Of a DNA stretch of 64,000 bases, positions 1 through 64,000 are shown one piece after another; the stretch's first letter is position 1; each line of letters opens with the position of its first letter. This stretch comes from Lepiota brunneoincarnata. Its lineage: Eukaryota; Basidiomycota; Agaricomycetes; Agaricales; Agaricaceae. The position numbers and the translations under genes were made by a program. The stretch covers positions 372,001 to 436,000 of the forward strand of contig JAEBUN010000024.1 in the NCBI GenBank assembly GCA_023014365.1, written 5' to 3'. The notes under the pieces were generated by a model. That model was not told the DNA's origin and searched no databases. It was given only the letters and a program-made list of their open reading frames with translations.

Positions 1-1381
1 GGCATTACCGATCATCAGTCGACGCTGAGGCTGAGTTTACTACCAAACTGGCCAAGATACTCCCCAAATTGTGGGCACTGCGAACACCATTAGGTGAGTG
101 GAGAAGGGTGAGGAGGTGGAAGCAGTGGAAGTTAGTAGCATTAAAAGGCTAAATGGACTCATGAACATTTGCTACGGACAAGTATATAGAGAACTTCTGT
201 TTATAGGCAAGGGTGGCTGGATCACCATGGGAGCGCATGAGAGGTCCGGTGGGCAGGTGGTTAGCAGTGGCAAGTATCATAAGTTTATTAGTAGATGCCA
301 CCCTTCTTAAAGGCCTGGAATTAATACTATTTGTCTCAGTTAATGGTAGATAAACCAGGAGCTGAACTTCATACCGAATGTGAGTGTGATACTACCCACC
401 AAGGGTATGACTCATTTGCAGACCAGTTCCTTGGTCACCCACAGTAATTCATTGAGAAATGATTGCGAATCTAGAATTTGTCATAGCGTATGAGCGAATG
501 TTGATTATAGCGAAGAGTATGTAGTGCGGCCCTCACAAAGATATCAGGTATGTAAGGAAAAAAACATTCTGTCATAGTGTGCAGAAATGAGACTGCTACA
601 CATCGTTTCGTCCTGGTCTTTCAAGGGGCCAGGGTTTTCTCGGAGTTGTGGGGGTGTCGAGTGGCTGCTTGGTCTTGGGTGAGCGATGCGCGACCGTGCT
701 CAGGGCTTGTTCTGGGCTATGTCCAGTTAAACCGATCCATAGCTGTGCGGTTGTGAGCCTGTGACTGGATAATCCAACGCACAGGAGGCTTGTGGTACTG
801 AGGAGGGGAGGGTCAGTTCAGTGGGGGCAAACATTTCTCGCTGTCACAATGTTGTGATGCTTCTCGTAGGTCACGATGACTCGCTCCTTGCTTGGTCATG
901 TTGTCATGACCTGCTCTTCTTCACTTTCTCACAGCCATTGTGACCCGCTCTCGTAGGTCACGATAGCTCACCTCGCTTGGTCACATTGACATGACCCGCT
1001 CTTCTATTTGTCACAGCCATGGTGACCCACTCTCGTCTTTCGCTCATGTCCACTCATCGCAACGGCCCTGATTTTGCCTCGACAACCTGTGTCCTCTGCG
1101 TGCTTTGGACTATCCAAGTACGCGAGGTTCAACTTGCTTGCATATGTGCATTTGGATTATCCAAGCACATTCTTTGCATCGCTCCGGTGTGGCGTTCTTT
1201 TGTTGGTGTGGGGGTGGAGGAAAGTTGAGGGGTCCAGGGAGTGTGATAAGCAGCCCGACCTTTTTTTTTGGTACCTAATAAGCTACTGAAATACTGTCCG
1301 GTCTCGATAGTGACTCTATAGCCTGCAAGCGTGCGGAATGTCCAAGGTGTATTATTACTTATTCTACTTGGCGCCAACATA
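1..1381. other. Left-edge region with no recognisable gene
   Basis: I see no convincing gene here. Bases ~3-93 keep an open plus frame ending in a GTGAGT donor-like site, so they could be the last piece of an exon entering from the left, but no family is recognisable. The rest has short stop-rich frames and an ~85 bp tandem repeat at 862-1030. Confidence 0.4.
862..1030. repeat. Two-copy ~85 bp imperfect tandem repeat
   Basis: Bases 862-948 and 950-1030 both begin TCTCGTAGGTCACGAT and run through TGGTCA, CATGAC, GCTCTTCT and TCACAGCCAT to GTGACCC. Short inverted GTCA/TGAC words recur inside each unit. No coding potential was seen. Confidence 0.7.
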
Positions 1382-3225
1382 CTAAATGTTCCTCAGGGAA
1401 TCCCAGAAATCTTTTACCCTTATAGCTGTCACCGGTACAATGTCTCCTGCATCTATCAAGTTTCCTGTGTCTATCAAGTCCTCGTTTTCTCTCTGAGGGT
1501 TGACACAGAACTTCCAAAGGTCCAGTACGTACTCCTGTAATAAGTTGCGTGGCAACATACTCAACACAAGTTGTACAACCAGGACCACTAACATGGTCCA
1601 CAGGAGATGCCTGAACACCGTACTCGGGGCCACTATCGAATTCCTTGACGTGTCGGGAGGATGGATGGTTGCCTTTTGTGCAGGGAGGTTAGCCATTCAT
1701 ACCTTTCTGGAGCAGCTATCTTTACCTCAGAATGCAGAGTCCAAATTTTCACAGAGTGCTCACGACCATCTTGCCCACCTGTCGCAACAAGACATGTATC
1801 TCCAACTTGTTGGACCTCCTGAGGTGGTTAGATAAAACCTTCAAAATTTGTGGGCAAAATGCACTGCGATAATTTGAACTATATAGCTGTCTATTTTCTA
1901 GTTGAGTGCCTCCATTTCTATCTGAACATTTCGACTCACCACCACCATGCGGCAGTTCCTTTACCTTGCTCTCTTCTCTCATCCTGAAAACCCGCGGCCT
2001 GCCATTATCGCTGCCGGCGATGATAAACCGGTCGTCCAGTGCAAAGGATACCAGAACTGGTACATTCCGGGCAATCGGGTAAGTGAATGATCTTATAGGT
2101 TGGCAATTCAGGAATGAATAAATATCCACTCCAGTTTCCAGATTTGAAACTGCTAGTTGGTTTCCGTCGGAGGAAATCGCAGAGTGGCCACTGGATATTG
2201 AAACTTCAGGGAATGAGATAAATTGTGCTATCTTTCCCTGCTTACATTCGAGTAAGCAGTGTGATTGGTGCTGTCCCTTCCCAAGGATTCACATGGAAAA
2301 ATCGGCTGTCTCGCATGTAAGTACTTAGCAAGTCGTTTTCCATGTTTGAGGCTTACACTTCATGTGATTCTAGATAAGAGATAGCAAGTTCTGATCCTGA
2401 ATTAATAAATGCGAGTCCTCTTGGTATGTTGCCGTTTGCCGGTTCGGACGCGATTTCAACTAGTTGACCTGGTCGAAGTAAAAATAACGCTCTGAACCTG
2501 TGGTGTCGCGACCTGCCTTGATTGTTGATATCGTAAACCTTCACACCATCAGGGGAAGCAGACGCAAGCCGACGATGAACCATGTCAAAGGCCAGTTCTT
2601 CTACTCTCTCGTCATGCACCTGTACATGAAAACTGATTTGATATGTCTGCAAAAAATTAACTTCTCATATCGTATCCCAGAGGCGTTTGAGCATACCGAT
2701 GAATCAGAGGGGGCTTTTTGGCAGAGGAAAACCTTTCCATCTGCGCAACCAAAAGCAAAACATGCAGGCCTATCCTCCCCATCTGAACATAACCATGTTG
2801 CAGCAAAGACAGGGCCATTGAAGAGAACTTTGAACGTCCGACATGCATACCCTTGCTCGACGTTCCAAACTGTAAGTGTTCCATCATCTGCTATAGATCA
2901 CGGTTAATCATAAATCAGCGGTTGGCTTGCATTACCCACCTCCACTTAACAATCTAGATCCGTCGGGGCTAAACTTCAGCACGTTGATGGGAAGGTGGTG
3001 GGCCTTCAGATTGTGTTTAAGCTGAATCTATAATCATATGAGACGTAGGCATGAGTTCGAGCCAATGCAATATACCTTGACATCTGCTGAAGGCATTGTA
3101 GGTTGTCTGGAGTAAAATTGGGGTGTTTGGAAGTTTGTTGCACTCGCTCCACCGCCTTCACTTTCAACTTTTATATTGGTTTGATCTTTTGTATCTTTTT
3201 GTGTGTATCCTGTTGCTATAGCCAT
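1382..3225 (-). CDS. WD40-repeat protein with C-terminal membrane segment (multi-exon)
   Basis: On the minus strand, exons joined by canonical GT-AG introns give WD40-type blades. Exon 1 is 3225-3076 (Met start). Introns are 3075-3022, 2939-2891 and 2696-2647 (54, 49 and 50 nt). Readable motifs include PINVLKFSPDGSRLLSGADD, GTLTVWNVEQG, RLASASPDGVKVYD, GHSAISSDGNQLAVSNLETG and FIIAGSDNGRPRVFR, then a last blade with ATGGQDGREHSVKIW near 1760. The final exon (within 1382-~1690) has a hydrophobic run LLWTMLVVLVVQLVLSML, suggesting a membrane anchor. Boundaries between ~2360 and ~2250, and around 1700-1960, are not resolved by simple frames; a frameshift or extra introns are possible. WD40 proteins act as interaction scaffolds; the partner is unknown. 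This is the most ordinary cellular gene in the window. Confidence 0.75.
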
Positions 3226-3439
3226 TACGACAATATTTTTTGTATCTTTTGTTCGTGCCAGTGCCTCCTATCAACTTAGGTGTGACCTATCAGGAATGAC
3301 ACTCAACCAAATTGGATTGTATATGAAAAGTATTTGTATCCTCACAAATGTTTTTGTTTTCCGTTATGTTTTGTTGCACCCGTAATAGTTGTCCTCCCTT
3401 TATAAGTCATGTACCGCAGAAGCCTGCCTTCATATTACC

Positions 3440-6330
3440 ATGAATCCCTCTCGAACACACCGACATCAATGCGAAACCTGCTCGCCACCCCGTCATCAAC
3501 ACACCCTCCGTTCCCATCGCTCACCACAAGTCGAAGAGCATGATGTTGGTTCAAGGGGTAGACGTCGAAGCTTATCTTCAAAGAGGTAAGTACACTTGGA
3601 ACTTTTGGAATGTCACGTCTCATGGTTTGTTGATGCAGCTGTGAAGAATTAGGCAGACATAGGGATCGGAGCCTTTCTCCGAGAAGGTGAATATATGTCT
3701 CATATCGCAGAATTTGATGCCTATTTACTTTGCCAGGCGGCAACACAAAAGTAATCCTACTGCTGCTTCTGCCGCTCATAGTGTGGGTTGCAGAATTTCT
3801 GCAATCATCACCATAACTCACAATATACAGAGCTTGGTACATTTTGGGCGCACGCTCAATTCATATCTCTGGCCAGGTGCCACAGGACATGATGTCGAAG
3901 TATGTCCCACCCCTCCCACAAATAACTCTTCTCTCATTTTCCTTAGATGGGTGTACTTTCCCACCAGAATGTGGATGAGCCTTCCTGCCCTAATGTAATC
4001 ACCCCAGAAGAGCCCTCCTGCCTGGATATAACCCCTTCAGTCAGACAACCGACTCTGGCTTCCACTGAACACCCTACCCCCAACGAAGCTCCTTTAGCCA
4101 GATCCCCTATCCTGAGAGCCAGTCCCCTCCAAAATGTAACTCCCCCTGCCAAACCTACCACCCTGAACACAGCCAGATCCGTGATCCCAAATGCCTCTCT
4201 TCCCACTGAACATCCTCTCTTGGATGTCGTTCCCACCATTGAATCCCCCACCCCAAATGTCGCTCCCGCCATTAAATCCCCCACCCTGAATGCTGGCCCT
4301 TCGGCCAGATCCCCTATCCGGAATGCTGCTCCCTCCATCCAATCCCCTATCCAAACCACGGCTCCTCCAGCTGAATTCTCAATTACAGATGTAACTCCTT
4401 TGACTGGATGCACTACTCCGAGTGCAACTCCCTTACTAGATCCCCCCATCCCATCCACAAACACCTCTGTTAGACTCGCTGAGGCTAGCATGACCCACAT
4501 CAATGACAGCCAGCTGTCCCGTGAGTTGAATACTGCTGAAGGAAGAAGGGCTGGTTCTGTACCGAGTGATGTAGGTTCTTGCGCATTCCAAGTTAAAAAC
4601 ATATTAAATGGTCATTAGACGGACCTGAACAAAGATATTGATGATCCCATGGCTGGCCAGGTGCGACCGTCCATCGAAACCCGGGTGAGTGGTATCCTAT
4701 TACCTGGGGTTGGACCTTTGCTCACCTTGGCTTCAGCACCCTGTAGTATCAGAACTTTCTTCGCACCAACAGGATCTTGAGAGAGTGGTTTGTATATCTC
4801 TTTTCCCCAATACCCGCTCATTCAAACCCTTTGTTCTTTTAGTTTCAGCAAGGACTAGATGAGCTGAAGTTACAAGCAACACTGAATGCAGTGCAGAACC
4901 CCTCCTCCTCCCCTTGCCATTATGCTAACTGATCTGTCTAGGCACAACTCCAGGCAGCACTAATGGAGGCTATTGACAAACATCTCAATAGGCTGCCCAT
5001 GCAGGCAGCTGGAACCCCAGCTTTGAGCCCCAGCACCACCCTCTCACGCAACCACCAGCAAGCGGCCCAACCTCTAGATAATGCCATTGACAGTTATGAC
5101 TCTGATGAGTCTATGGAAGAAGTTCAAGCTGAATGCCAGAAAGATGAGAAGAAATGCACACCTAGGAAACAAACCCCTAGTATAGCACTTGAGGTACGCT
5201 TGTTTAGTTCTCGTAAGTCAGGATGTATGCTCACATAACCAGTGACATCTGCGGGAATATTTCAAAAACAAGAACCTTTGGCACTCAGTGCCAGCTAATA
5301 TACCTACCCCTCCAGATGAGCAGAAAATCAGTCACTATTACAAAACCAACGAAAATGGGCCTGAAGTTAATTCCCCTCGCTTCAACTGGAATCTACCATT
5401 GACTCGATCGAGGTGGAATAATGATATGTTGACCTTACTTGTGGATGAATACCGCACTCACCTCATTAATGACATTGAGCAGCTCAAGAAATTGACTGCT
5501 ACCAAAGGAGCTAGGTGTCTATCAAGTCTCGAGGGTTCATGGTCCCAAATCTTAGGTTTACTTGAGCTACCACCCAGGGCGACTACACCTCAATGCATAA
5601 GGATTCGTATGGTTCGTATTCTCGAACGTACAAAGAAAGCATACCTGGATGCCCAGCCACCTCCCCCCCAAGCAACGGAATCTTGTACTGAAAAGGAGGC
5701 TCATGTGGCTGCTGGGAGGATAATGAAAATGCGGCAGGGCCGTATGAACTCAAGAAGAAGTGGAGTGCGTATCCTGGATGCTCCTTCCAGCTCAAATGTT
5801 GTAGATTAACCCATATTCATCAGCTCTATAAGCATCGCCTTGGGATAATTGAAGATCGTTTTCATGATGATCCGACTTTTTGGACCAGCATTCGTAATTT
5901 AGTCCAGAATCTCACGGATAAGGGCATGAGTGGGGATGAGACCGAAACAGAGCCCTATGGAGTACAGTTGAAGCAGGTGCGACGTGTTGAACTGAATTGG
6001 CGTAATGCTCAGATCGTGGCTGTCCTGGCTTCTGTCGATAACACTGGCTGTGCTAGTATCTCCAGGCGGGGAAACAGACACCTGGAACGCATCTTAGCCT
6101 CAACAACTATCAACAATCCTCCCGATCATATGACCACAGGTGTTCCAAAATATCTTCCTGCCAACTACTATGATGCAACTTGGCGAAAAGCGTTGTCACA
6201 GGCACAGTGGATCGGCATGGAATCCCAACCTGATTCCCCACTCCCTCAAGTTTCACAAACCAATGTGGTGCCCTGACTTTGCCCCTGGCGAAACACCACA
6301 TGATGGAATTGTATTGGTATCATCGACGAT
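3440..6330 (+). CDS. Hypothetical multi-exon gene, Pro-rich repeats plus 'GMSxDE' region; possibly a pseudogene
   Basis: Several plus-strand open segments line up. Bases ~3444-3585 end at a GTAAGT donor. Bases 3947-4618 encode a Pro/Thr/Ser-rich stretch of degenerate ~10-residue units (such as PTPNVAPAIKSPTLN). Bases 4963-5193 end at a GTACGC donor with an acceptor at 5288. Bases 5289-5809 contain RFNWNLPLTRSRWNNDML. After a frame change near 5740, bases to ~6276 read HRLGIIEDRFHDDPTFW, then GMSGDETETEP and QVRRVELNWRNAQI. The last part resembles, from memory, a recurrent Agaricomycete hypothetical family with a GMSxDE motif and a LPxNxYDxxW block; no biochemical role is known to me. Frame changes at ~5740 and ~6245 could be introns or decay. 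It may be cargo of, or a neighbour to, the downstream tnp2 element. Confidence 0.45.
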
Positions 6331-6339
6331 TAAGGTATG

Positions 6340-7135
6340 TATCTGTTTGGGCCCTTAAGGCCTCTATCTGTTCCATCTGCAATTACGTAGTATACTATGT
6401 ATGAACTTCTTCGTTGCCCAGTTATTCTCGTAGTGGTTTAGGACTGGGAACTTTTTAGTGATCTTCATGCGCATTATTGACGTATATGTACAGATATTGG
6501 TTGTGTCCATACCATTTGACAGACCTCTTCTACCTTTTTGGGATCCTGCTCTGTGAATGGCTTGCAGTTGTTTAGGTGACGCCCCACAATTTCTCTAACA
6601 AATTTCTATTTGCTTGTCAAGAACAGTGTAAAATCATTATGTGTGGAACACACCTGTACTTCTTTGTATGTACTCTGCTCCCATCCAAGTACTGTAAATA
6701 ATGTGTAACCACCTCGAGCAAGTCACCCCAGCTCTCCACGTGGTTCCGGGATAACTTCGTCAATCACTCGTGCAGTCTGCACTATGGCCTCGGGGCCCGT
6801 CTTCCAGCAGGTTCGAAGAGTTGAATGAAGATTAGGAGAGTCGCTATTTAGGGTGTACATGGTCCTTAAGGCATGTGCTGACATACTCATGGAGATGCGA
6901 TGCCTGCTGCTAATACTGGTTTATAAGCTGAAAATACAAGCACTTTGGTTGTGATGTACCATATTGTTCTCAATAAGGGGGTTTATTGTGAAATACAAGG
7001 TCTTTATTGAACGTGCCCCAAGTATTTTTTACTTCTACTTACGGAATAAAGACCTAACATTCATATATTCCAGCACGCTTGGTCGTATCCCGGAATCCAC
7101 ATCCAAATTAACCAATACCCCACTCGGAAACTAGC
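6340..7135. other. Intergenic region, no feature seen
   Basis: This is AT-rich sequence with stops in all frames between the hypothetical gene and the tnp2 transposase. I found no terminal inverted repeat by eye and no RNA gene. Confidence 0.5.
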
Positions 7136-8575
7136 ATGGGACAAAAACGAGTGTCTCCCAACACCCCTCCCCCATCGGATAGTATTCATGATGGCTTATC
7201 CCGCCTGACTCTCAGCACTCCATCCCCTCCAGAATCAAGTCATGATGACCTTCTCAACGAACTTCTGGCCATTCTCAAATCGACCAGCGCAAAAGCACAG
7301 GATGTTCGTCAGGAGCTCAACATCTGGAATAAAATCAATACACCGGTGCCATTGCACCAGACGTCAACCAGATTTTCCACAAGAAACAAAGCTTTGGCAT
7401 ATTTTCAAGAAGAGCTCCAAACTTTCAACTGCCTACGTCTTCACCTCAACGGGTTATCTGATTATGGGAGCGCAGGCATTATCCATCTGAAACATGGATC
7501 CTTACAAGTTATTCAAGTGATTGTACCGATGCTTGAACGTAGGATAGAAGACTGGAAAGCGACTCTGAATCAAGAGCTTAATGCGCACAACACAGGTGAG
7601 TTTTTTTCCCTATTCAATTGCCGCATAGAGCACTTATCAAAATCACTACTTCAGACCGTTATTTCGATCACCCCCTTCGACAGGCCAATCCCAGCATTAT
7701 TATCATCCTATATCTAGCTGTTGCCCTTCACCTCCTTGCCTTGTGCTCTCGCTCAGTGAGCAACTTTTCTCTTCAGATGACAAAATTGGCTTTGCAATCT
7801 GCTTTTCATGACCACACACACAAACAGTTGTTTGATACAATCCCCAATGATGTTCGTGTTGCTTGGGCCAAATTTCTTATCGAGCCAACGGTCACCACTT
7901 ATGCTACATGCCCTACGTGCCACTCCCTCTACCCCCCCCTCACTCAGGGTGATCACCTGATCTACCCATCTCAATGTACCTTTGTTCGATTTCCTGGCCG
8001 TCAGCCTTGTGGAGTGAGGCTTTGCAAGCTTGGAGTTCGCAATGGTTTCAGTGTCCGAGTTCCAATCCGTCCCTACACGATGCAGAGCTTCACTACTTTT
8101 CTTGCCTCATTCTACACTCGCCCCAGCATCGAGGCCGCTATCTGGGCTACAAACCGCCCTCCAATGCAAGGCATGACCATTCACGACATCATGCAGAGCC
8201 AAGGAGTTCAAGAGTTCCGTGATCACCAGGGCAACATCTTTGTTGACTGTGAAGGCGAGATTCGAACTGTCTGGAGTCTAAGTTATGACGCCTTCAATCC
8301 ATTTCATAATAAAGCTGCAGGGAAATCGGTCTCTTGCGGGATCTTTGCCATGGTCTGCCTCAGTTTGCCCCCTGAACTCCGCTACAAGCCCAAGAACATA
8401 TATCTTGTTGGCATCATTCCTGGACCCAGGCAACCCTCCAATGATGGGCTCAATTCATACCTGGGAGAATTAATCAACACCTTAATTACCTGCTACATCG
8501 AAGGCACATGGTTCAGTCGAACATATGAGCACCCGGAGGGACACCGCTCACAGGAAGCTGTCATACCAGTGCACT
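7136..8575 (+). pseudogene. tnp2-type (CMC/Plavaka-like) transposase, 5' half only
   Basis: The Met start at 7136 opens ~150 codons that end at a GTGAGT donor (7596). Coding resumes ~7655-8575, optionally with a further splice before 7777 (acceptor CTCTTCAG). The second exon shows the cysteine pair YATCPTC followed by CTF and PCGVRL, as in a zinc-binding segment. The signature region follows: TVWSLSYDAFNPFHNKAAGK, SCGIFAMVCLSLPPELRYKP, NIYLVGIIPGPRQPS. These match the tnp2-like transposase family common in Agaricomycetes, where proteins are usually ~1000 residues. Only about the first 45% is present: homology stops at AVIPV and the next bases belong to LINE-A, so the catalytic C-terminal half is lost. 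Identity as a tnp2 family member is confident; activity is excluded. Confidence 0.8.
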
Positions 8576-11500
8576 GAAGGGTCCACCGCCCGCCTGGCCA
8601 AAGCCAGCAAGTTGGTGAACAAGACAAGACCAGCGGCACCCTCGACAGTAACTGCCTTGGACACTGCCAGCTGGATGGCAAAAAGTTCGGCCTCCAGAGC
8701 CATAACCTTCTCCCCCAGAAGCCAGACCGCATGGATGCAGTCCAGCCCCTGGAAAACCTGGGTGGCTGAGACCACCTGGTGGACCCAGCAGGGCAGCAGA
8801 CTCATGTCCGTCGCTGCCACCAGAACCCCCGGATCGGCCTGCACCCGGGCAAGAACCCAGTCAAGAGCTGCGATGTGGGCTACAAGGGTGTCCTCCACCC
8901 TCCAGTCGCATGAGTGGAAGTGGACCCTACCCAGGTACACATCCAAGAGACAATGCCCTGGCCAAGCCTCCAGTGCAACAGTGTCAAAAGGCCTGGCGAG
9001 GGCAACAAGATGCTGGTTAGCATCAACAACAGGCCCCTTCACCTTGATCAACTTGCAGGGAGGGAGCCTGGCTATGGACCAGATATGAGACCGGAGATCG
9101 CTGCTGTAGCCCCAGCCAAGGAGGGCATGAATGGGATGGCCTGGAGCAAGCGTGGCATACCACAACTCGGCGTGGTCACAAAGCTTCTGGAGGTGAAGAT
9201 GAATGGGGATCAGGCCTGCAATGGCCCCGACCCCCCATCAGGCGATGTCCTAAAGGTGCCGGTAATCCAGAGTGCAGCCTGCTGCTGCATCCAGTGAAGG
9301 TGGTCCAAAGCACCCTTGCATCTGGTGCCCCAGTAATACCACAAGTGAAAGCTGTATGTGGCAATAGGAGCCACGCACGACCGATAAAGTAGGTGCTTCT
9401 GGTCTGGCAAAAGCCCCCGGACAGAATTACCAAGCATCCCTATGGCCTTGACCATGGAGATAGCCTTAGTAGAGTAGAAGTGAACATGCTCCTTGAACGT
9501 AAGGGCACAATTGAAATAGAAGCCCAAGTACCTCCAATAGGTCCTGGGCCGAAGAGGGGTAGTGCCGGTGAATGGGGGAAACCCTAAGTCCACCAGGGGG
9601 TCCTCACTGGAACAATCCCATGAGAAATAGAAGAGTTTGGACTTGTCGTGCTCCACAACAAGCACGAACTGAGTAAAGGTGTTATGGACAACCTTGTAAG
9701 ATCTGTGGAGCAGGACACAGTTAGCGTCCAAGTCCCAGGCCTGCGCCATGATGGTACCATTGTTGATGTAAGACAGGAGCAAGAGGCCTGGCTGAGGGAG
9801 CCTCTGCTCAATAATATACATGGCGGGAGCCAAGTAGAGGCTGGACAGGACAGGTGAGAGGGCAGACCCCTGGCCCACCCCCACCTCTGCCCGGAATGGC
9901 TTAGACAGAAAGGAATTCCAGGTGTAGCTGGTAAACTTCCCCATGAGATAAGAAGCAAAGAACCGGCCCACACAAGGGGAGAACCCCTGCCAAGCCAGAA
10001 CTGTGAGGAGCATCCCATGGTTCAGGGATGGGAAGAACTGTGCGATGTCAAAGGCAAGAACACTTGTCTTTAACCCACGGGCCCACCCAGTACGGACCAA
10101 GTGCACAAGGTAGGCACCAGCATCTTTGGTGGACCGCTGGATCACACCGCTGAACTGGTTCAGATGGAACATGCCAAACTTGACAGCCTCAAACTGCAAG
10201 CAGCATGAGATCATTTTCTCAATAAGTTTACCAAGAGTGTTAAGAAGGACAATCGGTCTGAACGCCTTTGGGGTGGCATAGGAGGGCTTGCCAGGCTTCA
10301 GTATGATAACCGATATGCTCTCCTTAAAGTGACAAGGCCAATGCCCGCATGCCATGCAGGCATCAGCAATCCAACAGACCAAACAAGTAACCGTTGGGCC
10401 CACCAGAATGGACTTGAGGTGCATCCATGTGATATGGTCTGGACTGGGCAAAGATAAGGAGGAGCACATGTGCAGGGCCTCGTGCATCTCCAAATTGGAG
10501 AAGACTGGCCACTCCCGCGATGGGAGTGGATTGATCTGATCAAGAACCCTGACATCAATTGGTCAATCATTGGCAGCGTTGTAGGAACCATGGAGCCCCT
10601 CCCAGAGCTCCTCAAGAGTGTTGCAGGGGCAATCACAGTAGCGGATTGCCTTGCAAGGGGGTAACCTGCATGCCCTGACCCAATCCATCAGGTCCCAGGG
10701 GCGTTTGTTGGTAGAAGCAATCTCTTCGATGTGCTCATCAAAGAACTTGCACTTGGCAGCCTTCCAGGTCCACTTAAACATGCAAGCATCCTCCCGGTCC
10801 CGAGACCAAGAATACGCTGCATAAGTGCAGGAGCACTTGTTATCCCACCACAGTTTAGACCGTGAGACAATGCAGATCTCCTTGGAGTGGGTGAGCCATG
10901 CCTTAGAGAAGACCGCAGAGATGGCCAGGGCCACCTTGTTGATCCTGTTGGATGAGCCCAGGTCCAGAAAGTCCAGACCCACAAGCCCTGTCAAAACCTC
11001 AGCTAGGAACTCGGCCTCCTTGTCCAAGTCCCGCTTCAGCAAGTGCCTGGGCACAGCCTTCTTGAAGGCCTCCAGAGGGACAGTGATCCAAAGGGGGCAA
11101 TGATCAGATTGGCCCTGCAGATCGGGACACCACAAGGGAAACGGCAGATGGCCTGCAGACACCCTCACAAACATGAGGTCAATCATGGTAGAAGCAAGCC
11201 CCTCCTCGAAGGGGAAGTGTGTGGGGCCAGGGTTCTCAGGAAGCGAGAGGTCCAGGCCCAACAAGTCCGCCATTTCCAGTAGGGAGGCAGCAGTAGTGGG
11301 GTTGTGGGGAGCCCATGGGTCCCACTGTGGCATGTGGCAGTTAAAGTCCCCTGACATGAGGGCACACTGCAGGAGAGAGTCAATGGCATCCGCCAGATAG
11401 CGGATACCTGACTGTCTGTCATCCAAATAGATGTTGAGGAAGTACATGGCCTCCCCATGCAAAAACATGGAGACGGCCATGACATCACAGTGATTGACAA

Positions 11501-11831
11501 TGTCACATTGAAGTGAGGGCCAGAGCTGCATCATCTGGTTATGTACATATGCCATAACCCAAGGGGGCTGATCCAGGGAAGAAGGAGGGTGGAACAAGCA
11601 CAGCCACTCTGGATGCTTGGGCACCCCAACAACCTCATCCCCGTCGGGGTCAGAGGAAGATGGAATGCGGCAGATAGAGCGCCAAGGCAGCTCCTGCAAT
11701 AGGAACAAATCCATGTCATCTTTGAATTGTTCGAGTAGGGAGTCTACAAGAATGTAACTACAAAATACATTCTGAGACCAGATATGACAAGCCCACCTCA
11801 ATCTCCTAGGTTCCTGACAGTTTCTATTCAT
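8570..11831 (-). pseudogene. LINE-A ORF2: APE endonuclease, RT, partial RNase H
   Basis: One frame runs from 11831 to ~9210 with a single TGA at 10565-10563. The endonuclease shows LLQELPWRS, SGDFNCHMPQWDPW, TMIDLMFV and QGQSDHCPLW, keeping the catalytic Asp and His. RT follows with ILKPGKPS, KAFRPIVLLNTLGKLIEKMI, VLAFDIAQFFPSLNH and GVGQGSALSPVLS. The polymerase box at 9759-9770 reads YINNG instead of YVDDG, so both catalytic Asp are now Asn. After a frameshift near 9200 the RNase H domain begins (9165-8570) with TDMSLLP, LEAELFAIQLAVS and LFTNLLA; the last motif also shows Asp to Asn compared with copy 2. It is dead by several independent changes. The order EN-RT-RNase H fits the fungal Tad-like group. 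Confidence 0.85.
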
Positions 11832-14034
11832 TGGGGTAAGTGAGGTTGACGTGGTGGGGAACGAACCCTTACCGGAGAATCATACTGGCGCTCGATCCAC
11901 TCACAATCGAAGCGGTGAGCCCAGAATGGGCAGGCTGAAGCCGATGCAGCATGAGCACCACTGCAGTTCACACACACAGGGGCATGAGGGCAGGGGCAGT
12001 CAGCGGGGGTGGGGGCAATGGGCGGCCTATGGTTGGGCTGGCCCTTGCAGCATGAAGCAAATGCCTGATGGTTAGTTGGGGAATGCGGACCGCCGCAGTG
12101 CAAGCAGTGGATAGCCTCACATCGGCAGGCTAGAGAGGGGTGCCCCCACTTCCAGCAGCACTGGCAGAGGGGAACACCGGGGTTGGCCTTCACAGGGATT
12201 ATCCTGCATGGAGTGCCGTTGATAGTGATGATGCGTCGGGAGACCGTCTTTGCGTTAGAGCCCTGCTGAGAGTCCCAGATCTCAAAGAACATGGTGGCTG
12301 TGTCAGCAGCCCTCAAGTTCTTGATGATGCGAGGCCTGGTGGCCAGCATGAAATACTCAGACCATACAGAGCGCTGCATGGCCTCGACCACCCTGTCGGG
12401 CGTGAGCCAGGGCTGCCCACCCCGGAACATAGGCGCATCGAGGAGCTTAAGGTAGCTTTTCAACTGAGGAAGGTTCGCATCCACAACAGCCTGAGGCTAC
12501 TGCACGTGGACCATGTTCCTGATAATGCCAATGTCCAGTTCACTGGGCATGGCAGTGGTGTAGCAAGCTATGTGTGCATCCATCTGCTGGACCCGTTTGA
12601 TGCAAATGAGCGAGCTTGCAGAGGCCAGAGCGGCAGCAGCCACCCAATGAATCTCCGCACAGACAATAGGGCCCAGGTTGACTGGGAGACCACCCCCCAC
12701 AAGGGTGAGCATGACCTGCTTACATGAAGGTCCCGATGTAGTCATCTAAGGCTTGGGAGCCTTGGGTGGCTGCTGGGCGGCTGCTGCCTGCTAGTGAAAT
12801 GAGACCACCTTGTGAGAAGGCAGTCCTGGGAGAGCATACACCAGGTCGATGAGACCCAATGGGGAAGAGACAGCCGCAGCTGCATAGGAGTGGGGTGGGG
12901 AACAAGGCTTGGTAGCCAGGTTGACATGTGGTGGGGGGGGACCGGAGGGTGGCCTAGCAGCCAGCTGGGCCCTGTCTGCTGCTGACAGCAGGGGAACGAG
13001 GGTGGTGCATGCCACCCTGATGCAAGATGGCCACTGCCCTGCACCGGGGTCATGAGCCACTGGGACAGGATTGCCCAACCCTGTATGGGCCAGGTTCCTG
13101 AACAATTGCTGGGTAGGCGCCGGATGCGTGTACCCTGCAGGAAAATGCCCCAAGTCCTCTGCAGGTGGGGGAGGCAGGGGGAGGTTACCCTCCGCAGGGG
13201 GCGGCGAGAGCCACCAGCCTGCAAAGCGCTATCCACCTCCATAGGAGCCACAGAGGCCCTAGGAGAGGGGGCATGCATACTGCCCGCCACCCCAGCAGGG
13301 GCGGCAGCTGCAGCAGAGTCTGGCCATTTGCCCTTCCCTTGCGCAGGGGTGGGGGTGCTTGGCCTGGATGGACCATACACCTCAGAGGCCCACTCATGGA
13401 GCCTATGGGTGCGCTTGCCCTCTGTGAAGGGGATATCATCCCAGTCATGCTCCTCCACCTTGTGGAAGAGCCTGGCCAGGGAACAGGTGACCTCCATGCT
13501 GCTGCCCTCAGAAAGATGTGCCCTCTTGGCTCTCTCCAGCCAAAGGGCGACTGTGTCAAGTGCATCTGCCACAATCCCAGTCTCACCCTCTACATCCACA
13601 AGACTGCGGGAAAGAGCGAGAAAGGTGGGGACAAAGTTGGGATCCTCCTCCTCATCTGCGGCAAAGGCGGGGCTGGGGGACAGCTCAGGGCCAGGGGTGT
13701 CGATCACCATCCTGGCTGAACCGGAGACCAATTCAAGGTTGAGATCCTGCCTGAAAGAGGTGGAGGGCTTGGGCATGTGGGTGTGCTTGGGATGGGGGGT
13801 CACCAGAGTGTCATCCAGATAGACGACGGACTTGCGAGACCTCTTGGGGGCCTCAGCAGCTGGAGCAGGGACCACAGCCTGCGATGCAGAGCTGTAGCCG
13901 GGTTGGTAGGAGCCAGGGGGGACAGCCTGAGTGCAAGAAGGAGCTATGGCAAGGGGGTCCAGTGACGAAGGATCCAGTAGCAGAGGAGTCCCTGCCCCCT
14001 GAGAGGAGCGAGTAGGCCTAGGAGGCATGCGCAT
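11828..14034 (-). pseudogene. LINE-A ORF1 (gag-like, three CCHC-type knuckles)
   Basis: Met start at 14034. The first ~300 codons are Pro/Ser/Ala-rich. The reading frame then shifts near 13150, continuing through PHVNLATKP (12791-13153) and a short block at 12497-12745. A final 218-codon block (12484-11828) holds an RRM-like region (FFEIWDSQQG) and cysteine/histidine knuckles CQCCWKWGHPSLAC, CLHCGGPH...CC and CVNCSGAH...C. ORF1 proteins of this type bind element RNA and form the particle used in target-primed reverse transcription. The overall order matches LINE-B ORF1, so both families share ancestry. At least two frame breaks make this copy non-functional. It ends one codon from the ORF2 start, with a small overlap around 11831. 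Confidence 0.8.
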
Positions 14035-14140
14035 AGGACTTTAAGATTGTAGATCAGGACAATAGAGCTTGTTGCAGAGGATGATGTAGGGGAAGGCTGT
14101 GGCTGTGCAAGTGAGTTGTTGATGGTTGAAGTCCAAGAAG

Positions 14141-14599
14141 GGATGGGTGAATATGTTTCGCTCACCCTTGTATAGGGGCAGGAATTTTCTGCCCCTGCTG
14201 GACTCCCTTAGGAAGCCTCTTCAACCCTCGTATCTCTCCGGAGGTACCTGGCTCCAGGAAATTGGCCCTCAGATGTCTGTCGCTGGTACGGCACAGGCAG
14301 TCCGCACTATACTCAGTCATGCCCCTATAGGGGAGTACCACGCTAGATTCCATCCCCAGGAGGATCACTCCTGTCCTTGTGGGTTGTGGCTTGAAACCCG
14401 CACTCACATTCTCACCTCCTGTCCAGAGTATACGCAATGTGGCGGGTTACTCTGCGACCTCGATTTCAAGTCAGCGGGACTCTCTTCCCTACCTTTATTG
14501 GTAGTTATACCATGTATTAGTTGCCTTGTACATAGCTAGTGCATGTGGACTGCGTTCAAGCACCATGTTATAAATTGTTGATTTCAAAAAAAAAAAAAA
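14141..14599 (+). mobile_element. LINE-B fragment a: 5'-truncated 3' end with poly(A)
   Basis: It starts directly at the 5' end of LINE-A copy 1. It encodes the ORF2 C-terminus with the terminal zinc motif (HAPIGEYHARFHPQEDHSCP, then CGLWLETRTHILTSC). Compared with other copies, ~430 bp of ORF2 end and 3'UTR are deleted at ~14471. It ends with the family tail TTATAAATTGTTGATTTC plus poly(A) at 14586-14599. Confidence 0.8.
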
Positions 14600-14727
14600 C
14601 TCTGAAGGCATTCAGACTGATCATCCTTCTTAACACTTTCGGTAAACTTATTGAGAAAATGATCTCATGCTGCTTGCAGTTTGAGGCTGCCAAGTTTGGC
14701 ATGTTCCATCTGAACCAGTTTGGCAGT
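14600..14727 (+). mobile_element. LINE-A fragment (RT, ~125 bp)
   Basis: Sense-strand RT sequence equivalent to KAFRLIILLNTFGKLIEKMI of LINE-A. It is bounded on the left by the LINE-B poly(A) and on the right by a SINE, so it has neither element end. Confidence 0.75.
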
Positions 14728-15167
14728 GAGGGCCCCTCTAGCCCAGTGGTTTTGATTACTAAAGATGGGGAGAGGTGGCTGCACATGGCTGCCGGAAAGG
14801 TTGAGGGTTTGATTCCCTCTCATCCTCCATACCTGTGAAGTGGGGAAAGGTTGCGCAGTTGTCATCGGATACTACCATGTGCTCGGTTCTTTGGGTGGGT
14901 AAACTATCTCCAAGGAAATTCAGCAGTCTCCTTGATCTCAGTTCTCGATTTGGCAACTGGCAATCGCTAATCTGGGATAAATCTGGGGGAGAGATTGTTG
15001 GAGCCCAAAGTGGCGGAGCTGGATCAATCTCAATTGGACCAGATTGGCTGTGCCCAATAAGGGAGCAAAAGCACAGGGCACAGTAAGCAGGGGAATTCTA
15101 ACAAAAACAGATCAAACGTCCTGATAAGGGGCCAGGTAACCCCCTACATGGAAACACTTGGTCCAGG
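14728..15167 (+). mobile_element. tRNA-derived SINE, copy 1 (3'-truncated)
   Basis: It is homologous over ~430 bp to the complete SINE at 19656-20737. The A-box-like TAGCCCAGTGG is at 14739-14749 and the B box at 14806-14816 reads GGTTTGATTCC, a CpG-to-TpG change from the intact copy. It is cut at 15167 by the poly(T) of an inverted LINE-B. Confidence 0.75.
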
Positions 15168-15874
15168 TTTTTTTTTTTTTTTTGAAATCAACAATTTATA
15201 ATGTGGTGCTCAAACACAGTCCGTGTGCACTAGCTACATACAAGGCAACTAATACAGGGTATAACTACCACTAAAGGTAGGGAAGAGAGTCCCACTGACT
15301 TGAAAGGCTACACTCCATAAAGAAGTGCACATGGGTGAAGAGCTTGCTACTCTGACGAAAACCAGGGTGTGACAGACAAGGGGTGGATAGGGCCAATAGA
15401 TCCCCCCCCCAAAGGGGGTTAGGAGTTGATTCTCCATAAATCCCTACACCCCACAGACTAAGGCTCTAAGAGCTTCAGGTCTCCACCCTTATTGGGCGTT
15501 AGGAGTCAATTCTCCATAAATTGCTACACCCCACCCAAGGGTGGGAGACAAATAACCACCAGCTTCTTGAGGCCGAAGCCCACAAGGGGGGAATAACCCA
15601 AAGGCCCTCCCCAGTTATCCCACTCCCTTGGGAGGGTGGGATTGGAATGAAAATGCAGAGGGATTTTGCTCCAGAAAGCCCAGAAGGGCATTGAGGTTGC
15701 AGAGTAATCTGCCACGTTGCATGTACTTTGGACAGGAAGTGAGTATGTGAGTGTGGGTCTCAAGCCACATCCCACAAGGACAGGAGTGATCCTCCTGGGG
15801 GTGGAATCTAGCGTGGTACTCTCCTATAGGGGCATGACTGAGTATAGTGCAGGCTGCCTGCACTGTGCCAGCAA

Positions 15875-15879
<5 letters not shown>

Positions 15880-15911
<32 letters not shown>

Positions 15912-17389
15912 TCCAATTTATAACACAGGCGACATAGGGAGGCCACGTGCAGCTACTAACTACGGTACAACCTGAGCCGTAAGCTACAGGGTATCTGTAC
16001 ATACAACGCGTGACCACAGATGCAGGCATGTGTTTCCCCATGCCCAGGACGAAGCCGCCCTGAACGAATGGAGGCAGGAGGACGGCTGCTGCCCAGTGCG
16101 CAGCATGAGAACCAAAACGAGGCAAGGTCCCCCCCCTTATTGGGGGTTAGGAGTCAATTCCCACGTAAATCCCTACATGCCACCACCCTGGCCTGGACCC
16201 AACCAGGCGCCAGGCAGAGCTATTAGCTGATACCCCCCAGGGGGGCCTGGCCCTCTCAGCAAACACGAACGCGGTCGGCAATGCCTCAAGGAAAGCAATG
16301 AGGGCCTCAACCATAGCTGGGACCCCTGCCATGGAGTGCCTAGGGCAGCTTTGGAACACATGCTCACAAGTTTCCTCCCAAAGCCTGCAGCGACAGGAGT
16401 AATCCTCCTGTGGGAAAAAGCACCTCCAATAGCTCCCTATCGGCATGTGGTTAAGAATAGCACATGTCATCTGGGCCATCACTGACACCGAGTGAGTGTG
16501 TGGGATCCAGGCCCCACCGTGGAGATACATGGGCTGCAGGGGGCAGTTGTCATCCCTGGCAAGCTGGAGGAAACTGTGCCCATGGTAGTCAGGATCCTGG
16601 AACAAGTCAATCCAGTGGTCCTGACACAAACGTACTTCCTCCTTACAGAGGTAGTCAAGCAAGGCCTGGGGACAAGCCCCTACCCCAACAGGAGGCAATG
16701 ACCAAGCAAAGTCGTGCACCTGAGTGTGGAAAGGCCACTTTGCACACAAAGGGACTTCCCAGAAGTGAACTGAGCGGGCCGGACCCCTGGCAAACCACTT
16801 GGTGAGAAGGCGGCAGACCACCAAGGAATGACCCTGGGCAGAGTGCACCAACAGGTCCACCGCCTGCCTGGCTGAAGCCAGCGAGTCAGTGAACAGGACA
16901 AGACTAGCAGCGCCCTCAACAGTAACTGCCTTGGACACTGCCAGCCAGATGGCAAAGAGTTTGGCCTCAGGAGCCATAACCTTCCCCCCCAGAAGCTGGA
17001 CCGCATGGATGCAGTCCAGTCCCTGGAAAATCTGGGCAGCCAAAACCACCTGGTGGACCTGGCGGGGTGGCAGACTTGCATTCATTACCACCACCAGAAC
17101 CCCTGGACCAGCCTGTGCCTGGGCGAGAACCCAGTTGAGAGCTGCGACATGAGCCACAAGGGCATCTTCCGCCCCCTGGTCGTATGAATGGAAGTGGACC
17201 CTCCCCAGGTACACATCCAAGAGATAATACCCCGGCCAAGCCTCTGGTGCAACAGCGTCAAAAGGCCTGGCAAGGGCAGCAAGACACTGGTTAGCATCGA
17301 CAACAGGCCCTTTCACCTTGATCAACTTGCAGGGAGGGAGCCTGGCTATGGACTGGATGTGAGACTGGAGGTCACCACTGTAGCCCCCC
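15880..17389 (-). mobile_element. LINE-A copy 2: 5'-truncated, complete 3' end
   Basis: Poly(T) at 15880-15906, 3'UTR to ~16146, then the ORF2 C-terminal part. It is flanked by AGCAACAGAC on both sides (11 bp if the preceding C is counted), which is direct evidence of target-primed insertion into LINE-B. The sense 3' end has the hairpin TAAAT-TGGAG-ATTTA (15920-15906) immediately before poly(A). This copy supplies the 3' end missing from copy 1. Confidence 0.9.
16147..17389 (-). pseudogene. LINE-A ORF2 C-terminal half: RNase H and terminal zinc motif
   Basis: An open frame covers the RNase H domain and the C-terminus. RNase H motifs read VVMNASLPP (first acidic residue replaced by Asn), PEAKLFAIWLAVS (Glu replaced by Lys) and VLFTDSLASARQAV (Asp kept). 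The end holds the LINE-type CCHC module: LNHMPIGSYWRCFFPQEDYS, CRCRLWEETCEHVFQSCPRH. The frame stays open for over 400 codons even though two catalytic residues are changed, so decay here is by transitions rather than indels. The part upstream of RNase H was never copied (5' truncation). Confidence 0.85.
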
Positions 17390-17485
17390 AGCAACAGACA
17401 TCCAAGAGCTGATTTCTCAGAGCCAGGTACCTCCAGAGAGATATGAGGGTTGCAATCACTTCTTGATCTGGTACTACTACCAGCA

Positions 17486-19106
17486 ATGTGCACAGCCACA
17501 CCCACCTCGATGCTTTATCTCTCGTCCTACGCACCTCTGCTGTTGGATCCATCCAGTAGTACTTGCAACCAAATATGTCCTCCTCGGCCTCACAACAGGC
17601 AGCATGAGGAGGGGTGGATCGTGGTGGATCCCGCAGTTCAGGCCATGGCCCCCCCCCCTACCCCCTCCACCAACCCTTTGAACATCCTGTCCCCCGGCTC
17701 CCCTAGGAGCCCTCTTCAAGAGCCTGCTGGCTGCTATGGTACAGTGGCAAGCATGCATGCTGCAGTTTCCCCACCTCATGGGATGGCCATCAACCTGGTG
17801 GAGACACTGTGGCAGGCTCATCCTGTCTCCTACCTCTCTACATACTCTAACAAGTCTCAGTTGTCTTCCAAGCAGCTGCACCATCCCTCGGACAAGGGGG
17901 GGAGACCCCTCGTTGCCCCCCCTGCAATTTCCCCCCTGCGGATTGACTTGGATGCCAACCTGGACAGCGACAGTCAGGCAGATCACCTGCAGGCAATAGC
18001 GGAGTCGTTCAAACTCACCACAGAGTACTTTGTCAAGCACACCAAGGTACTGATGGTGGGCCCCTCATGGGAGAGGGCCTGGCTTGCTTTTGAGGATTTC
18101 CTGCAGTGCACTGGGTGTAGTGGGTTCCTGGATTACAGCCTGAAGTGCAATGGGGGTGGTGAACCAACCCTCTGTCAGGCCATTATCGATGGGATGTGCC
18201 CCTTTGAGAGGGACATTCTGGATGGGATGTGCCCCTTTGAGAGGGACATCCTGGACATCCCTGAGGTAGTTGGAGGTCCTGGCCGGGTTAAACCTGCTGA
18301 GGCTACCCCACCCTCCTAACTAGCCATAGTGTTGGCCCCTATGGACATGGCCTATCCCTTGTGGCTGACCCGGTCACGTCTACTGTAGATCTCAACGTGA
18401 TCCAGGACTGGGCCTCCCGGTTCTTCCCAGCAGGATCGAAGCCTACAGTGATGGTCCCCTCCTCCAAGTCCTTTATGAAAGTGTCAGATGTCCCCTTCTT
18501 TGCCCCTGATGGGTCCTGGATTACCAGTCAGTGGATCAAAAACATCATGTGGCAGTCGTTGTATTGAGGCTTTCAAAACCTCCAGGGCCCACCCCGGGTC
18601 AGGAGGAACTCCAACAAATCAGACACTGCAACTGTCTGGTTCAAGATCTGGGACTCGCAGACTGGGTCCTCCTCCAAGTCAATGATCAGAAGGTCATTGG
18701 CCATTGGGCCCTGTGCTTGCCCTATAAGTGCAGCCTCCCAGCGGGTTGGAACATCTCTCTGCTGCTGTTGCTGGTAGTGGGGGCACCCAACTAACATTTG
18801 CAGGGCTCAATTCCTGACCTGCCCCATATGCTCCAAGCTCCATAGCGAGGAGAACCATAGGTTGATGGTAGGGTGCTGTAAGGCCTGCCCCAATGCAAAC
18901 CCACCAGTTGCCAGCACTGCTGAGAGCACTCCATGCCCTCACCAGCCCCATTGTAGGAACTGTGGTGGTCCCCATGCTGCCCATGACAAGAAATGCCCAT
19001 TCGGGCGCAAACATTTTGAAGACGGTTGGGCCAAGAAATGATATCAGGAGGTATGTGGTTCCCCCACTGCCCCTAGGGTCCCGCTAACTCAATCTAGGAG
19101 TAATGC
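17486..19106 (+). pseudogene. LINE-B ORF1 (gag-like), copy c
   Basis: The N-terminal ~280 codons are open (Pro/Ser-rich, then SQADHLQAIAESFKLTTEYF and LMVGPSWERAWLAFEDFLQ). A 33 bp tandem duplication encodes GMCPFERDILD twice (18190-18256). A stop at ~18317 and a deletion remove the middle. The C-terminal part resumes at 18361 with DLNVIQDWASRFFPAGSKP and KVSDVPFFAPDGSWITSQWI. The knuckles follow, for example CPICSKLHSEENHRLMVGCC and CRNCGGPHAAHDKKCPF. Stops at ~18565, ~18775 and ~19039 disable it. It ends overlapping the ORF2 start (19103). Role by family: RNA-binding nucleocapsid-like protein for LINE mobilisation. Confidence 0.8.
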
Positions 19107-19666
19107 CTAGGTTCCAGAACAAGTTACACATATGGTCTCAGAATGTAAATCATAATTACATTTTGTTGGACAATTATCTCAAGTTGTATAAAAATGACTT
19201 TGATGTCTTGTTTGTGCAAGCACCCCCTTGGCGAAACCTCCGTAAGGCTCCCTCTACTGTTTGTAAGGATGGTGAGGGTGTTGTAGGTGCTCCACTCCAT
19301 CCGGAGTGGACTTGCATTTGGAGTCCTCAGCCAAGTGATTCATCCCTGCGGGTGCTGGCTTATGTCCACTTGAGGCTGAAGTTGTTGTGGCCGTCCCTTT
19401 GCAGGGACTTGGTTGACCACTGAGACATTATGGTTGTGTCCATGTGGCAAGGGGGACACACCTATAACCTTATGAACATCTACTCCAATGACTGACACAC
19501 TGCCATTTTGGCCCTTAGGGGGCTAATGGACTCCCTGCCTACCATGACATACATGGCGGACAACTTCAACTGCCACTCAGAGTGGTGGGATCCTAATCAG
19601 GTCTCACATCTGGGGATCGCCCAGTCTCTTCTAGAGGTTGGGATGGATCTGGGACAGGGGCCCCCC

Positions 19667-19744
19667 TAGCCCAGTGGTTTCAATCACTAAAGATGGGGAG
19701 AGGTGGCTGTGCATGGCTGCCGGAAAGGTTGGGGGTTCGATTCC
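19667..19744 (+). promoter_or_regulatory. Internal pol III promoter (A and B boxes) of the SINE
   Basis: TAGCCCAGTGG fits the A-box consensus TRGYNNANNNG, and GGTTCGATTCC matches the B-box consensus GGTTCGANTCC exactly. No complete tRNA cloverleaf was recognised, so this is a SINE head, not a tRNA gene. Confidence 0.8.
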
Positions 19745-20703
19745 CTCTCATCCTCCATACCTGTGAAGTGGAGAGAGGTTGCGTGGTTGTCATCAGATAC
19801 TACCATGTGCTCAGTTCTTCAGGTGGGTAAACTATCTCCAAGGAAATTCAATGGTCTCCTTGATCTCAGTTCTCGATTTGGCAACTGGCAATTGCTGATC
19901 TGGGGTAAATCTGGGGGAGAGATTGTTGGAGCCCAAAGTGGCAGATCTGGATCAATCTGGATCAGACTGGATCGGCTGTGCCCAATAAGGGAGCGAAAGC
20001 ACAGGGTACGGTAAGCAGGGAAAGATAACAAAAACAGGTCGAATGTCCCAATTGGGGCCAGGCAACCCCCCACATTGGGAAAGCCCAGTCCAGCATGCTG
20101 CTGGCATACCCTGGGTGAGTACCAGTCATTAGTCCATGGTAGTAGGTTCCTGGGTCCATGGCAAAGGGTGGGGACACTGGGTTTTCTGTGGTGATCCACA
20201 GCTTCCCTTAGGGGTTGCTGATTGGGGGAGGTCCGCCATCCACACTGCAGACTCCTGGGTGGGACTGCATCTGGGCATGCTCTGGGTTTGATCCCCAAAT
20301 GGGTGTTCCACATGACGGTGTGTGGCACAGGCTTGGGGCTGAAACAACTCCATGCTAGGGGTCTCTAGACCCCTGGAGGTGCAATGTGGTTGGCTGTGGG
20401 CAAGGCAGAGACCTGGGACAGGTGGGGATCTGTGCCAGTTGGCACCAGCAAACCACCTGCCCAGGGATGGGAACCCCAGTAGCCAGGGCTCTATACAAAC
20501 TCCCTGGTGAAGCGTGGGCCGTAGCAGGCCGGGACAGTCTCCTGCAATCTGGCTAGAGGGCACTAAATCCTCTGTCGGTTCTCCTGGCTGACTAAGTCAG
20601 GTTAGAGTCTAAGTTGATTCTGGGGTCCAGTACATTATCCAGTGCTTGCCTCACAAGAGCGCAAAGCAATAGGGTCCTCCTTCATGGGAGAGCCCTATAT
20701 CTT

Positions 20704-20720
20704 GTAAATTGGAGATTTAC
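20704..20720 (+). promoter_or_regulatory. SINE 3' hairpin shared with LINE-A
   Basis: A 6 bp perfect stem GTAAAT/ATTTAC with loop TGGAG lies immediately before poly(A). LINE-A has the same loop with a 5 bp stem (15906-15920). LINE-B has AAAT-TGTTG-ATTT (32236-32248). This is the likely reverse-transcriptase recognition element. Confidence 0.7.
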
Positions 20721-21921
20721 AAAAAAAAAAAAAAAGAGGATGGATCTGGGACTTGATTTGGTGTTACCAGCAGTACTGGGCCCAACTCACTTCCTGCATG
20801 ATGTGAATCTGTCACCATTGGTGATTGATCTTGTCTTCCTCCCAATGGCTCGAGATCCGGATCTCAGGCCCTTGATTCACACTCCTCTAACTCTGGTTCT
20901 TCCAGTCACTTGCTTTATAACCAGTGTGATCCATCAAGTTCTGAAGCCCAATAGCAATGAGGAGTCGAAGTTCATGGTGCAGATATATGAAGGGCTGGCC
21001 GCTTTGCGGTTGCCCTTGGACACCCCTGCAGAAGTGGAGTCCATGGCTTCGGCTGTGGTGTGCATCATCTCCCAGGCTTGGAATGCCTTCTCTGAGGAGA
21101 TGTTTCATCCCAACCAGGTAGGCAGCATTTGCCAGAAGTCCATGGAGGGCACCGGGTTGATCCTCACCCACCTCATTCATGTGGGGTGGGCTAGGGGCCT
21201 ACGGACGAGTGTTATCACTTTTGACATCACCCAGCTCTTCCCTTCGCTGAATCATGATATGATTCTAGCGGTGCTATCATGGTCAGGGTTTGTACCAGAG
21301 CTGTTGCGATTCTTCGGCTCCTACTTGGTCAGGAGGTCTACCACTTACCTGTGGAACTCCTTCAGGTCAGACCCCAGGCAGGCTGATGTGGGTGTGGGGC
21401 AGGGTTCTGCTCTGTCGCCAGTCCTATCAGTCTTGTATCTAGCCTCCCTAGTATATCTTTATTACCAGAGGACCCCTGGCCTTGGTGTCAACATGCTTTC
21501 ATATGTCGATGACGGGACCCTTATAGTCCAATCCAAGACCTGGGAGGACAACAGCATGTCTGCCCTGCAGGTGGCTTACTGCTGCATGCATGGGCTCTTT
21601 GACTCTTTTGGCCTCACACTTGAGCATACCAAGTCTGAGGTCTTCCACTTCTCTCGTAGCCCGAGGGCTGCCAACCCACCCATTGACCTGGGCTTCCATC
21701 CGTATACAGGGGATACCCCCTTGAGGCCCAAGCCATTTTGGCAATACTTGGGCTTCTATTTCAATTGCGCTCAACCCTTTCACAAGCATGTACACTACTA
21801 TTCTACCAAGGCATTCTCCACGGTTGGTGCAATGGGGATGCTTGGTAATTCAACCCAGGGGTTGCTTCCCAACCAGAAGTGCCTCCTCTACCAGTCATGC
21901 GTGGTTCCTATTGCCACATAT

Positions 21922-22572
21922 TGTTAGAGCCGGTGCGGGTCGGGACCGAAGCGGAGGGTCGGGGTGGTATCCTTGGTATAAGGTAACCGGGGGACAGGGC
22001 GAAGTCAGTACGTAGACTTCGGGACCGAGGCGGAGTACGTCGGGCGGGGGGTTGGACTTGCGGCCTCAGCTTATGTGCTGTGCCCTCCTACTGTCCTAGT
22101 CCGTATTTCAGGAAGTCGGAGCCGAAGCGGAGCGAGGCAGAAGAGAGGAGAGGATATGGAACAGGGAGCTGGTCCGCTGCTCGATTCGATTATCAGACTG
22201 AGGAGTACAAGCCAAGTACCTACGGTATATATACTACTGGCCTTACGAACTATGACTCGTACTGACTACGTGCGGAGTGAAGCGGAGACCCATATGGTTA
22301 CAAACGGATTACAAACGAAATGGAGACCGGTACGGGTATGGAGACTGGTAACGTATCTTGACTACGGACGGGAAATGGAGACGGGGAAATAGAGACAGCG
22401 AGGTTCAGGTGACCACGGCACGTGTGGAGGTGGTCGCGTGATCGGGGCAGTGGGTTGCGGTCGGAGTGAGTCGGGGCCGAGTCGGAGGGCAGAGGGTTGT
22501 TGTGTGGAACACACGTGGAGTCGAGAAGCCGAAGTTTAAGTGATTAGACTTATAGTTGGCATGGATATGACA
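21922..22572 (-). mobile_element. Solo LTR of the Gypsy-1 family (651 bp), TSD CATAT
   Basis: TG...CA ends (plus strand TGTTAGAGCC to GGATATGACA). CATAT is duplicated at 21917-21921 and 22573-22577, and removing the LTR restores LINE-B RT codons ATYGF. CpG content is much higher than in the LTRs of the complete Gypsy-1. It contains three everted CCG-N3-CGG sites at 21946-21954, 22025-22033 and 22122-22130. Confidence 0.95.
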
Positions 22573-24279
22573 CATATGGATTCTGTATGTGGTATCACAA
22601 GGGTTTCCGTAACAAGGGAATCCTCAAGATGTTTAACTCCATGCAATGGCGTGCTGCTAATTGGATCATTGGTGCATTTCACATGTCTCCTTCCAGGGGG
22701 GCAGAGGCCCTTGTGGGCCTTCTGCCCTTCCAGTTGCATCTCAAGAAGTTGGCTTCCTGAACAATATTCCGGGTTGCTACCCTTGCGACAAATCATCCAC
22801 TTCAGCCCTTGCTGGGCCATGAGTTCAGAGGGAGCTCCCCAGCACACCCTCACTCCATCTTGTCTCTCACCCCGGTGCTTCAGCCCAAGGTGAAGAGTGC
22901 CCTTATGGAAGTACAAAATGTGCTTCCACAGCTTACTGAGCCATTCAGTCCATTCATGGACAAGAACAGGCCAGGTCTCAGACTTCTGGACTGCTTCTCG
23001 GAGCAGATCAAATTCATGCTGTACACTATTGATCCAGGGGGGGATTTGAAACAATGGCATCTTGACGGACTGCATGCCTCTATTTGGAGGGTACAGGCTG
23101 ACCCGTTGTCTGTTTGCATAGCAGGCTGGTGCCCACCAGCTGCTGTGTGGAAGGCTGCAGGCCATTTCAGCAGGCTTGCATGTTTGCAGGCAGATGCTTG
23201 GTCAGGCAGGCCAGGCAGGCTGTGGGGAGAGTTCTGCTCGCAGATGCAGAGCTCCACTCCATTCAATTGGGAGTAGGCATGGTCTTGGATCGTGCTGAAA
23301 CTGACCACATCTTTATCTACACCAGCTCCACAGGCTCCGCCTGCAGAGCTGCTGATCCTTCTGTGCATACCGGCTAGGCTCATTCCCTGGAGGTATGTCA
23401 GTCTCTGGACCGCTGGACCCAGCGGACTGTCACTTTCTGGCAGGTGCCTTCAGGCTCTGTTGCAGAGCTTCACTCTGATGCCATTGTGATGGCGAAGGAA
23501 CTCCATGTGTCATTGGGTGTTTGCCCAGTGACTACAATCAACTCTCTCCAAACTGAGACCACGAGGGGGTGCATTGACGAGTGGGTGAATATGTTTTGCT
23601 TGCCTTTGTATAGGGGTAGGAATTTCCTCCCCCTGTTGGACTCCCTTGGAAAGCCTCTCCAACCCTCATACCTCTCCAGCAGTACTTGGCTCTGAGAAAT
23701 TGGTCCTTGGATGTCTGTTGCTGGTACAGTGCAGGCAGCCTGCACTATACTCAGTCACGCCCCTATAGAGGAGTACCATGCTAGATTCCACCCCCAGGGG
23801 AATCACTCCTGTCCTTGTGGGTTGTGGCTCAAAACCCACACTCACATTCTCACTTCTTGTCTGAAGTACATGTGATGTGGTGGCTTACCCTGTGACCTTG
23901 ATGCCCTCCTGGGCTTTCTGGAACGCAACCCCTCTGCATTTGCATTCCTATCCCGGCCCCAAGGGGTGGGATAACTGGGGAGGGCCTTTGGGTTATTCCC
24001 CCCTTGTGGGCTTCAGTCTCGAGGAGCCAGTGGTTATTCGCCCCTCACCCTTGGGCAGGGTGTAGCAATTTATGGAGAATTGACTCCTAACACCCGATAA
24101 GGGCAGAGACCCAAAGCTCTTAGAGCCTTAGTCTGTGAGGTGTAGGGATTTACAGAGAACTGACTCCTAACCCCCTTCAGGAGGGAGACCTGACGGCCCT
24201 ATCCATCCCTTGTTTGTCACACCCAGGTTTTTGTTGGGGTAGCGAGCTCTTCACCCATGCGCACTTCTTTACAGAGTGT

Positions 24280-24946
24280 TGTTAGAGCCAGTGCGGATCA
24301 GGACTGAAGTGGAGGGTCGGGGTGGTATCCTTGGTGTAAGGTAACCAGGGGACAAGGCGAAAGTCAGTACGTAGACTTTGGGACCGAGGTGGAGTACTTT
24401 GGGCAGGGAGTTGGACTTGCGGCCTCAGCATATGTGCTATACCCTCCTGCTGTCCTAGTCTGTATTTCAGGAAGTCAGAGCCGAAGTGGAGCAAGGCAGA
24501 AGAGAGGAGAGGATATAGAACAGGGAGCTGGTCCGCTGCTCAATTCAATTATCAGACTGAGGAGTACAAGCCAAGTACCTATGGTATGTATATATACTAC
24601 TGGCCTTACGAACTATGACTTGTACTGACTACATGCGGAGCAAAGCGGAGACCGATATGGTTACAAACAGATTACAAATGGTTACAAATGGAATGGAAAC
24701 CGGTACAGGTATGGAGACTGGTAATGTACCCTGACTATGGGTGGAAAATGGAGGACTGGGATATAGAGACACTGAGGGTCAGGTGACTATGGCACATGTA
24801 GAGGTGGTTGCATGACCAGGGCAATGGGTTGTAGTCGGAGTGAGTTGGGGCTGAGTCGGAGGGCAAAGGGTTGTTGCATGGGAGCACACATGGGGTTGAG
24901 AAGCTGAAGTTTAACGATTAGGCTCTGAGTTGGCATGGATATGACA
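24280..24946 (-). repeat. Gypsy-1 3' LTR
   Basis: 667 bp. In the element orientation it begins TGTCATATCC and ends CTCTAACA. The polypurine tract lies just outside it at 24947-24963. Confidence 0.93.
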
Positions 24947-24963
24947 GTGTCCCCCCTTTAGGG
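24947..24963 (-). promoter_or_regulatory. Gypsy-1 3' polypurine tract
   Basis: The minus strand reads CCCTAAAGGGGGGACAC directly before the 3' LTR, which is the expected plus-strand primer site. A 14-nt identical core recurs at 27767-27780. Confidence 0.8.
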
Positions 24964-25021
24964 CTGAGCCTCGAGGCCCAAGGTGGTCTAGACCAGGGCC
25001 CATCAGAAATCTCCACCAAGG

Positions 25022-25028
25022 TATAAAA
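25022..25028 (+). promoter_or_regulatory. TATA box of the antisense accessory gene
   Basis: TATAAAA lies ~50 bp upstream of the ATG at 25080 on the strand opposite to gag-pol, so the accessory gene is likely to have its own promoter. Confidence 0.55.
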
Positions 25029-25079
25029 ACTGGTGAACTGGTTCAGTTTCAAAAAAAAACAACTTGACTGCTTACTCCC

Positions 25080-26170
25080 ATGAGCAGACAACCCCCCCAA
25101 CAACTGACCACCGTGGAGTGCAAGGCGCAATTGTTGAGGGAGAAGGTGGAGTGAGAGGAACAAGAGTGGCTGGAAATTGAGAGGCTGGAGGAGGAGGAGC
25201 AATGAGAGGAGGAGGAGCAGGCAGCAGATGATAGTGCTGCACCAGTGACAAGTGGAGGAGCGGGCAAGGGAGCGTATGGCAGGAAGAAATCAGGCAGCAA
25301 CAAGACGAGGCTGCCAAGGTAAAGTGTTGGGCGATTTGGGCTCACCTCGTTGCAATGACTATGGGGCCTTGTCAACTCATCCATTGGAAGAACCGATGCA
25401 GGTAGATATGGAGGAGTCAGATTCCAAATACATGGATAGGGACAAGGCGAAGGGATGAGGAGGAGGAGGCCTTTGGGGATTCAGGGGATAAGGGTAAGGG
25501 GAAGGCAAAGGCAAGGATGGCCCCACGATGGGGAAATGTGAACATATTCAGGGGTGAGAATCCCTGCTGGAGGTGCCAGTGAGACAAGGTCCTATGTGAG
25601 GTTGCCAGCAGGGTAAGTCATTTTGAGGGTTTCCAGGCTACATACTGATAGTTTTCTAGTAACACCAGGAGTTGCCTGTCGGTGCAGCAGAATGAAGAAA
25701 CAGTGCAGGGGTCAAGAGGAGATGGAGCCAAGCAGGGCCGGGGTGGTGTTGAGCCAGCAATTTGAAGGTAATATAATGATCATTGGTTGTGAGGGTTGCT
25801 GACCAAGTCTCATAGAGTTGAAGAGGCTTGTTGAAGAAGGACACCAGGAGACCCTCAAGCAGGGTCAACATCATGGAGGTGTGGCTTGAAAAGGCCATCG
25901 CTCAGTTAGGGGAGAAGGTGGATAAAGTTGAACTGATGGCTGGCTGCTATGAACAGTTGCAGCGTTGGGAAGCACAGGTGGATGGTAACTGGTTGAGTAG
26001 GGGTATTACTGGAGATGGAGGAGTTGGAGAGCATTGGAGGCATTTTGGAGGAGGAGGTGCGAGGTATGATGGAGGATGTGGCAGGCACCGCCCCGCACCT
26101 CTGGGAACGACACAGGGCAGGTAGTTTATACTTGTCCAATAAATTTTTTGTTTCTTGGTGTGGTGGGTGA
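25080..26170 (+). pseudogene. Antisense accessory gene of Gypsy-1: Glu-rich coil plus zinc-cluster-like protein
   Basis: The ATG at 25080 (MSRQPPQQLTTVECKAQLL) opens a Glu-rich, coiled-coil-like N-terminus with two TGA stops. An acidic/basic middle follows (HPLEEPMQVDMEES; DKGKGKAKARMAPRWGNV). Then comes CWRCQ*DKVLC, a C-x2-C-x6-C block (25565-25597), just before a canonical 47 bp intron-like segment (GTAAGT 25613 to CTAG 25659). After it, a second C-x2-C-x6-C block is visible if one base is treated as an insertion (CxRCSRMKKQC, ~25668-25702). The C-terminus is helical (WLEKAIAQLGEKVDKVELMA; EEEVRGMMEDVAG; HLWERHRAGS) and stops at 26168-26170. Paired C-x2-C-x6-C is the pattern of fungal Zn(II)2Cys6 DNA-binding clusters. 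pol ends at 26183 on the other strand, so the genes converge with 12 bp between stops. This copy is broken by stops and indels. Function is unproven; a regulator of the element is the leading guess. Confidence 0.65.
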
Positions 26171-26182
26171 TCAGTGGAAAAC

Positions 26183-29100
26183 TCAGAGTGAATGGAGGGG
26201 GCCAGGCTTAGTGGGGTAAGAGGAATGGAAGGCCTCTACTAAATCTATGGCATGTTCAAGCTTGGTAGCCGGTAACCACAAAGACTCTTCTTTGGTGTCT
26301 TCATAACCTAACCAAATGACTTTGTAGAGGAGTTTGCATGCACGGCGTCAATCAATCTTTGAGTTGATGATGCGAGTGATCTCATATTCTGGTTTGCCAT
26401 CAATAGAAACTGGTGCAGGTGGCAGGTCCGATCAGGCGGGTATGGTATTAGGTGTGGCCAGTTCAAGCATAGAAACATGGAAAACTGGGTGTACTCCACA
26501 CATGGAGTCAGGGAGTCAGAGGGTGAAGGAGTGGGTACCTGCTTGGGCAATAATTTCATAGGGTCCAAGGAACTTTTTGGAGAGCTTTTTGGAGGGACAG
26601 GTGGTGCTGGAAGAATTGGGCTTTCACAAATACCTTTTGTCCAACCTTGAAGTCCAGAGCAGGGAGTTGGTGGGCAGTCGGCAGAGGTCTGGTAGCATTG
26701 CTGGGCTAGCGCTATTTCAGACTTCAAGGTGGTGTGTAGGTCATCGAGATCAACAGCAAAATGGCAGGCCTGAGCAGAGGCAAGGTTGCATTCAGGATGA
26801 ACTGTGATGTTTGGATGGTATCCTTTATTAGCAAAGAACAGGGAGATACCAGTGGTGGCACTAGGAGCATTGTTGTAAGCAAACTCAGCTAGTGGTAGTA
26901 ATTCGGACCAATTGTCCTGTTGGTAGTTACAGTAGACCTGGAGATATTGTTCCAGGGTCTGGTTGGTGCATTCCATCTGTCTGTTGCCTTCTGGGTGGTA
27001 GCCCGAAGTGAAGTGTAGTTTCATGTCGAGGGCTTGTCCCAATGAGCGGAAGAAGTGAGAGATGAATTTGGAGCCATGGTCAGAGGTAACATGTTTGGGT
27101 ACGCCATGCTTGGAGAAGACGTGGAGGACAAATAGGCAGGCAAGGTCGGAGGAGGTGACAGTATCGTAGGTGGGGATGGATAAGGATTGCTTGGTGAGTC
27201 TGTCGACTATTACTAGGATGGCATCGTAGTGGGAAGTTTCTCGATGAAGTCCATGGAGATTGAATTCCAAGGTCGTTTGGGGATGGGGAGTTGCTTGAGG
27301 AGACCATAGGGGTGGTGGCGCTGGGGTTTAGACCTCATACAGGTGACACAAGACTTACAGAAATCCTTGACGAAGGTGTGGACACTAGGCCAGGTGTATT
27401 CGCACTAGATGAGTTCCAGCGTTTTATTCTGACCAAAGTGGCCGGCTAGGACATGATCAGTGCTTGTACTGAAGGACCCAAAGTTAGAGATTGTCAGCTG
27501 TTGGGGATGTAGATTCTGTTGTCTAGGAGGAGGAAACCTTTGTCGTTAACTGACCAACAGCCTTCTGGGCTAGCAACATGGGTGGAGGTGGTTGGATCTG
27601 CTGGTAGAGTGGTGAGGATATTGTGGTGTAGCTGGTTGAGATCCATGACTACAGCTGTGCGAAGGGAAGGGGCATAAAGAGTGGTGGCTGTGGACAGAGG
27701 CTGCAAGCTGTTCGTGGGTGAATATGGGTCAGAAATTGTGCGGGTTGACTGATGCATAGTCGCTATTCCCCCCTTTAGGGTAGATGTCCCATCATCTAGT
27801 TAGGGCATCAGGCTTGGTGCCGAGACTGGCCAGGTCAGAACTGGATGACTGAGGTGGAATTGGGACAGGAACTTGGACCAACGAGCTTGGCGGCGAGTGA
27901 GGATTTTGGTGGTGCAGAAGTATTCAAGGTTTTTGTGGTCAGTGACTACATCAATAGTAAGAGGGGCACCCTCAAGATAGTGCTGCCAGATACAAAAAGC
28001 CTCAAATATCACCAGGAGTTCCTTATTGTGGGTGTCATAATTAAGTTCAGCCATGTTAAAGGTGTAGGAATGGAATGCAACAGGGTGGACCTCCCCATCA
28101 TCAGTGATGATAGAGAGGATAGCCACAAGCGCATAGTCAGAGGCGTTGGTCTCGACAATGATCTGAGCGTCAGGGGCCCAAGGAGTGAGGACAGGAGCAG
28201 ATATGAATGCTTCCTTCAGGGAGTTAAAGGCTTTGCAACATTTGTCAGTGAAATTCCATTTCACGTCTTTGCAGGTGAGGTGGGTGAGCAGAACAACAAT
28301 GTTGGAATAACCTATGAATGAAGCAACTGATAGAAATTTGTGAAACCTAAGAAGGACTGGATGTCCTTGACTTTCTTAGGTTTAGGCCACTCCTGGACTG
28401 GTCTTGACCTTAGATTGGTCCATTTGGAGACCGTCAGGGAAAGAATGTAGCCAAGATATTCCACTGTGTCAGAGTGGAACTGGCATTTGTTGGGGCAGGT
28501 GTATAGACCATGTTGGCAGGAGCCGCTTAAGGACCTCCTTGACTTGGTCACGATGGATACTATGATTGTCAGAGTATATCAGAATGTTGTCAAGGTAAAT
28601 AGTAATGCAGATGTTGAGCATGTCCTTGAATATATCATTCATGAACCGCTGGAAGGTGGTGGGGGTGTTGGTGAGGCTGAAAGGCATAACCATCCATTTG
28701 AAGGAGCTGTAGTGGGTCTGAAAGGCGGTCTTTCATTCATCACTGTCAGCAATGTGGACAAGATGGTAAGCATGACAGAGGTCAATTTTGGTATATACAC
28801 GGGCTTTGCGAAGGGGAGTCTAAGAGGTTGGAGATGAGCGGAAGGGGGTAATGGTCCTTCTTAGTAATACAGTTGAGACCTCTAAAATCAACACATAAAT
28901 GCAGGGAGCCATCCTTTTTCTTTACGAAGAGGACCAGGGCTCCATGAGGAGAAGTGGAGGGGCAAATGAAGCCAATAGATAAATGTTCGTCAATGAAATC
29001 ATGTAGAGCTCCAAGCTCTGATTGTGAAAGGGAGTAAATGGTACTGACCGGAGGTTGACTGCTGTCCTCAAGGTTAATCTGGAGGTCATAAGGGCGGTGT

Positions 29101-29984
29101 GGAGCAAGTGTATCAGCATGCGATTTACTAAAAACATCGGCGAACTTGTGGTATTCCTCAGGAATGGACGAGAGGTCAGCCAGGTCTTCAGAGATGGAAG
29201 AAGATGTGGCTGATGCGGAGGCAGTGGAGAGGTTAATTCAGAATTGTTGGGAGCCCGGGAGCTTGGCAGCATGGATAAAGGCAGGAGCATTTATCAGGGA
29301 GATATGCAGTTTCACAATGGGGATAGGTTGGGACGAGGTCCCAGATAGGGGTGGTGAACCTAGGTCAGGAGAGTCAGGGGTGGCCATAGGCAGGGCCGAT
29401 GTGGGTGTGACGCAGGAAGAGACAGAAGCAGGAATCTCGAGTAGGGATGGCCAGAAAGTGATACTGCCCAAAGCCCAGTCAATCAATGGATTGTAGTGGG
29501 TGAGCCAGTTGTGTCCTAAGACCACAGAACAGGAAGAGTCAAGCTGGGTGACATAAGTGTCCAAGATAATAGATTCACTGGAGGGGAAAGATACAGGCAG
29601 TTGCGCAAGCTCCATAATGTAGGCATTTGAGGTCCCATCAAATAACCAAAGTTCAATAGCCGGGATGGATGAGGTTGGAATACTATGAGAACGAACAAAA
29701 GATGAGTCCACAAAACAGTGAGTAGAACTGCTATCAACAAGAGCTTTGAAAGGAGAAGGAGAAGAGAAATCAGAACTAACTACATTGTCCATTGTAGAAA
29801 GTGGGTCCAAAACAGAGAGTACAGGAGCAGAAACAGAACATAAAGAAGTAACTAAAGGAGAAGTTAATGTAATGTGAAGAGAGTTCAGGTTGGAAAGAGC
29901 GGACACATTGAGACTAGAAACTCTCTGGAGCACAGCAGAGTTCAATGCAATCCTCAGTCTGTGCAGAGGCCTGAGGACTGCCAA
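26183..29984 (-). pseudogene. Gypsy-1 pol: protease, RT, RNase H, integrase, chromodomain
   Basis: Reading leftward on the minus strand. Protease: KALVDSSSTHCFVDSSFV (~29730), with Ser in the usual Asp-Ser-Gly slot. [22 protein letters not shown] (~28910), MPFSLTNTPTTFQRFMNDIF (28680), then YLDN at 28586-28597 in place of YLDD. RNase H (28264-27800) has IIVETNASDYALVAILS and TDHKNLEYF. Integrase has VDRLTKQS, TSDHGSKFISHFF and LEQYLQVYCN. The C-terminus is a chromodomain (~26395-26183): PEYEITRIINSKID, then VIWLGYEDTKEESLWLPATK, HAIDLVEAFHSS. This places the element among chromoviruses, whose chromodomain usually targets integration to modified chromatin. Many stops and frameshifts, including a mutated RT aspartate, make it inactive. 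Confidence 0.88.
27767..27780 (-). promoter_or_regulatory. Candidate central polypurine tract of Gypsy-1
   Basis: The minus strand CCCTAAAGGGGGGA is identical over 14 nt to the 3' polypurine tract core (24950-24963). It lies between RNase H and integrase, near the middle of the element, where some retroelements have a second plus-strand primer. Confidence 0.5.
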
Positions 29985-31244
29985 CTATTTTTCTGAGCTC
30001 AGGAGAGCTGGCGCATCTGTCTCGGAGAGCTGAGCCTGTCAGCCTTTAGCCTTGGCATCAGGGAATTTCTTCTTGTCACAGTTGGCAGCCCTGTAATTGG
30101 GATCTGTGCAGACAAGGCAGAGGTTATTGTCAAAATGTCATTGATGTTCCTTGGGGGTTAATTTACTGTCCTTACCAAGTTTACTAGTAAGGTCAGATTT
30201 GGGTGGGGCTGATTTCTGACTGGCGGGCAGATTGGGTGGATTGCCCTTGAAGTTATTGTTGGGGGTGCTGCCTTTGTTGTTACTGTTGGCAGGCTTGGCA
30301 GCAGGTTGGGTGTTGGACAAGGTGGATGGGGATGGATTGCCTCCAGGTTTCCTAGAGGCTGTCGGGTCCTGAAGTGGCTTTGGTGTGGGCCTTCTCGCGT
30401 TGGCGCTCCCAGTAGCGAGCATCAATCTTCATCACTGCTGCTCGCATTTCGATGAAGGTGTTGGGCTTGCCTGTTGGGCCTGATTGGACAGAATGTCCTG
30501 GATGCAGTCGGGGAGGCCTTTGTAGTAGCAGTGACAAAATACTTTGTCACCCCAGCAGAGTTGGCCAGCTAAGCAGAGAAAGTCGATGTTGTAGACAGTG
30601 ATCTTCTCATCGTAGTGCATTTAGAGGGAGTCGAGCTGCTCAGCAGCTTCTCCAGTCGGATCCGCGGGACTGAAATTGGTCTGCAGTTCTAGGGTGAACT
30701 GGTCCCAGTCCTCAATCCAGTCGTGCATTATTCTGTGGTTGTCGGCCTCATTGAGGCCAATTTCGAAGTGTTGCTGTGCCACACCTGTAAGGTACGTCAA
30801 CACAAAGTTGACCTTGGTGGCAGGGATAGCGAACTGAGCTGGGTTAGTATGGAAGTAGAGTTAGCACTGGAAGAGGAAGGGTTTGAGTTTGGCAGGGTTG
30901 GAACCTGTAAAGATGTCAGGTTCACAAGCTTTGGTACAGGGAGTTTGGGGAGGCTGTGGGGGTTGAGAGTTCCCACGGCCGTCCATTTGGTCAGCTATAC
31001 ATTGGAAAACTTGGAGCAGAAGTCTATCATGGTCATCTCGGTTGTTGCCAGGTGGGATGTTGTTGTTGTTGTCGCCATTGTCTGATGGTTCGTCATTGCC
31101 CAGGGGCCCGTCCCCATTGTCAGGATAGTCGTTGGGATCACCAGGGTTGCTGGGATCAGAATTGGGGTTGGGGCCATCATTGGGGCCATTGGGAGTCCAG
31201 AATAATGAAGGTTGTATATCTTCAGAGAACTGGTCTGGGGTCAA
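29985..31244 (-). pseudogene. Gypsy-1 gag
   Basis: Met start at 31244, with a low-complexity Asn/Pro/Gly/Asp N-terminus (PNSDPSNPGDPNDYPDNGDG), then EPDIFTGSNPAKLKPFLFQC. A stop and frame change near 30860 follow. The retrotransposon-gag core continues with LTYLTGVAQQHFEIGLNEAD and IEDWDQFTLELQTNFSPADP (30803-30621), then GLPDCIQDILSNQ and WERQREKAHTK. A basic Pro/Asn linker leads to a degenerate zinc knuckle CLVCTDPNYRAANC (~30110-30070). Gag forms the particle that packages element RNA. Three or more stops disrupt it. Confidence 0.85.
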
Positions 31245-31448
31245 GGGTGCAATAGATTGTTGGTGAGAGTGAGAAACCTTCGGGGAGTCAGGTTGCAGTT
31301 CCTCGGAGGGAGGTTGTCGAATGATGCATTTGCTACGGTGAGCGGCTGGATTTACCAGAGTGCAGGGATGGGTGACTGTTCAAGAGACCATGGTTAGAAA
31401 AATTCAGAGTGTGGTGGACAGGAGGAGTTTGAGTCTAATATGTAATAC

Positions 31449-32117
31449 TGTTAGAGCCGGTGCAGATCAGGACCAAAGTGGAGGGTTGGGGTGGTATCCT
31501 TGGTGTAAGGTAACCAGGGGACAGGGCAAAGTCAGTACGTAGACTTCGGGACCGAGGCAGGAGTACGTCGGGCGGGGAGTTGGACTTGCAGCCTCAGCGT
31601 ATGTGCTGTGCCCTCCTACTGTCCTAGTCCGTATTTCAGGAAGTTGGGGCCAAAGCGGAGCAAGGCAGAAGAGAGGAGAGGATAGAGAACAGGGAGCTGG
31701 TCCGCTGCTCAATTTGATTATCAGACTGAGGAGTACAAGCCAAGTACCTACTGGTATGTATATATACTACTGGCTTTACAAACTATGACTTGTACTGACT
31801 ACGTGCAGAGCAAAGTGGAGACCAATATGGTTACAAACAGATTACAAACAGTTACAAATGGAATGGAAACCAGTACAGGTATGGAGACTGGTAACGTACC
31901 CTGACTACAGGCAGAAAATGGAGAACTGGGATATAGAGACACTGAGGGTCAGGTGACTATGGCACATGTGGAGGTGGTTCACGTGACTGGGGCAATGGGT
32001 TGTAGTTGGAGCAAGTTGGGGCCAAGTCAGAGGGCAAAGGGTTGTTGCGTGGGAGCACACATGGGGTCGAGAAGCCGAAGTTTAACAATTAGGCTCTGAG
32101 TTGGCATGGATATGACA
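31449..32117 (-). repeat. Gypsy-1 5' LTR
   Basis: 669 bp with TG...CA ends. In sense orientation it has TATATATAC ~34 nt before AGTCTGATA, the putative transcript start region. Right flank AGTGT (32118-32122) completes the target duplication. Confidence 0.92.
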
Positions 32118-32265
32118 AGTGTAACCTTTCGAAGTCAGCGGGACTCTCTTCCCTACCTTTATTGGTAGTTATACCATGTATTAGTTGCCTTGTATGTAGC
32201 TAGTGCATGTGGACTGTGTTTGAGCACCACATTATAAATTGTTGATTTCAAAAAAAAAAAAAAAA

Positions 32266-35214
32266 GAAAGCAGGCTCTGATGAACAGGGTGGACAAAAAT
32301 ACTTGAAAAATCACAAATCTCCACCCCTCTGGATTCACACTAGCCCAGCTGGATGAAGAACTGGCTTCCATGGCTCTCATCAGAGCCCTCCCTGCTAAGG
32401 AATTCTCCTCATTCACCTCTTCCCTCCTGCTCATGGACAAGCTTGGCAAGGCTTCTGTGCACCAGGCTTTCATCACAGAGGATGTTCAATGTTGTCGATG
32501 TGCTGGGGACACTGCAGGCTCCTCCCAGGCACTGGCAACACACTCTGCACCCACTCCTTCATCCAGGAAATGCAAATTTTGTGACAAGCCTGGCCACACA
32601 CTGCTCAAGTGCTACTCCTTTTTGGATGCCCAAAAGGATGCATGCAAAAACACATCGAAATTGCACTCTACACAGCCCAGGAACCGTGCCAACAAGGCCC
32701 AGGATGTGTCACAAGACTCCCTGCCCTCTCCTGCATCCGAAAATGTGCTCAGCACCACAGAATTTGCTGGAAACACAAGTATAACCTCACCCACACCTTC
32801 CCAGCTCTCCTCTGACATTGATTGGCTTGCAGTCTCAGGGGCTACTTCTCATATGACCCTACATCATCACTGGATGCATTCCTATGCTCCCCTTTGCATT
32901 CCTGTCCAGTTAGCTGATGATTCAGTCATTTACTCAGCTGGAGTGGGCTCTGGTGTTTCAGCCAGTTGTAGGGGGGAAAGCGATGAGTGCAGTGCAGTTT
33001 TCACAAGTTCTCCATGTTCCTCAGCTTCAGAGCAATCTCCTGTCTTGCCTCTACCTTACTAGGCAGTAAAGGTCTTAATATACACATCTCTGCTTTGTCT
33101 ATGGACTTCCAGAGGGATAGGAAGACTCTGTTTTGTGCTAGGATCTGTCCTAACAACACTACTGTGCTTGAGGGGGTCACCATTGCTTCCTGGCTTGCTT
33201 CTGCAGCCTCTATCTCTCTCCCTCTTGACTTGTCACTTTGGCACAGAAGGCTCATCCATCAGAACTATGCTGATGTGAAGAAAATGATCTCCTGGCAATT
33301 GGTGACTGGTCTCACTCTCACCTCTCAGACACCTCCCGATCCTGTTTGTGAACCTTGCTTGGCTGGCAAGATGCACGCTCCCTCATTTCCTCCCTTGACC
33401 AATCATACACATGCTGCCACTTGATCTTGTGCACTCAGATCTTCATGGACCACTCCCTGTACCTACCAGTCAAGGTTACAAGTACTGGATCACATTCATT
33501 GATGACTCAACACAATTCCGAGCAGCTTACTTCCTAAAGAAGAAATTGGAGGCATTTGATACATTTTGCACTTTCAAGTCTTGGGCAGAGAACCAGCTCT
33601 CCCTGCAAGATTCGTGCACTTTAGGATGATAAAGGGGGTGAATACATGTCTAATGCCTTCATCAAATTCACCACTGACTGTGGGATTGAGTGGAGACACT
33701 CTGTATGCAACTGGCCCCAACAGAATGGTTTAGCCAAATGCACTAATCGGACAATGGGTGAGCATATTACTGCAATGCTTGCTGAAGCCCATCTCCCTCC
33801 TTCATTTTGGGGTGAATGCCTCACTGCGATGATTCATGTCTGGAATTGCCTCCCTACTGCTCCCCTTCCCAACACCACTCCTTATGAGACCTTTTACAAA
33901 CATAAGCCTGATGTTGCTCACCTACGAGTCTGGGGGTGCACTGTGTATGTTCATGTGCAGAAAGACAAGTGGATGTCACTTGGACCACACATGCAACAGT
34001 GTGTATTCATTGGCTATCCTGTTGGCTACAAGGCATGGAGGTTTTACAATCCTGTGACTAAACAAGTTGTGATCTCAGAGAGAGCTGACTTTGACAAACG
34101 GCACTTTCCTGGACTGTCTAGTGTGCAGATGACTGCACCACGTCCACTGGCTGTCCCATCTGCTCTGTCTAACTTCCCCTCACATTCCAACTCCAATCCA
34201 GGATTTACTCCTCCACCCACTGCACCAACTCTATCACCACCCTCCTCTCCGCATTCTAAGGGAGTACCACCTCTTGACGATGAGGGGGTGTCTCCAGTCA
34301 TTCCATCCATTCCTATTCATCCTCCTCAAGATGTACCACTTCCTGCTCCACCTCCTATCATTCCTCCTGTTCCTGCGCCTCCTCTTGATGTTGCACCACC
34401 TCCTGTACCACCATCACTCCCAACTGCTCCATGATGCTCTGCACATGTGAGACGGTCACCTGGTGAGTGGTGGAAGGTCAGAGATCCTCCACCTCCTGTC
34501 CCTGACAGTGATGATGAGGAGGAAGCTGATCTAGCTGTTGAGGATGGCTTTCAAGATGTTGAGTTTGCTGGCAACACAGAGGACCCAGGCTTCCATACCT
34601 TCAAGGCTGCAATGTCTGCACCTGATGGGACTCAATGGCAAGGTGCCTGCAATGATGAGATGATGTCTTTGATGGGTAACAACACTTGGCAAATCGTTGA
34701 GCTTCCCTCCTGGCAAGACAGCTATCAACTCAGGTTGGGTGTTCTGAGTCAAGCTCAAGGCTGATGGCTCCGTGGAGTGCTACAAGGCTAGATTGGTCAC
34801 AAAAGGGTACTCTTAATGCCCTGGATTTGACTATACTGAAGTCTTTGCTCCCACATATCGCCCTGCATCCCTATGCCTCATTCTGGCCTTGGAAGCCAAA
34901 GAAGGCTATTCACTTCATTCTGTTGACATTTCATCTGCCTTCACTTATGGGGACTTGGATGAAGAGATCGACATGCGCCAACCTGAAGGCTACCACAAGA
35001 GAGGTCCTAACCATGTTTGCAAGCTCACCAAGTCGCTCTATGGCCTCAAACAGGCTACTTGACAGTGGAACAAAAAGCTATATGACATCTTTAGCTCTCT
35101 GGACTACACCAAGCTCAAGTCAGACAACTCTGTGTATGTTTACAGTAAGGGCGATGTTCATGTTATTGTTCCCATCTTCATTGATGACATCACACTTGTG
35201 TCCAAGAACAATCC
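32266..35214 (+). mobile_element. Copia-1: internal fragment of a Ty1/copia element, no LTRs
   Basis: It lies between a LINE-B poly(A) on the left and an inverted LINE-B poly(T) on the right. It carries gag 3' end, protease, integrase and the first part of RT; RT C-terminus, RNase H and both LTRs are absent. Confidence 0.88.
32370..35214 (+). pseudogene. Copia-1 gag-pol remnant
   Basis: Gag end with zinc knuckle CKFCDKPGHTLLKC. The protease site reads WLAVSGATSHMT, so the usual Asp is Val. Integrase: LSLWHRRLIHQNY, then CEPCLAGKMHAPSFP, LVHSDLHGPL, YWITFIDDSTQFRAAYFLKK. After stops near 33629 come CNWPQQNGLAKCTNRTMGEH, PHMQQCVFIGYPVGYKAWRF and a Pro-rich linker (34140-34434). RT: FDYTEVFAPTYRPASLCLIL, HSVDISSAFTYGDLDEEI, KSLYGLKQAT*QWN and FIDDITLVSKNN at the right edge. 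In-frame stops include TGA where Arg is expected after KQAT and TAA where Gln is expected before CPGFDY; both fit C-to-T changes. At least four frame breaks are present. Confidence 0.87.
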
Positions 35215-35883
35215 TTTTTTTTTTTTTTTTTGAAATCAACAATTTATAATGCAGTGCTTGAATGCAGTCCATGTGCACTAGCTACATACAAGGCAACTAA
35301 TACATGGTATAACTACCAATAAAGGTAGGGAAGAGAGTCCTGCTGACTCAAAAGGCTACACTCCATAAAGAAGTGCGTGTGGGTGAAGAGTTCACTACCC
35401 TGATGAAAACCAGGGTGCAATAGACAAGGGGTGGATAGGGCCAACAAGTCCCCCCCCCGAAGGGGGTTAGGAGTCAATTCTCTGTAAATCCCTACATCTT
35501 GCAGATTAAGGCTCTAAGAGCTTTGGGTCTCTGCCCTTATTGGGCATTAGGAGTCAATTCTCCATAAATTGCTACACCCTGCCTGAGGGTGGGGGGGCAA
35601 ATAACCACCGGCTCCTTGAGGCCAAAGCCCACAAGGGGAGAATAACCCGAAGGCCCTCCCCAGTTATCCCACTCCCTCAGGGGGGGTGGGATTGGAACAA
35701 AAATGCAGAGGGATTTCACTCCAGAAAGCCCAGAAGGGTGTCAAGGTTGTGGGGTGAGCCACCATGCCATTTATACTTCAGACAGGAAGTGAGGATGTGA
35801 GTGCGGGTTTCAAGCCTGTAGCCCACAGGGACAGGAGTGATCCTCCTGGGGGTGGAATCTAGTGCAGGTACTCCCCTATAGGG
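35215..35883 (-). mobile_element. LINE-B fragment d: inverted 3' end with poly(T)
   Basis: Poly(T) 35215-35231, complement of the family tail, 3'UTR and the CCHC end of ORF2. It stops at CTCCCCTATAGGG, where an oppositely oriented LINE-B copy begins at once. Confidence 0.85.
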
Positions 35884-37166
35884 TCAGGCCATTTTGGCAG
35901 CTTGCATGTTTGCAGGTGGGCATTTGGTCAAACAGGCCAGGCAGGCCATAGGGAGGGTTCTGCTTGCTGATGCAGAGCTCCACTCCATTCGATTGGGAGT
36001 AGGCATGATCCTAGACATGTGTTGAAACTGATCACATATTTGTCTATACTAGCTCCGCAGGCTCTGCCTACAGAGCTGTGGATCCTTCTATTCATGCTGG
36101 CCAGGCTCATTCCCTGGAGGTGTGCCACTCTCTGGATCACTGGCTGTCTGCTAAGGCCTAGTGGACCATAACCTTCTGGCAGGTGCCTTTGGGCTCTGTT
36201 GCAGAACTTCACTCTGACACTGTTGCAATGGCAAAAGAGCTGTGTGTCTCGCTGGGTGTTTGCCTGGTGACTACCATTGACTCCCTCCAGGCTGAGGTCA
36301 TGAGGGGGTGTATCGACAAGTGGGTGAACATGTTTCGCTCATTCTTGTATTAGGGGTAGGAATTTCCTCCCCCTGTTGGACTCCCTCAGGAAGCCTCTAC
36401 AACCCTCATACCTCTCCGGAGGTACCTGGCTCTGAGAAATCAGCCCTCGGATGTCTGTCGCTGGCATGGCATGGGCAGTCTGCACTATGCTTGGCCATGC
36501 CCCCATAGGGGAGTACCGCATTAGATTCTACCCCCAGGAGGATCACTCCTGTCCTTGTGAGTTGCAGCTTGAAACCTGCACTCACATTCTCACTTCCTGT
36601 CCAAAGTTTACACAACGTGGTAGTTTGCCCCGCAACCTTGACTGCCCTTCTGGGCTTTCTGAAGCGAAATCCTTCTGCATTTTTGTTCCAATCCCGCCCC
36701 CCTGAGGGAGTGGGATAACTGGGGAGGGCCTTTGGGTTATTCCCCCCTCATGGGCTTTGGCCTCAAGGAGCCGGTGGTTATTCACTCCTTGCCCCCAGGC
36801 AGGGTGTAGCAATGTATGGAGAATTGACTCCTAATGCCTGATAAGAGCAGAGACCTGAAGCTCTTAGAACCTTAGTCTGCGAGGTGTCGGGATTTACAGA
36901 GAATTGACTCCTAACCCCCTTCAGAGGGGGGACCTGTTGACCCTATCCACCCCTCGTCTGTTGTACCCTGGTTCTCATCGGAGTAGTGAATGCTTCACCT
37001 ATGTGCACTTCTTTATGGAGTGTAGCCTTTCGAGTCAGTGGGACTCTCTTCCCTACCTTTATTGGTAGTTATACCATGTATTAGTAGCCTTGTATGTAGC
37101 TAGTGCACATGGACTGCATTTGAGCACCATGTTATAAATTGTTGATTCCAAAAAAAAAAAAAAAAA
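35884..37166 (+). mobile_element. LINE-B fragment e: 5'-truncated copy with poly(A)
   Basis: It starts inside RNase H (CAGGCCATTTTGGCAGC), runs through the ORF2 C-terminus and 3'UTR, and ends with TTATAAATTGTTGATTCC plus poly(A) 37150-37166. It sits head-to-head with fragment d. Confidence 0.85.
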
Positions 37167-37894
37167 GATCCCTGGATGCAAAATCCAATTAGGATCCCAC
37201 TGTTCTGAGTGGCAGTTAAAGTCGCCTGCCATGTACGTCATGGCAGGCAGAGAGTCCACCAGCCCTCTGAGGGCCAAAATGGTGGTGTGTCAGTCATTGG
37301 AATAGACATTCATAAGGTTATAGGTGTGCCCCCCTTGCCACATGGACACAACCATAACATCCTGGTGGTTGACCAGGTCCCTACAAAGGGACAGCCTGCA
37401 ACAACTTCAGCCTTGAGTGGACATAAGCCAGCACTCGTGGGGATGAGTTGCCCAGCTGAGGATTCCAAATACAAGTCCAGTCTGGATGGAGTGGAGTGCC
37501 TACAACACCTTCACCATCCTTACGAACAGCAGAGGGAGCCTTACGGAGGTTTTGCCAAGGGGGTTCTTGCATGAAAAAGATGTCAAAGTCATTTTTATAC
37601 AACTTGAGATAATTGTCCAACAAAATGTAATTACGATTTACATTCTGAGACCATATGTGTAACTCATTCTGGAACCTAGGCATTACTCCTGGGTTGAGTT
37701 AGCAGGACCCTGGGGGTGGCAGATGAGCTACGTACCTCCCAATAACACTTCTTGGTCCAACCATCTTCAAAATGCTTGCACCAGAAAGGGCATTTCTTGT
37801 TGTGGGCAGCATGGGGGCCGCCACAGTTCCTACAACAGGGGCTGATAAGGGCACTCTGTGCCCTCAGCAGTGTCGGTGACCAGTGGGTTTGTGT
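37167..37894 (-). mobile_element. LINE-B fragment f: ORF1 3' end and start of ORF2
   Basis: Minus-strand ORF1 knuckle CRNCGGPHAAHNKKCPFW (37676-37890) and ORF2 start MPRFQNELHIWSQNVNRNYI (37683). The endonuclease block MAGDFNCHSEQWDPN at ~37210 keeps the catalytic Asp (GAC, complement at 37221-37223). Both ends are cut by other LINE-B pieces. Confidence 0.83.
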
Positions 37895-37929
37895 TTTTGT
37901 TTTTTTTGAAATCAACAATTTATAACGCA

Positions 37930-39690
37930 GTGCTCAAATGCAGTCTGTGTGCACTAGCTACATACAAGGCTACTAATACATGGTATAACTACCAATAAAG
38001 GTAGGGAAGAGAGTCCTGCTGACTTGAAAGGCTACACTCCATAAAGAAGTGCACATAGGTGAAGAGTTTGCTACCCTGATGAGAACCAGGGCACGACAGA
38101 CGAGGGGTGGATAGGGTCAACAGGTCCCCTCCCCAAAGGGGGTCAGGAGTCAATTCTCTGTAAATCCCTACACCTCGCAGACTAAAGTTCTAAGAACTTC
38201 AAGGTCTCCACTCTTATCAGGCATTAGGAGTCAATTCTCCATAAATTGCTACACCCCACCTGGGGGCAAGGAGCGAATAACCACCAGGCTCTTCGAGGCC
38301 AAAGCCCATGAGGGGGGAATAACCCAAAGGCCCTCCCCAGTTATCCCACTCCCTCAGGGGGGTGGGATTGGAACAAAAATGCAAAAGGATTTTGCTCCAG
38401 AAAGCCCAGAAGGGCATCGAGGTCATGGGGCAAACTGCCATGTCACTGTAAACTTCAGACAGGAAGTGAGAATGTGAGTGTGGGTTTCAAGCTGCAACCC
38501 ACAAGGACAGGAGTGATCCTCCTGGGGGTAGAATCTAGCAGTGGTACTCCCCTATGGGGGCTATGACCGAGTATAGTGTGGACTGCCCATGCCATGCCAG
38601 CAACAGACATCTGAGGGCTGATTTCTCAGAGCCAAGTACCTCCAGAGAGGTATGAGGGTTGGAGAGGCTTTCCAAGAGAGTCCAACAGGGGGAGGATGTT
38701 CCTCCCCCAATACAATGGTGAGCAAAACATGTTCACCCACTTGTCAATGCACCCCCTCATGACCTCAGCCTGGAGGGAGTCAATGGTGGTTGCTGGGTGA
38801 ACACCCAGCGAGACACACAGCTCTTTTGCTATTGCAACAGCGTCAGAGTGAAGTTCTGCAACAGAGCCCGAAGGCACCTGCCAGAAGGTCATGGTCTGCT
38901 GGGCCTTAGCAGACAGCCAGTCATCCAGAGAGTGGCACATCCTCCAGGGAATGAGCCTGGCTGGTGTGAACAGAAGGATCCACAGCTCTGCGGGTGGAGC
39001 CCATGGAGTTAGTGTAGACAAATATGTGATCAGTTTTGACACAGGTCTAGGACCATGCCTACTCCCAATTGAATGGAGTGGAGCTCTGCATCAGTGAGCA
39101 GAACCCTCCCTGCGGCCTGCCTGGCCTGTCTGACCAAGCACCCACCTGTAAACACACAAGCTGCTGAAATGACCTGCAGCCTCCCTGCATGGCAGCCGGT
39201 GAGCACCAGCTGCTATGCAAACAGACGACAGGTTGGCCTGTGCCCTCCAAATGGATGCTTGCAGTCTGTCAAGATGCCATTGCTTTGAATCCCCCTCCAG
39301 ATCAACAGTATAGAGCCTAAATTTGATCTGCTCCACAAAGTGGTCCAAAAGTCTGAGACCAGGCCTGCTCTTGTCTGCAAACGGGGAGAATGGCTCAGTA
39401 AGCTGGGGAAGCTCACTCTGTACCTCCATAAGAGCACTCTTCACCTTGGGCCTAAGTGCCAGGGTGAGAGAGGAAATAGAGCGAGGGTGCTCCAGAGAAC
39501 TCCCCCTGAACTCATGGCCTAGCAAGGGCTGAAGCAGATGATCTGCAGCAAGTGTAGCCACCCAGAATATCATGTGGGATGCCAGCTTCTTGAGATGCAG
39601 CCAGAAAGGCAGAAAGCCTGCAAGGGCCTCTGCTCCCCCAGTAGGGGGCATGTGAAATACACCTGCAATCCAATTAGCAGCATGCCGCTG
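37930..39690 (-). pseudogene. LINE-B ORF2 C-terminal part, copy g (RNase H, CCHC)
   Basis: The minus strand reads LLGHEFRGSSLEHPRSISSL, PFSPFADKSRPGLRLLD, then RNase H around 39100-38960 and HSLDDWLSAKAQQTMTFWQV, SGSVAELHSDAVAIAKELCV, GCIDKWVNMFCSPLYWGRN. Frames change several times. The 3'UTR and tail occupy 37908-~38430. Confidence 0.75.
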
Positions 39691-41555
39691 AAATGCGGAT
39701 TACTTTACGAGATTGAAAACGAAGTTTGTTAACAGGTTCGCTAATTCCAACTTTATAAGTTTGTGGGGGAGAGGTTGTCACAGATCTCCAGAAATATATT
39801 CAATTCTAGTGTTTTTAGGGTTTTGGTATGTTATTCTCTTAGTCTCCAACTAGACAGACAGTTGTTCTATCTGAATACAATGGGAACTTTTGACGGTCAT
39901 TGCTATATAATATGTTAACTAATATCTTCACGATTTGATAAGTCAGGCAAAACGCAAGCTTTTGCAATCAGTGAACCTCCATAGACCTAGCAGACAACGT
40001 GTTCTAATGGGCCCTAGCGTACTACATCCTTTTCTCTTGACAATACTGTAAATTTACACTACCCAGCGAGACAGGCTTTTGACAAGCTCCTGCAGTAAGT
40101 GTCTTTAAGCTAGTAGGCCTAGCGGATGGCATTATCTAACGGGCCCTAGCACACTACAGCTTCTGAACAAGGCAATAAAACTTTTATACTACTCAGCGAG
40201 ACAGGCTCCTAGCGAGCTCCTGCAGTAAGTATCTTTAAACTAGATAGACCTAGTGGACAGCGTTTTCAACGGGCCCTAGCGTACTATGTTCGCTTCTCAA
40301 TTAAACAGCTCTACAATTCAATGGTATACTTCTGAGGCAGGGCCTCTAAGAGGAACCCAAAGAAACGGAAGTTAGTGAACTTTTCTACTTAAGAACCGAA
40401 GAGGCGTAGCAACTCGTATTCAGTTCTCGAGTCAAGCAGAAGGGTCTGTCAATATCTCAATTGTTTCAAAGGGTCTGGTTTTAAAGAGTATAACTCTTTA
40501 AGTCTCTGGTGGTCTTATGACCGAAGAAAATCGCGTAAAATTGCTTTATATTCTTATCCTAATCAATCATACAATCAGGGGGGGAAATAGGCAAGCGGTT
40601 TCTTGCCTCCCATGTAATTTACAGACGAGTTTTTATAACAATATACAATTAACTTATGGGTATACCTGAAACAAGCCTTCAGCTTCATCATTTTATTGTC
40701 TCCTCATCATTTAGGAGCATCATTCTAGGAGTTCCGATATCAGCAACATCAATTTGCTCTCAGGGACTTGCTCCCTAGGTGCCTGGCTATTTATATCACA
40801 GCCAGCCGGGTTAGTGAGTTTCCTCGCTAACGTTTATCTATTGGTTTTTATTTTATTCTCGGACTCTCCACACCTGAGCTTTTCAACCCTAATGTTCTAA
40901 AGTCCACTTCCATAGTCTTCAGGTAGTAGACTAACACTAGAATTAATTAGCTTATTCTATTCTTATCAATCTTCATTTTCTAGTTCATCATTTCTGATCT
41001 CTTTTTGTTTCTATGAGGGGGCATCCTTCCCTGAGTACCCTCGGGGATACCCCCATTCGATCCCTTAGGTTTCAATATCATCAGAACCGTTTCAAAGGGA
41101 CATTCTTGTCAGGGCATTCAGCTAATCCCTACATTCTTTTGTCAAGATTCACTCCCGGACCTGTTATTATGACTAGGTACCATCCGGATGACATAGGTGT
41201 TGCGACTCGTCCGCTTTCTAGGGCAGAGGCGAAGAAATGGGTCTTTTTGTGCAGTCATGAGTATCTTAACTAATATCTTAGTTAACACGGTATCGGATAC
41301 AATGCTCGGGTACATTCATACCAGAGTCATTCTTCCATAGCCTTGTCACCCATAAGTTAGTTAACATCACTTTTACTTGTCTGGGTGTTCTGGTTCTGTT
41401 TCTGAGATGTCCGCCTTCACATATTTTAGATAGTATTCTAAATCTCTCGCACCCAGTGTCTGACCATGGCCATATACTGATATTATTCAGTAACAGAGAG
41501 TTAGTTACTTTATTAGCTAGTGATTTCACAAATGAAATGATTTTGCAGCGCAACA
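39689..41555. mobile_element. Unclassified 1.87 kb non-coding insertion with TG...CA ends
   Basis: It interrupts LINE-B copy g. CCGCTG stands on both sides (39685-39690 and 41556-41561). If the element starts at TG (39689) and ends at CA (41555), the duplication is CCGC (4 bp). It is AT-rich, without coding frames over ~90 codons, and contains a 131-132 bp tandem repeat. No inverted terminal repeats were found by eye. A large solo LTR, a TRIM/LARD-type element or a MITE-like element are possible. Confidence 0.6.
39986..40300. repeat. ~131 bp tandem repeat, ~2.4 units
   Basis: Units start at 39986, 40118 and 40249 with CCTAG. They share GGGCCCTAGC, CAGCGAGACAGGCT and GAGCTCCTGCAGTAAGT-type blocks (first unit CAAGCTCCTGCAGTAAGT). 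Unit 3 is partial. It lies inside the unclassified insertion. Confidence 0.85.
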
Positions 41556-41561
41556 CCGCTG

Positions 41562-43799
41562 CATGGAGTTGAACATCTTGAGGATCCCCTTGTTATGGAA
41601 ACCCTTGTGATACCACATGCGGAACCCATATGTGGCAATAGGAACCATGCAGGCCCAGTAGAGGAGGTGCTTCTGGTCAGGAAGCAGCCCCCAGGTTGAA
41701 TTGCCAAGCATCCCCATTGCACCAACCATGGAGAATGCCTTGGTAGAATAGTAACATATGTGCTCACAAAAAGTGAGGGCACTATTGAAATAGAAACCCA
41801 AGTACCACCAAAATGGCTTGGGCCTCAGAGGGGTATCCCCCATGTATGGATGGAAGCCCAAGTCAATGGGCGGATTGGTGTTCCTCGGGTTGCAAGAGAA
41901 GTGAAACACCTCAGACTTGGTATGTTCAAGCATGAGGTCCAAAAGAGTCAAAGAGCCCATGCATGCAGTGGTAAGCTGCCTGCAGGGCAGAAATGTTGTC
42001 CTCCCATGATTTGGTCTGGACTATGAGGGTCCCATTGTTGACATATGAAAGCATATCGAATGCCGAGGCTGGGGGTCCTCTGGTAATAAAGATAAACCAA
42101 GGGGGCTAGATACAAGGTGGATAAGACTGGCAACAGAGCAGAGTCCTGCCCCACACCCACATCCACCTGCCTGGGGTCTGACCTGAAGGAATTCCACAAA
42201 TAAGTGGTAGACCTCCCAACCAAGTAAGAGCTGAAGAATCACACCAACTCTGGCATGAACCCTGACCGCAAAAGCACCTGCTAGAATCATATCATGATTT
42301 AGCGAGGGGAAGAACTGAGTGATGTCAAAAGCGACAACACTTGTCCATAAGCTCCGAGCCCACCCTGCACGAACAAGATGGGTGAGGATCAACCCAGCAT
42401 CCTCTGTGGACTTCTGGCATATACCTACCTACCTGGTTGGGATGAAACACCCCCCACTTGATACAGTCAAACTGGAGGTGGTTGGAGATCATTTTCTCCA
42501 CAAGCTTGCCCAGCATGTTTAACAACACAATCAGCCTAAAGGCCTTGGGCGTAGAGTAAGAAGGCTTCCCCAGGTTTAGGTATGACCACTGAGTCAGACT
42601 CCTTGAAATAATCAGGCCAATGCCCTGCCACCAGGCAGGCATTGGCGAAGATCGACAAACACAGCAGCAAGATGCTTCGGTCCACCACAATGTCCTTCAG
42701 GTATGACCACATTAACATGGTCAGGCCCAGGGGCAGACTTCTTCATGCAAGAATGCAAGGCATCCTTGAGCTCCAAGGTCAAGAAAGGATACCATGCTCT
42801 CTCTGCCTGTGCAGGGAGGGCATGCAATACAGAGGGATCTACAATGCAGGCCTCTAGGCCGCGTTGTAGGTACCATGAAGGGCATTCTACAGGGATCCCA
42901 TGTTGTGACACAGCACACCGTTGTGCTGAATTGTGTCACAGGCCAGTAACTTGCGCTGTTTAACCCAGGCCATGAGGTCCCAGGAGCGCTTGTTTGCAGA
43001 AGCAATTTCCTCAATCTTCTCATTGAAGAACTTGCATTTGATGGCCTTAATAACTTGCTGGAACTTGAACCACTGCTTTCCCCGAAGGGGGCTGCCCAGT
43101 ATGCCTGAATGGCAGTGGTACAGTTGTCATTCCACCATGGATTAGACCATCCAACAATGAACACCTCCTCAGAGAAGGCATCCCAAGCCTGGAAGATGAT
43201 GCGAGCCACAGCCAAAGCTGCTAGCTCCACCTCCTGCAGGGGTGTCCAAGGGTAGTTGTAGAGCAGGCCAACCCCTCACATATCTGCGCCACAAACTTTG
43301 ACTCCTCATCACTATTGGGCTTCAGAACTTGATGGATCATGCTGGTCATAAAGCGAGTGACCAGGAGAACCAGGGTTAGAGGTGTGTGGTCTGAAGGACC
43401 ACGCTTCTTGAGATTGATCAGGGGCCTGAGATTGGGATCTTGGGCCATCGGGAGAAAGACAAAATTGATTACTGATGGTGAAAGATTCAAATCATGTGGG
43501 AAGTGAGTCAGGCCCAGAACCACCAGGAGCACCAAGTCAAGCCCCAGATCCATCCCAACCTCTAGAAGAGATTGGGCGATCCCCAGATGTGAGACCTGAT
43601 TAAGATCCCACCTCTCCAAGTGACAATTGAAGTTGCCTGCCATGTAAGTCATGGCAGGCAGAGAATCTACCAGCGTCTGAAGGGCCAGAATGGCGGTGTG
43701 ACAGTCATCCAAATAGATGTTCATGAGATTATAGGTGTGCCCAATCTCTGGGCTGAGGTCACAAGGGGGTGTATTGACGAGTGGGTGAACATGTTTCAC
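41562..43799 (-). pseudogene. LINE-B ORF2 endonuclease-RT part, copy g
   Basis: Reading leftward from ~43740: HTYNLMNIYLDD, MAGNFNCHLERWD (Asp to Asn), INFVFLPMAQDPNLRP, SDHTPLTLVL. RT then gives KAFRLIVLLNMLGKLVEKMI, AFDITQFFPSLNHDMI and DVGVGQDSALLPVLS. The polymerase box (42034-42045) reads YVNN in place of YVDD. The block LEHTKSEVFHFSCNPRNTNP (41900) is well preserved. Frameshifts at ~43230, ~42700 and ~42050 and the active-site changes mark a dead copy. The last ~55 bases listed extend into the inverted neighbour. Confidence 0.82.
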
Positions 43800-44590
43800 T
43801 CACCCTTGTATCGGGGTAGGAACTTCCTCCCCCTGTTGGACTCCCTCAGGGAAGCCTCTCCAACCCTCGTACCTTTCCAGAGGTACCTGGCTCTGAGAAA
43901 TTGGTCCCCAGATGTCTGTTGCTGGTACAGTGCGGGCAGCCTGCACTATACTTGGTCACACCCCCATAGGGGAGTACCATGTTAGATTCCATCCCCAGGA
44001 GGGCCACTCCTGTCCCTGTGGGCTGTGGCTTGAAACCCAGCACTCACATTCTCACTTCCTGTCCAAAGTGCATGTGATGTGGTGGTTTACCCCATGACCT
44101 CGACTGCCCTTCTGGGCTTTCTGGAGCGAAATCTTTCTGCATTTTCATTCCAATCCCGCCCCCCTGAGGGAGTGGGATAACTGGGGAGGGCCTTTGGGTG
44201 TTATTCGCCCCCCACCCTTGGGTGGGGTGTAGTGATTTATGGAGAATTGACTCCTAACACCCTGATAAGGGCAGAGATCCAAAGCTCTTAGAGCCTTAGC
44301 CTGTGGGGTGTAGGGATTTACAGGGAAGTAACTCCTGACCCCCTTCGGGGGGGGGACCTGTTGGCCCTATCCACCCCTCATCTGTCACACCCTAGTTCCT
44401 GTCAGGGTGGTGAGCTCTTCACCCATGTGCACTTCTCTACAGAGTGTAGCCTTTTAAGCCAGCAGGGCTTTCTCTCCTACCTTTATTGGTAGTTATACCA
44501 TGTATTAGTTGCCTTGTACGTAGCTAGTACACATGGACTGCATTTGAGCACTACATTATAAATTGTTGATTTCAAAAAAAAAAAAAAAAA
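43745..44590 (+). mobile_element. LINE-B fragment i: 5'-truncated copy with poly(A)
   Basis: It starts in the RNase H C-terminus (GGCTGAGGTCACAAGGGGG), encodes GCIDEWVNMFHSPLYRGRNF and the CCHC block HTPIGEYHVRFHPQEGHSCP, then the 3'UTR, tail and poly(A) 44574-44590. Confidence 0.83.
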
Positions 44591-45656
44591 GACATGGTCC
44601 AGGACCATGCCTACTCCCAATCTAATGGAGTGGAGCTCTGCATCAGCAGCCCAGTCCAAGGAGTCCCTTGCAAACATGGTCTGCTTGGTGTGAGATGAGT
44701 GCTACAGTGCCTGTTACTCCCATGCCAGACTGAGCTTTACTCGCCATAGACACAGGTGGGGGCCTCCCCTATAGGTGGTGCACCCAGGGGCATGGGTTGG
44801 CGCACTAAGAGCCTCCTTAATTGGTGTGGCACTAAAGCCAGTGGGCCTGGACTTACATGAGGTGGTGCAAAAATGCAGGACCACCCCAAACTTGTTGCCC
44901 TCCCAACTAGGTAATCCCTGGGGTAGCAGGTTAGCACAGAAGGCCTTTGTAAAGGGTGTACAAGGCAGGCTAAACTCCGTCACTCACCCCACAGACTCAT
45001 GCTAGAACTACTGATGCGGTAACAACTTAAACTGATAAACCCAGATCTTACCCAGGATCGATTGATGGCAGATCTTGACCTCTTAAGCCAGTTTGCCATT
45101 CTCTGAACGAACTGCTATGGCCCAGTGGCTACCCAGGGTGCAACCCCCAGACCACCTTTCCATTACCCAGCAGCCGGTTCATGATTGAGATCCAGTTGCC
45201 CAGATCTGCGATAAGCACAGATCCCTGTATAACTATCCGGGCTTACCGTCTTGCAGGGGCCGCTACCAGGATGGAAGTCACAGTGTGAGAGCTGCCCTAC
45301 AGTATGGGTAATTCCCTAATAATGTCCTGCACCTGGCTGAGCTTTACTCGCTTGGAATGCAGGAGGGGGGTGGCCTGTCCTCTTGGTCAGCTTGTTCTCA
45401 CCTTGATGCCCCCTCTTACTGTCCCCTATCCTCTTGGTCCCTTGCGGGCATGCCCTCATTTTCAAGTGGGAGACTCCCTACTCATGAGAGGGTATTTGGG
45501 GGAAGCACACTCGTTACAGGTTTCATGAGAACTTGGTGAGGAGCACTGGTTGTCCCACTGCAAACCCACCCAGGATGTGCCCAGGGGGACTCCTAACCTG
45601 TTTTGATCAGCCAGGGATCCACTGACCCCAGCAGAGACTGTACAGAACTGCCAGCT
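44591..45656. other. Unassigned segment; short LINE-B piece then unknown sequence
   Basis: Bases ~44597-44645 match LINE-B RNase H on the minus strand. From ~44656 to 45656 I recognise no family. CTGAGCTTTACTCGC recurs near 44729 and 45339. There are no long open frames and no RNA gene. It immediately precedes a LINE-B 5' end, but two other 5'-complete LINE-B copies do not carry it, so it is not LINE-B leader. Confidence 0.5.
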
Positions 45657-45689
45657 CCATCACTTCTTGATCTGGTACCACCACCAGTG

Positions 45690-46568
45690 ACTTGCACAGC
45701 CACACCCACTTCACTCACTTGTCATCTCAGTACTGTGCTCCCCCACTGTTAGATCCGACTAGTGGTACTTGCATCCAAACATGTCCTCCTCAGCCTCACA
45801 ACAGGCAGTGTGAGGAGGGGCAGATTGTGGCAGATCCCACGGTTCAGGCCATGGTCCCCCCCCTACCCCCTCCACTGACCCACTGGATGTCCTGTCCCCT
45901 GGCTCCCCTAGGAGCCCTCTTCAAGAGCCTGCTAGCCGCTATGGTACAGCGGCAAGCATGCATGCAGCTGTTTCCCTGCCACGCAGGATGGCGGTTGACC
46001 TAGGTGGAGATGCCGTGGCAGGCTTGTCCTGTCTCCCACCTCTCTGCCTTCTCTAATGAGTCTTGGTCATCCTCCAAATGGCCATGCCATCCTTTGGACG
46101 AAGGGGGGAGGCCTCTTTGCCCCTCCAGCAATTTCTCCCCTGCGGATGGACTTGGACACCAAACCAGATGGTGACAGTCAGGCAGGACCACCTACAGGCA
46201 ATAGCAGAGTCATTCGAGCTTGCCATGGAGTACTTGGTAAAGCACACTGAGGTGTTGATGATGGGCCCCTCATGGGAGAAGGCCTGGCTCGCTTTTGATG
46301 GGCTCCTGTGGTGCACTGGGCGCTGCAGGTTCCTAGACTACTGGGCTGAAATGCGAGGGAGATGCTGAGTCGACCCTCCGTCAGTCCATCATCGACAGGA
46401 TGCACCCTTTTGGGAGGAACATCCCAGATGTCCCAGAGGTAGTTGGAGGTCCTGGCTGGGTTAAACCTGCTAGGGCTGCCCCCACCCTCCCAGCTGGCCA
46501 TAGCACTGGCCCCTATGGACATGGCCCCCGACTCCAATGCCACCTTGGCTGTGGCATCTGGAGGGGTC
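45690..46568 (+). pseudogene. LINE-B ORF1 N-terminal part, copy j
   Basis: Frames shift between segments 45692-46003, 46063-46368 and 46400-46568: CPPQPHNRQCEEGQIVADPT, DHLQAIAESFELAMEYLVKH, LMMGPSWEKAWLAFDGLLW, HPFGRNIPDVPEVVGGPGW. These match the ORF1 N-terminus of copies c and k. Confidence 0.75.
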
Positions 46569-47007
46569 TTTTTTTTTTTTTTAAAAAAATCAACAATTTA
46601 TAATGCGGTACTCAAATGCAGTCTGCGTGCACTAGCTATGTACAAGGCAACTAATACAGGGTATAACTACCACTAAAGGTAGGGAAGAGAGTCCCACTGA
46701 CTTGAAAGGCTACACTCTGTAAAGAAGTACGCATGGGTGAAGAGTTTGCTACCCTGACGGAAACTGGGGTGCAACAGATGAGGGGTGGATAGGGCCAACA
46801 GGTCCCCCCCCCAAAGGGGGTAGGGGTCAATTCCCCACAAATCCCTACACCTTGCAGACAGAGGCTCTAAGAGCATCAGGTCCCCCCCTTATCAGGGTAA
46901 TACATCAATTTGCAGTAAATCACTTCAGACCACCCAAAAGTGGCTGGTGAATAACCATAAACTCCTCGAGACCTTAGTCTGCGAGGGGGAACTAACCCAA
47001 AGGCCCT

Positions 47008-47361
47008 TGTGAGGGAGGAAACTTGCCTACGTGCAGAATCCATCCCTGCATCATATTTTCATTTAGGTATTTAAGTAGCACATTTGTACTTAGATACCTT
47101 AGCTCCCAATGACAAGGATGTCTCCACTGCCATAAGACCTCCAATAGGCTACAGCATAACCAGCCTGAAGTTTCTTTCCCTCAGTTTTGCTCTCTCTCTG
47201 TCTCTCTTTCTCTTGCTCTCTCAAGTTTCCCTACGATCCCTCACTCAACTGGAGTTGTACTTGTACCCAGTTTCACAAGGTCAGGAAGACGAGCCCGTGG
47301 TCATTTCGCCACCCACACCTTGCTCTTACAATTGTCTTGGAGGATGATTCTCTTTCCTATA
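47008..47361. mobile_element. 354 bp unclassified insertion in LINE-B 3'UTR
   Basis: It splits the LINE-B 3'UTR of copy k with CCCT on both sides (47004-47007, 47362-47365). It starts TGTGAGGGAGG, has TATTTAAG near 47069 and a CT-rich tract at ~47192-47222. A solo LTR of an unseen family is possible, but the right end (CCTATA) is not CA. Confidence 0.5.
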
Positions 47362-47371
47362 CCCTCCCCAG

Positions 47372-50300
47372 TTATTCCACCCCTTGGGGCTGGGATAGGA
47401 ATGCAAATGTGGAGGGATTGCATTTCAGAAAGCCCAGAAGGGCATCAAGGTCGCAGGGCAAGCCACCATGTTGCATATACTTTGGACATGAAGTGAGAAT
47501 GTGAGTCTGGGTTTCAAGCTGTAGCCCACAAGGACAGGAGTGATCCTCCTGGGGGTAGAATCTAGCACGGTACTCCCCTATAGGGGCGTGACTGAGTATG
47601 GTGTGGGCTGCCTGCACTGTGCTAGCAACAGACATCCAAGGACTGATTTCTCAGAGTCAGGTACCTCCGGAGAGGTACGAGGGTTGTAGAGGCTTCCTGA
47701 GGGAGTCCAACAGGGGGAGGAAATTCCTACCCTGATACAAGGGTGAGTGAAACATGTTCACCCACTTGTCAATACACCCCCTCATGACCTCAGCCCAGAG
47801 GGAGTCGATGGTAGTTGCCAGGCAAACACCCAGCAAGACACACAGCTCTTTTGCCATTGCAACAGCATCGGAGTGAAGTTCTGCAACAGAGCCTGAGGGC
47901 ACCTGCCAGAAGGTAATGGTCCACTGGGCCTTAGCAGACAGCCAGCGATCCAGAGTCCAGCACACCTCCAGGGAATGAGCCTGACTGGCATGCACAGAAG
48001 GATCCACAGCTCTGCAGGCGGAGCCTGCGGAGCTGGTGTAAATAAAGATGTGATCGGTTTTGCCACAGTCCAGGACCATGCCTACTCCCAATTGAATGGA
48101 GTGGAGCTCCGCATCAGTGAGCAGAACCCTCCCTGCGGCCTGCCTGGCCTGCCTGACCAAGCGCCCACCTGCAAACACCCAAGCTGCTGAAACAGCCTAT
48201 AGTCTCCCACACGGCAACCAGTAGGCACCAGCCGCTATGCAGGCAGACGATGGGTTGGCCTGCACCCTCTGAATGGAGGCGTACAGTCCATCAAGATGCC
48301 ATTGCTTTGAATCCCCCTCTGGATCAATGGTGTAAAGCCTAAACTTGATCCGCTCTGAGAAGTGGTCCAAGAGATGGAGACCTGGCCTGTTCTTGTCCAT
48401 GAATGGGCTGAATGGTTCAGTAAGCTGTGGAAGCACGTTCTGTACCTTTATAAGGGCACTTTTTACCTTGGGCTGAAGCACCAGGGTGAAAGACAAAATG
48501 GAGCGAGGGTGTGCCAGGGAGCTCCCTCTGAACTCATGGCCCAGCAAGGGCTGAAGCAGATGATTCACTGCAAGGGTAGCGACCCAGAATATCGTTTGGG
48601 AAGCCAACTTCTTGAGATGCAACCGGAAGGGCAGAAGGCCCACAAGGGCCTCTGCCCCCCCCAGAGGGGGATGTGCAAAATGCACCGATGATCCAATTAG
48701 CAGCACGCTGCTGCATGGAGTTGAACATCTTGAGGATTCCTTTGTTACAGAAACCCTCGTGATACCACATGGGGAACCCATATGTGGCAATAGGAACCAC
48801 GCAGGACTGGTAGAGGAGGTGCTTCTGATCAGGAAGCAGCCCCTGGGTTGAATTACCAAGGATCCCCATTGCCCCAACTGTGTAGAATGCCTTGGTAGAA
48901 TAGTAGCATATGTGCTCGTGGAAGGTGAGAGTGCAATCAAAATAGAAATCCAAGTACTGCCAAAACAGCTTGGGTCTCAAAGGGGTATCCCCTGTATATG
49001 GATGGAAGCCCAGGTCAATGGGCGGATTGGCATCCCTCGGGTTATGAGAGAAATGGAACACCTTAGACTTGGTGTGCTCAAGCGTGAGGCCAAAAGAATC
49101 AAAGAGCCCATGCATGCAGCGGTACACCACCTGCAGGGCAGAAACATTGTCCTCCCAAGTCTTGATCTGGACTATAAGGGTCCCATCATCCACATACAAG
49201 AGCATGTCGACATCGAGGCCAGGGGTCCTCTGGTAGTACAGGTACACCAGGGGAGCGAGATACAAGGTGGACAAGACCGGTGACAGAGCAGAGCCCTGCC
49301 CCATGCCCACATCCGCTCACTTAGGGCTGGACCGGAAGGAGTTCCACAGATATGTGGTAGACCTCCTGACCAAGTAAGAGCCAAAGAATCGCACCAGCTC
49401 TGGCATGAGCCCTGACCATGACAGCACTGCCAGAATCATATCATGATTCAGTGAAGGAAAGAACTGAGCGATGTCAAAAGTGACAATGCTCGTCTGTAGC
49501 CCCCAAGCCCATCCCGCATGAACGAGATGGGTGAGGATCAACCCAGCATCCTCAGTGGACTTCTGGTGGATACCACCAACCTGGTTGGGATGAAACACCC
49601 CCCACTTGACACAGTCAAATTGGAGGTGGTTGGAGATCATCTTCTCCACAAGCTTGCCCAGCATGTTTAACAGCAGGATCGGCCGGAAGGCCTTGGGCAT
49701 AGAGTAAGAGGGCTTCCCCAGCTTAGGTATGACCATGTAATGTGGTCAGGCCCAGGAGCAGACCTCTTTGCACAAGAACGCAGAGCGTCCTTGAGCTCCA
49801 GGGTCGAGAATGGGTACCACACCCTCTCCACCTGCACAGGAAGAGCATCCAATACAGAGGGATCCACAGCGTGGCCAGAGGCCACATTGTAGGTCCCATG
49901 AAGGGCATCCCAAAGGGAGTCCATATTGTGATATGGCACTCCATTGTGCTGAATCACATCACATGCAGGGAGCTTGTGCTGTTTAACCCAGGCCATGAGG
50001 TCCCAGGGGCACTTGTTCACAGAGGCAATCTCCTTGATCTTCTCATTGAAGAACTTGCATTTGATGACCTTAACAACCTATCAGAACTCGAACTAGGTGT
50101 CTCCCAAAGGAGCCGCTCAGTATGCCTGAATGGCAGCAGTACACTCATCATTCCACCTGTCATATCCATGCCAACTCAGAGTCTAATCATTTAAACTTCG
50201 GCTTCTCGACTCCACGTGTGTTCCACACAATAACCCTCTGCCCTCCGACTCGGCCCCAACCTGCTCCGACCACAACCCACTGCCCCGATCACGCGACCAC

Positions 50301-51778
50301 CTCCACACGTGCCGTGGTCACCTGACCCTCAGTGTCTCATACCCCCATCTCCATTTCCCGTCCATAGTCAAGATACGTTATTAGTCTCCATACCTGTACC
50401 CATTTCCATTCCATTTGTAATCTGTTCGTAATCCGTTTGTAACTAGATCGGTCTCCGCTTCGCTCCGCATGTAGTCAGTACGAGTCATAGTTCGTAAGGC
50501 CAGTAGTATATATACCGTAGGTACTTGGCTTGTACTCCTCAGTCTGATAATCAAATTGAGCAGCGGACCAGCTCCCTGTTCTCTATCCTCTCCTCTCTTC
50601 TGCCTTGCTCCGCTTTGGCCCCGACTTCCTGAAATACGGACTAGGACAGTAGGAGGGCACAGCACATATGCTGAGGCTGCAAGTCCAACCCCCCGCCCGA
50701 CGTACTCCGCCTCGGTCCCGAAGTCTACGTACTGACTTTGCCCTGTCCCCCGGTTACCTTATATCAAGGATACCACCCCAACCCTCCGCTTCGGTCCTGA
50801 CCCGCACCGGCTCTAACACCACCACAGATTAGAGCGCCCCACAATGAACACCTCCTCAGAGAAGGCATCCCAAGCCTGGGAGATGATATGGGCCACAGCT
50901 GAAGCTGTGGACTCCACCTCTGCAGGGGTGTCCAAGGGCAACTGCAGAGCAGCCAGCCCCTCACATATCTGCACCACAAACTTTGACTCCTCATCACTAT
51001 CAGGCTTCAGAACTTGATGGATCACACCAGTCATAAAGCAAGTGGCTGGAAGAACCAGAGTTAGAGGAGCGTGGTCCAAAGGACCGCACTTCTTGAGATT
51101 GATCAGGGGCTTGAGATCCGGATCTTGGGCCATCAGGAGGAAGACGAGATCAATCACTGATGGTGATAGATTTGCATCATGTGGGAAGTGAGTTGGGCCT
51201 GGTACTGCTGGTAATGCCAAATCAATTCCCAGATCCATCCCAACCTCCAGAAGAGATTGGGCGATCCCCAGATGTGAGACCTGATTAGGATCCCACCGCT
51301 CTGAGTGGCAATTGAAGTTGCCTGCCATGTATGTCATGGTGGGCAGGGAGTCCACCAGCCTCCTGAGGGCCAGAATGGCAGTGTGCCGGTCATTGGAATA
51401 GACGTTCATAAGGTTATAGGTGTGTCCCCCTTGCCACATGGATACAACCATAATGTCTTGGTGGTCGACCAAGTCCCTGCAAAGGGACAGCCACAACAAC
51501 TTCAGCCTTGAGTGGACATAAGCCAGCACTTGTGGGGACGAATCACCCAGCTGAGGATTCCAAATGCAAGTCCACTCCGGATGGAGTGAAGTGCCTACAA
51601 CGCCCTCACCATCCTTACAAACAGTAGAGGGAGCCTTACAGAGGTTTTGCCAAGGGGGTTCTTGCACGAACAGGACGTCAAAGTCATCTTTATACAACTT
51701 GAGATAATTGTCCAACAAAATGTAATTACGATTTACATTCTGAGACCATATGCATAACTCATTCTGGAACCTAGGCAT
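47372..51778 (-). pseudogene. LINE-B ORF2, copy k (EN-RT-RNase H-CCHC)
   Basis: MPRFQNELCIWSQNVNRNYI at 51778. The endonuclease reads FVQEPPWQNL, MAGNFNCHSERWDPN (Asp to Asn at 51317-51319), VIDLVFLLMAQDPDL and DHAPLTLVLP. The solo LTR 50158-50818 separates it from RT. RT: KAFRPILLLNMLGKLVEKMI, TFDIAQFFPSLNHDMI, GMGQGSALSPVLS and an intact YVDDGTLIVQ near 49190. RNase H reads LLTDAELHSIQLGVGMVL and FIYTSSAGSACRAVDPS. The end is HAPIGEYRARFYPQEDHSCP, CGLQLETQTHILTSC. It has the fewest frame breaks of any LINE-B copy and keeps RT Asp residues, but it lacks the endonuclease Asp. Confidence 0.88.
50158..50818 (+). mobile_element. Solo LTR of the Gypsy-1 family (661 bp), TSD CCACC
   Basis: Plus strand TGTCATATCC to CTCTAACA. 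CCACC is duplicated at 50153-50157 and 50819-50823. It sits in ORF2 of LINE-B copy k in the opposite orientation to the other solo LTRs. TATATATAC and CAGTCTGATAATC lie near 50510-50552. Confidence 0.95.
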
Positions 51779-54600
51779 TACTCCTAGATTGAGTTAGCGG
51801 GACCCTGGAGGTGGCAGCCAAGCCACATACCTCCTGATATCTCTTCTTGGCCCAACTGTCTTCAAAATGCTTGCGCCAGAAAGGGCATTTCTTGTCGTGG
51901 GCAGCATGGGGGCCACCACAGTTCCTACAACAGGGCTGATGAGGGCACTCTGTGCCCTCAGCAGTACTGGCGACCAGTGGGTTCACATTGGGGCGGGCCT
52001 TACAGCACCCTGCCATCAATCTATGGTTCTCCTCACTATGTGGCTCAGAGCAGATGGGGCAAGTCAGGAACCTCACCCTGCAGACATTAGTCGAGTGTCC
52101 CCACTGCCAGCAACAGTGGCAAAGAGATGTCCCAACCCACTGGGAGGCCACACTTATAGGGCAAGTGCAGGGCCCAATGGCCAATGACCTTCCAATCATC
52201 GACTTGGAGAAGGACCTGGTCTGTGAGTCCCAGATTTCAAATTAGACAGTCATGGTGTCTGATTTATCAGAGTTCCTCCTGACCTGAGGCAGGCCCTGGA
52301 GGTTCTGAAAGCCTCGATGTGATGATTGTTGCATGATGTTCTTGATCCACTGACTGGTAATCTGGGACCCATCAGGTACAAAGAAGGGATGTCTGACACT
52401 TTCATGTGTTAGAGCCGGTGCGGGTTGGGACCGAGGCGGAGGGTCGGGGTGGTAACCTTGATATAAGGTAACTGGGGGACAGGGCAAAGTCAGTACATAG
52501 ACTTCAGGACCGAGGTGGAGTACGTTGGGCGGGGGGTTGGACTTGTGGCCTCAGCGTATGTGCTGTGCCCTCCTACCATCCTAGTCCGTATTTCAGGAAG
52601 TCGGGGCCGAGGCAGAGCGAGGCAAAAGAGAGGAGAGGATAGAGAACAGGGAGCTGGTCCGCTGCTCGATTCGATTATCAGACTGAGGAGTACAAGCCAA
52701 GTACCTACAGTATATATACTACTGGCCTTACGAACTATGACTCGTACTGATTATGTGCGGAGCGAAGCGGAGGCCGATATAGTTACAAACGGATTACGAA
52801 CAGATTACGAATGGAATGGAAACCGGTACAGGTATGGAGACCAATAACGTATCTTGACTACGGATGGGAAATGGAGACTGGAACTAGAGACACCGAGGGT
52901 CAGGTGACCACAGCACGTGTGGAGGTGGTCGTGTGATCGGGGCAGTGGGTTGCGGTCGGAGCAAGTCGGGGCCGAGTCGGAGGGCAGAGGGTTGTTGTGT
53001 GGAGCACACATGGAATCGAGAAGCCGAAGTTTAAGTGATTAGACTCTGAGTTGGCATGGATATGACATCATGAAGGACTTGGAGGAGGGGACCATCGCCA
53101 TAGGCTTCAAACCCACTGGGAAGAACCAGGAGGCCCAGTCCTGGATCATGTTGAGATCTGCAGTAGATGCGACTGGGTCAGTCCCAAGGGATAGGCCATC
53201 GTATGCCAGGGAGGTGGATGTGATGTTAAGAGAGGACTTCATGTTGATGAGGGCTCTGTTAGCTCCTGCAACAACCTGAGACAAATCCTTGATTGGGGCC
53301 TGGGGCCCACAAACAGGATAATGACCTGGCACCTTGTGGGGCCAGAGGTAGTGTTGCAAGGCCTCTTGTGGGGCCTCCCAGACAAGGGAGTGGGGAACCC
53401 CCCTCCAACAGTGTGGAGGATATCTGCAGAGGAGAGGTGGGGGAAGGCCCTCACCATAGCAGTGATAGCTTCCACGACCTTGGTATCACCATCCCTTGAG
53501 ACCAGGGGGGCGGCGGCCACCTGAGTGAAGGAGCACTTAACACCCCTGGGCTTGGTGGAGAGATTGACCTTCGGTGGCAGTGGGAATGCCATCTGTACGT
53601 AGGACATGCCTGCCTGTGACAGGCCAGGACCCACTGGGTTTGGCAGCAGCACTGGGGGAGGGGGGGCCTTGCCCTTGCCCTTGGACCTGGAGGATTTGGC
53701 CCCCCCAGATGCCGCAGCTGAGGTGGCATTGGAGTTGGGGGCTGTATCCATGGGGGCTGGCACTATGGCCAGCCAGGAGGGTGGGGCAGCCTCAGCAGGT
53801 TTGACCTAGCTGGGACCTCCAACTACCTCTGGGATGTCCAGGATGTCCCTCCCAAAAGGGCACATCCCATTGATAATGGCCTGATGGAGGGTTGGTTTGC
53901 CACCCCCATCGCACTTCAGGCCATAATCCAGGAACCTGCTATACCCAGTGCACCACAGGAAATCCTCAAAAGCGAGCCAGGCCCTCTCCCATGAGGGGCC
54001 CACCATCAGCACCCTGGTGTGCTTGACAAAGTACTCCATGGCAAGCTTGAGCAACTCCGCTATCGCCTGCAGGTGATCCGCTTGACTGTCACTATCCGGG
54101 TCGCTGTCCAGGTCAACCTGCAGGGGGAAAATTGCAGGGGGGGCAAAGAGGGGTCTTCCCCCCTCATCCTGAGGGATGGCACAGCCACTTGGAAGATGAC
54201 TGAGACTTGTTAGAGAAGGTGGAGAGGTGGGAGACAGGATGAGCCTGCCATGGCATCTCCACTGGGTTGACAGCCATCCCACAAGGTGGGGAAACCGCAG
54301 CATGCATGCTTGCCGCTGTACTGTAATGGCTAGTGGGCTCTTGAAGAGGGCTCCTAGGGGAGCTGGGGGACAGGACATCCAATGGGTCGGTGGAGGGGGT
54401 AGGGGGGGGGCTACGGCCTGAACTGTGGGATCTGCCATGATCCACCCCTCCTTGCACTGCCTGTTGTGAGGCTGAGGAGGACATGTATGGTTGCAAGTAC
54501 TACTGGATGGATCCAACAGCAGGGGTGCACAGGACAAGAGGTAAAGCGTCAAGGTGGGTGTGGCTGTGCATGTTGCTGGTGGTAGTACCAGATCAAGAAG
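51771..54600 (-). pseudogene. LINE-B ORF1, copy k
   Basis: The N-terminus (54600-53806) has an almost unbroken frame: CPPQPHNRQCKEGWIMADPT, SDSQADHLQAIAELLKLAME, LMVGPSWERAWLAFEDFL, MCPFGRDILDIPEVVGGP. The middle (53763-53239) reads KSSRSKGKGKAPPPPVLLP and ADILHTVGGG. The solo LTR 52407-53067 cuts at SFM | KVSD. The C-terminal knuckles (52199-51771) read CHCCWQWGHSTNVC, CPICSEPHSEENHRLMAGCC and CRNCGGPHAAHDKKCPFW. One stop lies near 53806 and one near 52244. This is the best template for the LINE-B ORF1 domain order. Confidence 0.83.
52407..53067 (-). mobile_element. Solo LTR of the Gypsy-1 family (661 bp), TSD TCATG
   Basis: Plus strand TGTTAGAGCC to GGATATGACA, with TCATG at 52402-52406 and 53068-53072. 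It is inserted in ORF1 of LINE-B copy k. Confidence 0.95.
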
Positions 54601-54604
54601 CAAT

Positions 54605-55883
54605 GCATCTGGAGGGGTCAAATCCTCCAGGTCCAAGGGTAAGGGCAGAGCCCCCCCTCCCCCAGCGCTGCTGCCTAACCCTGTGGGTCCAGGCCCAGTC
54701 ACAAGCAGGCATGTCCCACGCACGGATGGCATTCCCGCCACCACCTAGGGTCAATCTCTCCACCAAGCCCAAGGGTGCTAAGTGCTTGTTCGCTCAGGTG
54801 GCTGCCGCCCCCCCTGGTCTCAAGGGATGGCAATACTAAGGTTGCAGAAGCTATTGCTGTTATGGCAAGGGCCTTCCCCCACCTTTCCCCTGCAGACATC
54901 CTCCACACTGTTGGAAGGAGGTCCCCCACTCTGTCGTCTGGGAGGTCCCATAAGAGGCCTCACAACACCAGCTCTGGCCCCATGAGGTGCCAGGTTATCA
55001 TCCTGTTTGTAGGTCCCAGACCCCCAGTCAAGGATTTGTCTCAGGTTGTCGCAGGAGCTAACTGAGCCCTGCTCAATGTGAAGTCCTCTCTCAATGTCAC
55101 ATTTGCCTCCCTGGTGTATGATGGCCTCTTGCTTGCGAACTGACCCAGTTGCGTCCACTGCAGATCTCAACATGATCCAGGACTGGGCCTCCCAGTTCTT
55201 CCTGGCAGGATTGAAGCCTACAGCAATGGTCCCCTCCTCCAAGTCCTTCATGAAAGTGTCGGACATCCCTTTCTTTGCCCCTGATGGGTCGCGCATTACC
55301 AGTCAGTAGATCGAGAACATCATGCGATAGTCGTCACATCGAGGCTTTCAAAACCTCCAGGGCCTGCCCTAGGTCAGGAGAAACTCCAACAAATCAGACA
55401 CTGCGACTGTCTGATTCAAAATCTGGGACTCACAGACCAGGTCCTCCTCCAAGTTCGATGATCAGAAGGTCATTGGCCATGTTGGGCCCTGCACTTGCCC
55501 TATAAGTGCAGGCTTCCCAGCAGGTTGGGACATCTCTCTGCCATCATTGCTGGCAGTGGGGATACCCAACTAATGTCTGTAGGGTGAGGTTCCTGACCTG
55601 CCCCATCTGCTCTGAGCCACATAGTGAGGAGAACCATAGGTTGATGGTGGGGTGCTGCAAGGCCTGCCCCAACATGAACCCACTGGTCGCTGGTACTGCT
55701 GAGGGCACTCTGTGCCCTCACCAGCCCTGTTGTAGGAACTGTGGCAGCCCCCATGCTGCACATGACAAGAAATGCCCTTTCTGGTGCAAGTGTTTTGAGG
55801 ACAGTTGGGCCAAGAAGAGATATCAGGAGGTACACAGTTCTCCTACCACCCCCAGGGTCCCACTAACTTCGATCTAGATTAAT
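54605..55883 (+). pseudogene. LINE-B ORF1 C-terminal part, copy j
   Basis: Continues after the nested copy with KSSRSKGKGRAPPPPALLP, then ADILHTVGRRSPTLSSG, STADLNMIQDWASQFFLAGL, KVSDIPFFAPDGSRITSQ. The knuckle region (55506-55860) has VGTSLCHHCWQWGYPTNVCR, CPICSEPHSEENHRLMVGCC, CRNCGSPHAAHDKKCPFWC. Several stops. It ends at the copia-2 border before ORF2. Confidence 0.75.
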
Positions 55884-56323
55884 GGCTACTTTAACTCTCA
55901 GTGACACCTGATGCAGTTTGTAACTCATTCACTTGTTGAACCTGAGTTTAAAGTCAAATACGGATCAGTGCCATCACAATGTGTATCCCCTAGTGCACAG
56001 AGCTCAAGTTGATCATACACATCACGTGATCGTATTCAATGTTGTGTTCAATAATTTTAGTGTATTTGAGGAAGCCGGCCCAATTGATCCTGGATTGTAT
56101 CAACTGTGAAAAGGTATTTTTTACTGGTTAACTTGACTCTCCCTGTCACTTAATAGGCATTTTGGCTAGTCTAAGGTCCATCCTGTCAAAAATGGACACA
56201 AAGGTGTGAAACTCAGTGTCCACTATAATTGCATCCCAAAGGGAGAGGTGTACATAACAACTAATTACTTATATATCATAATTGTTACTAACTAATAAGT
56301 GATCTGTCACTTTATTTAACACA
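55884..56323 (-). repeat. Putative Copia-2 3' LTR
   Basis: On the minus strand a purine tract GATCAGGGGGT is followed by TGTGTTAAATAAAGTG, a plausible LTR start at 56323. The far end is placed at the LINE-B border (~55884) and cannot be confirmed because the partner LTR is outside the window. No gene is seen in this stretch. Confidence 0.55.
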
Positions 56324-56419
56324 ACCCCCTGATCCACTCCACAACTTCACTTATCCAACTTCCTATTCCATCATTTCCTTAAACCTATACATTAGATCAC
56401 AGAACTTCTCCACCTTGAC

Positions 56420-59400
56420 TCAGGCAAGAGGTTTTGTAAGCAGATCAGCTGGCATGTCATCAGTAGACAGGTGCTCAAGCTGTAGCTTTTTCATTGCCAC
56501 CTTCTCCCTCAACCAATAATAACCCATGTCCAAGTGTTTCATCCTCCCATGGTGATCAGGGTTTTTGGCAACAGACATTGCAGACTGGCTATCAGTGTAT
56601 AGTACCGATGGGGCACATGGAGTATATCCAAGCTCTCCTAGCAATTTTTGCATCCACAGGATTTCTTTTCCAGCTTCATTTCTAGCCACATACTCTGCTT
56701 CAGTAGTTGACTTGGTGACTACAGGTTGAAGCTTGCTTCTCCAACACACAACCCCCTGACCCAGCTTCACCAAATATCCTGTTGTGGATTTGCGAGAGTC
56801 CTTGTCTCCTCCATGATCAGCATCACAATATGTCACAAACATCCTATCACCAATACTGGAGTCAGATCCATATGTGAGCTTATAGTCCAATGTACCCCTT
56901 AAGTATCGGAACAAGTGTTTAACAGCTGACCAATGAGCCATTCCAGGGTTAGCATTGAAGTGTGCTAGTACCCCTATAGCATAAGCAATGTCCAGACGTG
57001 TTGTAGTGGCCAAATACATGAGAGAGCCAACAGCATTCATGTAAGGGATATTAACCATCTTTTGCTTTTCCTCTGGAGTTTTTGGACAGTCATCTAGTGT
57101 AAGGACCTTATTAGGTATCATAGGGTGTTGTTTGTGGTTTGCACTCTGTCATTCCAAACTCTTCCAACTTCTTTAGAATATATTGACATTGGGACAGTGT
57201 CAATATGTGCTGTTGCCTATCTCATTTGATTTCAACACCCAATAAGAATGATGTTTCACCTAGGTCCCTCAATTTGAAATGTGAAGATAATTCCTCCACA
57301 AACTGGTCCATTTTCTCAACAGATTTTGATGCAATTGTGATATCATCCACAAACACGGGGACTGATTACCTGTACATTATCCCGGGCATAGAGGTAAACT
57401 GATGGATCACTGTGCAACCTATGGAAATTCATCCCTTCCATTACAGTTGCAAGTTTTTCACTCCACAGACAAGGTGACTGCTTTAACCCATATAGGGACT
57501 TGTTCAGTTTATAAACATACTCTGAACCCCCTTGCTCAAACCCTTCTGGCTGCTTCATATATACTTCAGCATCAATATCACTATTGATAAAAGCATGAGA
57601 TATGTCCACAGTACACAGATTTAGGTCTTCAATAGCAGCCAGAGCAAGTATAGTTCAGATGGTACTCTGATGCATAGTTGATGCAAAGGTTTCAAAATAA
57701 GCTTGTCCTGGTCGCTGACTAAATCCCTTTGCTACAATATGGGCTTTGTAACTGCTCTATAGAGCCATCTGCATTGTGTTTAACCTTGAACACCCATTTA
57801 GACCCAATTGCTTTCTCCCCTGGAGGCAGTGGTACAAGTGACCAAGTTCCATTTGTGAGGTGGGCATTAATCTCCTCTAGTGCTGCCTCATGCCATTTAT
57901 CACCCTCACCATTTGGTTGCTCTAATGCCTCAGAGTATGACTGTGGTTCCATCTCTTGGCTAAACAGAGCATTCTGTTGCTCATCCTCTGATTCTGAGTC
58001 AGTGACCAGTGGTTTAGGCTCTCTATGCTTCCAATATCCTAATGGGCGTGCCACATTCTGTTTGGGCTTTCGAATAGCAATTGGTCTAGAGTCAATTTCA
58101 GGTTCACTTGGTAGGCCCTCTCTGATATCATCATCCAGTTCATCATTTGCTTCAACTTGTCCAGTTGGTGGTATTTGTACACATGGAGTCAATGGGTCAG
58201 TGAGTGGTACCAGGATTGGTTCAGGGGCTGGTAGAACAAGTTCTTTATCATTTATATCATTAGGTTGCAATTGGTGATGGAGAGGACCATTTAAACCAAC
58301 ATGCTCATCAAACTCTGCACATTCACTGATAACTATTTTCTTTGTAACAGGATTGTAAAATTTCCACCCCTTATATCCTTCAGAATACCCAATGAATACA
58401 CACTTTTCCATATGACTTCCAAGTGGTAACCTTTTATCCTTTTGGATATGGACATATGCGATACACCCCCAAACTCTAAGATGACTAACATCAGGTTTCT
58501 TGCCATACCATGCCTCATATGGTGTCATACTTGGCAGTACAGATGTGGGACAGCAATTCCAAACATGAACAAGTGCAGCAAGACATTCACCCCAGTACCC
58601 CTTTGACAGATTAGCTTCTGAGATCATAGCTGTGATCCTTTCATTAAGTGTTCTGTTTGCTCGTTCAGCAACACTATTTTGTTGTGGCCTATTTTGCACA
58701 GTATATTGTCTAGCAATGCCACAATCATCAAGGAACTTGATAAAGTTTGATCCCATATATTCACCCCCTTTGTCACATCAGAAGGTTTTCAGAGTGTGTC
58801 CAGTTTGATTTTCTGCAAACACCTTAAACTGCTTGAATGCATCAAATACATCACTCTTTCTCTTTAAGGGTATGACAACCCAAAATCGAGAGAAGTCATC
58901 AATAAATATAACCCAATAATTGAAACCACCCAATGATGTTACTGATACTTGGTGAAGATCAGAGTAAACAAGTTCCAATGACTGTGATGCTCTATGTTCT
59001 GAAGGGGGGAATGGGTTTGCATGCATTTTTCCTGCTAGACATGGCTCACAGATTGGATCAGGCTTCTCAGATGAGCTTACTGTCATTCCACTAACTATGT
59101 CACTTTTGATCATCTGTTTGATGTCCTCATAGTTGTGATGCCCAAGCCGTTTATGCCACAGAGATAGATTCAGAGGGAGAGTTGATGCAATATGAACATT
59201 TTCTATATTTTCTACAGTAGAACCATCAAGATAACCAGTAGTACCTTTAACTGAACCAGTAAATAGTAATTGGTCTTTTTGGAAGAACTGTAGTTTATCA
59301 AGAGAAATGTGAACATCAATCCCTTTATGAAGAGTTAGGTATAGAACAGCAAGAAGATTACTCCGTAATGCCGGAACATGTAGTACTCTGGTAAATTCAA

Positions 59401-59880
59401 CATCTCTTTCTAATTGTCCATTAATAACTGGTCTGAAGATAACATGTCCAATACCCTCTGAATATACAATACTGTTGTCCGCAAGTCAAACAGGAACTCT
59501 AAATGGAGTATAATCTTGTAACCAGCTTTTATGAGGGGTTATATGAGAAGAGGCCCCTGTGTCTATAATCCAATGGAAACTATTAGATGATGTAAAGCAT
59601 GCCTCAAAACCAGAAAGAGTACTTGCCACATGAGCCGACTCTGGCATCTTCTCCCCACTTTCCTCAACTCTGTGTGCCTCTGCTGTATTTGTCCCAACTT
59701 TGTCTTTGCGATCATGACACACTCTTGCAATATGCCCCACTTTGCCACAGACATAGCAAGTGACTACAACCCCTGGTGTCTTTGGTTTCCACTTTTTCTT
59801 TCCTTTAAAGCCTCCCACCATTGCCCGATTGGCTATCTCTGTTCGCTTTTGACGATTGAGGTCCTCATTTCAGAAGGCAG
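56420..59880 (-). pseudogene. Copia-2 gag-pol
   Basis: Gag end RQKRTEIANRAMVGGFKGKK with zinc knuckle CYVCGKVGHIARVC (59760). Protease WIIDTGASSHITPHKSW is intact. Integrase: LSLWHKRLGHHNYEDIKQMI, CEPCLAGKMHANPFPP, VYSDLHQVSV, YWVIFIDDFSRFWVV, QNRPQQNSVAERANRTLNER, MEKCVFIGYSEGYKGWKFY. RT: GSKWVFKVKHNADGSIE, VDISHAFINSDIDAEVYMKQ, KLNKSLYGLKQSPCLWSEKL. RNase H (57121-56420): YMNAVGSLMYLATTTRLDIA, SRKSTTGYLVKLGQGVVCW, TKSTTEAEYVA. Stops at ~59488, ~58777 and ~57220 are TGA where Arg is expected. A frameshift lies near 57345. Apart from these it is well preserved, so it is younger than Copia-1. Confidence 0.9.
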
Positions 59881-59886
59881 CATGTT

Positions 59887-60255
59887 ATGAACAGTCCAGA
59901 CCGGGAGGAACAAGAATTACTGTTCGACTTTACAAGATGGGTACAGGAGACTACAGACCAACTACGGGCACAAGAATACGAAGACGAGGAAGGGGAATAC
60001 TACACCGCCATGCAGGACCTGGCGAGAGAAGCAGGAATGGAGATAACCTTGGAGGATATATTGGAATACCCCGAGGACGAGGAAGATAACCATGGATCAA
60101 CCGATCCAACCTCCGATACGGATGGAAGCACCGAGAGAATGGAGAGCGAGAATGGAGAAGACTCCATGGAGATACAATCGGGAGAAGGAGATTATGAGTC
60201 AGAGGAAAGCGATGGAACATCGCACAGCAGTAGCGAGAGTACTGACTCATTGTAA
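59887..60255 (+). CDS. 122-residue acidic ORF inside the Gypsy-2 LTR
   Basis: The ATG is at LTR position 5 and the frame is open to TAA at 60253-60255. The product is very acidic (Glu/Asp/Ser-rich): MNSPDREEQELLFDFTRWVQ near the start and EDILEYPEDEEDNHGSTD later, ending in a Ser-rich tail. No family is recognised. In the 3' LTR the same ORF would lie just downstream of pol, where it could be a separate 3' gene or the end of a longer one. In the 5' LTR it lies upstream of the predicted transcript start, so it may be a passive copy. Its length and bias are unusual for U3 sequence, but translation is unproven. Confidence 0.45.
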   Translation: MNSPDREEQELLFDFTRWVQETTDQLRAQEYEDEEGEYYTAMQDLAREAGMEITLEDILEYPEDEEDNHGSTDPTSDTDGSTERMESENGEDSMEIQSGEGDYESEESDGTSHSSSESTDSL

Positions 60256-60364
60256 TATAAATAACGCTAGGATGCCATCACCCAGGATGTGCATCATGGT
60301 CAGGACTGCGCACGACCAGTAGAACAGCCAAGTAACCTATAACGAGTATATAGCATCTCATAGG

Positions 60365-60373
60365 TATATAAGG
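60365..60373 (+). promoter_or_regulatory. Gypsy-2 TATA box
   Basis: TATATAAGG lies 35 nt upstream of the predicted transcript start at ~60400. Confidence 0.7.
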
Positions 60374-60399
60374 CCTGTACAAGTAGAGATTAAAGCCTC

Positions 60400-60411
60400 A
60401 AGCTTTAATCT
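60400..60411 (+). promoter_or_regulatory. Predicted Gypsy-2 transcript 5' end / self-primer
   Basis: AAGCTTTAATCT starts 35 nt after the TATA box and is the exact reverse complement of AGATTAAAGCTT just downstream of the LTR. Ten of its bases also form the right arm of a hairpin with 60387-60396. Confidence 0.65.
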
Positions 60412-60582
60412 TGTTAACAGCGGTCGTTTACCTCTCTGCCTTAACTTGGCGTCTTCCCTCGTTATCTCATTGAGCGCGATCCACTAAGCTCTATAAGGCC
60501 AACCGTCTCGGACACCTTGTAGAGTGATTGAAGGCCGTCTCCAGTTATCCTCGGATACAGAAGGAGCACGGATCATAACATT

Positions 60583-60594
60583 AGATTAAAGCTT
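60583..60594 (+). promoter_or_regulatory. Gypsy-2 primer-binding site (self-priming type)
   Basis: AGATTAAAGCTT begins 3 nt past the LTR end. It does not look like a tRNA 3'-end complement (no TGG start) but pairs over 12 nt with the predicted mRNA 5' end, as in Tf1-type self-priming. Confidence 0.65.
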
Positions 60595-60624
60595 CCTTTG
60601 GACAACCTCCATCGTACACCCCGT

Positions 60625-60910
60625 GGTATCAGTACGCCTTGTCGCTACCCTTCCACACCAGCAGACGATACGCTTTATCGCTATCCGAGTGCCAACCGTA
60701 TCTGACGACACGCCTTGTCGCTGTCCGGTGATACACCCCCGTAGAGCAGGCCACCATACCCTCTGCACCCTTGGTCAGACGCACCGAAAGCGTTGATAGG
60801 TCATCCACACCTTTAAGTGTTGATTGGGATAACGCACCCATAAGCGTTGTATACAGGTCATCCGCACCTTCAAGCGTCGATTGGGATAACGCACCCGCAA
60901 GCGTTGTTTA
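60625..60910 (+). repeat. Leader repeats of Gypsy-2
   Basis: Three spaced copies of an ACGCCTTGTCGCTACCC-like word lie at ~60633-60728. They are followed by two ~60 bp tandem units (AGGTCATCC...GATTGGGATAACGCACCC, ~60797-60905). The units are in frame and encode SVDWDNAPxSVVY twice. Confidence 0.7.
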
Positions 60911-62632
60911 TTCACCCTCACCTTCACCTTCGACTTCTTCCCTCTTCACCCTGTCTACAAACCGAAACGACCCCCTTGCCACCGACTACGAAGAATCCAA
61001 CAGTTCTGACTGGTCGACAACCGACTCCGAACCCGACTTCACACCCCCTCCACCACGGACCCTAAAAAGAAAACAAAACCTATACCCCTCACTCGTTCAC
61101 CCTCTGGTTCCGCACCGTACCCTACACAACCTACCGAGAGAGTTCAACGTCGAACAGAAGACCCAGGATACCCAGCACCCCCAGCATCAGTTCTTCAATC
61201 CCTACCTAAACAACCACCACCTGAAAGAACTGCCACCTCTACCCGCTCAAAGCTCGGGGAGCCGATTCATAGAACATCTACCCCATCCTCCGGTCCTCAA
61301 CCCTCAACAAGTACAAGAACTAGCGACAACACTTCGCAACAGAAACCCCCAAGAACATTCTCACCCCTCGCATCACCACTTGGATCACCGGTACACTCAC
61401 CGCCTCGATCCAGTTCCCCTGTACAATCCGAACCATCCGAAGTTAGCCCCACTACCGGGTCTATTCACACTTCCGACGAGGAATCCACAACCTCTGACAT
61501 TAACAATATGGCCTCCTCCGCAAAAATTAACACACCCCCAACCTTTAATGGAGAGACCGACTACTTCCGCCTCTGGAAAGACGCAGTACAACTATACATC
61601 GATGCAAAGCCAGGAGCCTTTTCCGATGACAAGACCAAGATACAATTCGCCCTTTCATACATATCCACCGGCCCCGCCGCAACATGGAGAGGAGCATTCT
61701 TGGAATCAAACAAGGAACTTGATGGAAGCCAGACCCTTCCAACATGGAAGAAATTTCTCGAAGGACTCGATACATCCTTCGCCCCAAACAATGTCCCCGC
61801 CGACGCAATGGACAGAATCCGCCACCTCAAACAGAATGGACGATATATCGATGATTACATATCCCAGTTCCAAATACTTGCCTATCAGGCCGACCTTGGA
61901 GATGGAGTGGCGGCGGTCAACTATTTCAAGAACGGGCTGGATCGCCCCGTCGCAATCAAGACAATTAGCCTCAATCCAGGAAACAAACTCAGCGACTGGT
62001 TCAAGCAAGCTCGAACAGCATATCAAATACTACAAACTCAACGCGACTATATGCAAACTCGAGGAACTCCCTCGTTTCCAACGACTTCGCGCACTCGCCC
62101 ATTTAAAGGGAAAAGAAATGCTTTTACGCGCCGTGTCCCACTGCCCTATCAAGCAACAGACCCTAACGCAATGGATATTGACCAACTTGCCGAAGCAGTC
62201 TACAACCTCGACTTTGAGGACGAGCCAGATCTACTCGCCGAGGAAGCTGATGAAGACGAGGAGACCGAAGAAGACAGACTCCACCAGTTGGTACAAGAAC
62301 GCACCCGCGAAGCCCTCAATGCAATCCTCACGGACGCCCAAAGAAAGGATCTCAAAGAAAAGAGATGCTTCAACTGCCGCAAGACTGGACACTTCGCCCG
62401 CGAATGCCCCACCAAGAAGACAATATATCGCCGATCCGAATTACCCCGCAATTTGGATGCCAGAAACCGGTCAAATGCGATATCCAGAAGAAGACAAGCA
62501 AGCTACAGGAAAAAGAACTCGCTATACAACATACTAGAAGATGCAACCGACGAAGAAGTCGAGGACATCTACGAACATTTTGCAAATGAATCCAACCACC
62601 CAGACGCCCCTCTGGTTAAGGATTTTGCCTAA
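60771..62632 (+). CDS. Gypsy-2 gag with N-terminal extension and probable frame switch
   Basis: The core Gag is open from the Met at 61508 (MASSAKINTPPTFNGETDYF) to TAA at 62632, 374 codons. It has AATWRGAFLESN, DAMDRIRHLKQNGRYIDDYI, LSDWFKQARTAYQ, an acidic segment and the zinc knuckle CFNCRKTGHFAREC (62368-62409). The same frame is open upstream to ~61045 with a Pro/Ser-rich stretch (QKPPRTFSPLASPLGSPVHS). Before that, plausible coding (SVDWDNAPISVVY; SDWSTTDSEPDFTPPPP) is in another frame starting at 60771. A single indel in a C-rich tract near 61045-61060, or an intron, would join them. The part of the 60771 frame overlapping the core Gag is treated as a shadow. Gag packages element RNA. 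The intact core suggests recent activity. Confidence 0.8.
62617..62632 (+). other. Gag-pol -1 overlap in Gypsy-2
   Basis: The pol frame (-1 relative to gag) opens after TAA at 62617-62619, and gag stops at 62630-62632, leaving a 13 nt overlap GGATTTTGCCTAA. No canonical slippery heptamer is present, so pol could be made by -1 frameshifting at a non-standard site or by another route. Confidence 0.6.
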
Positions 62633-64000
62633 GGAGACTAGCCACCACGTCTAGCCCTCCACAAAGACCTCCTTCCCTTTCCTATTCACAAAATGATATT
62701 AATGTCGTAAAGTTACAGGAATCGTCAGCACGCGTAATACATCTACCCTGTCGAATCCGAAAACACAAGTTCACTAAGGAAGGACCCGAAAGCGTGGAAC
62801 TACTCGCCCTACTCGACTCAGGAGCAGCAGGAAACTTCATTGACCCCGGAATGGTCAAACAACATTCATTCAAAACAACACCCCTCAATCGACCCATCGA
62901 AGTACGAAATGCCGATGGATCTGTTAACGAAAATGGAACAGCCACCCACTACACGACCCTCAACCTAACGGTTAACGGAAAGAACATGGAGATCAAACCA
63001 AAAGTAGTCTCCCTCGGAAGCCCAAGACTCATCCTTGGATTCCCTTGGCTTGCAGAACACAACCCAGACATCGACTGGGATGCCAAACAATTACGCTGGA
63101 GAAACGAACGTTGGGACAACACTATATTCCGAGAACTCATCCAATCCATGGAACCCGATTGGATCTACAACGACCAACTCAACCACATCTCCACACTAGA
63201 GCCCACAAGCTTCGAAGAAATCAACTTCAAAGCCTCCGCATCACAATTCCTCGCCGTACAACACGGAGAAAAGAAAAACGACGACCCAAGAAAAGTCGTA
63301 CCCACGGAATTCCACGAATACCTCCCAGTATTTAGCAAGAAACAAGCCGAACGATTCCCCCCACAACGACCATGGGATCACAAAATTGAACTCAAGGAAT
63401 CATTCAAACCAATTGCCATGAAGTCCTACCGACTCTCCCTCAATGAAGAAAAGGAACTCGACACGTTCCTAGAAGAAAACCTTCAAAAGGGATACATTCG
63501 ACCATCCGAATCGCCAATGGCATCACCCTTCTTCTTCGTAGGAAAGAAAGACGGAAAACTACGCCCCTGTCAAGACTACAGGTACCTCAACGAGCATACC
63601 GTCAAAAATGCGTACAACCTCCCCCTCATCTCTCATATTCTCGACAAACTCCGAGGATCAAAGTACTTTACCAAACTCGACGTACGAGCAGGATACAACA
63701 ACATCCGCATACGCAAAGGAGATGAATGGAAAGGAGCCTTCAGGACACCCCGAGGATTATTCGAACCCACGGTTATGTTCTTTGGAATGTGTAACTCCCC
63801 AGCAACATTCCAAACCATGATGGACTCATTATTCCGAAAACTCATCGACAATAGAGGAGTAATCGTTTACATGGACGACATCCTCATTCACGCAAAAACA
63901 AAACAGGAACTTCGACGCCTCACAAGAGAAGTACTCAAGATACTCAAGGACAACGATCTATACCTCAAAACCGAAAAATGCGAATTTGAACGACAACGAC
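62620..64000 (+). CDS. Gypsy-2 pol: aspartic protease and reverse transcriptase (partial at window edge)
   Basis: The frame is open without a stop to base 64000 (460 codons). Protease: VELLALLDSGAAGNFIDPGM (~62800-62860), then LILGFPWLAEHNPDIDWD. A linker precedes RT, which starts around FHEYLPVFSKKQAERFPPQR (63310). RT boxes: SPMASPFFFVGKKDGKLRPC, DYRYLNEHTVKN, YFTKLDVRAGYNNIRI, FGMCNSPATFQTMMDSL and VIVYMDDILIHAKTKQEL, with both catalytic Asp intact. RNase H, integrase and any chromodomain lie outside the window. Its codon choice (many third-position C and A, abundant CpG) contrasts with the CpG-poor dead elements nearby. This is the only apparently functional polymerase in the window. Confidence 0.92.

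What the first reader, a model, noticed from the sequence alone, without database searches (positions are those of the whole stretch)
25022..26185. Retrotransposon-embedded antisense gene with a Zn2Cys6-like double C-x2-C-x6-C motif
Between the chromodomain and the 3' LTR of Gypsy-1 lies a plus-strand gene, opposite to gag-pol. It has its own TATA box (25022), an ATG 50 bp downstream, a Glu-rich coil, C-x2-C-x6-C before an intron-like GTAAGT...CTAG segment, a second C-x2-C-x6-C after it (allowing one inserted base), and a helical C-terminus. Its stop is only 12 bp from the pol stop, so the two genes converge compactly. Zn(II)2Cys6 clusters are known fungal DNA-binding domains. An LTR element carrying one in antisense is unusual and could regulate its own LTR, its silencing or its host. 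This copy is broken, so the family must be judged from relatives.
Basis: partly seen in the sequence, partly recalled or inferred. Interest (0 to 1): 0.86.

Follow-up and report, generated by a model that had tools for sequence, protein, structure and literature searches.

The report
Backwards zinc-cluster gene in fungal retrotransposon
A family of fungal jumping elements carries, on the opposite strand to its own genes, a working-looking three-part gene for a protein with a zinc-holding motif like that of fungal gene switches, which suggests that these elements carry their own regulator.

Summary
Window 25080-26124 is a decayed copy of a real antisense gene in a chromodomain Ty3/gypsy element: TATA box, three exons, two GT-AG introns, convergent with pol (58 bp between stops, not 12). 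The genome holds many copies (199 protein matches). In 30 of 30 nearest copies, window's included, it lies between LTR and pol end. Of 50 copies read, 13 encode an uninterrupted 315-334 aa protein; across them median dN/dS is 0.19, against 1.2-1.5 in the wrong frames. All 13 keep C-x2-C-x6-C-x9-C-x2-C-x6-C. Exon 3 is predicted as one long helix. A second gypsy family in the same genome, without DNA match to the first, has its own antisense, intron-containing six-cysteine gene at the same place (dN/dS 0.14, one pair). CGG-N6/7-CCG palindromes, the kind of site that fungal Zn2Cys6 dimers bind, lie 18-38 bp upstream of the TATA box. Best reading: an element-encoded Zn2Cys6-like regulator of its own promoter region, comparable in layout to plant Retand/Grande antisense genes and HTLV-1 HBZ. 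DNA binding and regulation are inferred; Pfam Zn_clus scores stay below cut-off.

The parts
24280..24950 (-). 3' LTR of the gypsy element (element reads on the - strand)
   Evidence: 91.1% identical over 675 aligned bases to the other LTR; repeats D1-D7
24951..24959 (-). polypurine tract next to the 3' LTR
   Evidence: CCCCCCTTT on + strand; C-run plus TTT in all 15 leaders aligned
24984..24995 (.). decayed palindrome A, at the place where 11 of 15 other leaders read CGG-N6-CCG
25004..25015 (.). decayed palindrome B, at the place where 11 of 15 other leaders read CGG-N6/7-CCG
25022..25028 (+). TATA box of the antisense gene
   Evidence: TATAAA followed by ATGAGC at 35-70 nt in 42 of 50 copies
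25080..25612 (+). antisense gene exon 1 (Glu/Arg-rich N-terminus and first half of the cysteine cluster; broken here)
25565..25597 (+). first C-x2-C-x6-C
25613..25659 (+). intron 1, 47 nt, GT-AG
   Evidence: intact copies 47-51 nt
25660..25767 (+). antisense gene exon 2 (second half of the cluster; 108 nt here, 107 nt in all 13 intact copies)
25673..25706 (+). second C-x2-C-x6-C, frame-shifted in this copy
25768..25815 (+). intron 2, 48 nt, GT-AG
25816..26124 (+). antisense gene exon 3 with stop
   Evidence: helix predicted from related copies
26138..26143 (+). AATAAA, possible polyadenylation signal of the antisense gene
   Evidence: sequence
26183..26185 (-). pol stop codon
26183..29984 (-). 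pol remnants: protease, RNase H, integrase
   Evidence: full domain order incl. chromodomain in the related copy L085
31449..32122 (-). 5' LTR of the element

Best explanation
The window holds a decayed copy of an accessory gene that a chromodomain Ty3/gypsy element carries between pol and its 3' LTR, antisense to gag-pol. Shown by computation: the gene has a TATA box, three exons and two short introns, recurs in many elements and several subfamilies, and is kept by purifying selection, with the cysteine-cluster segment the most constrained in 4 of 6 pairs looked at. Inferred: because it is antisense, its introns are not recognised in the genomic RNA and so survive retrotransposition. Inferred: the protein is a nuclear Zn2Cys6-like DNA-binding factor with an acidic, Glu-rich N-terminus and a C-terminal helix (predicted) that dimerises. 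It binds as a dimer to the CGG-N6/7-CCG palindromes 18-38 bp upstream of its own TATA box, beside the polypurine tract and 3' LTR. There it would regulate its own transcript and, through convergent transcription or LTR-proximal binding, the balance of sense and antisense expression. A second gypsy family with an antisense six-cysteine gene suggests that such elements gain repeatedly from carrying this kind of regulator. My estimates: real conserved antisense coding gene 0.97; zinc cluster of Zn2Cys6 type 0.85; binds its own leader 0.5; autoregulation or LTR control as main role 0.4.
For: Copies: 41 matches for the gene DNA (40 of 202 candidates scored) and 199 protein matches, whole-gene or single-exon (124 of 333 candidates scored). 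Context: LTR - antisense gene - pol end in the same order in 30 of 30 copies, the window's included; pol end after the gene in 15 of 20 subfamily stretches (one by only 29 bases), the other five ending at or near the gene's end. Frames: 13 of 50 copies intact over three exons; exon 1 length 536-587 nt, always 2 mod 3, exon 2 always 107 nt, introns 47-51 nt (partly implied by choosing intact frames). Selection: median dN/dS 0.19 over 71 of 78 pairs (those with dS above 0.1), versus 1.24 and 1.46 in the two shifted frames. Cysteines: exactly six, all in the motif, in the one intact protein tested; the cluster is present in 13 of 13. Helix after the cluster: exon 3, residues 2-60. Operator: CGG-N6/7-CCG at least once in 15 of 15 leaders, 25 sites in all; 6 of 5000 column shuffles reach 25, and 18 of 1500 when the spacer is free. 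In four copies scanned, N6 sites occur in the leader and none in the LTR. Literature: zinc-cluster proteins typically bind pairs of CGG triplets as homodimers with a downstream coiled coil (PMC5559640, passages). Second family.
Against: Pfam Zn_clus does not reach its 21-bit cut-off (12.7 and 8.5 bits; best E 0.045). No solved structure is matched convincingly. The AlphaFold model of the family-2 cluster is of no use (mean pLDDT 50.9), and the helix model is a monomer, so dimerisation is untested. Palindromes A and B are each missing in 4 of 15 leaders; L097, the leader of intact L074, was dropped because no TATA-ATG was found in it. The column shuffle breaks dinucleotide context and the leaders are related; with dinucleotide shuffles, one or more such sites appear in 8-20% of single leaders, two in 0.1-1.4%. 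Two of the four LTRs scanned hold one N7 site, and other spacings occur there. Family 2 shows no such sites in the stretch looked at. The script required two introns, so that all 13 intact copies keep both is true by construction; intronless copies were not sought. No expression evidence of any kind. In family 1 the basic loop is in the unusual half.
Confidence: 0.6

Rival explanations
1. The antisense protein is a conserved element gene, but it does not act on its own promoter; it works elsewhere, for example on host silencing, on nuclear entry of the element or on host promoters.
For: Selection is shown for the protein, not for any target. The CGG sites are not both kept in every copy.
Against: CGG palindromes recur in the leader beyond most column shuffles.
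Confidence: 0.25
2. It is a nucleic-acid chaperone or zinc-knuckle-like structural protein rather than a transcription factor.
For: The cluster scores below the Pfam cut-off and the protein is highly charged.
Against: Spacing x2-x6-x9-x2-x6 fits Zn2Cys6, not CCHC knuckles (patterns recalled); Zn_clus is the only Pfam family matched by 5 of 5 proteins; a long helix follows the cluster.
Confidence: 0.1
3. Only the act of antisense transcription matters (dsRNA or interference); the protein is irrelevant.
For: Convergent arrangement with pol, 58 bp apart; such a role is discussed for plant elements (passages of PMC7264820).
Against: dN/dS about 0.19 in frame against more than 1 out of frame.
Confidence: 0.03
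4. A chance open frame or a passenger host gene without role.
For: The window copy itself is broken.
Against: Present in many copies and subfamilies, purifying selection, second family with the same layout.
Confidence: 0.02

Closest known systems
Antisense additional ORFs between pol and 3' LTR (aORF-3R) of plant Ty3/gypsy elements: Retand TRP28 genes, maize Grande GENE23, rice RIRE2
   Same: Same place, same antisense orientation, present in most copies; nuclear localisation (GENE23) or possible DNA binding (TRP28) reported (PMC11963269 passages; PMC7264820 passages).
   Different: Fungal host; Zn2Cys6-like cluster instead of TRP28; two introns (the word intron has no occurrence in the main text of either paper).
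HTLV-1 HBZ (antisense retroviral gene; passages, bZIP and splicing recalled)
   Same: Antisense gene at the 3' end for a nuclear protein.
   Different: bZIP instead of zinc cluster; antisense promoter inside the 3' LTR, here a TATA promoter in the internal region beside the polypurine tract.
Fungal Zn2Cys6 (zinc cluster) transcription factors, PF00172, for example Gal4 and Ppr1
   Same: Six cysteines with fitting spacing; helix after the cluster (predicted); CGG palindromes as candidate sites.
   Different: Below Pfam cut-off; in family 1 the Lys-rich loop is in the second half; encoded by a retrotransposon.
Fungal chromoviruses (Ty3/gypsy with chromodomain)
   Same: Protease, RT, RNase H, integrase, chromodomain in order.
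   Different: Antisense accessory gene; the survey of fungal LTR elements PMC3248453 has no occurrence of antisense or zinc in its main text (term search only).

Membership tests
Zn2Cys6 binuclear cluster (PF00172) | C-x2-C-x6-C-x5..12-C-x2-C-x6..8-C (pattern recalled) | tested here: met
   spacing x2-x6-x9-x2-x6, cluster in 13 of 13
Zn2Cys6 binuclear cluster (PF00172) | score over Pfam gathering cut-off (21 bits) | tested here: not met
   12.7 and 8.5 bits; 5 of 5 matched, best E 0.045; family 2 exon 17.1 bits
Zn2Cys6 binuclear cluster (PF00172) | lysine-rich recognition loop between Cys 2 and Cys 3 | tested here: inconclusive
   family 1: half 1 scores better as loop 2 in 4 of 4 variants, half 2 better as loop 1 in 3 of 3, small margins; family 2 in usual order (12 host domains)
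Zn2Cys6 binuclear cluster (PF00172) | downstream coiled-coil dimer helix | tested here: inconclusive
   one 59-residue helix predicted in exon 3 with high confidence; dimer not modelled
Zn2Cys6 binuclear cluster (PF00172) | zinc and CGG binding | not testable with these tools
   needs protein; candidate sites
aORF-3R of Ty3/gypsy elements | ORF between pol and 3' LTR, antisense, in most copies | tested here: met
   (30 of 30, copies found by the gene itself)
aORF-3R of Ty3/gypsy elements | TRP28 domain (Retand lineage) | tested here: not met
   PF04195 not among the matches at E up to 10
Ty3/gypsy chromovirus | PR-RT-RH-IN-chromodomain | tested here: met
   on related copy L085; window remnants
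HBZ-like antisense retroviral gene | promoter within 3' LTR and bZIP domain | tested here: not met
   TATA at 25022 lies outside the LTR; no bZIP match

The most novel reading that the evidence does not exclude
At least two unrelated gypsy lineages of one fungus have each taken up an antisense, intron-containing zinc-cluster regulator at the pol-3' LTR junction. In the first, the two halves of the cluster are in swapped order and the protein controls its own promoter through tandem CGG-N6/7-CCG operators: a HBZ-like self-regulating circuit in fungal retrotransposons.
Probability: 0.4. Interest if true: 0.88.

Novelty: new variant of a known kind. Interest (0 to 1): 0.74.

Why it matters
Antisense accessory genes are known from plant gypsy elements and from retroviruses, but their function in retrotransposons is open. 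A fungal version with a recognisable zinc cluster, defined exons, a compact TATA promoter and candidate operator sites in the same 60 bp makes the question directly testable in ordinary reporter and binding assays. The antisense layout also offers an explanation of how a retrotransposon can keep introns. Recurrence in a second family suggests a general strategy of fungal elements rather than one accident.

Tried and rejected
Protein database: the full intact protein found no relative at E 0.001 (7995 candidates scored); exon 3 alone found one of 10 candidates (P0001, 106 aa, public ENA contig of 1275 bases, 58% identical, close to the L066 type); the family-2 exon found none (2 candidates). 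Viral contigs: 600 pattern stretches, none a relative. Profile against solved structures: only weak unrelated matches, best E 0.2; family-2 exon: RSC30 at E 5.4, not significant. Family 1 and 2 clusters align in register but weakly (probability 1.6, E 0.031 for one comparison), so common origin is not claimed. Fold of the family-2 cluster: pLDDT 50.9, dropped without fold search; the exon-3 helix was not searched either, as a lone helix matches anything. Family 2: of five divergent copies fetched, L090 is intact over the part read, L089 has one stop, L086 is rearranged, L088 matches over 210 bases only and L087 not at all; its dN/dS is one pair with a broken copy. Its leader shows no TATA of the type sought and no N6 palindrome in L062 2190-3400, so the operator idea rests on family 1 alone; its first exons were not resolved. 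Around 30 Zn_clus loci (L001-L030) four pol pieces gave no match within 1.5 kb. L052/L085 has an open 1286-aa pol, but no second LTR was found in L085 and another element follows, so no LTR pair could be dated there. Copies L040, L047, L056, L059 gave partial or misplaced models and were not counted; L081 was cut by the stretch and L084 differs at the C-terminus, both left out of dN/dS. The 20 subfamily copies were hand-picked for diversity, so 11 of 20 intact is not a random rate. A host gene ancestor was not searched, because element copies fill the search.

Paper searches for fungal antisense zinc-cluster genes; none listed such a report in titles or abstract starts. Most subscription papers are not held, so absence in print is not proven. 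Passages were seen in PMC11963269, PMC7264820, PMC5559640, PMC4245848 and PMC3248453; no whole text was read.
Full report
What was checked. The window is part of a 55.6-Mb genome in 95 contigs held as G000; its many Zn_clus domains and short GT-AG introns point to a fungus, but the species was not identified. The finding lies inside a gypsy element that reads on the - strand: LTRs at 24280-24950 and 31449-32122 are 91.1% identical, and protease, RNase H and integrase remnants lie between. The gap to the pol stop is 58 bp, not 12. The window copy is broken by stops and a frame shift and has lost most of its CpG (0.29 against about 1 in two intact copies).

The gene in other copies. Searching the genome with the gene's DNA gave 41 matches, 40 of 202 candidates being scored. 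The 30 best copies, window copy included, all show LTR, antisense gene and pol end in the same order and orientation. With the protein of one intact copy, 199 matches (whole-gene or single-exon) were found, 124 of 333 candidates scored; the rows listed run from 64 to 100% identity, so there are several subfamilies. I read 20 further copies, chosen for diversity. Of these 50, 13 have an uninterrupted three-exon frame: 2 of the 30 nearest and 11 of the 20 chosen. Introns differ in sequence between subfamilies but keep place and phase; exon 1 varies between 536 and 587 nt always by whole codons, exon 2 is always 107 nt, introns are 47-51 nt. Choosing intact frames implies part of this regularity, and the script required two introns. 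Pol end follows the gene in 15 of the 20, once by only 29 bases. The related copy L085 has an open 1286-aa pol with protease, RT, RNase H, integrase and chromodomain. Some copies (L070, L071) join an exon 1 of one type to an exon 3 of another, as expected from template switching between subfamilies.

Selection. For the 13 intact copies, 71 of 78 pairs have dS above 0.1; their median dN/dS is 0.19, while the same alignment read in the two other frames gives 1.24 and 1.46. In six chosen pairs the ratio for the whole protein is 0.17-0.28 with bootstrap upper limits of 0.24-0.41. The zinc-cluster segment gives 0.03-0.22, the lowest of the three segments in 4 of 6 pairs, with wide limits in three. 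All 13 were chosen for having no stops, which affects nonsense changes only. The intact protein tested has exactly six cysteines, all within the motif; 0 of 200000 shuffles of its residues give such a motif.

What the protein is. The spacing C-x2-C-x6-C-x9-C-x2-C-x6-C fits the Zn2Cys6 pattern. Pfam Zn_clus is the one family matched by 5 of 5 proteins scanned, but weakly (best E 0.045; 12.7 bits against a cut-off of 21). Compared with 12 host domains, the first half looks more like a normal second half and the second half (CRRCSKMKKRC) more like a normal first, DNA-contacting half; margins are small. This may mean a cluster with swapped halves and explain the low Pfam score. A paper passage states that two lysines between Cys 2 and Cys 3 make the base contacts in Gal4 and Ppr1 (PMC4245848). 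About 20 residues after the cluster, exon 3 begins with a helix predicted over residues 2-60 with high confidence, followed by a low-confidence acidic tail (mean pLDDT 71.7). This suits a dimerising coiled coil, but only a monomer was modelled.

Second family. The genome search for Zn_clus also showed a group of near-identical matches. Four copies were read (L061-L064). They belong to another LTR element with 1285-bp LTRs, five pairs of which lie about 12.6 kb apart. An integrase frame reads on the - strand, and between its end and the 3' LTR a plus-strand gene with SRCTTCAARKLECEPLGKGKKCRSCDLYNYPC is read over two GT-AG introns. Of five more divergent copies, one is intact over the part read, one has a single stop, and three are rearranged or lack the gene region. 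L062 against L089, the copy with one stop (about 80% identical DNA), gives dN/dS 0.14 in frame and 1.48 and 2.04 out of frame. L060 and L061-L064 show no DNA match, and family 2 has the usual order of halves. So the layout, an antisense six-cysteine gene between pol and 3' LTR, occurs twice in one genome.

Candidate operator. Upstream of the TATA box lie CGG-N6/7-CCG palindromes. Among 15 leaders (12 from diverse copies, one further leader without TATA-ATG dropped, plus L052, L060, L049) each has at least one; site A at -38 is present in 11, site B at -18/-19 in 11. The 25 sites counted are reached by 6 of 5000 column shuffles, and by 18 of 1500 when any neighbouring pair of spacers may be the best; dinucleotide shuffles of four single leaders give one or more sites in 8-20% and two in 0.1-1.4%. 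In four copies scanned, N6 sites occur in the leader and none in the LTR, though one N7 site (two copies) and other spacings do occur in the LTR. Zinc-cluster dimers typically bind paired CGG triplets (PMC5559640 passage). In the window both palindromes are decayed at their ends. Family 2 shows no comparable sites in the stretch looked at.

How it probably works. Shown by computation: a conserved antisense coding gene in an LTR element, with TATA box, two introns and a selected cysteine cluster. Inferred: RNA polymerase II starts at the TATA box beside the 3' LTR, the transcript is spliced, and the protein returns to the nucleus, dimerises and binds the leader palindromes. There it sets its own level and, lying beside the 3' LTR and converging on pol, the balance between sense and antisense expression of the element. 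Introns could persist because the RNA that is reverse-transcribed is the other strand. The strongest doubt concerns the target, not the gene.

Place among known things. [quoted passage not shown] HTLV-1 HBZ is the retroviral parallel. The fungal case shares location and orientation, but not the domain, and it has introns. The survey of fungal LTR elements (PMC3248453) has no occurrence of antisense or zinc in its main text (term search), and seven paper searches listed no fungal case. I therefore rate it a new variant of a known kind.

Noticed in passing
window 21918-22572: A third copy of the same LTR family, 2.36 kb from the 3' LTR of the element (repeats D1, D2, D4-D7), perhaps a solo LTR or a remnant of a nested element.
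   Followed up: no
window 20614-21927 and 32370-33062: A reverse transcriptase frame (RVT_1; LINE type is my guess) and a copia-type Pol_BBD frame (type recalled) flank the gypsy element.
   Followed up: no
L062 5064-5657: A further plus-strand open frame of 197 aa between the zinc-cluster gene and pol of the second gypsy family, perhaps a second antisense gene (no Pfam match).
   Followed up: no
L070, L071: Mosaic copies: exon 1 of one subfamily with exon 3 of another, evidence of recombination between element subfamilies.
   Followed up: partly
L085 4408-6399: Next to the open pol lies a different chromodomain element end with a long acidic tail (664-aa frame).
   Followed up: no
C11 and C2 Zn_clus rows (L012, L015, L019, L026, L029, L030): Several similar zinc-cluster genes with a GAC-x2-C start lie close together on two contigs, a local family.
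   Followed up: no
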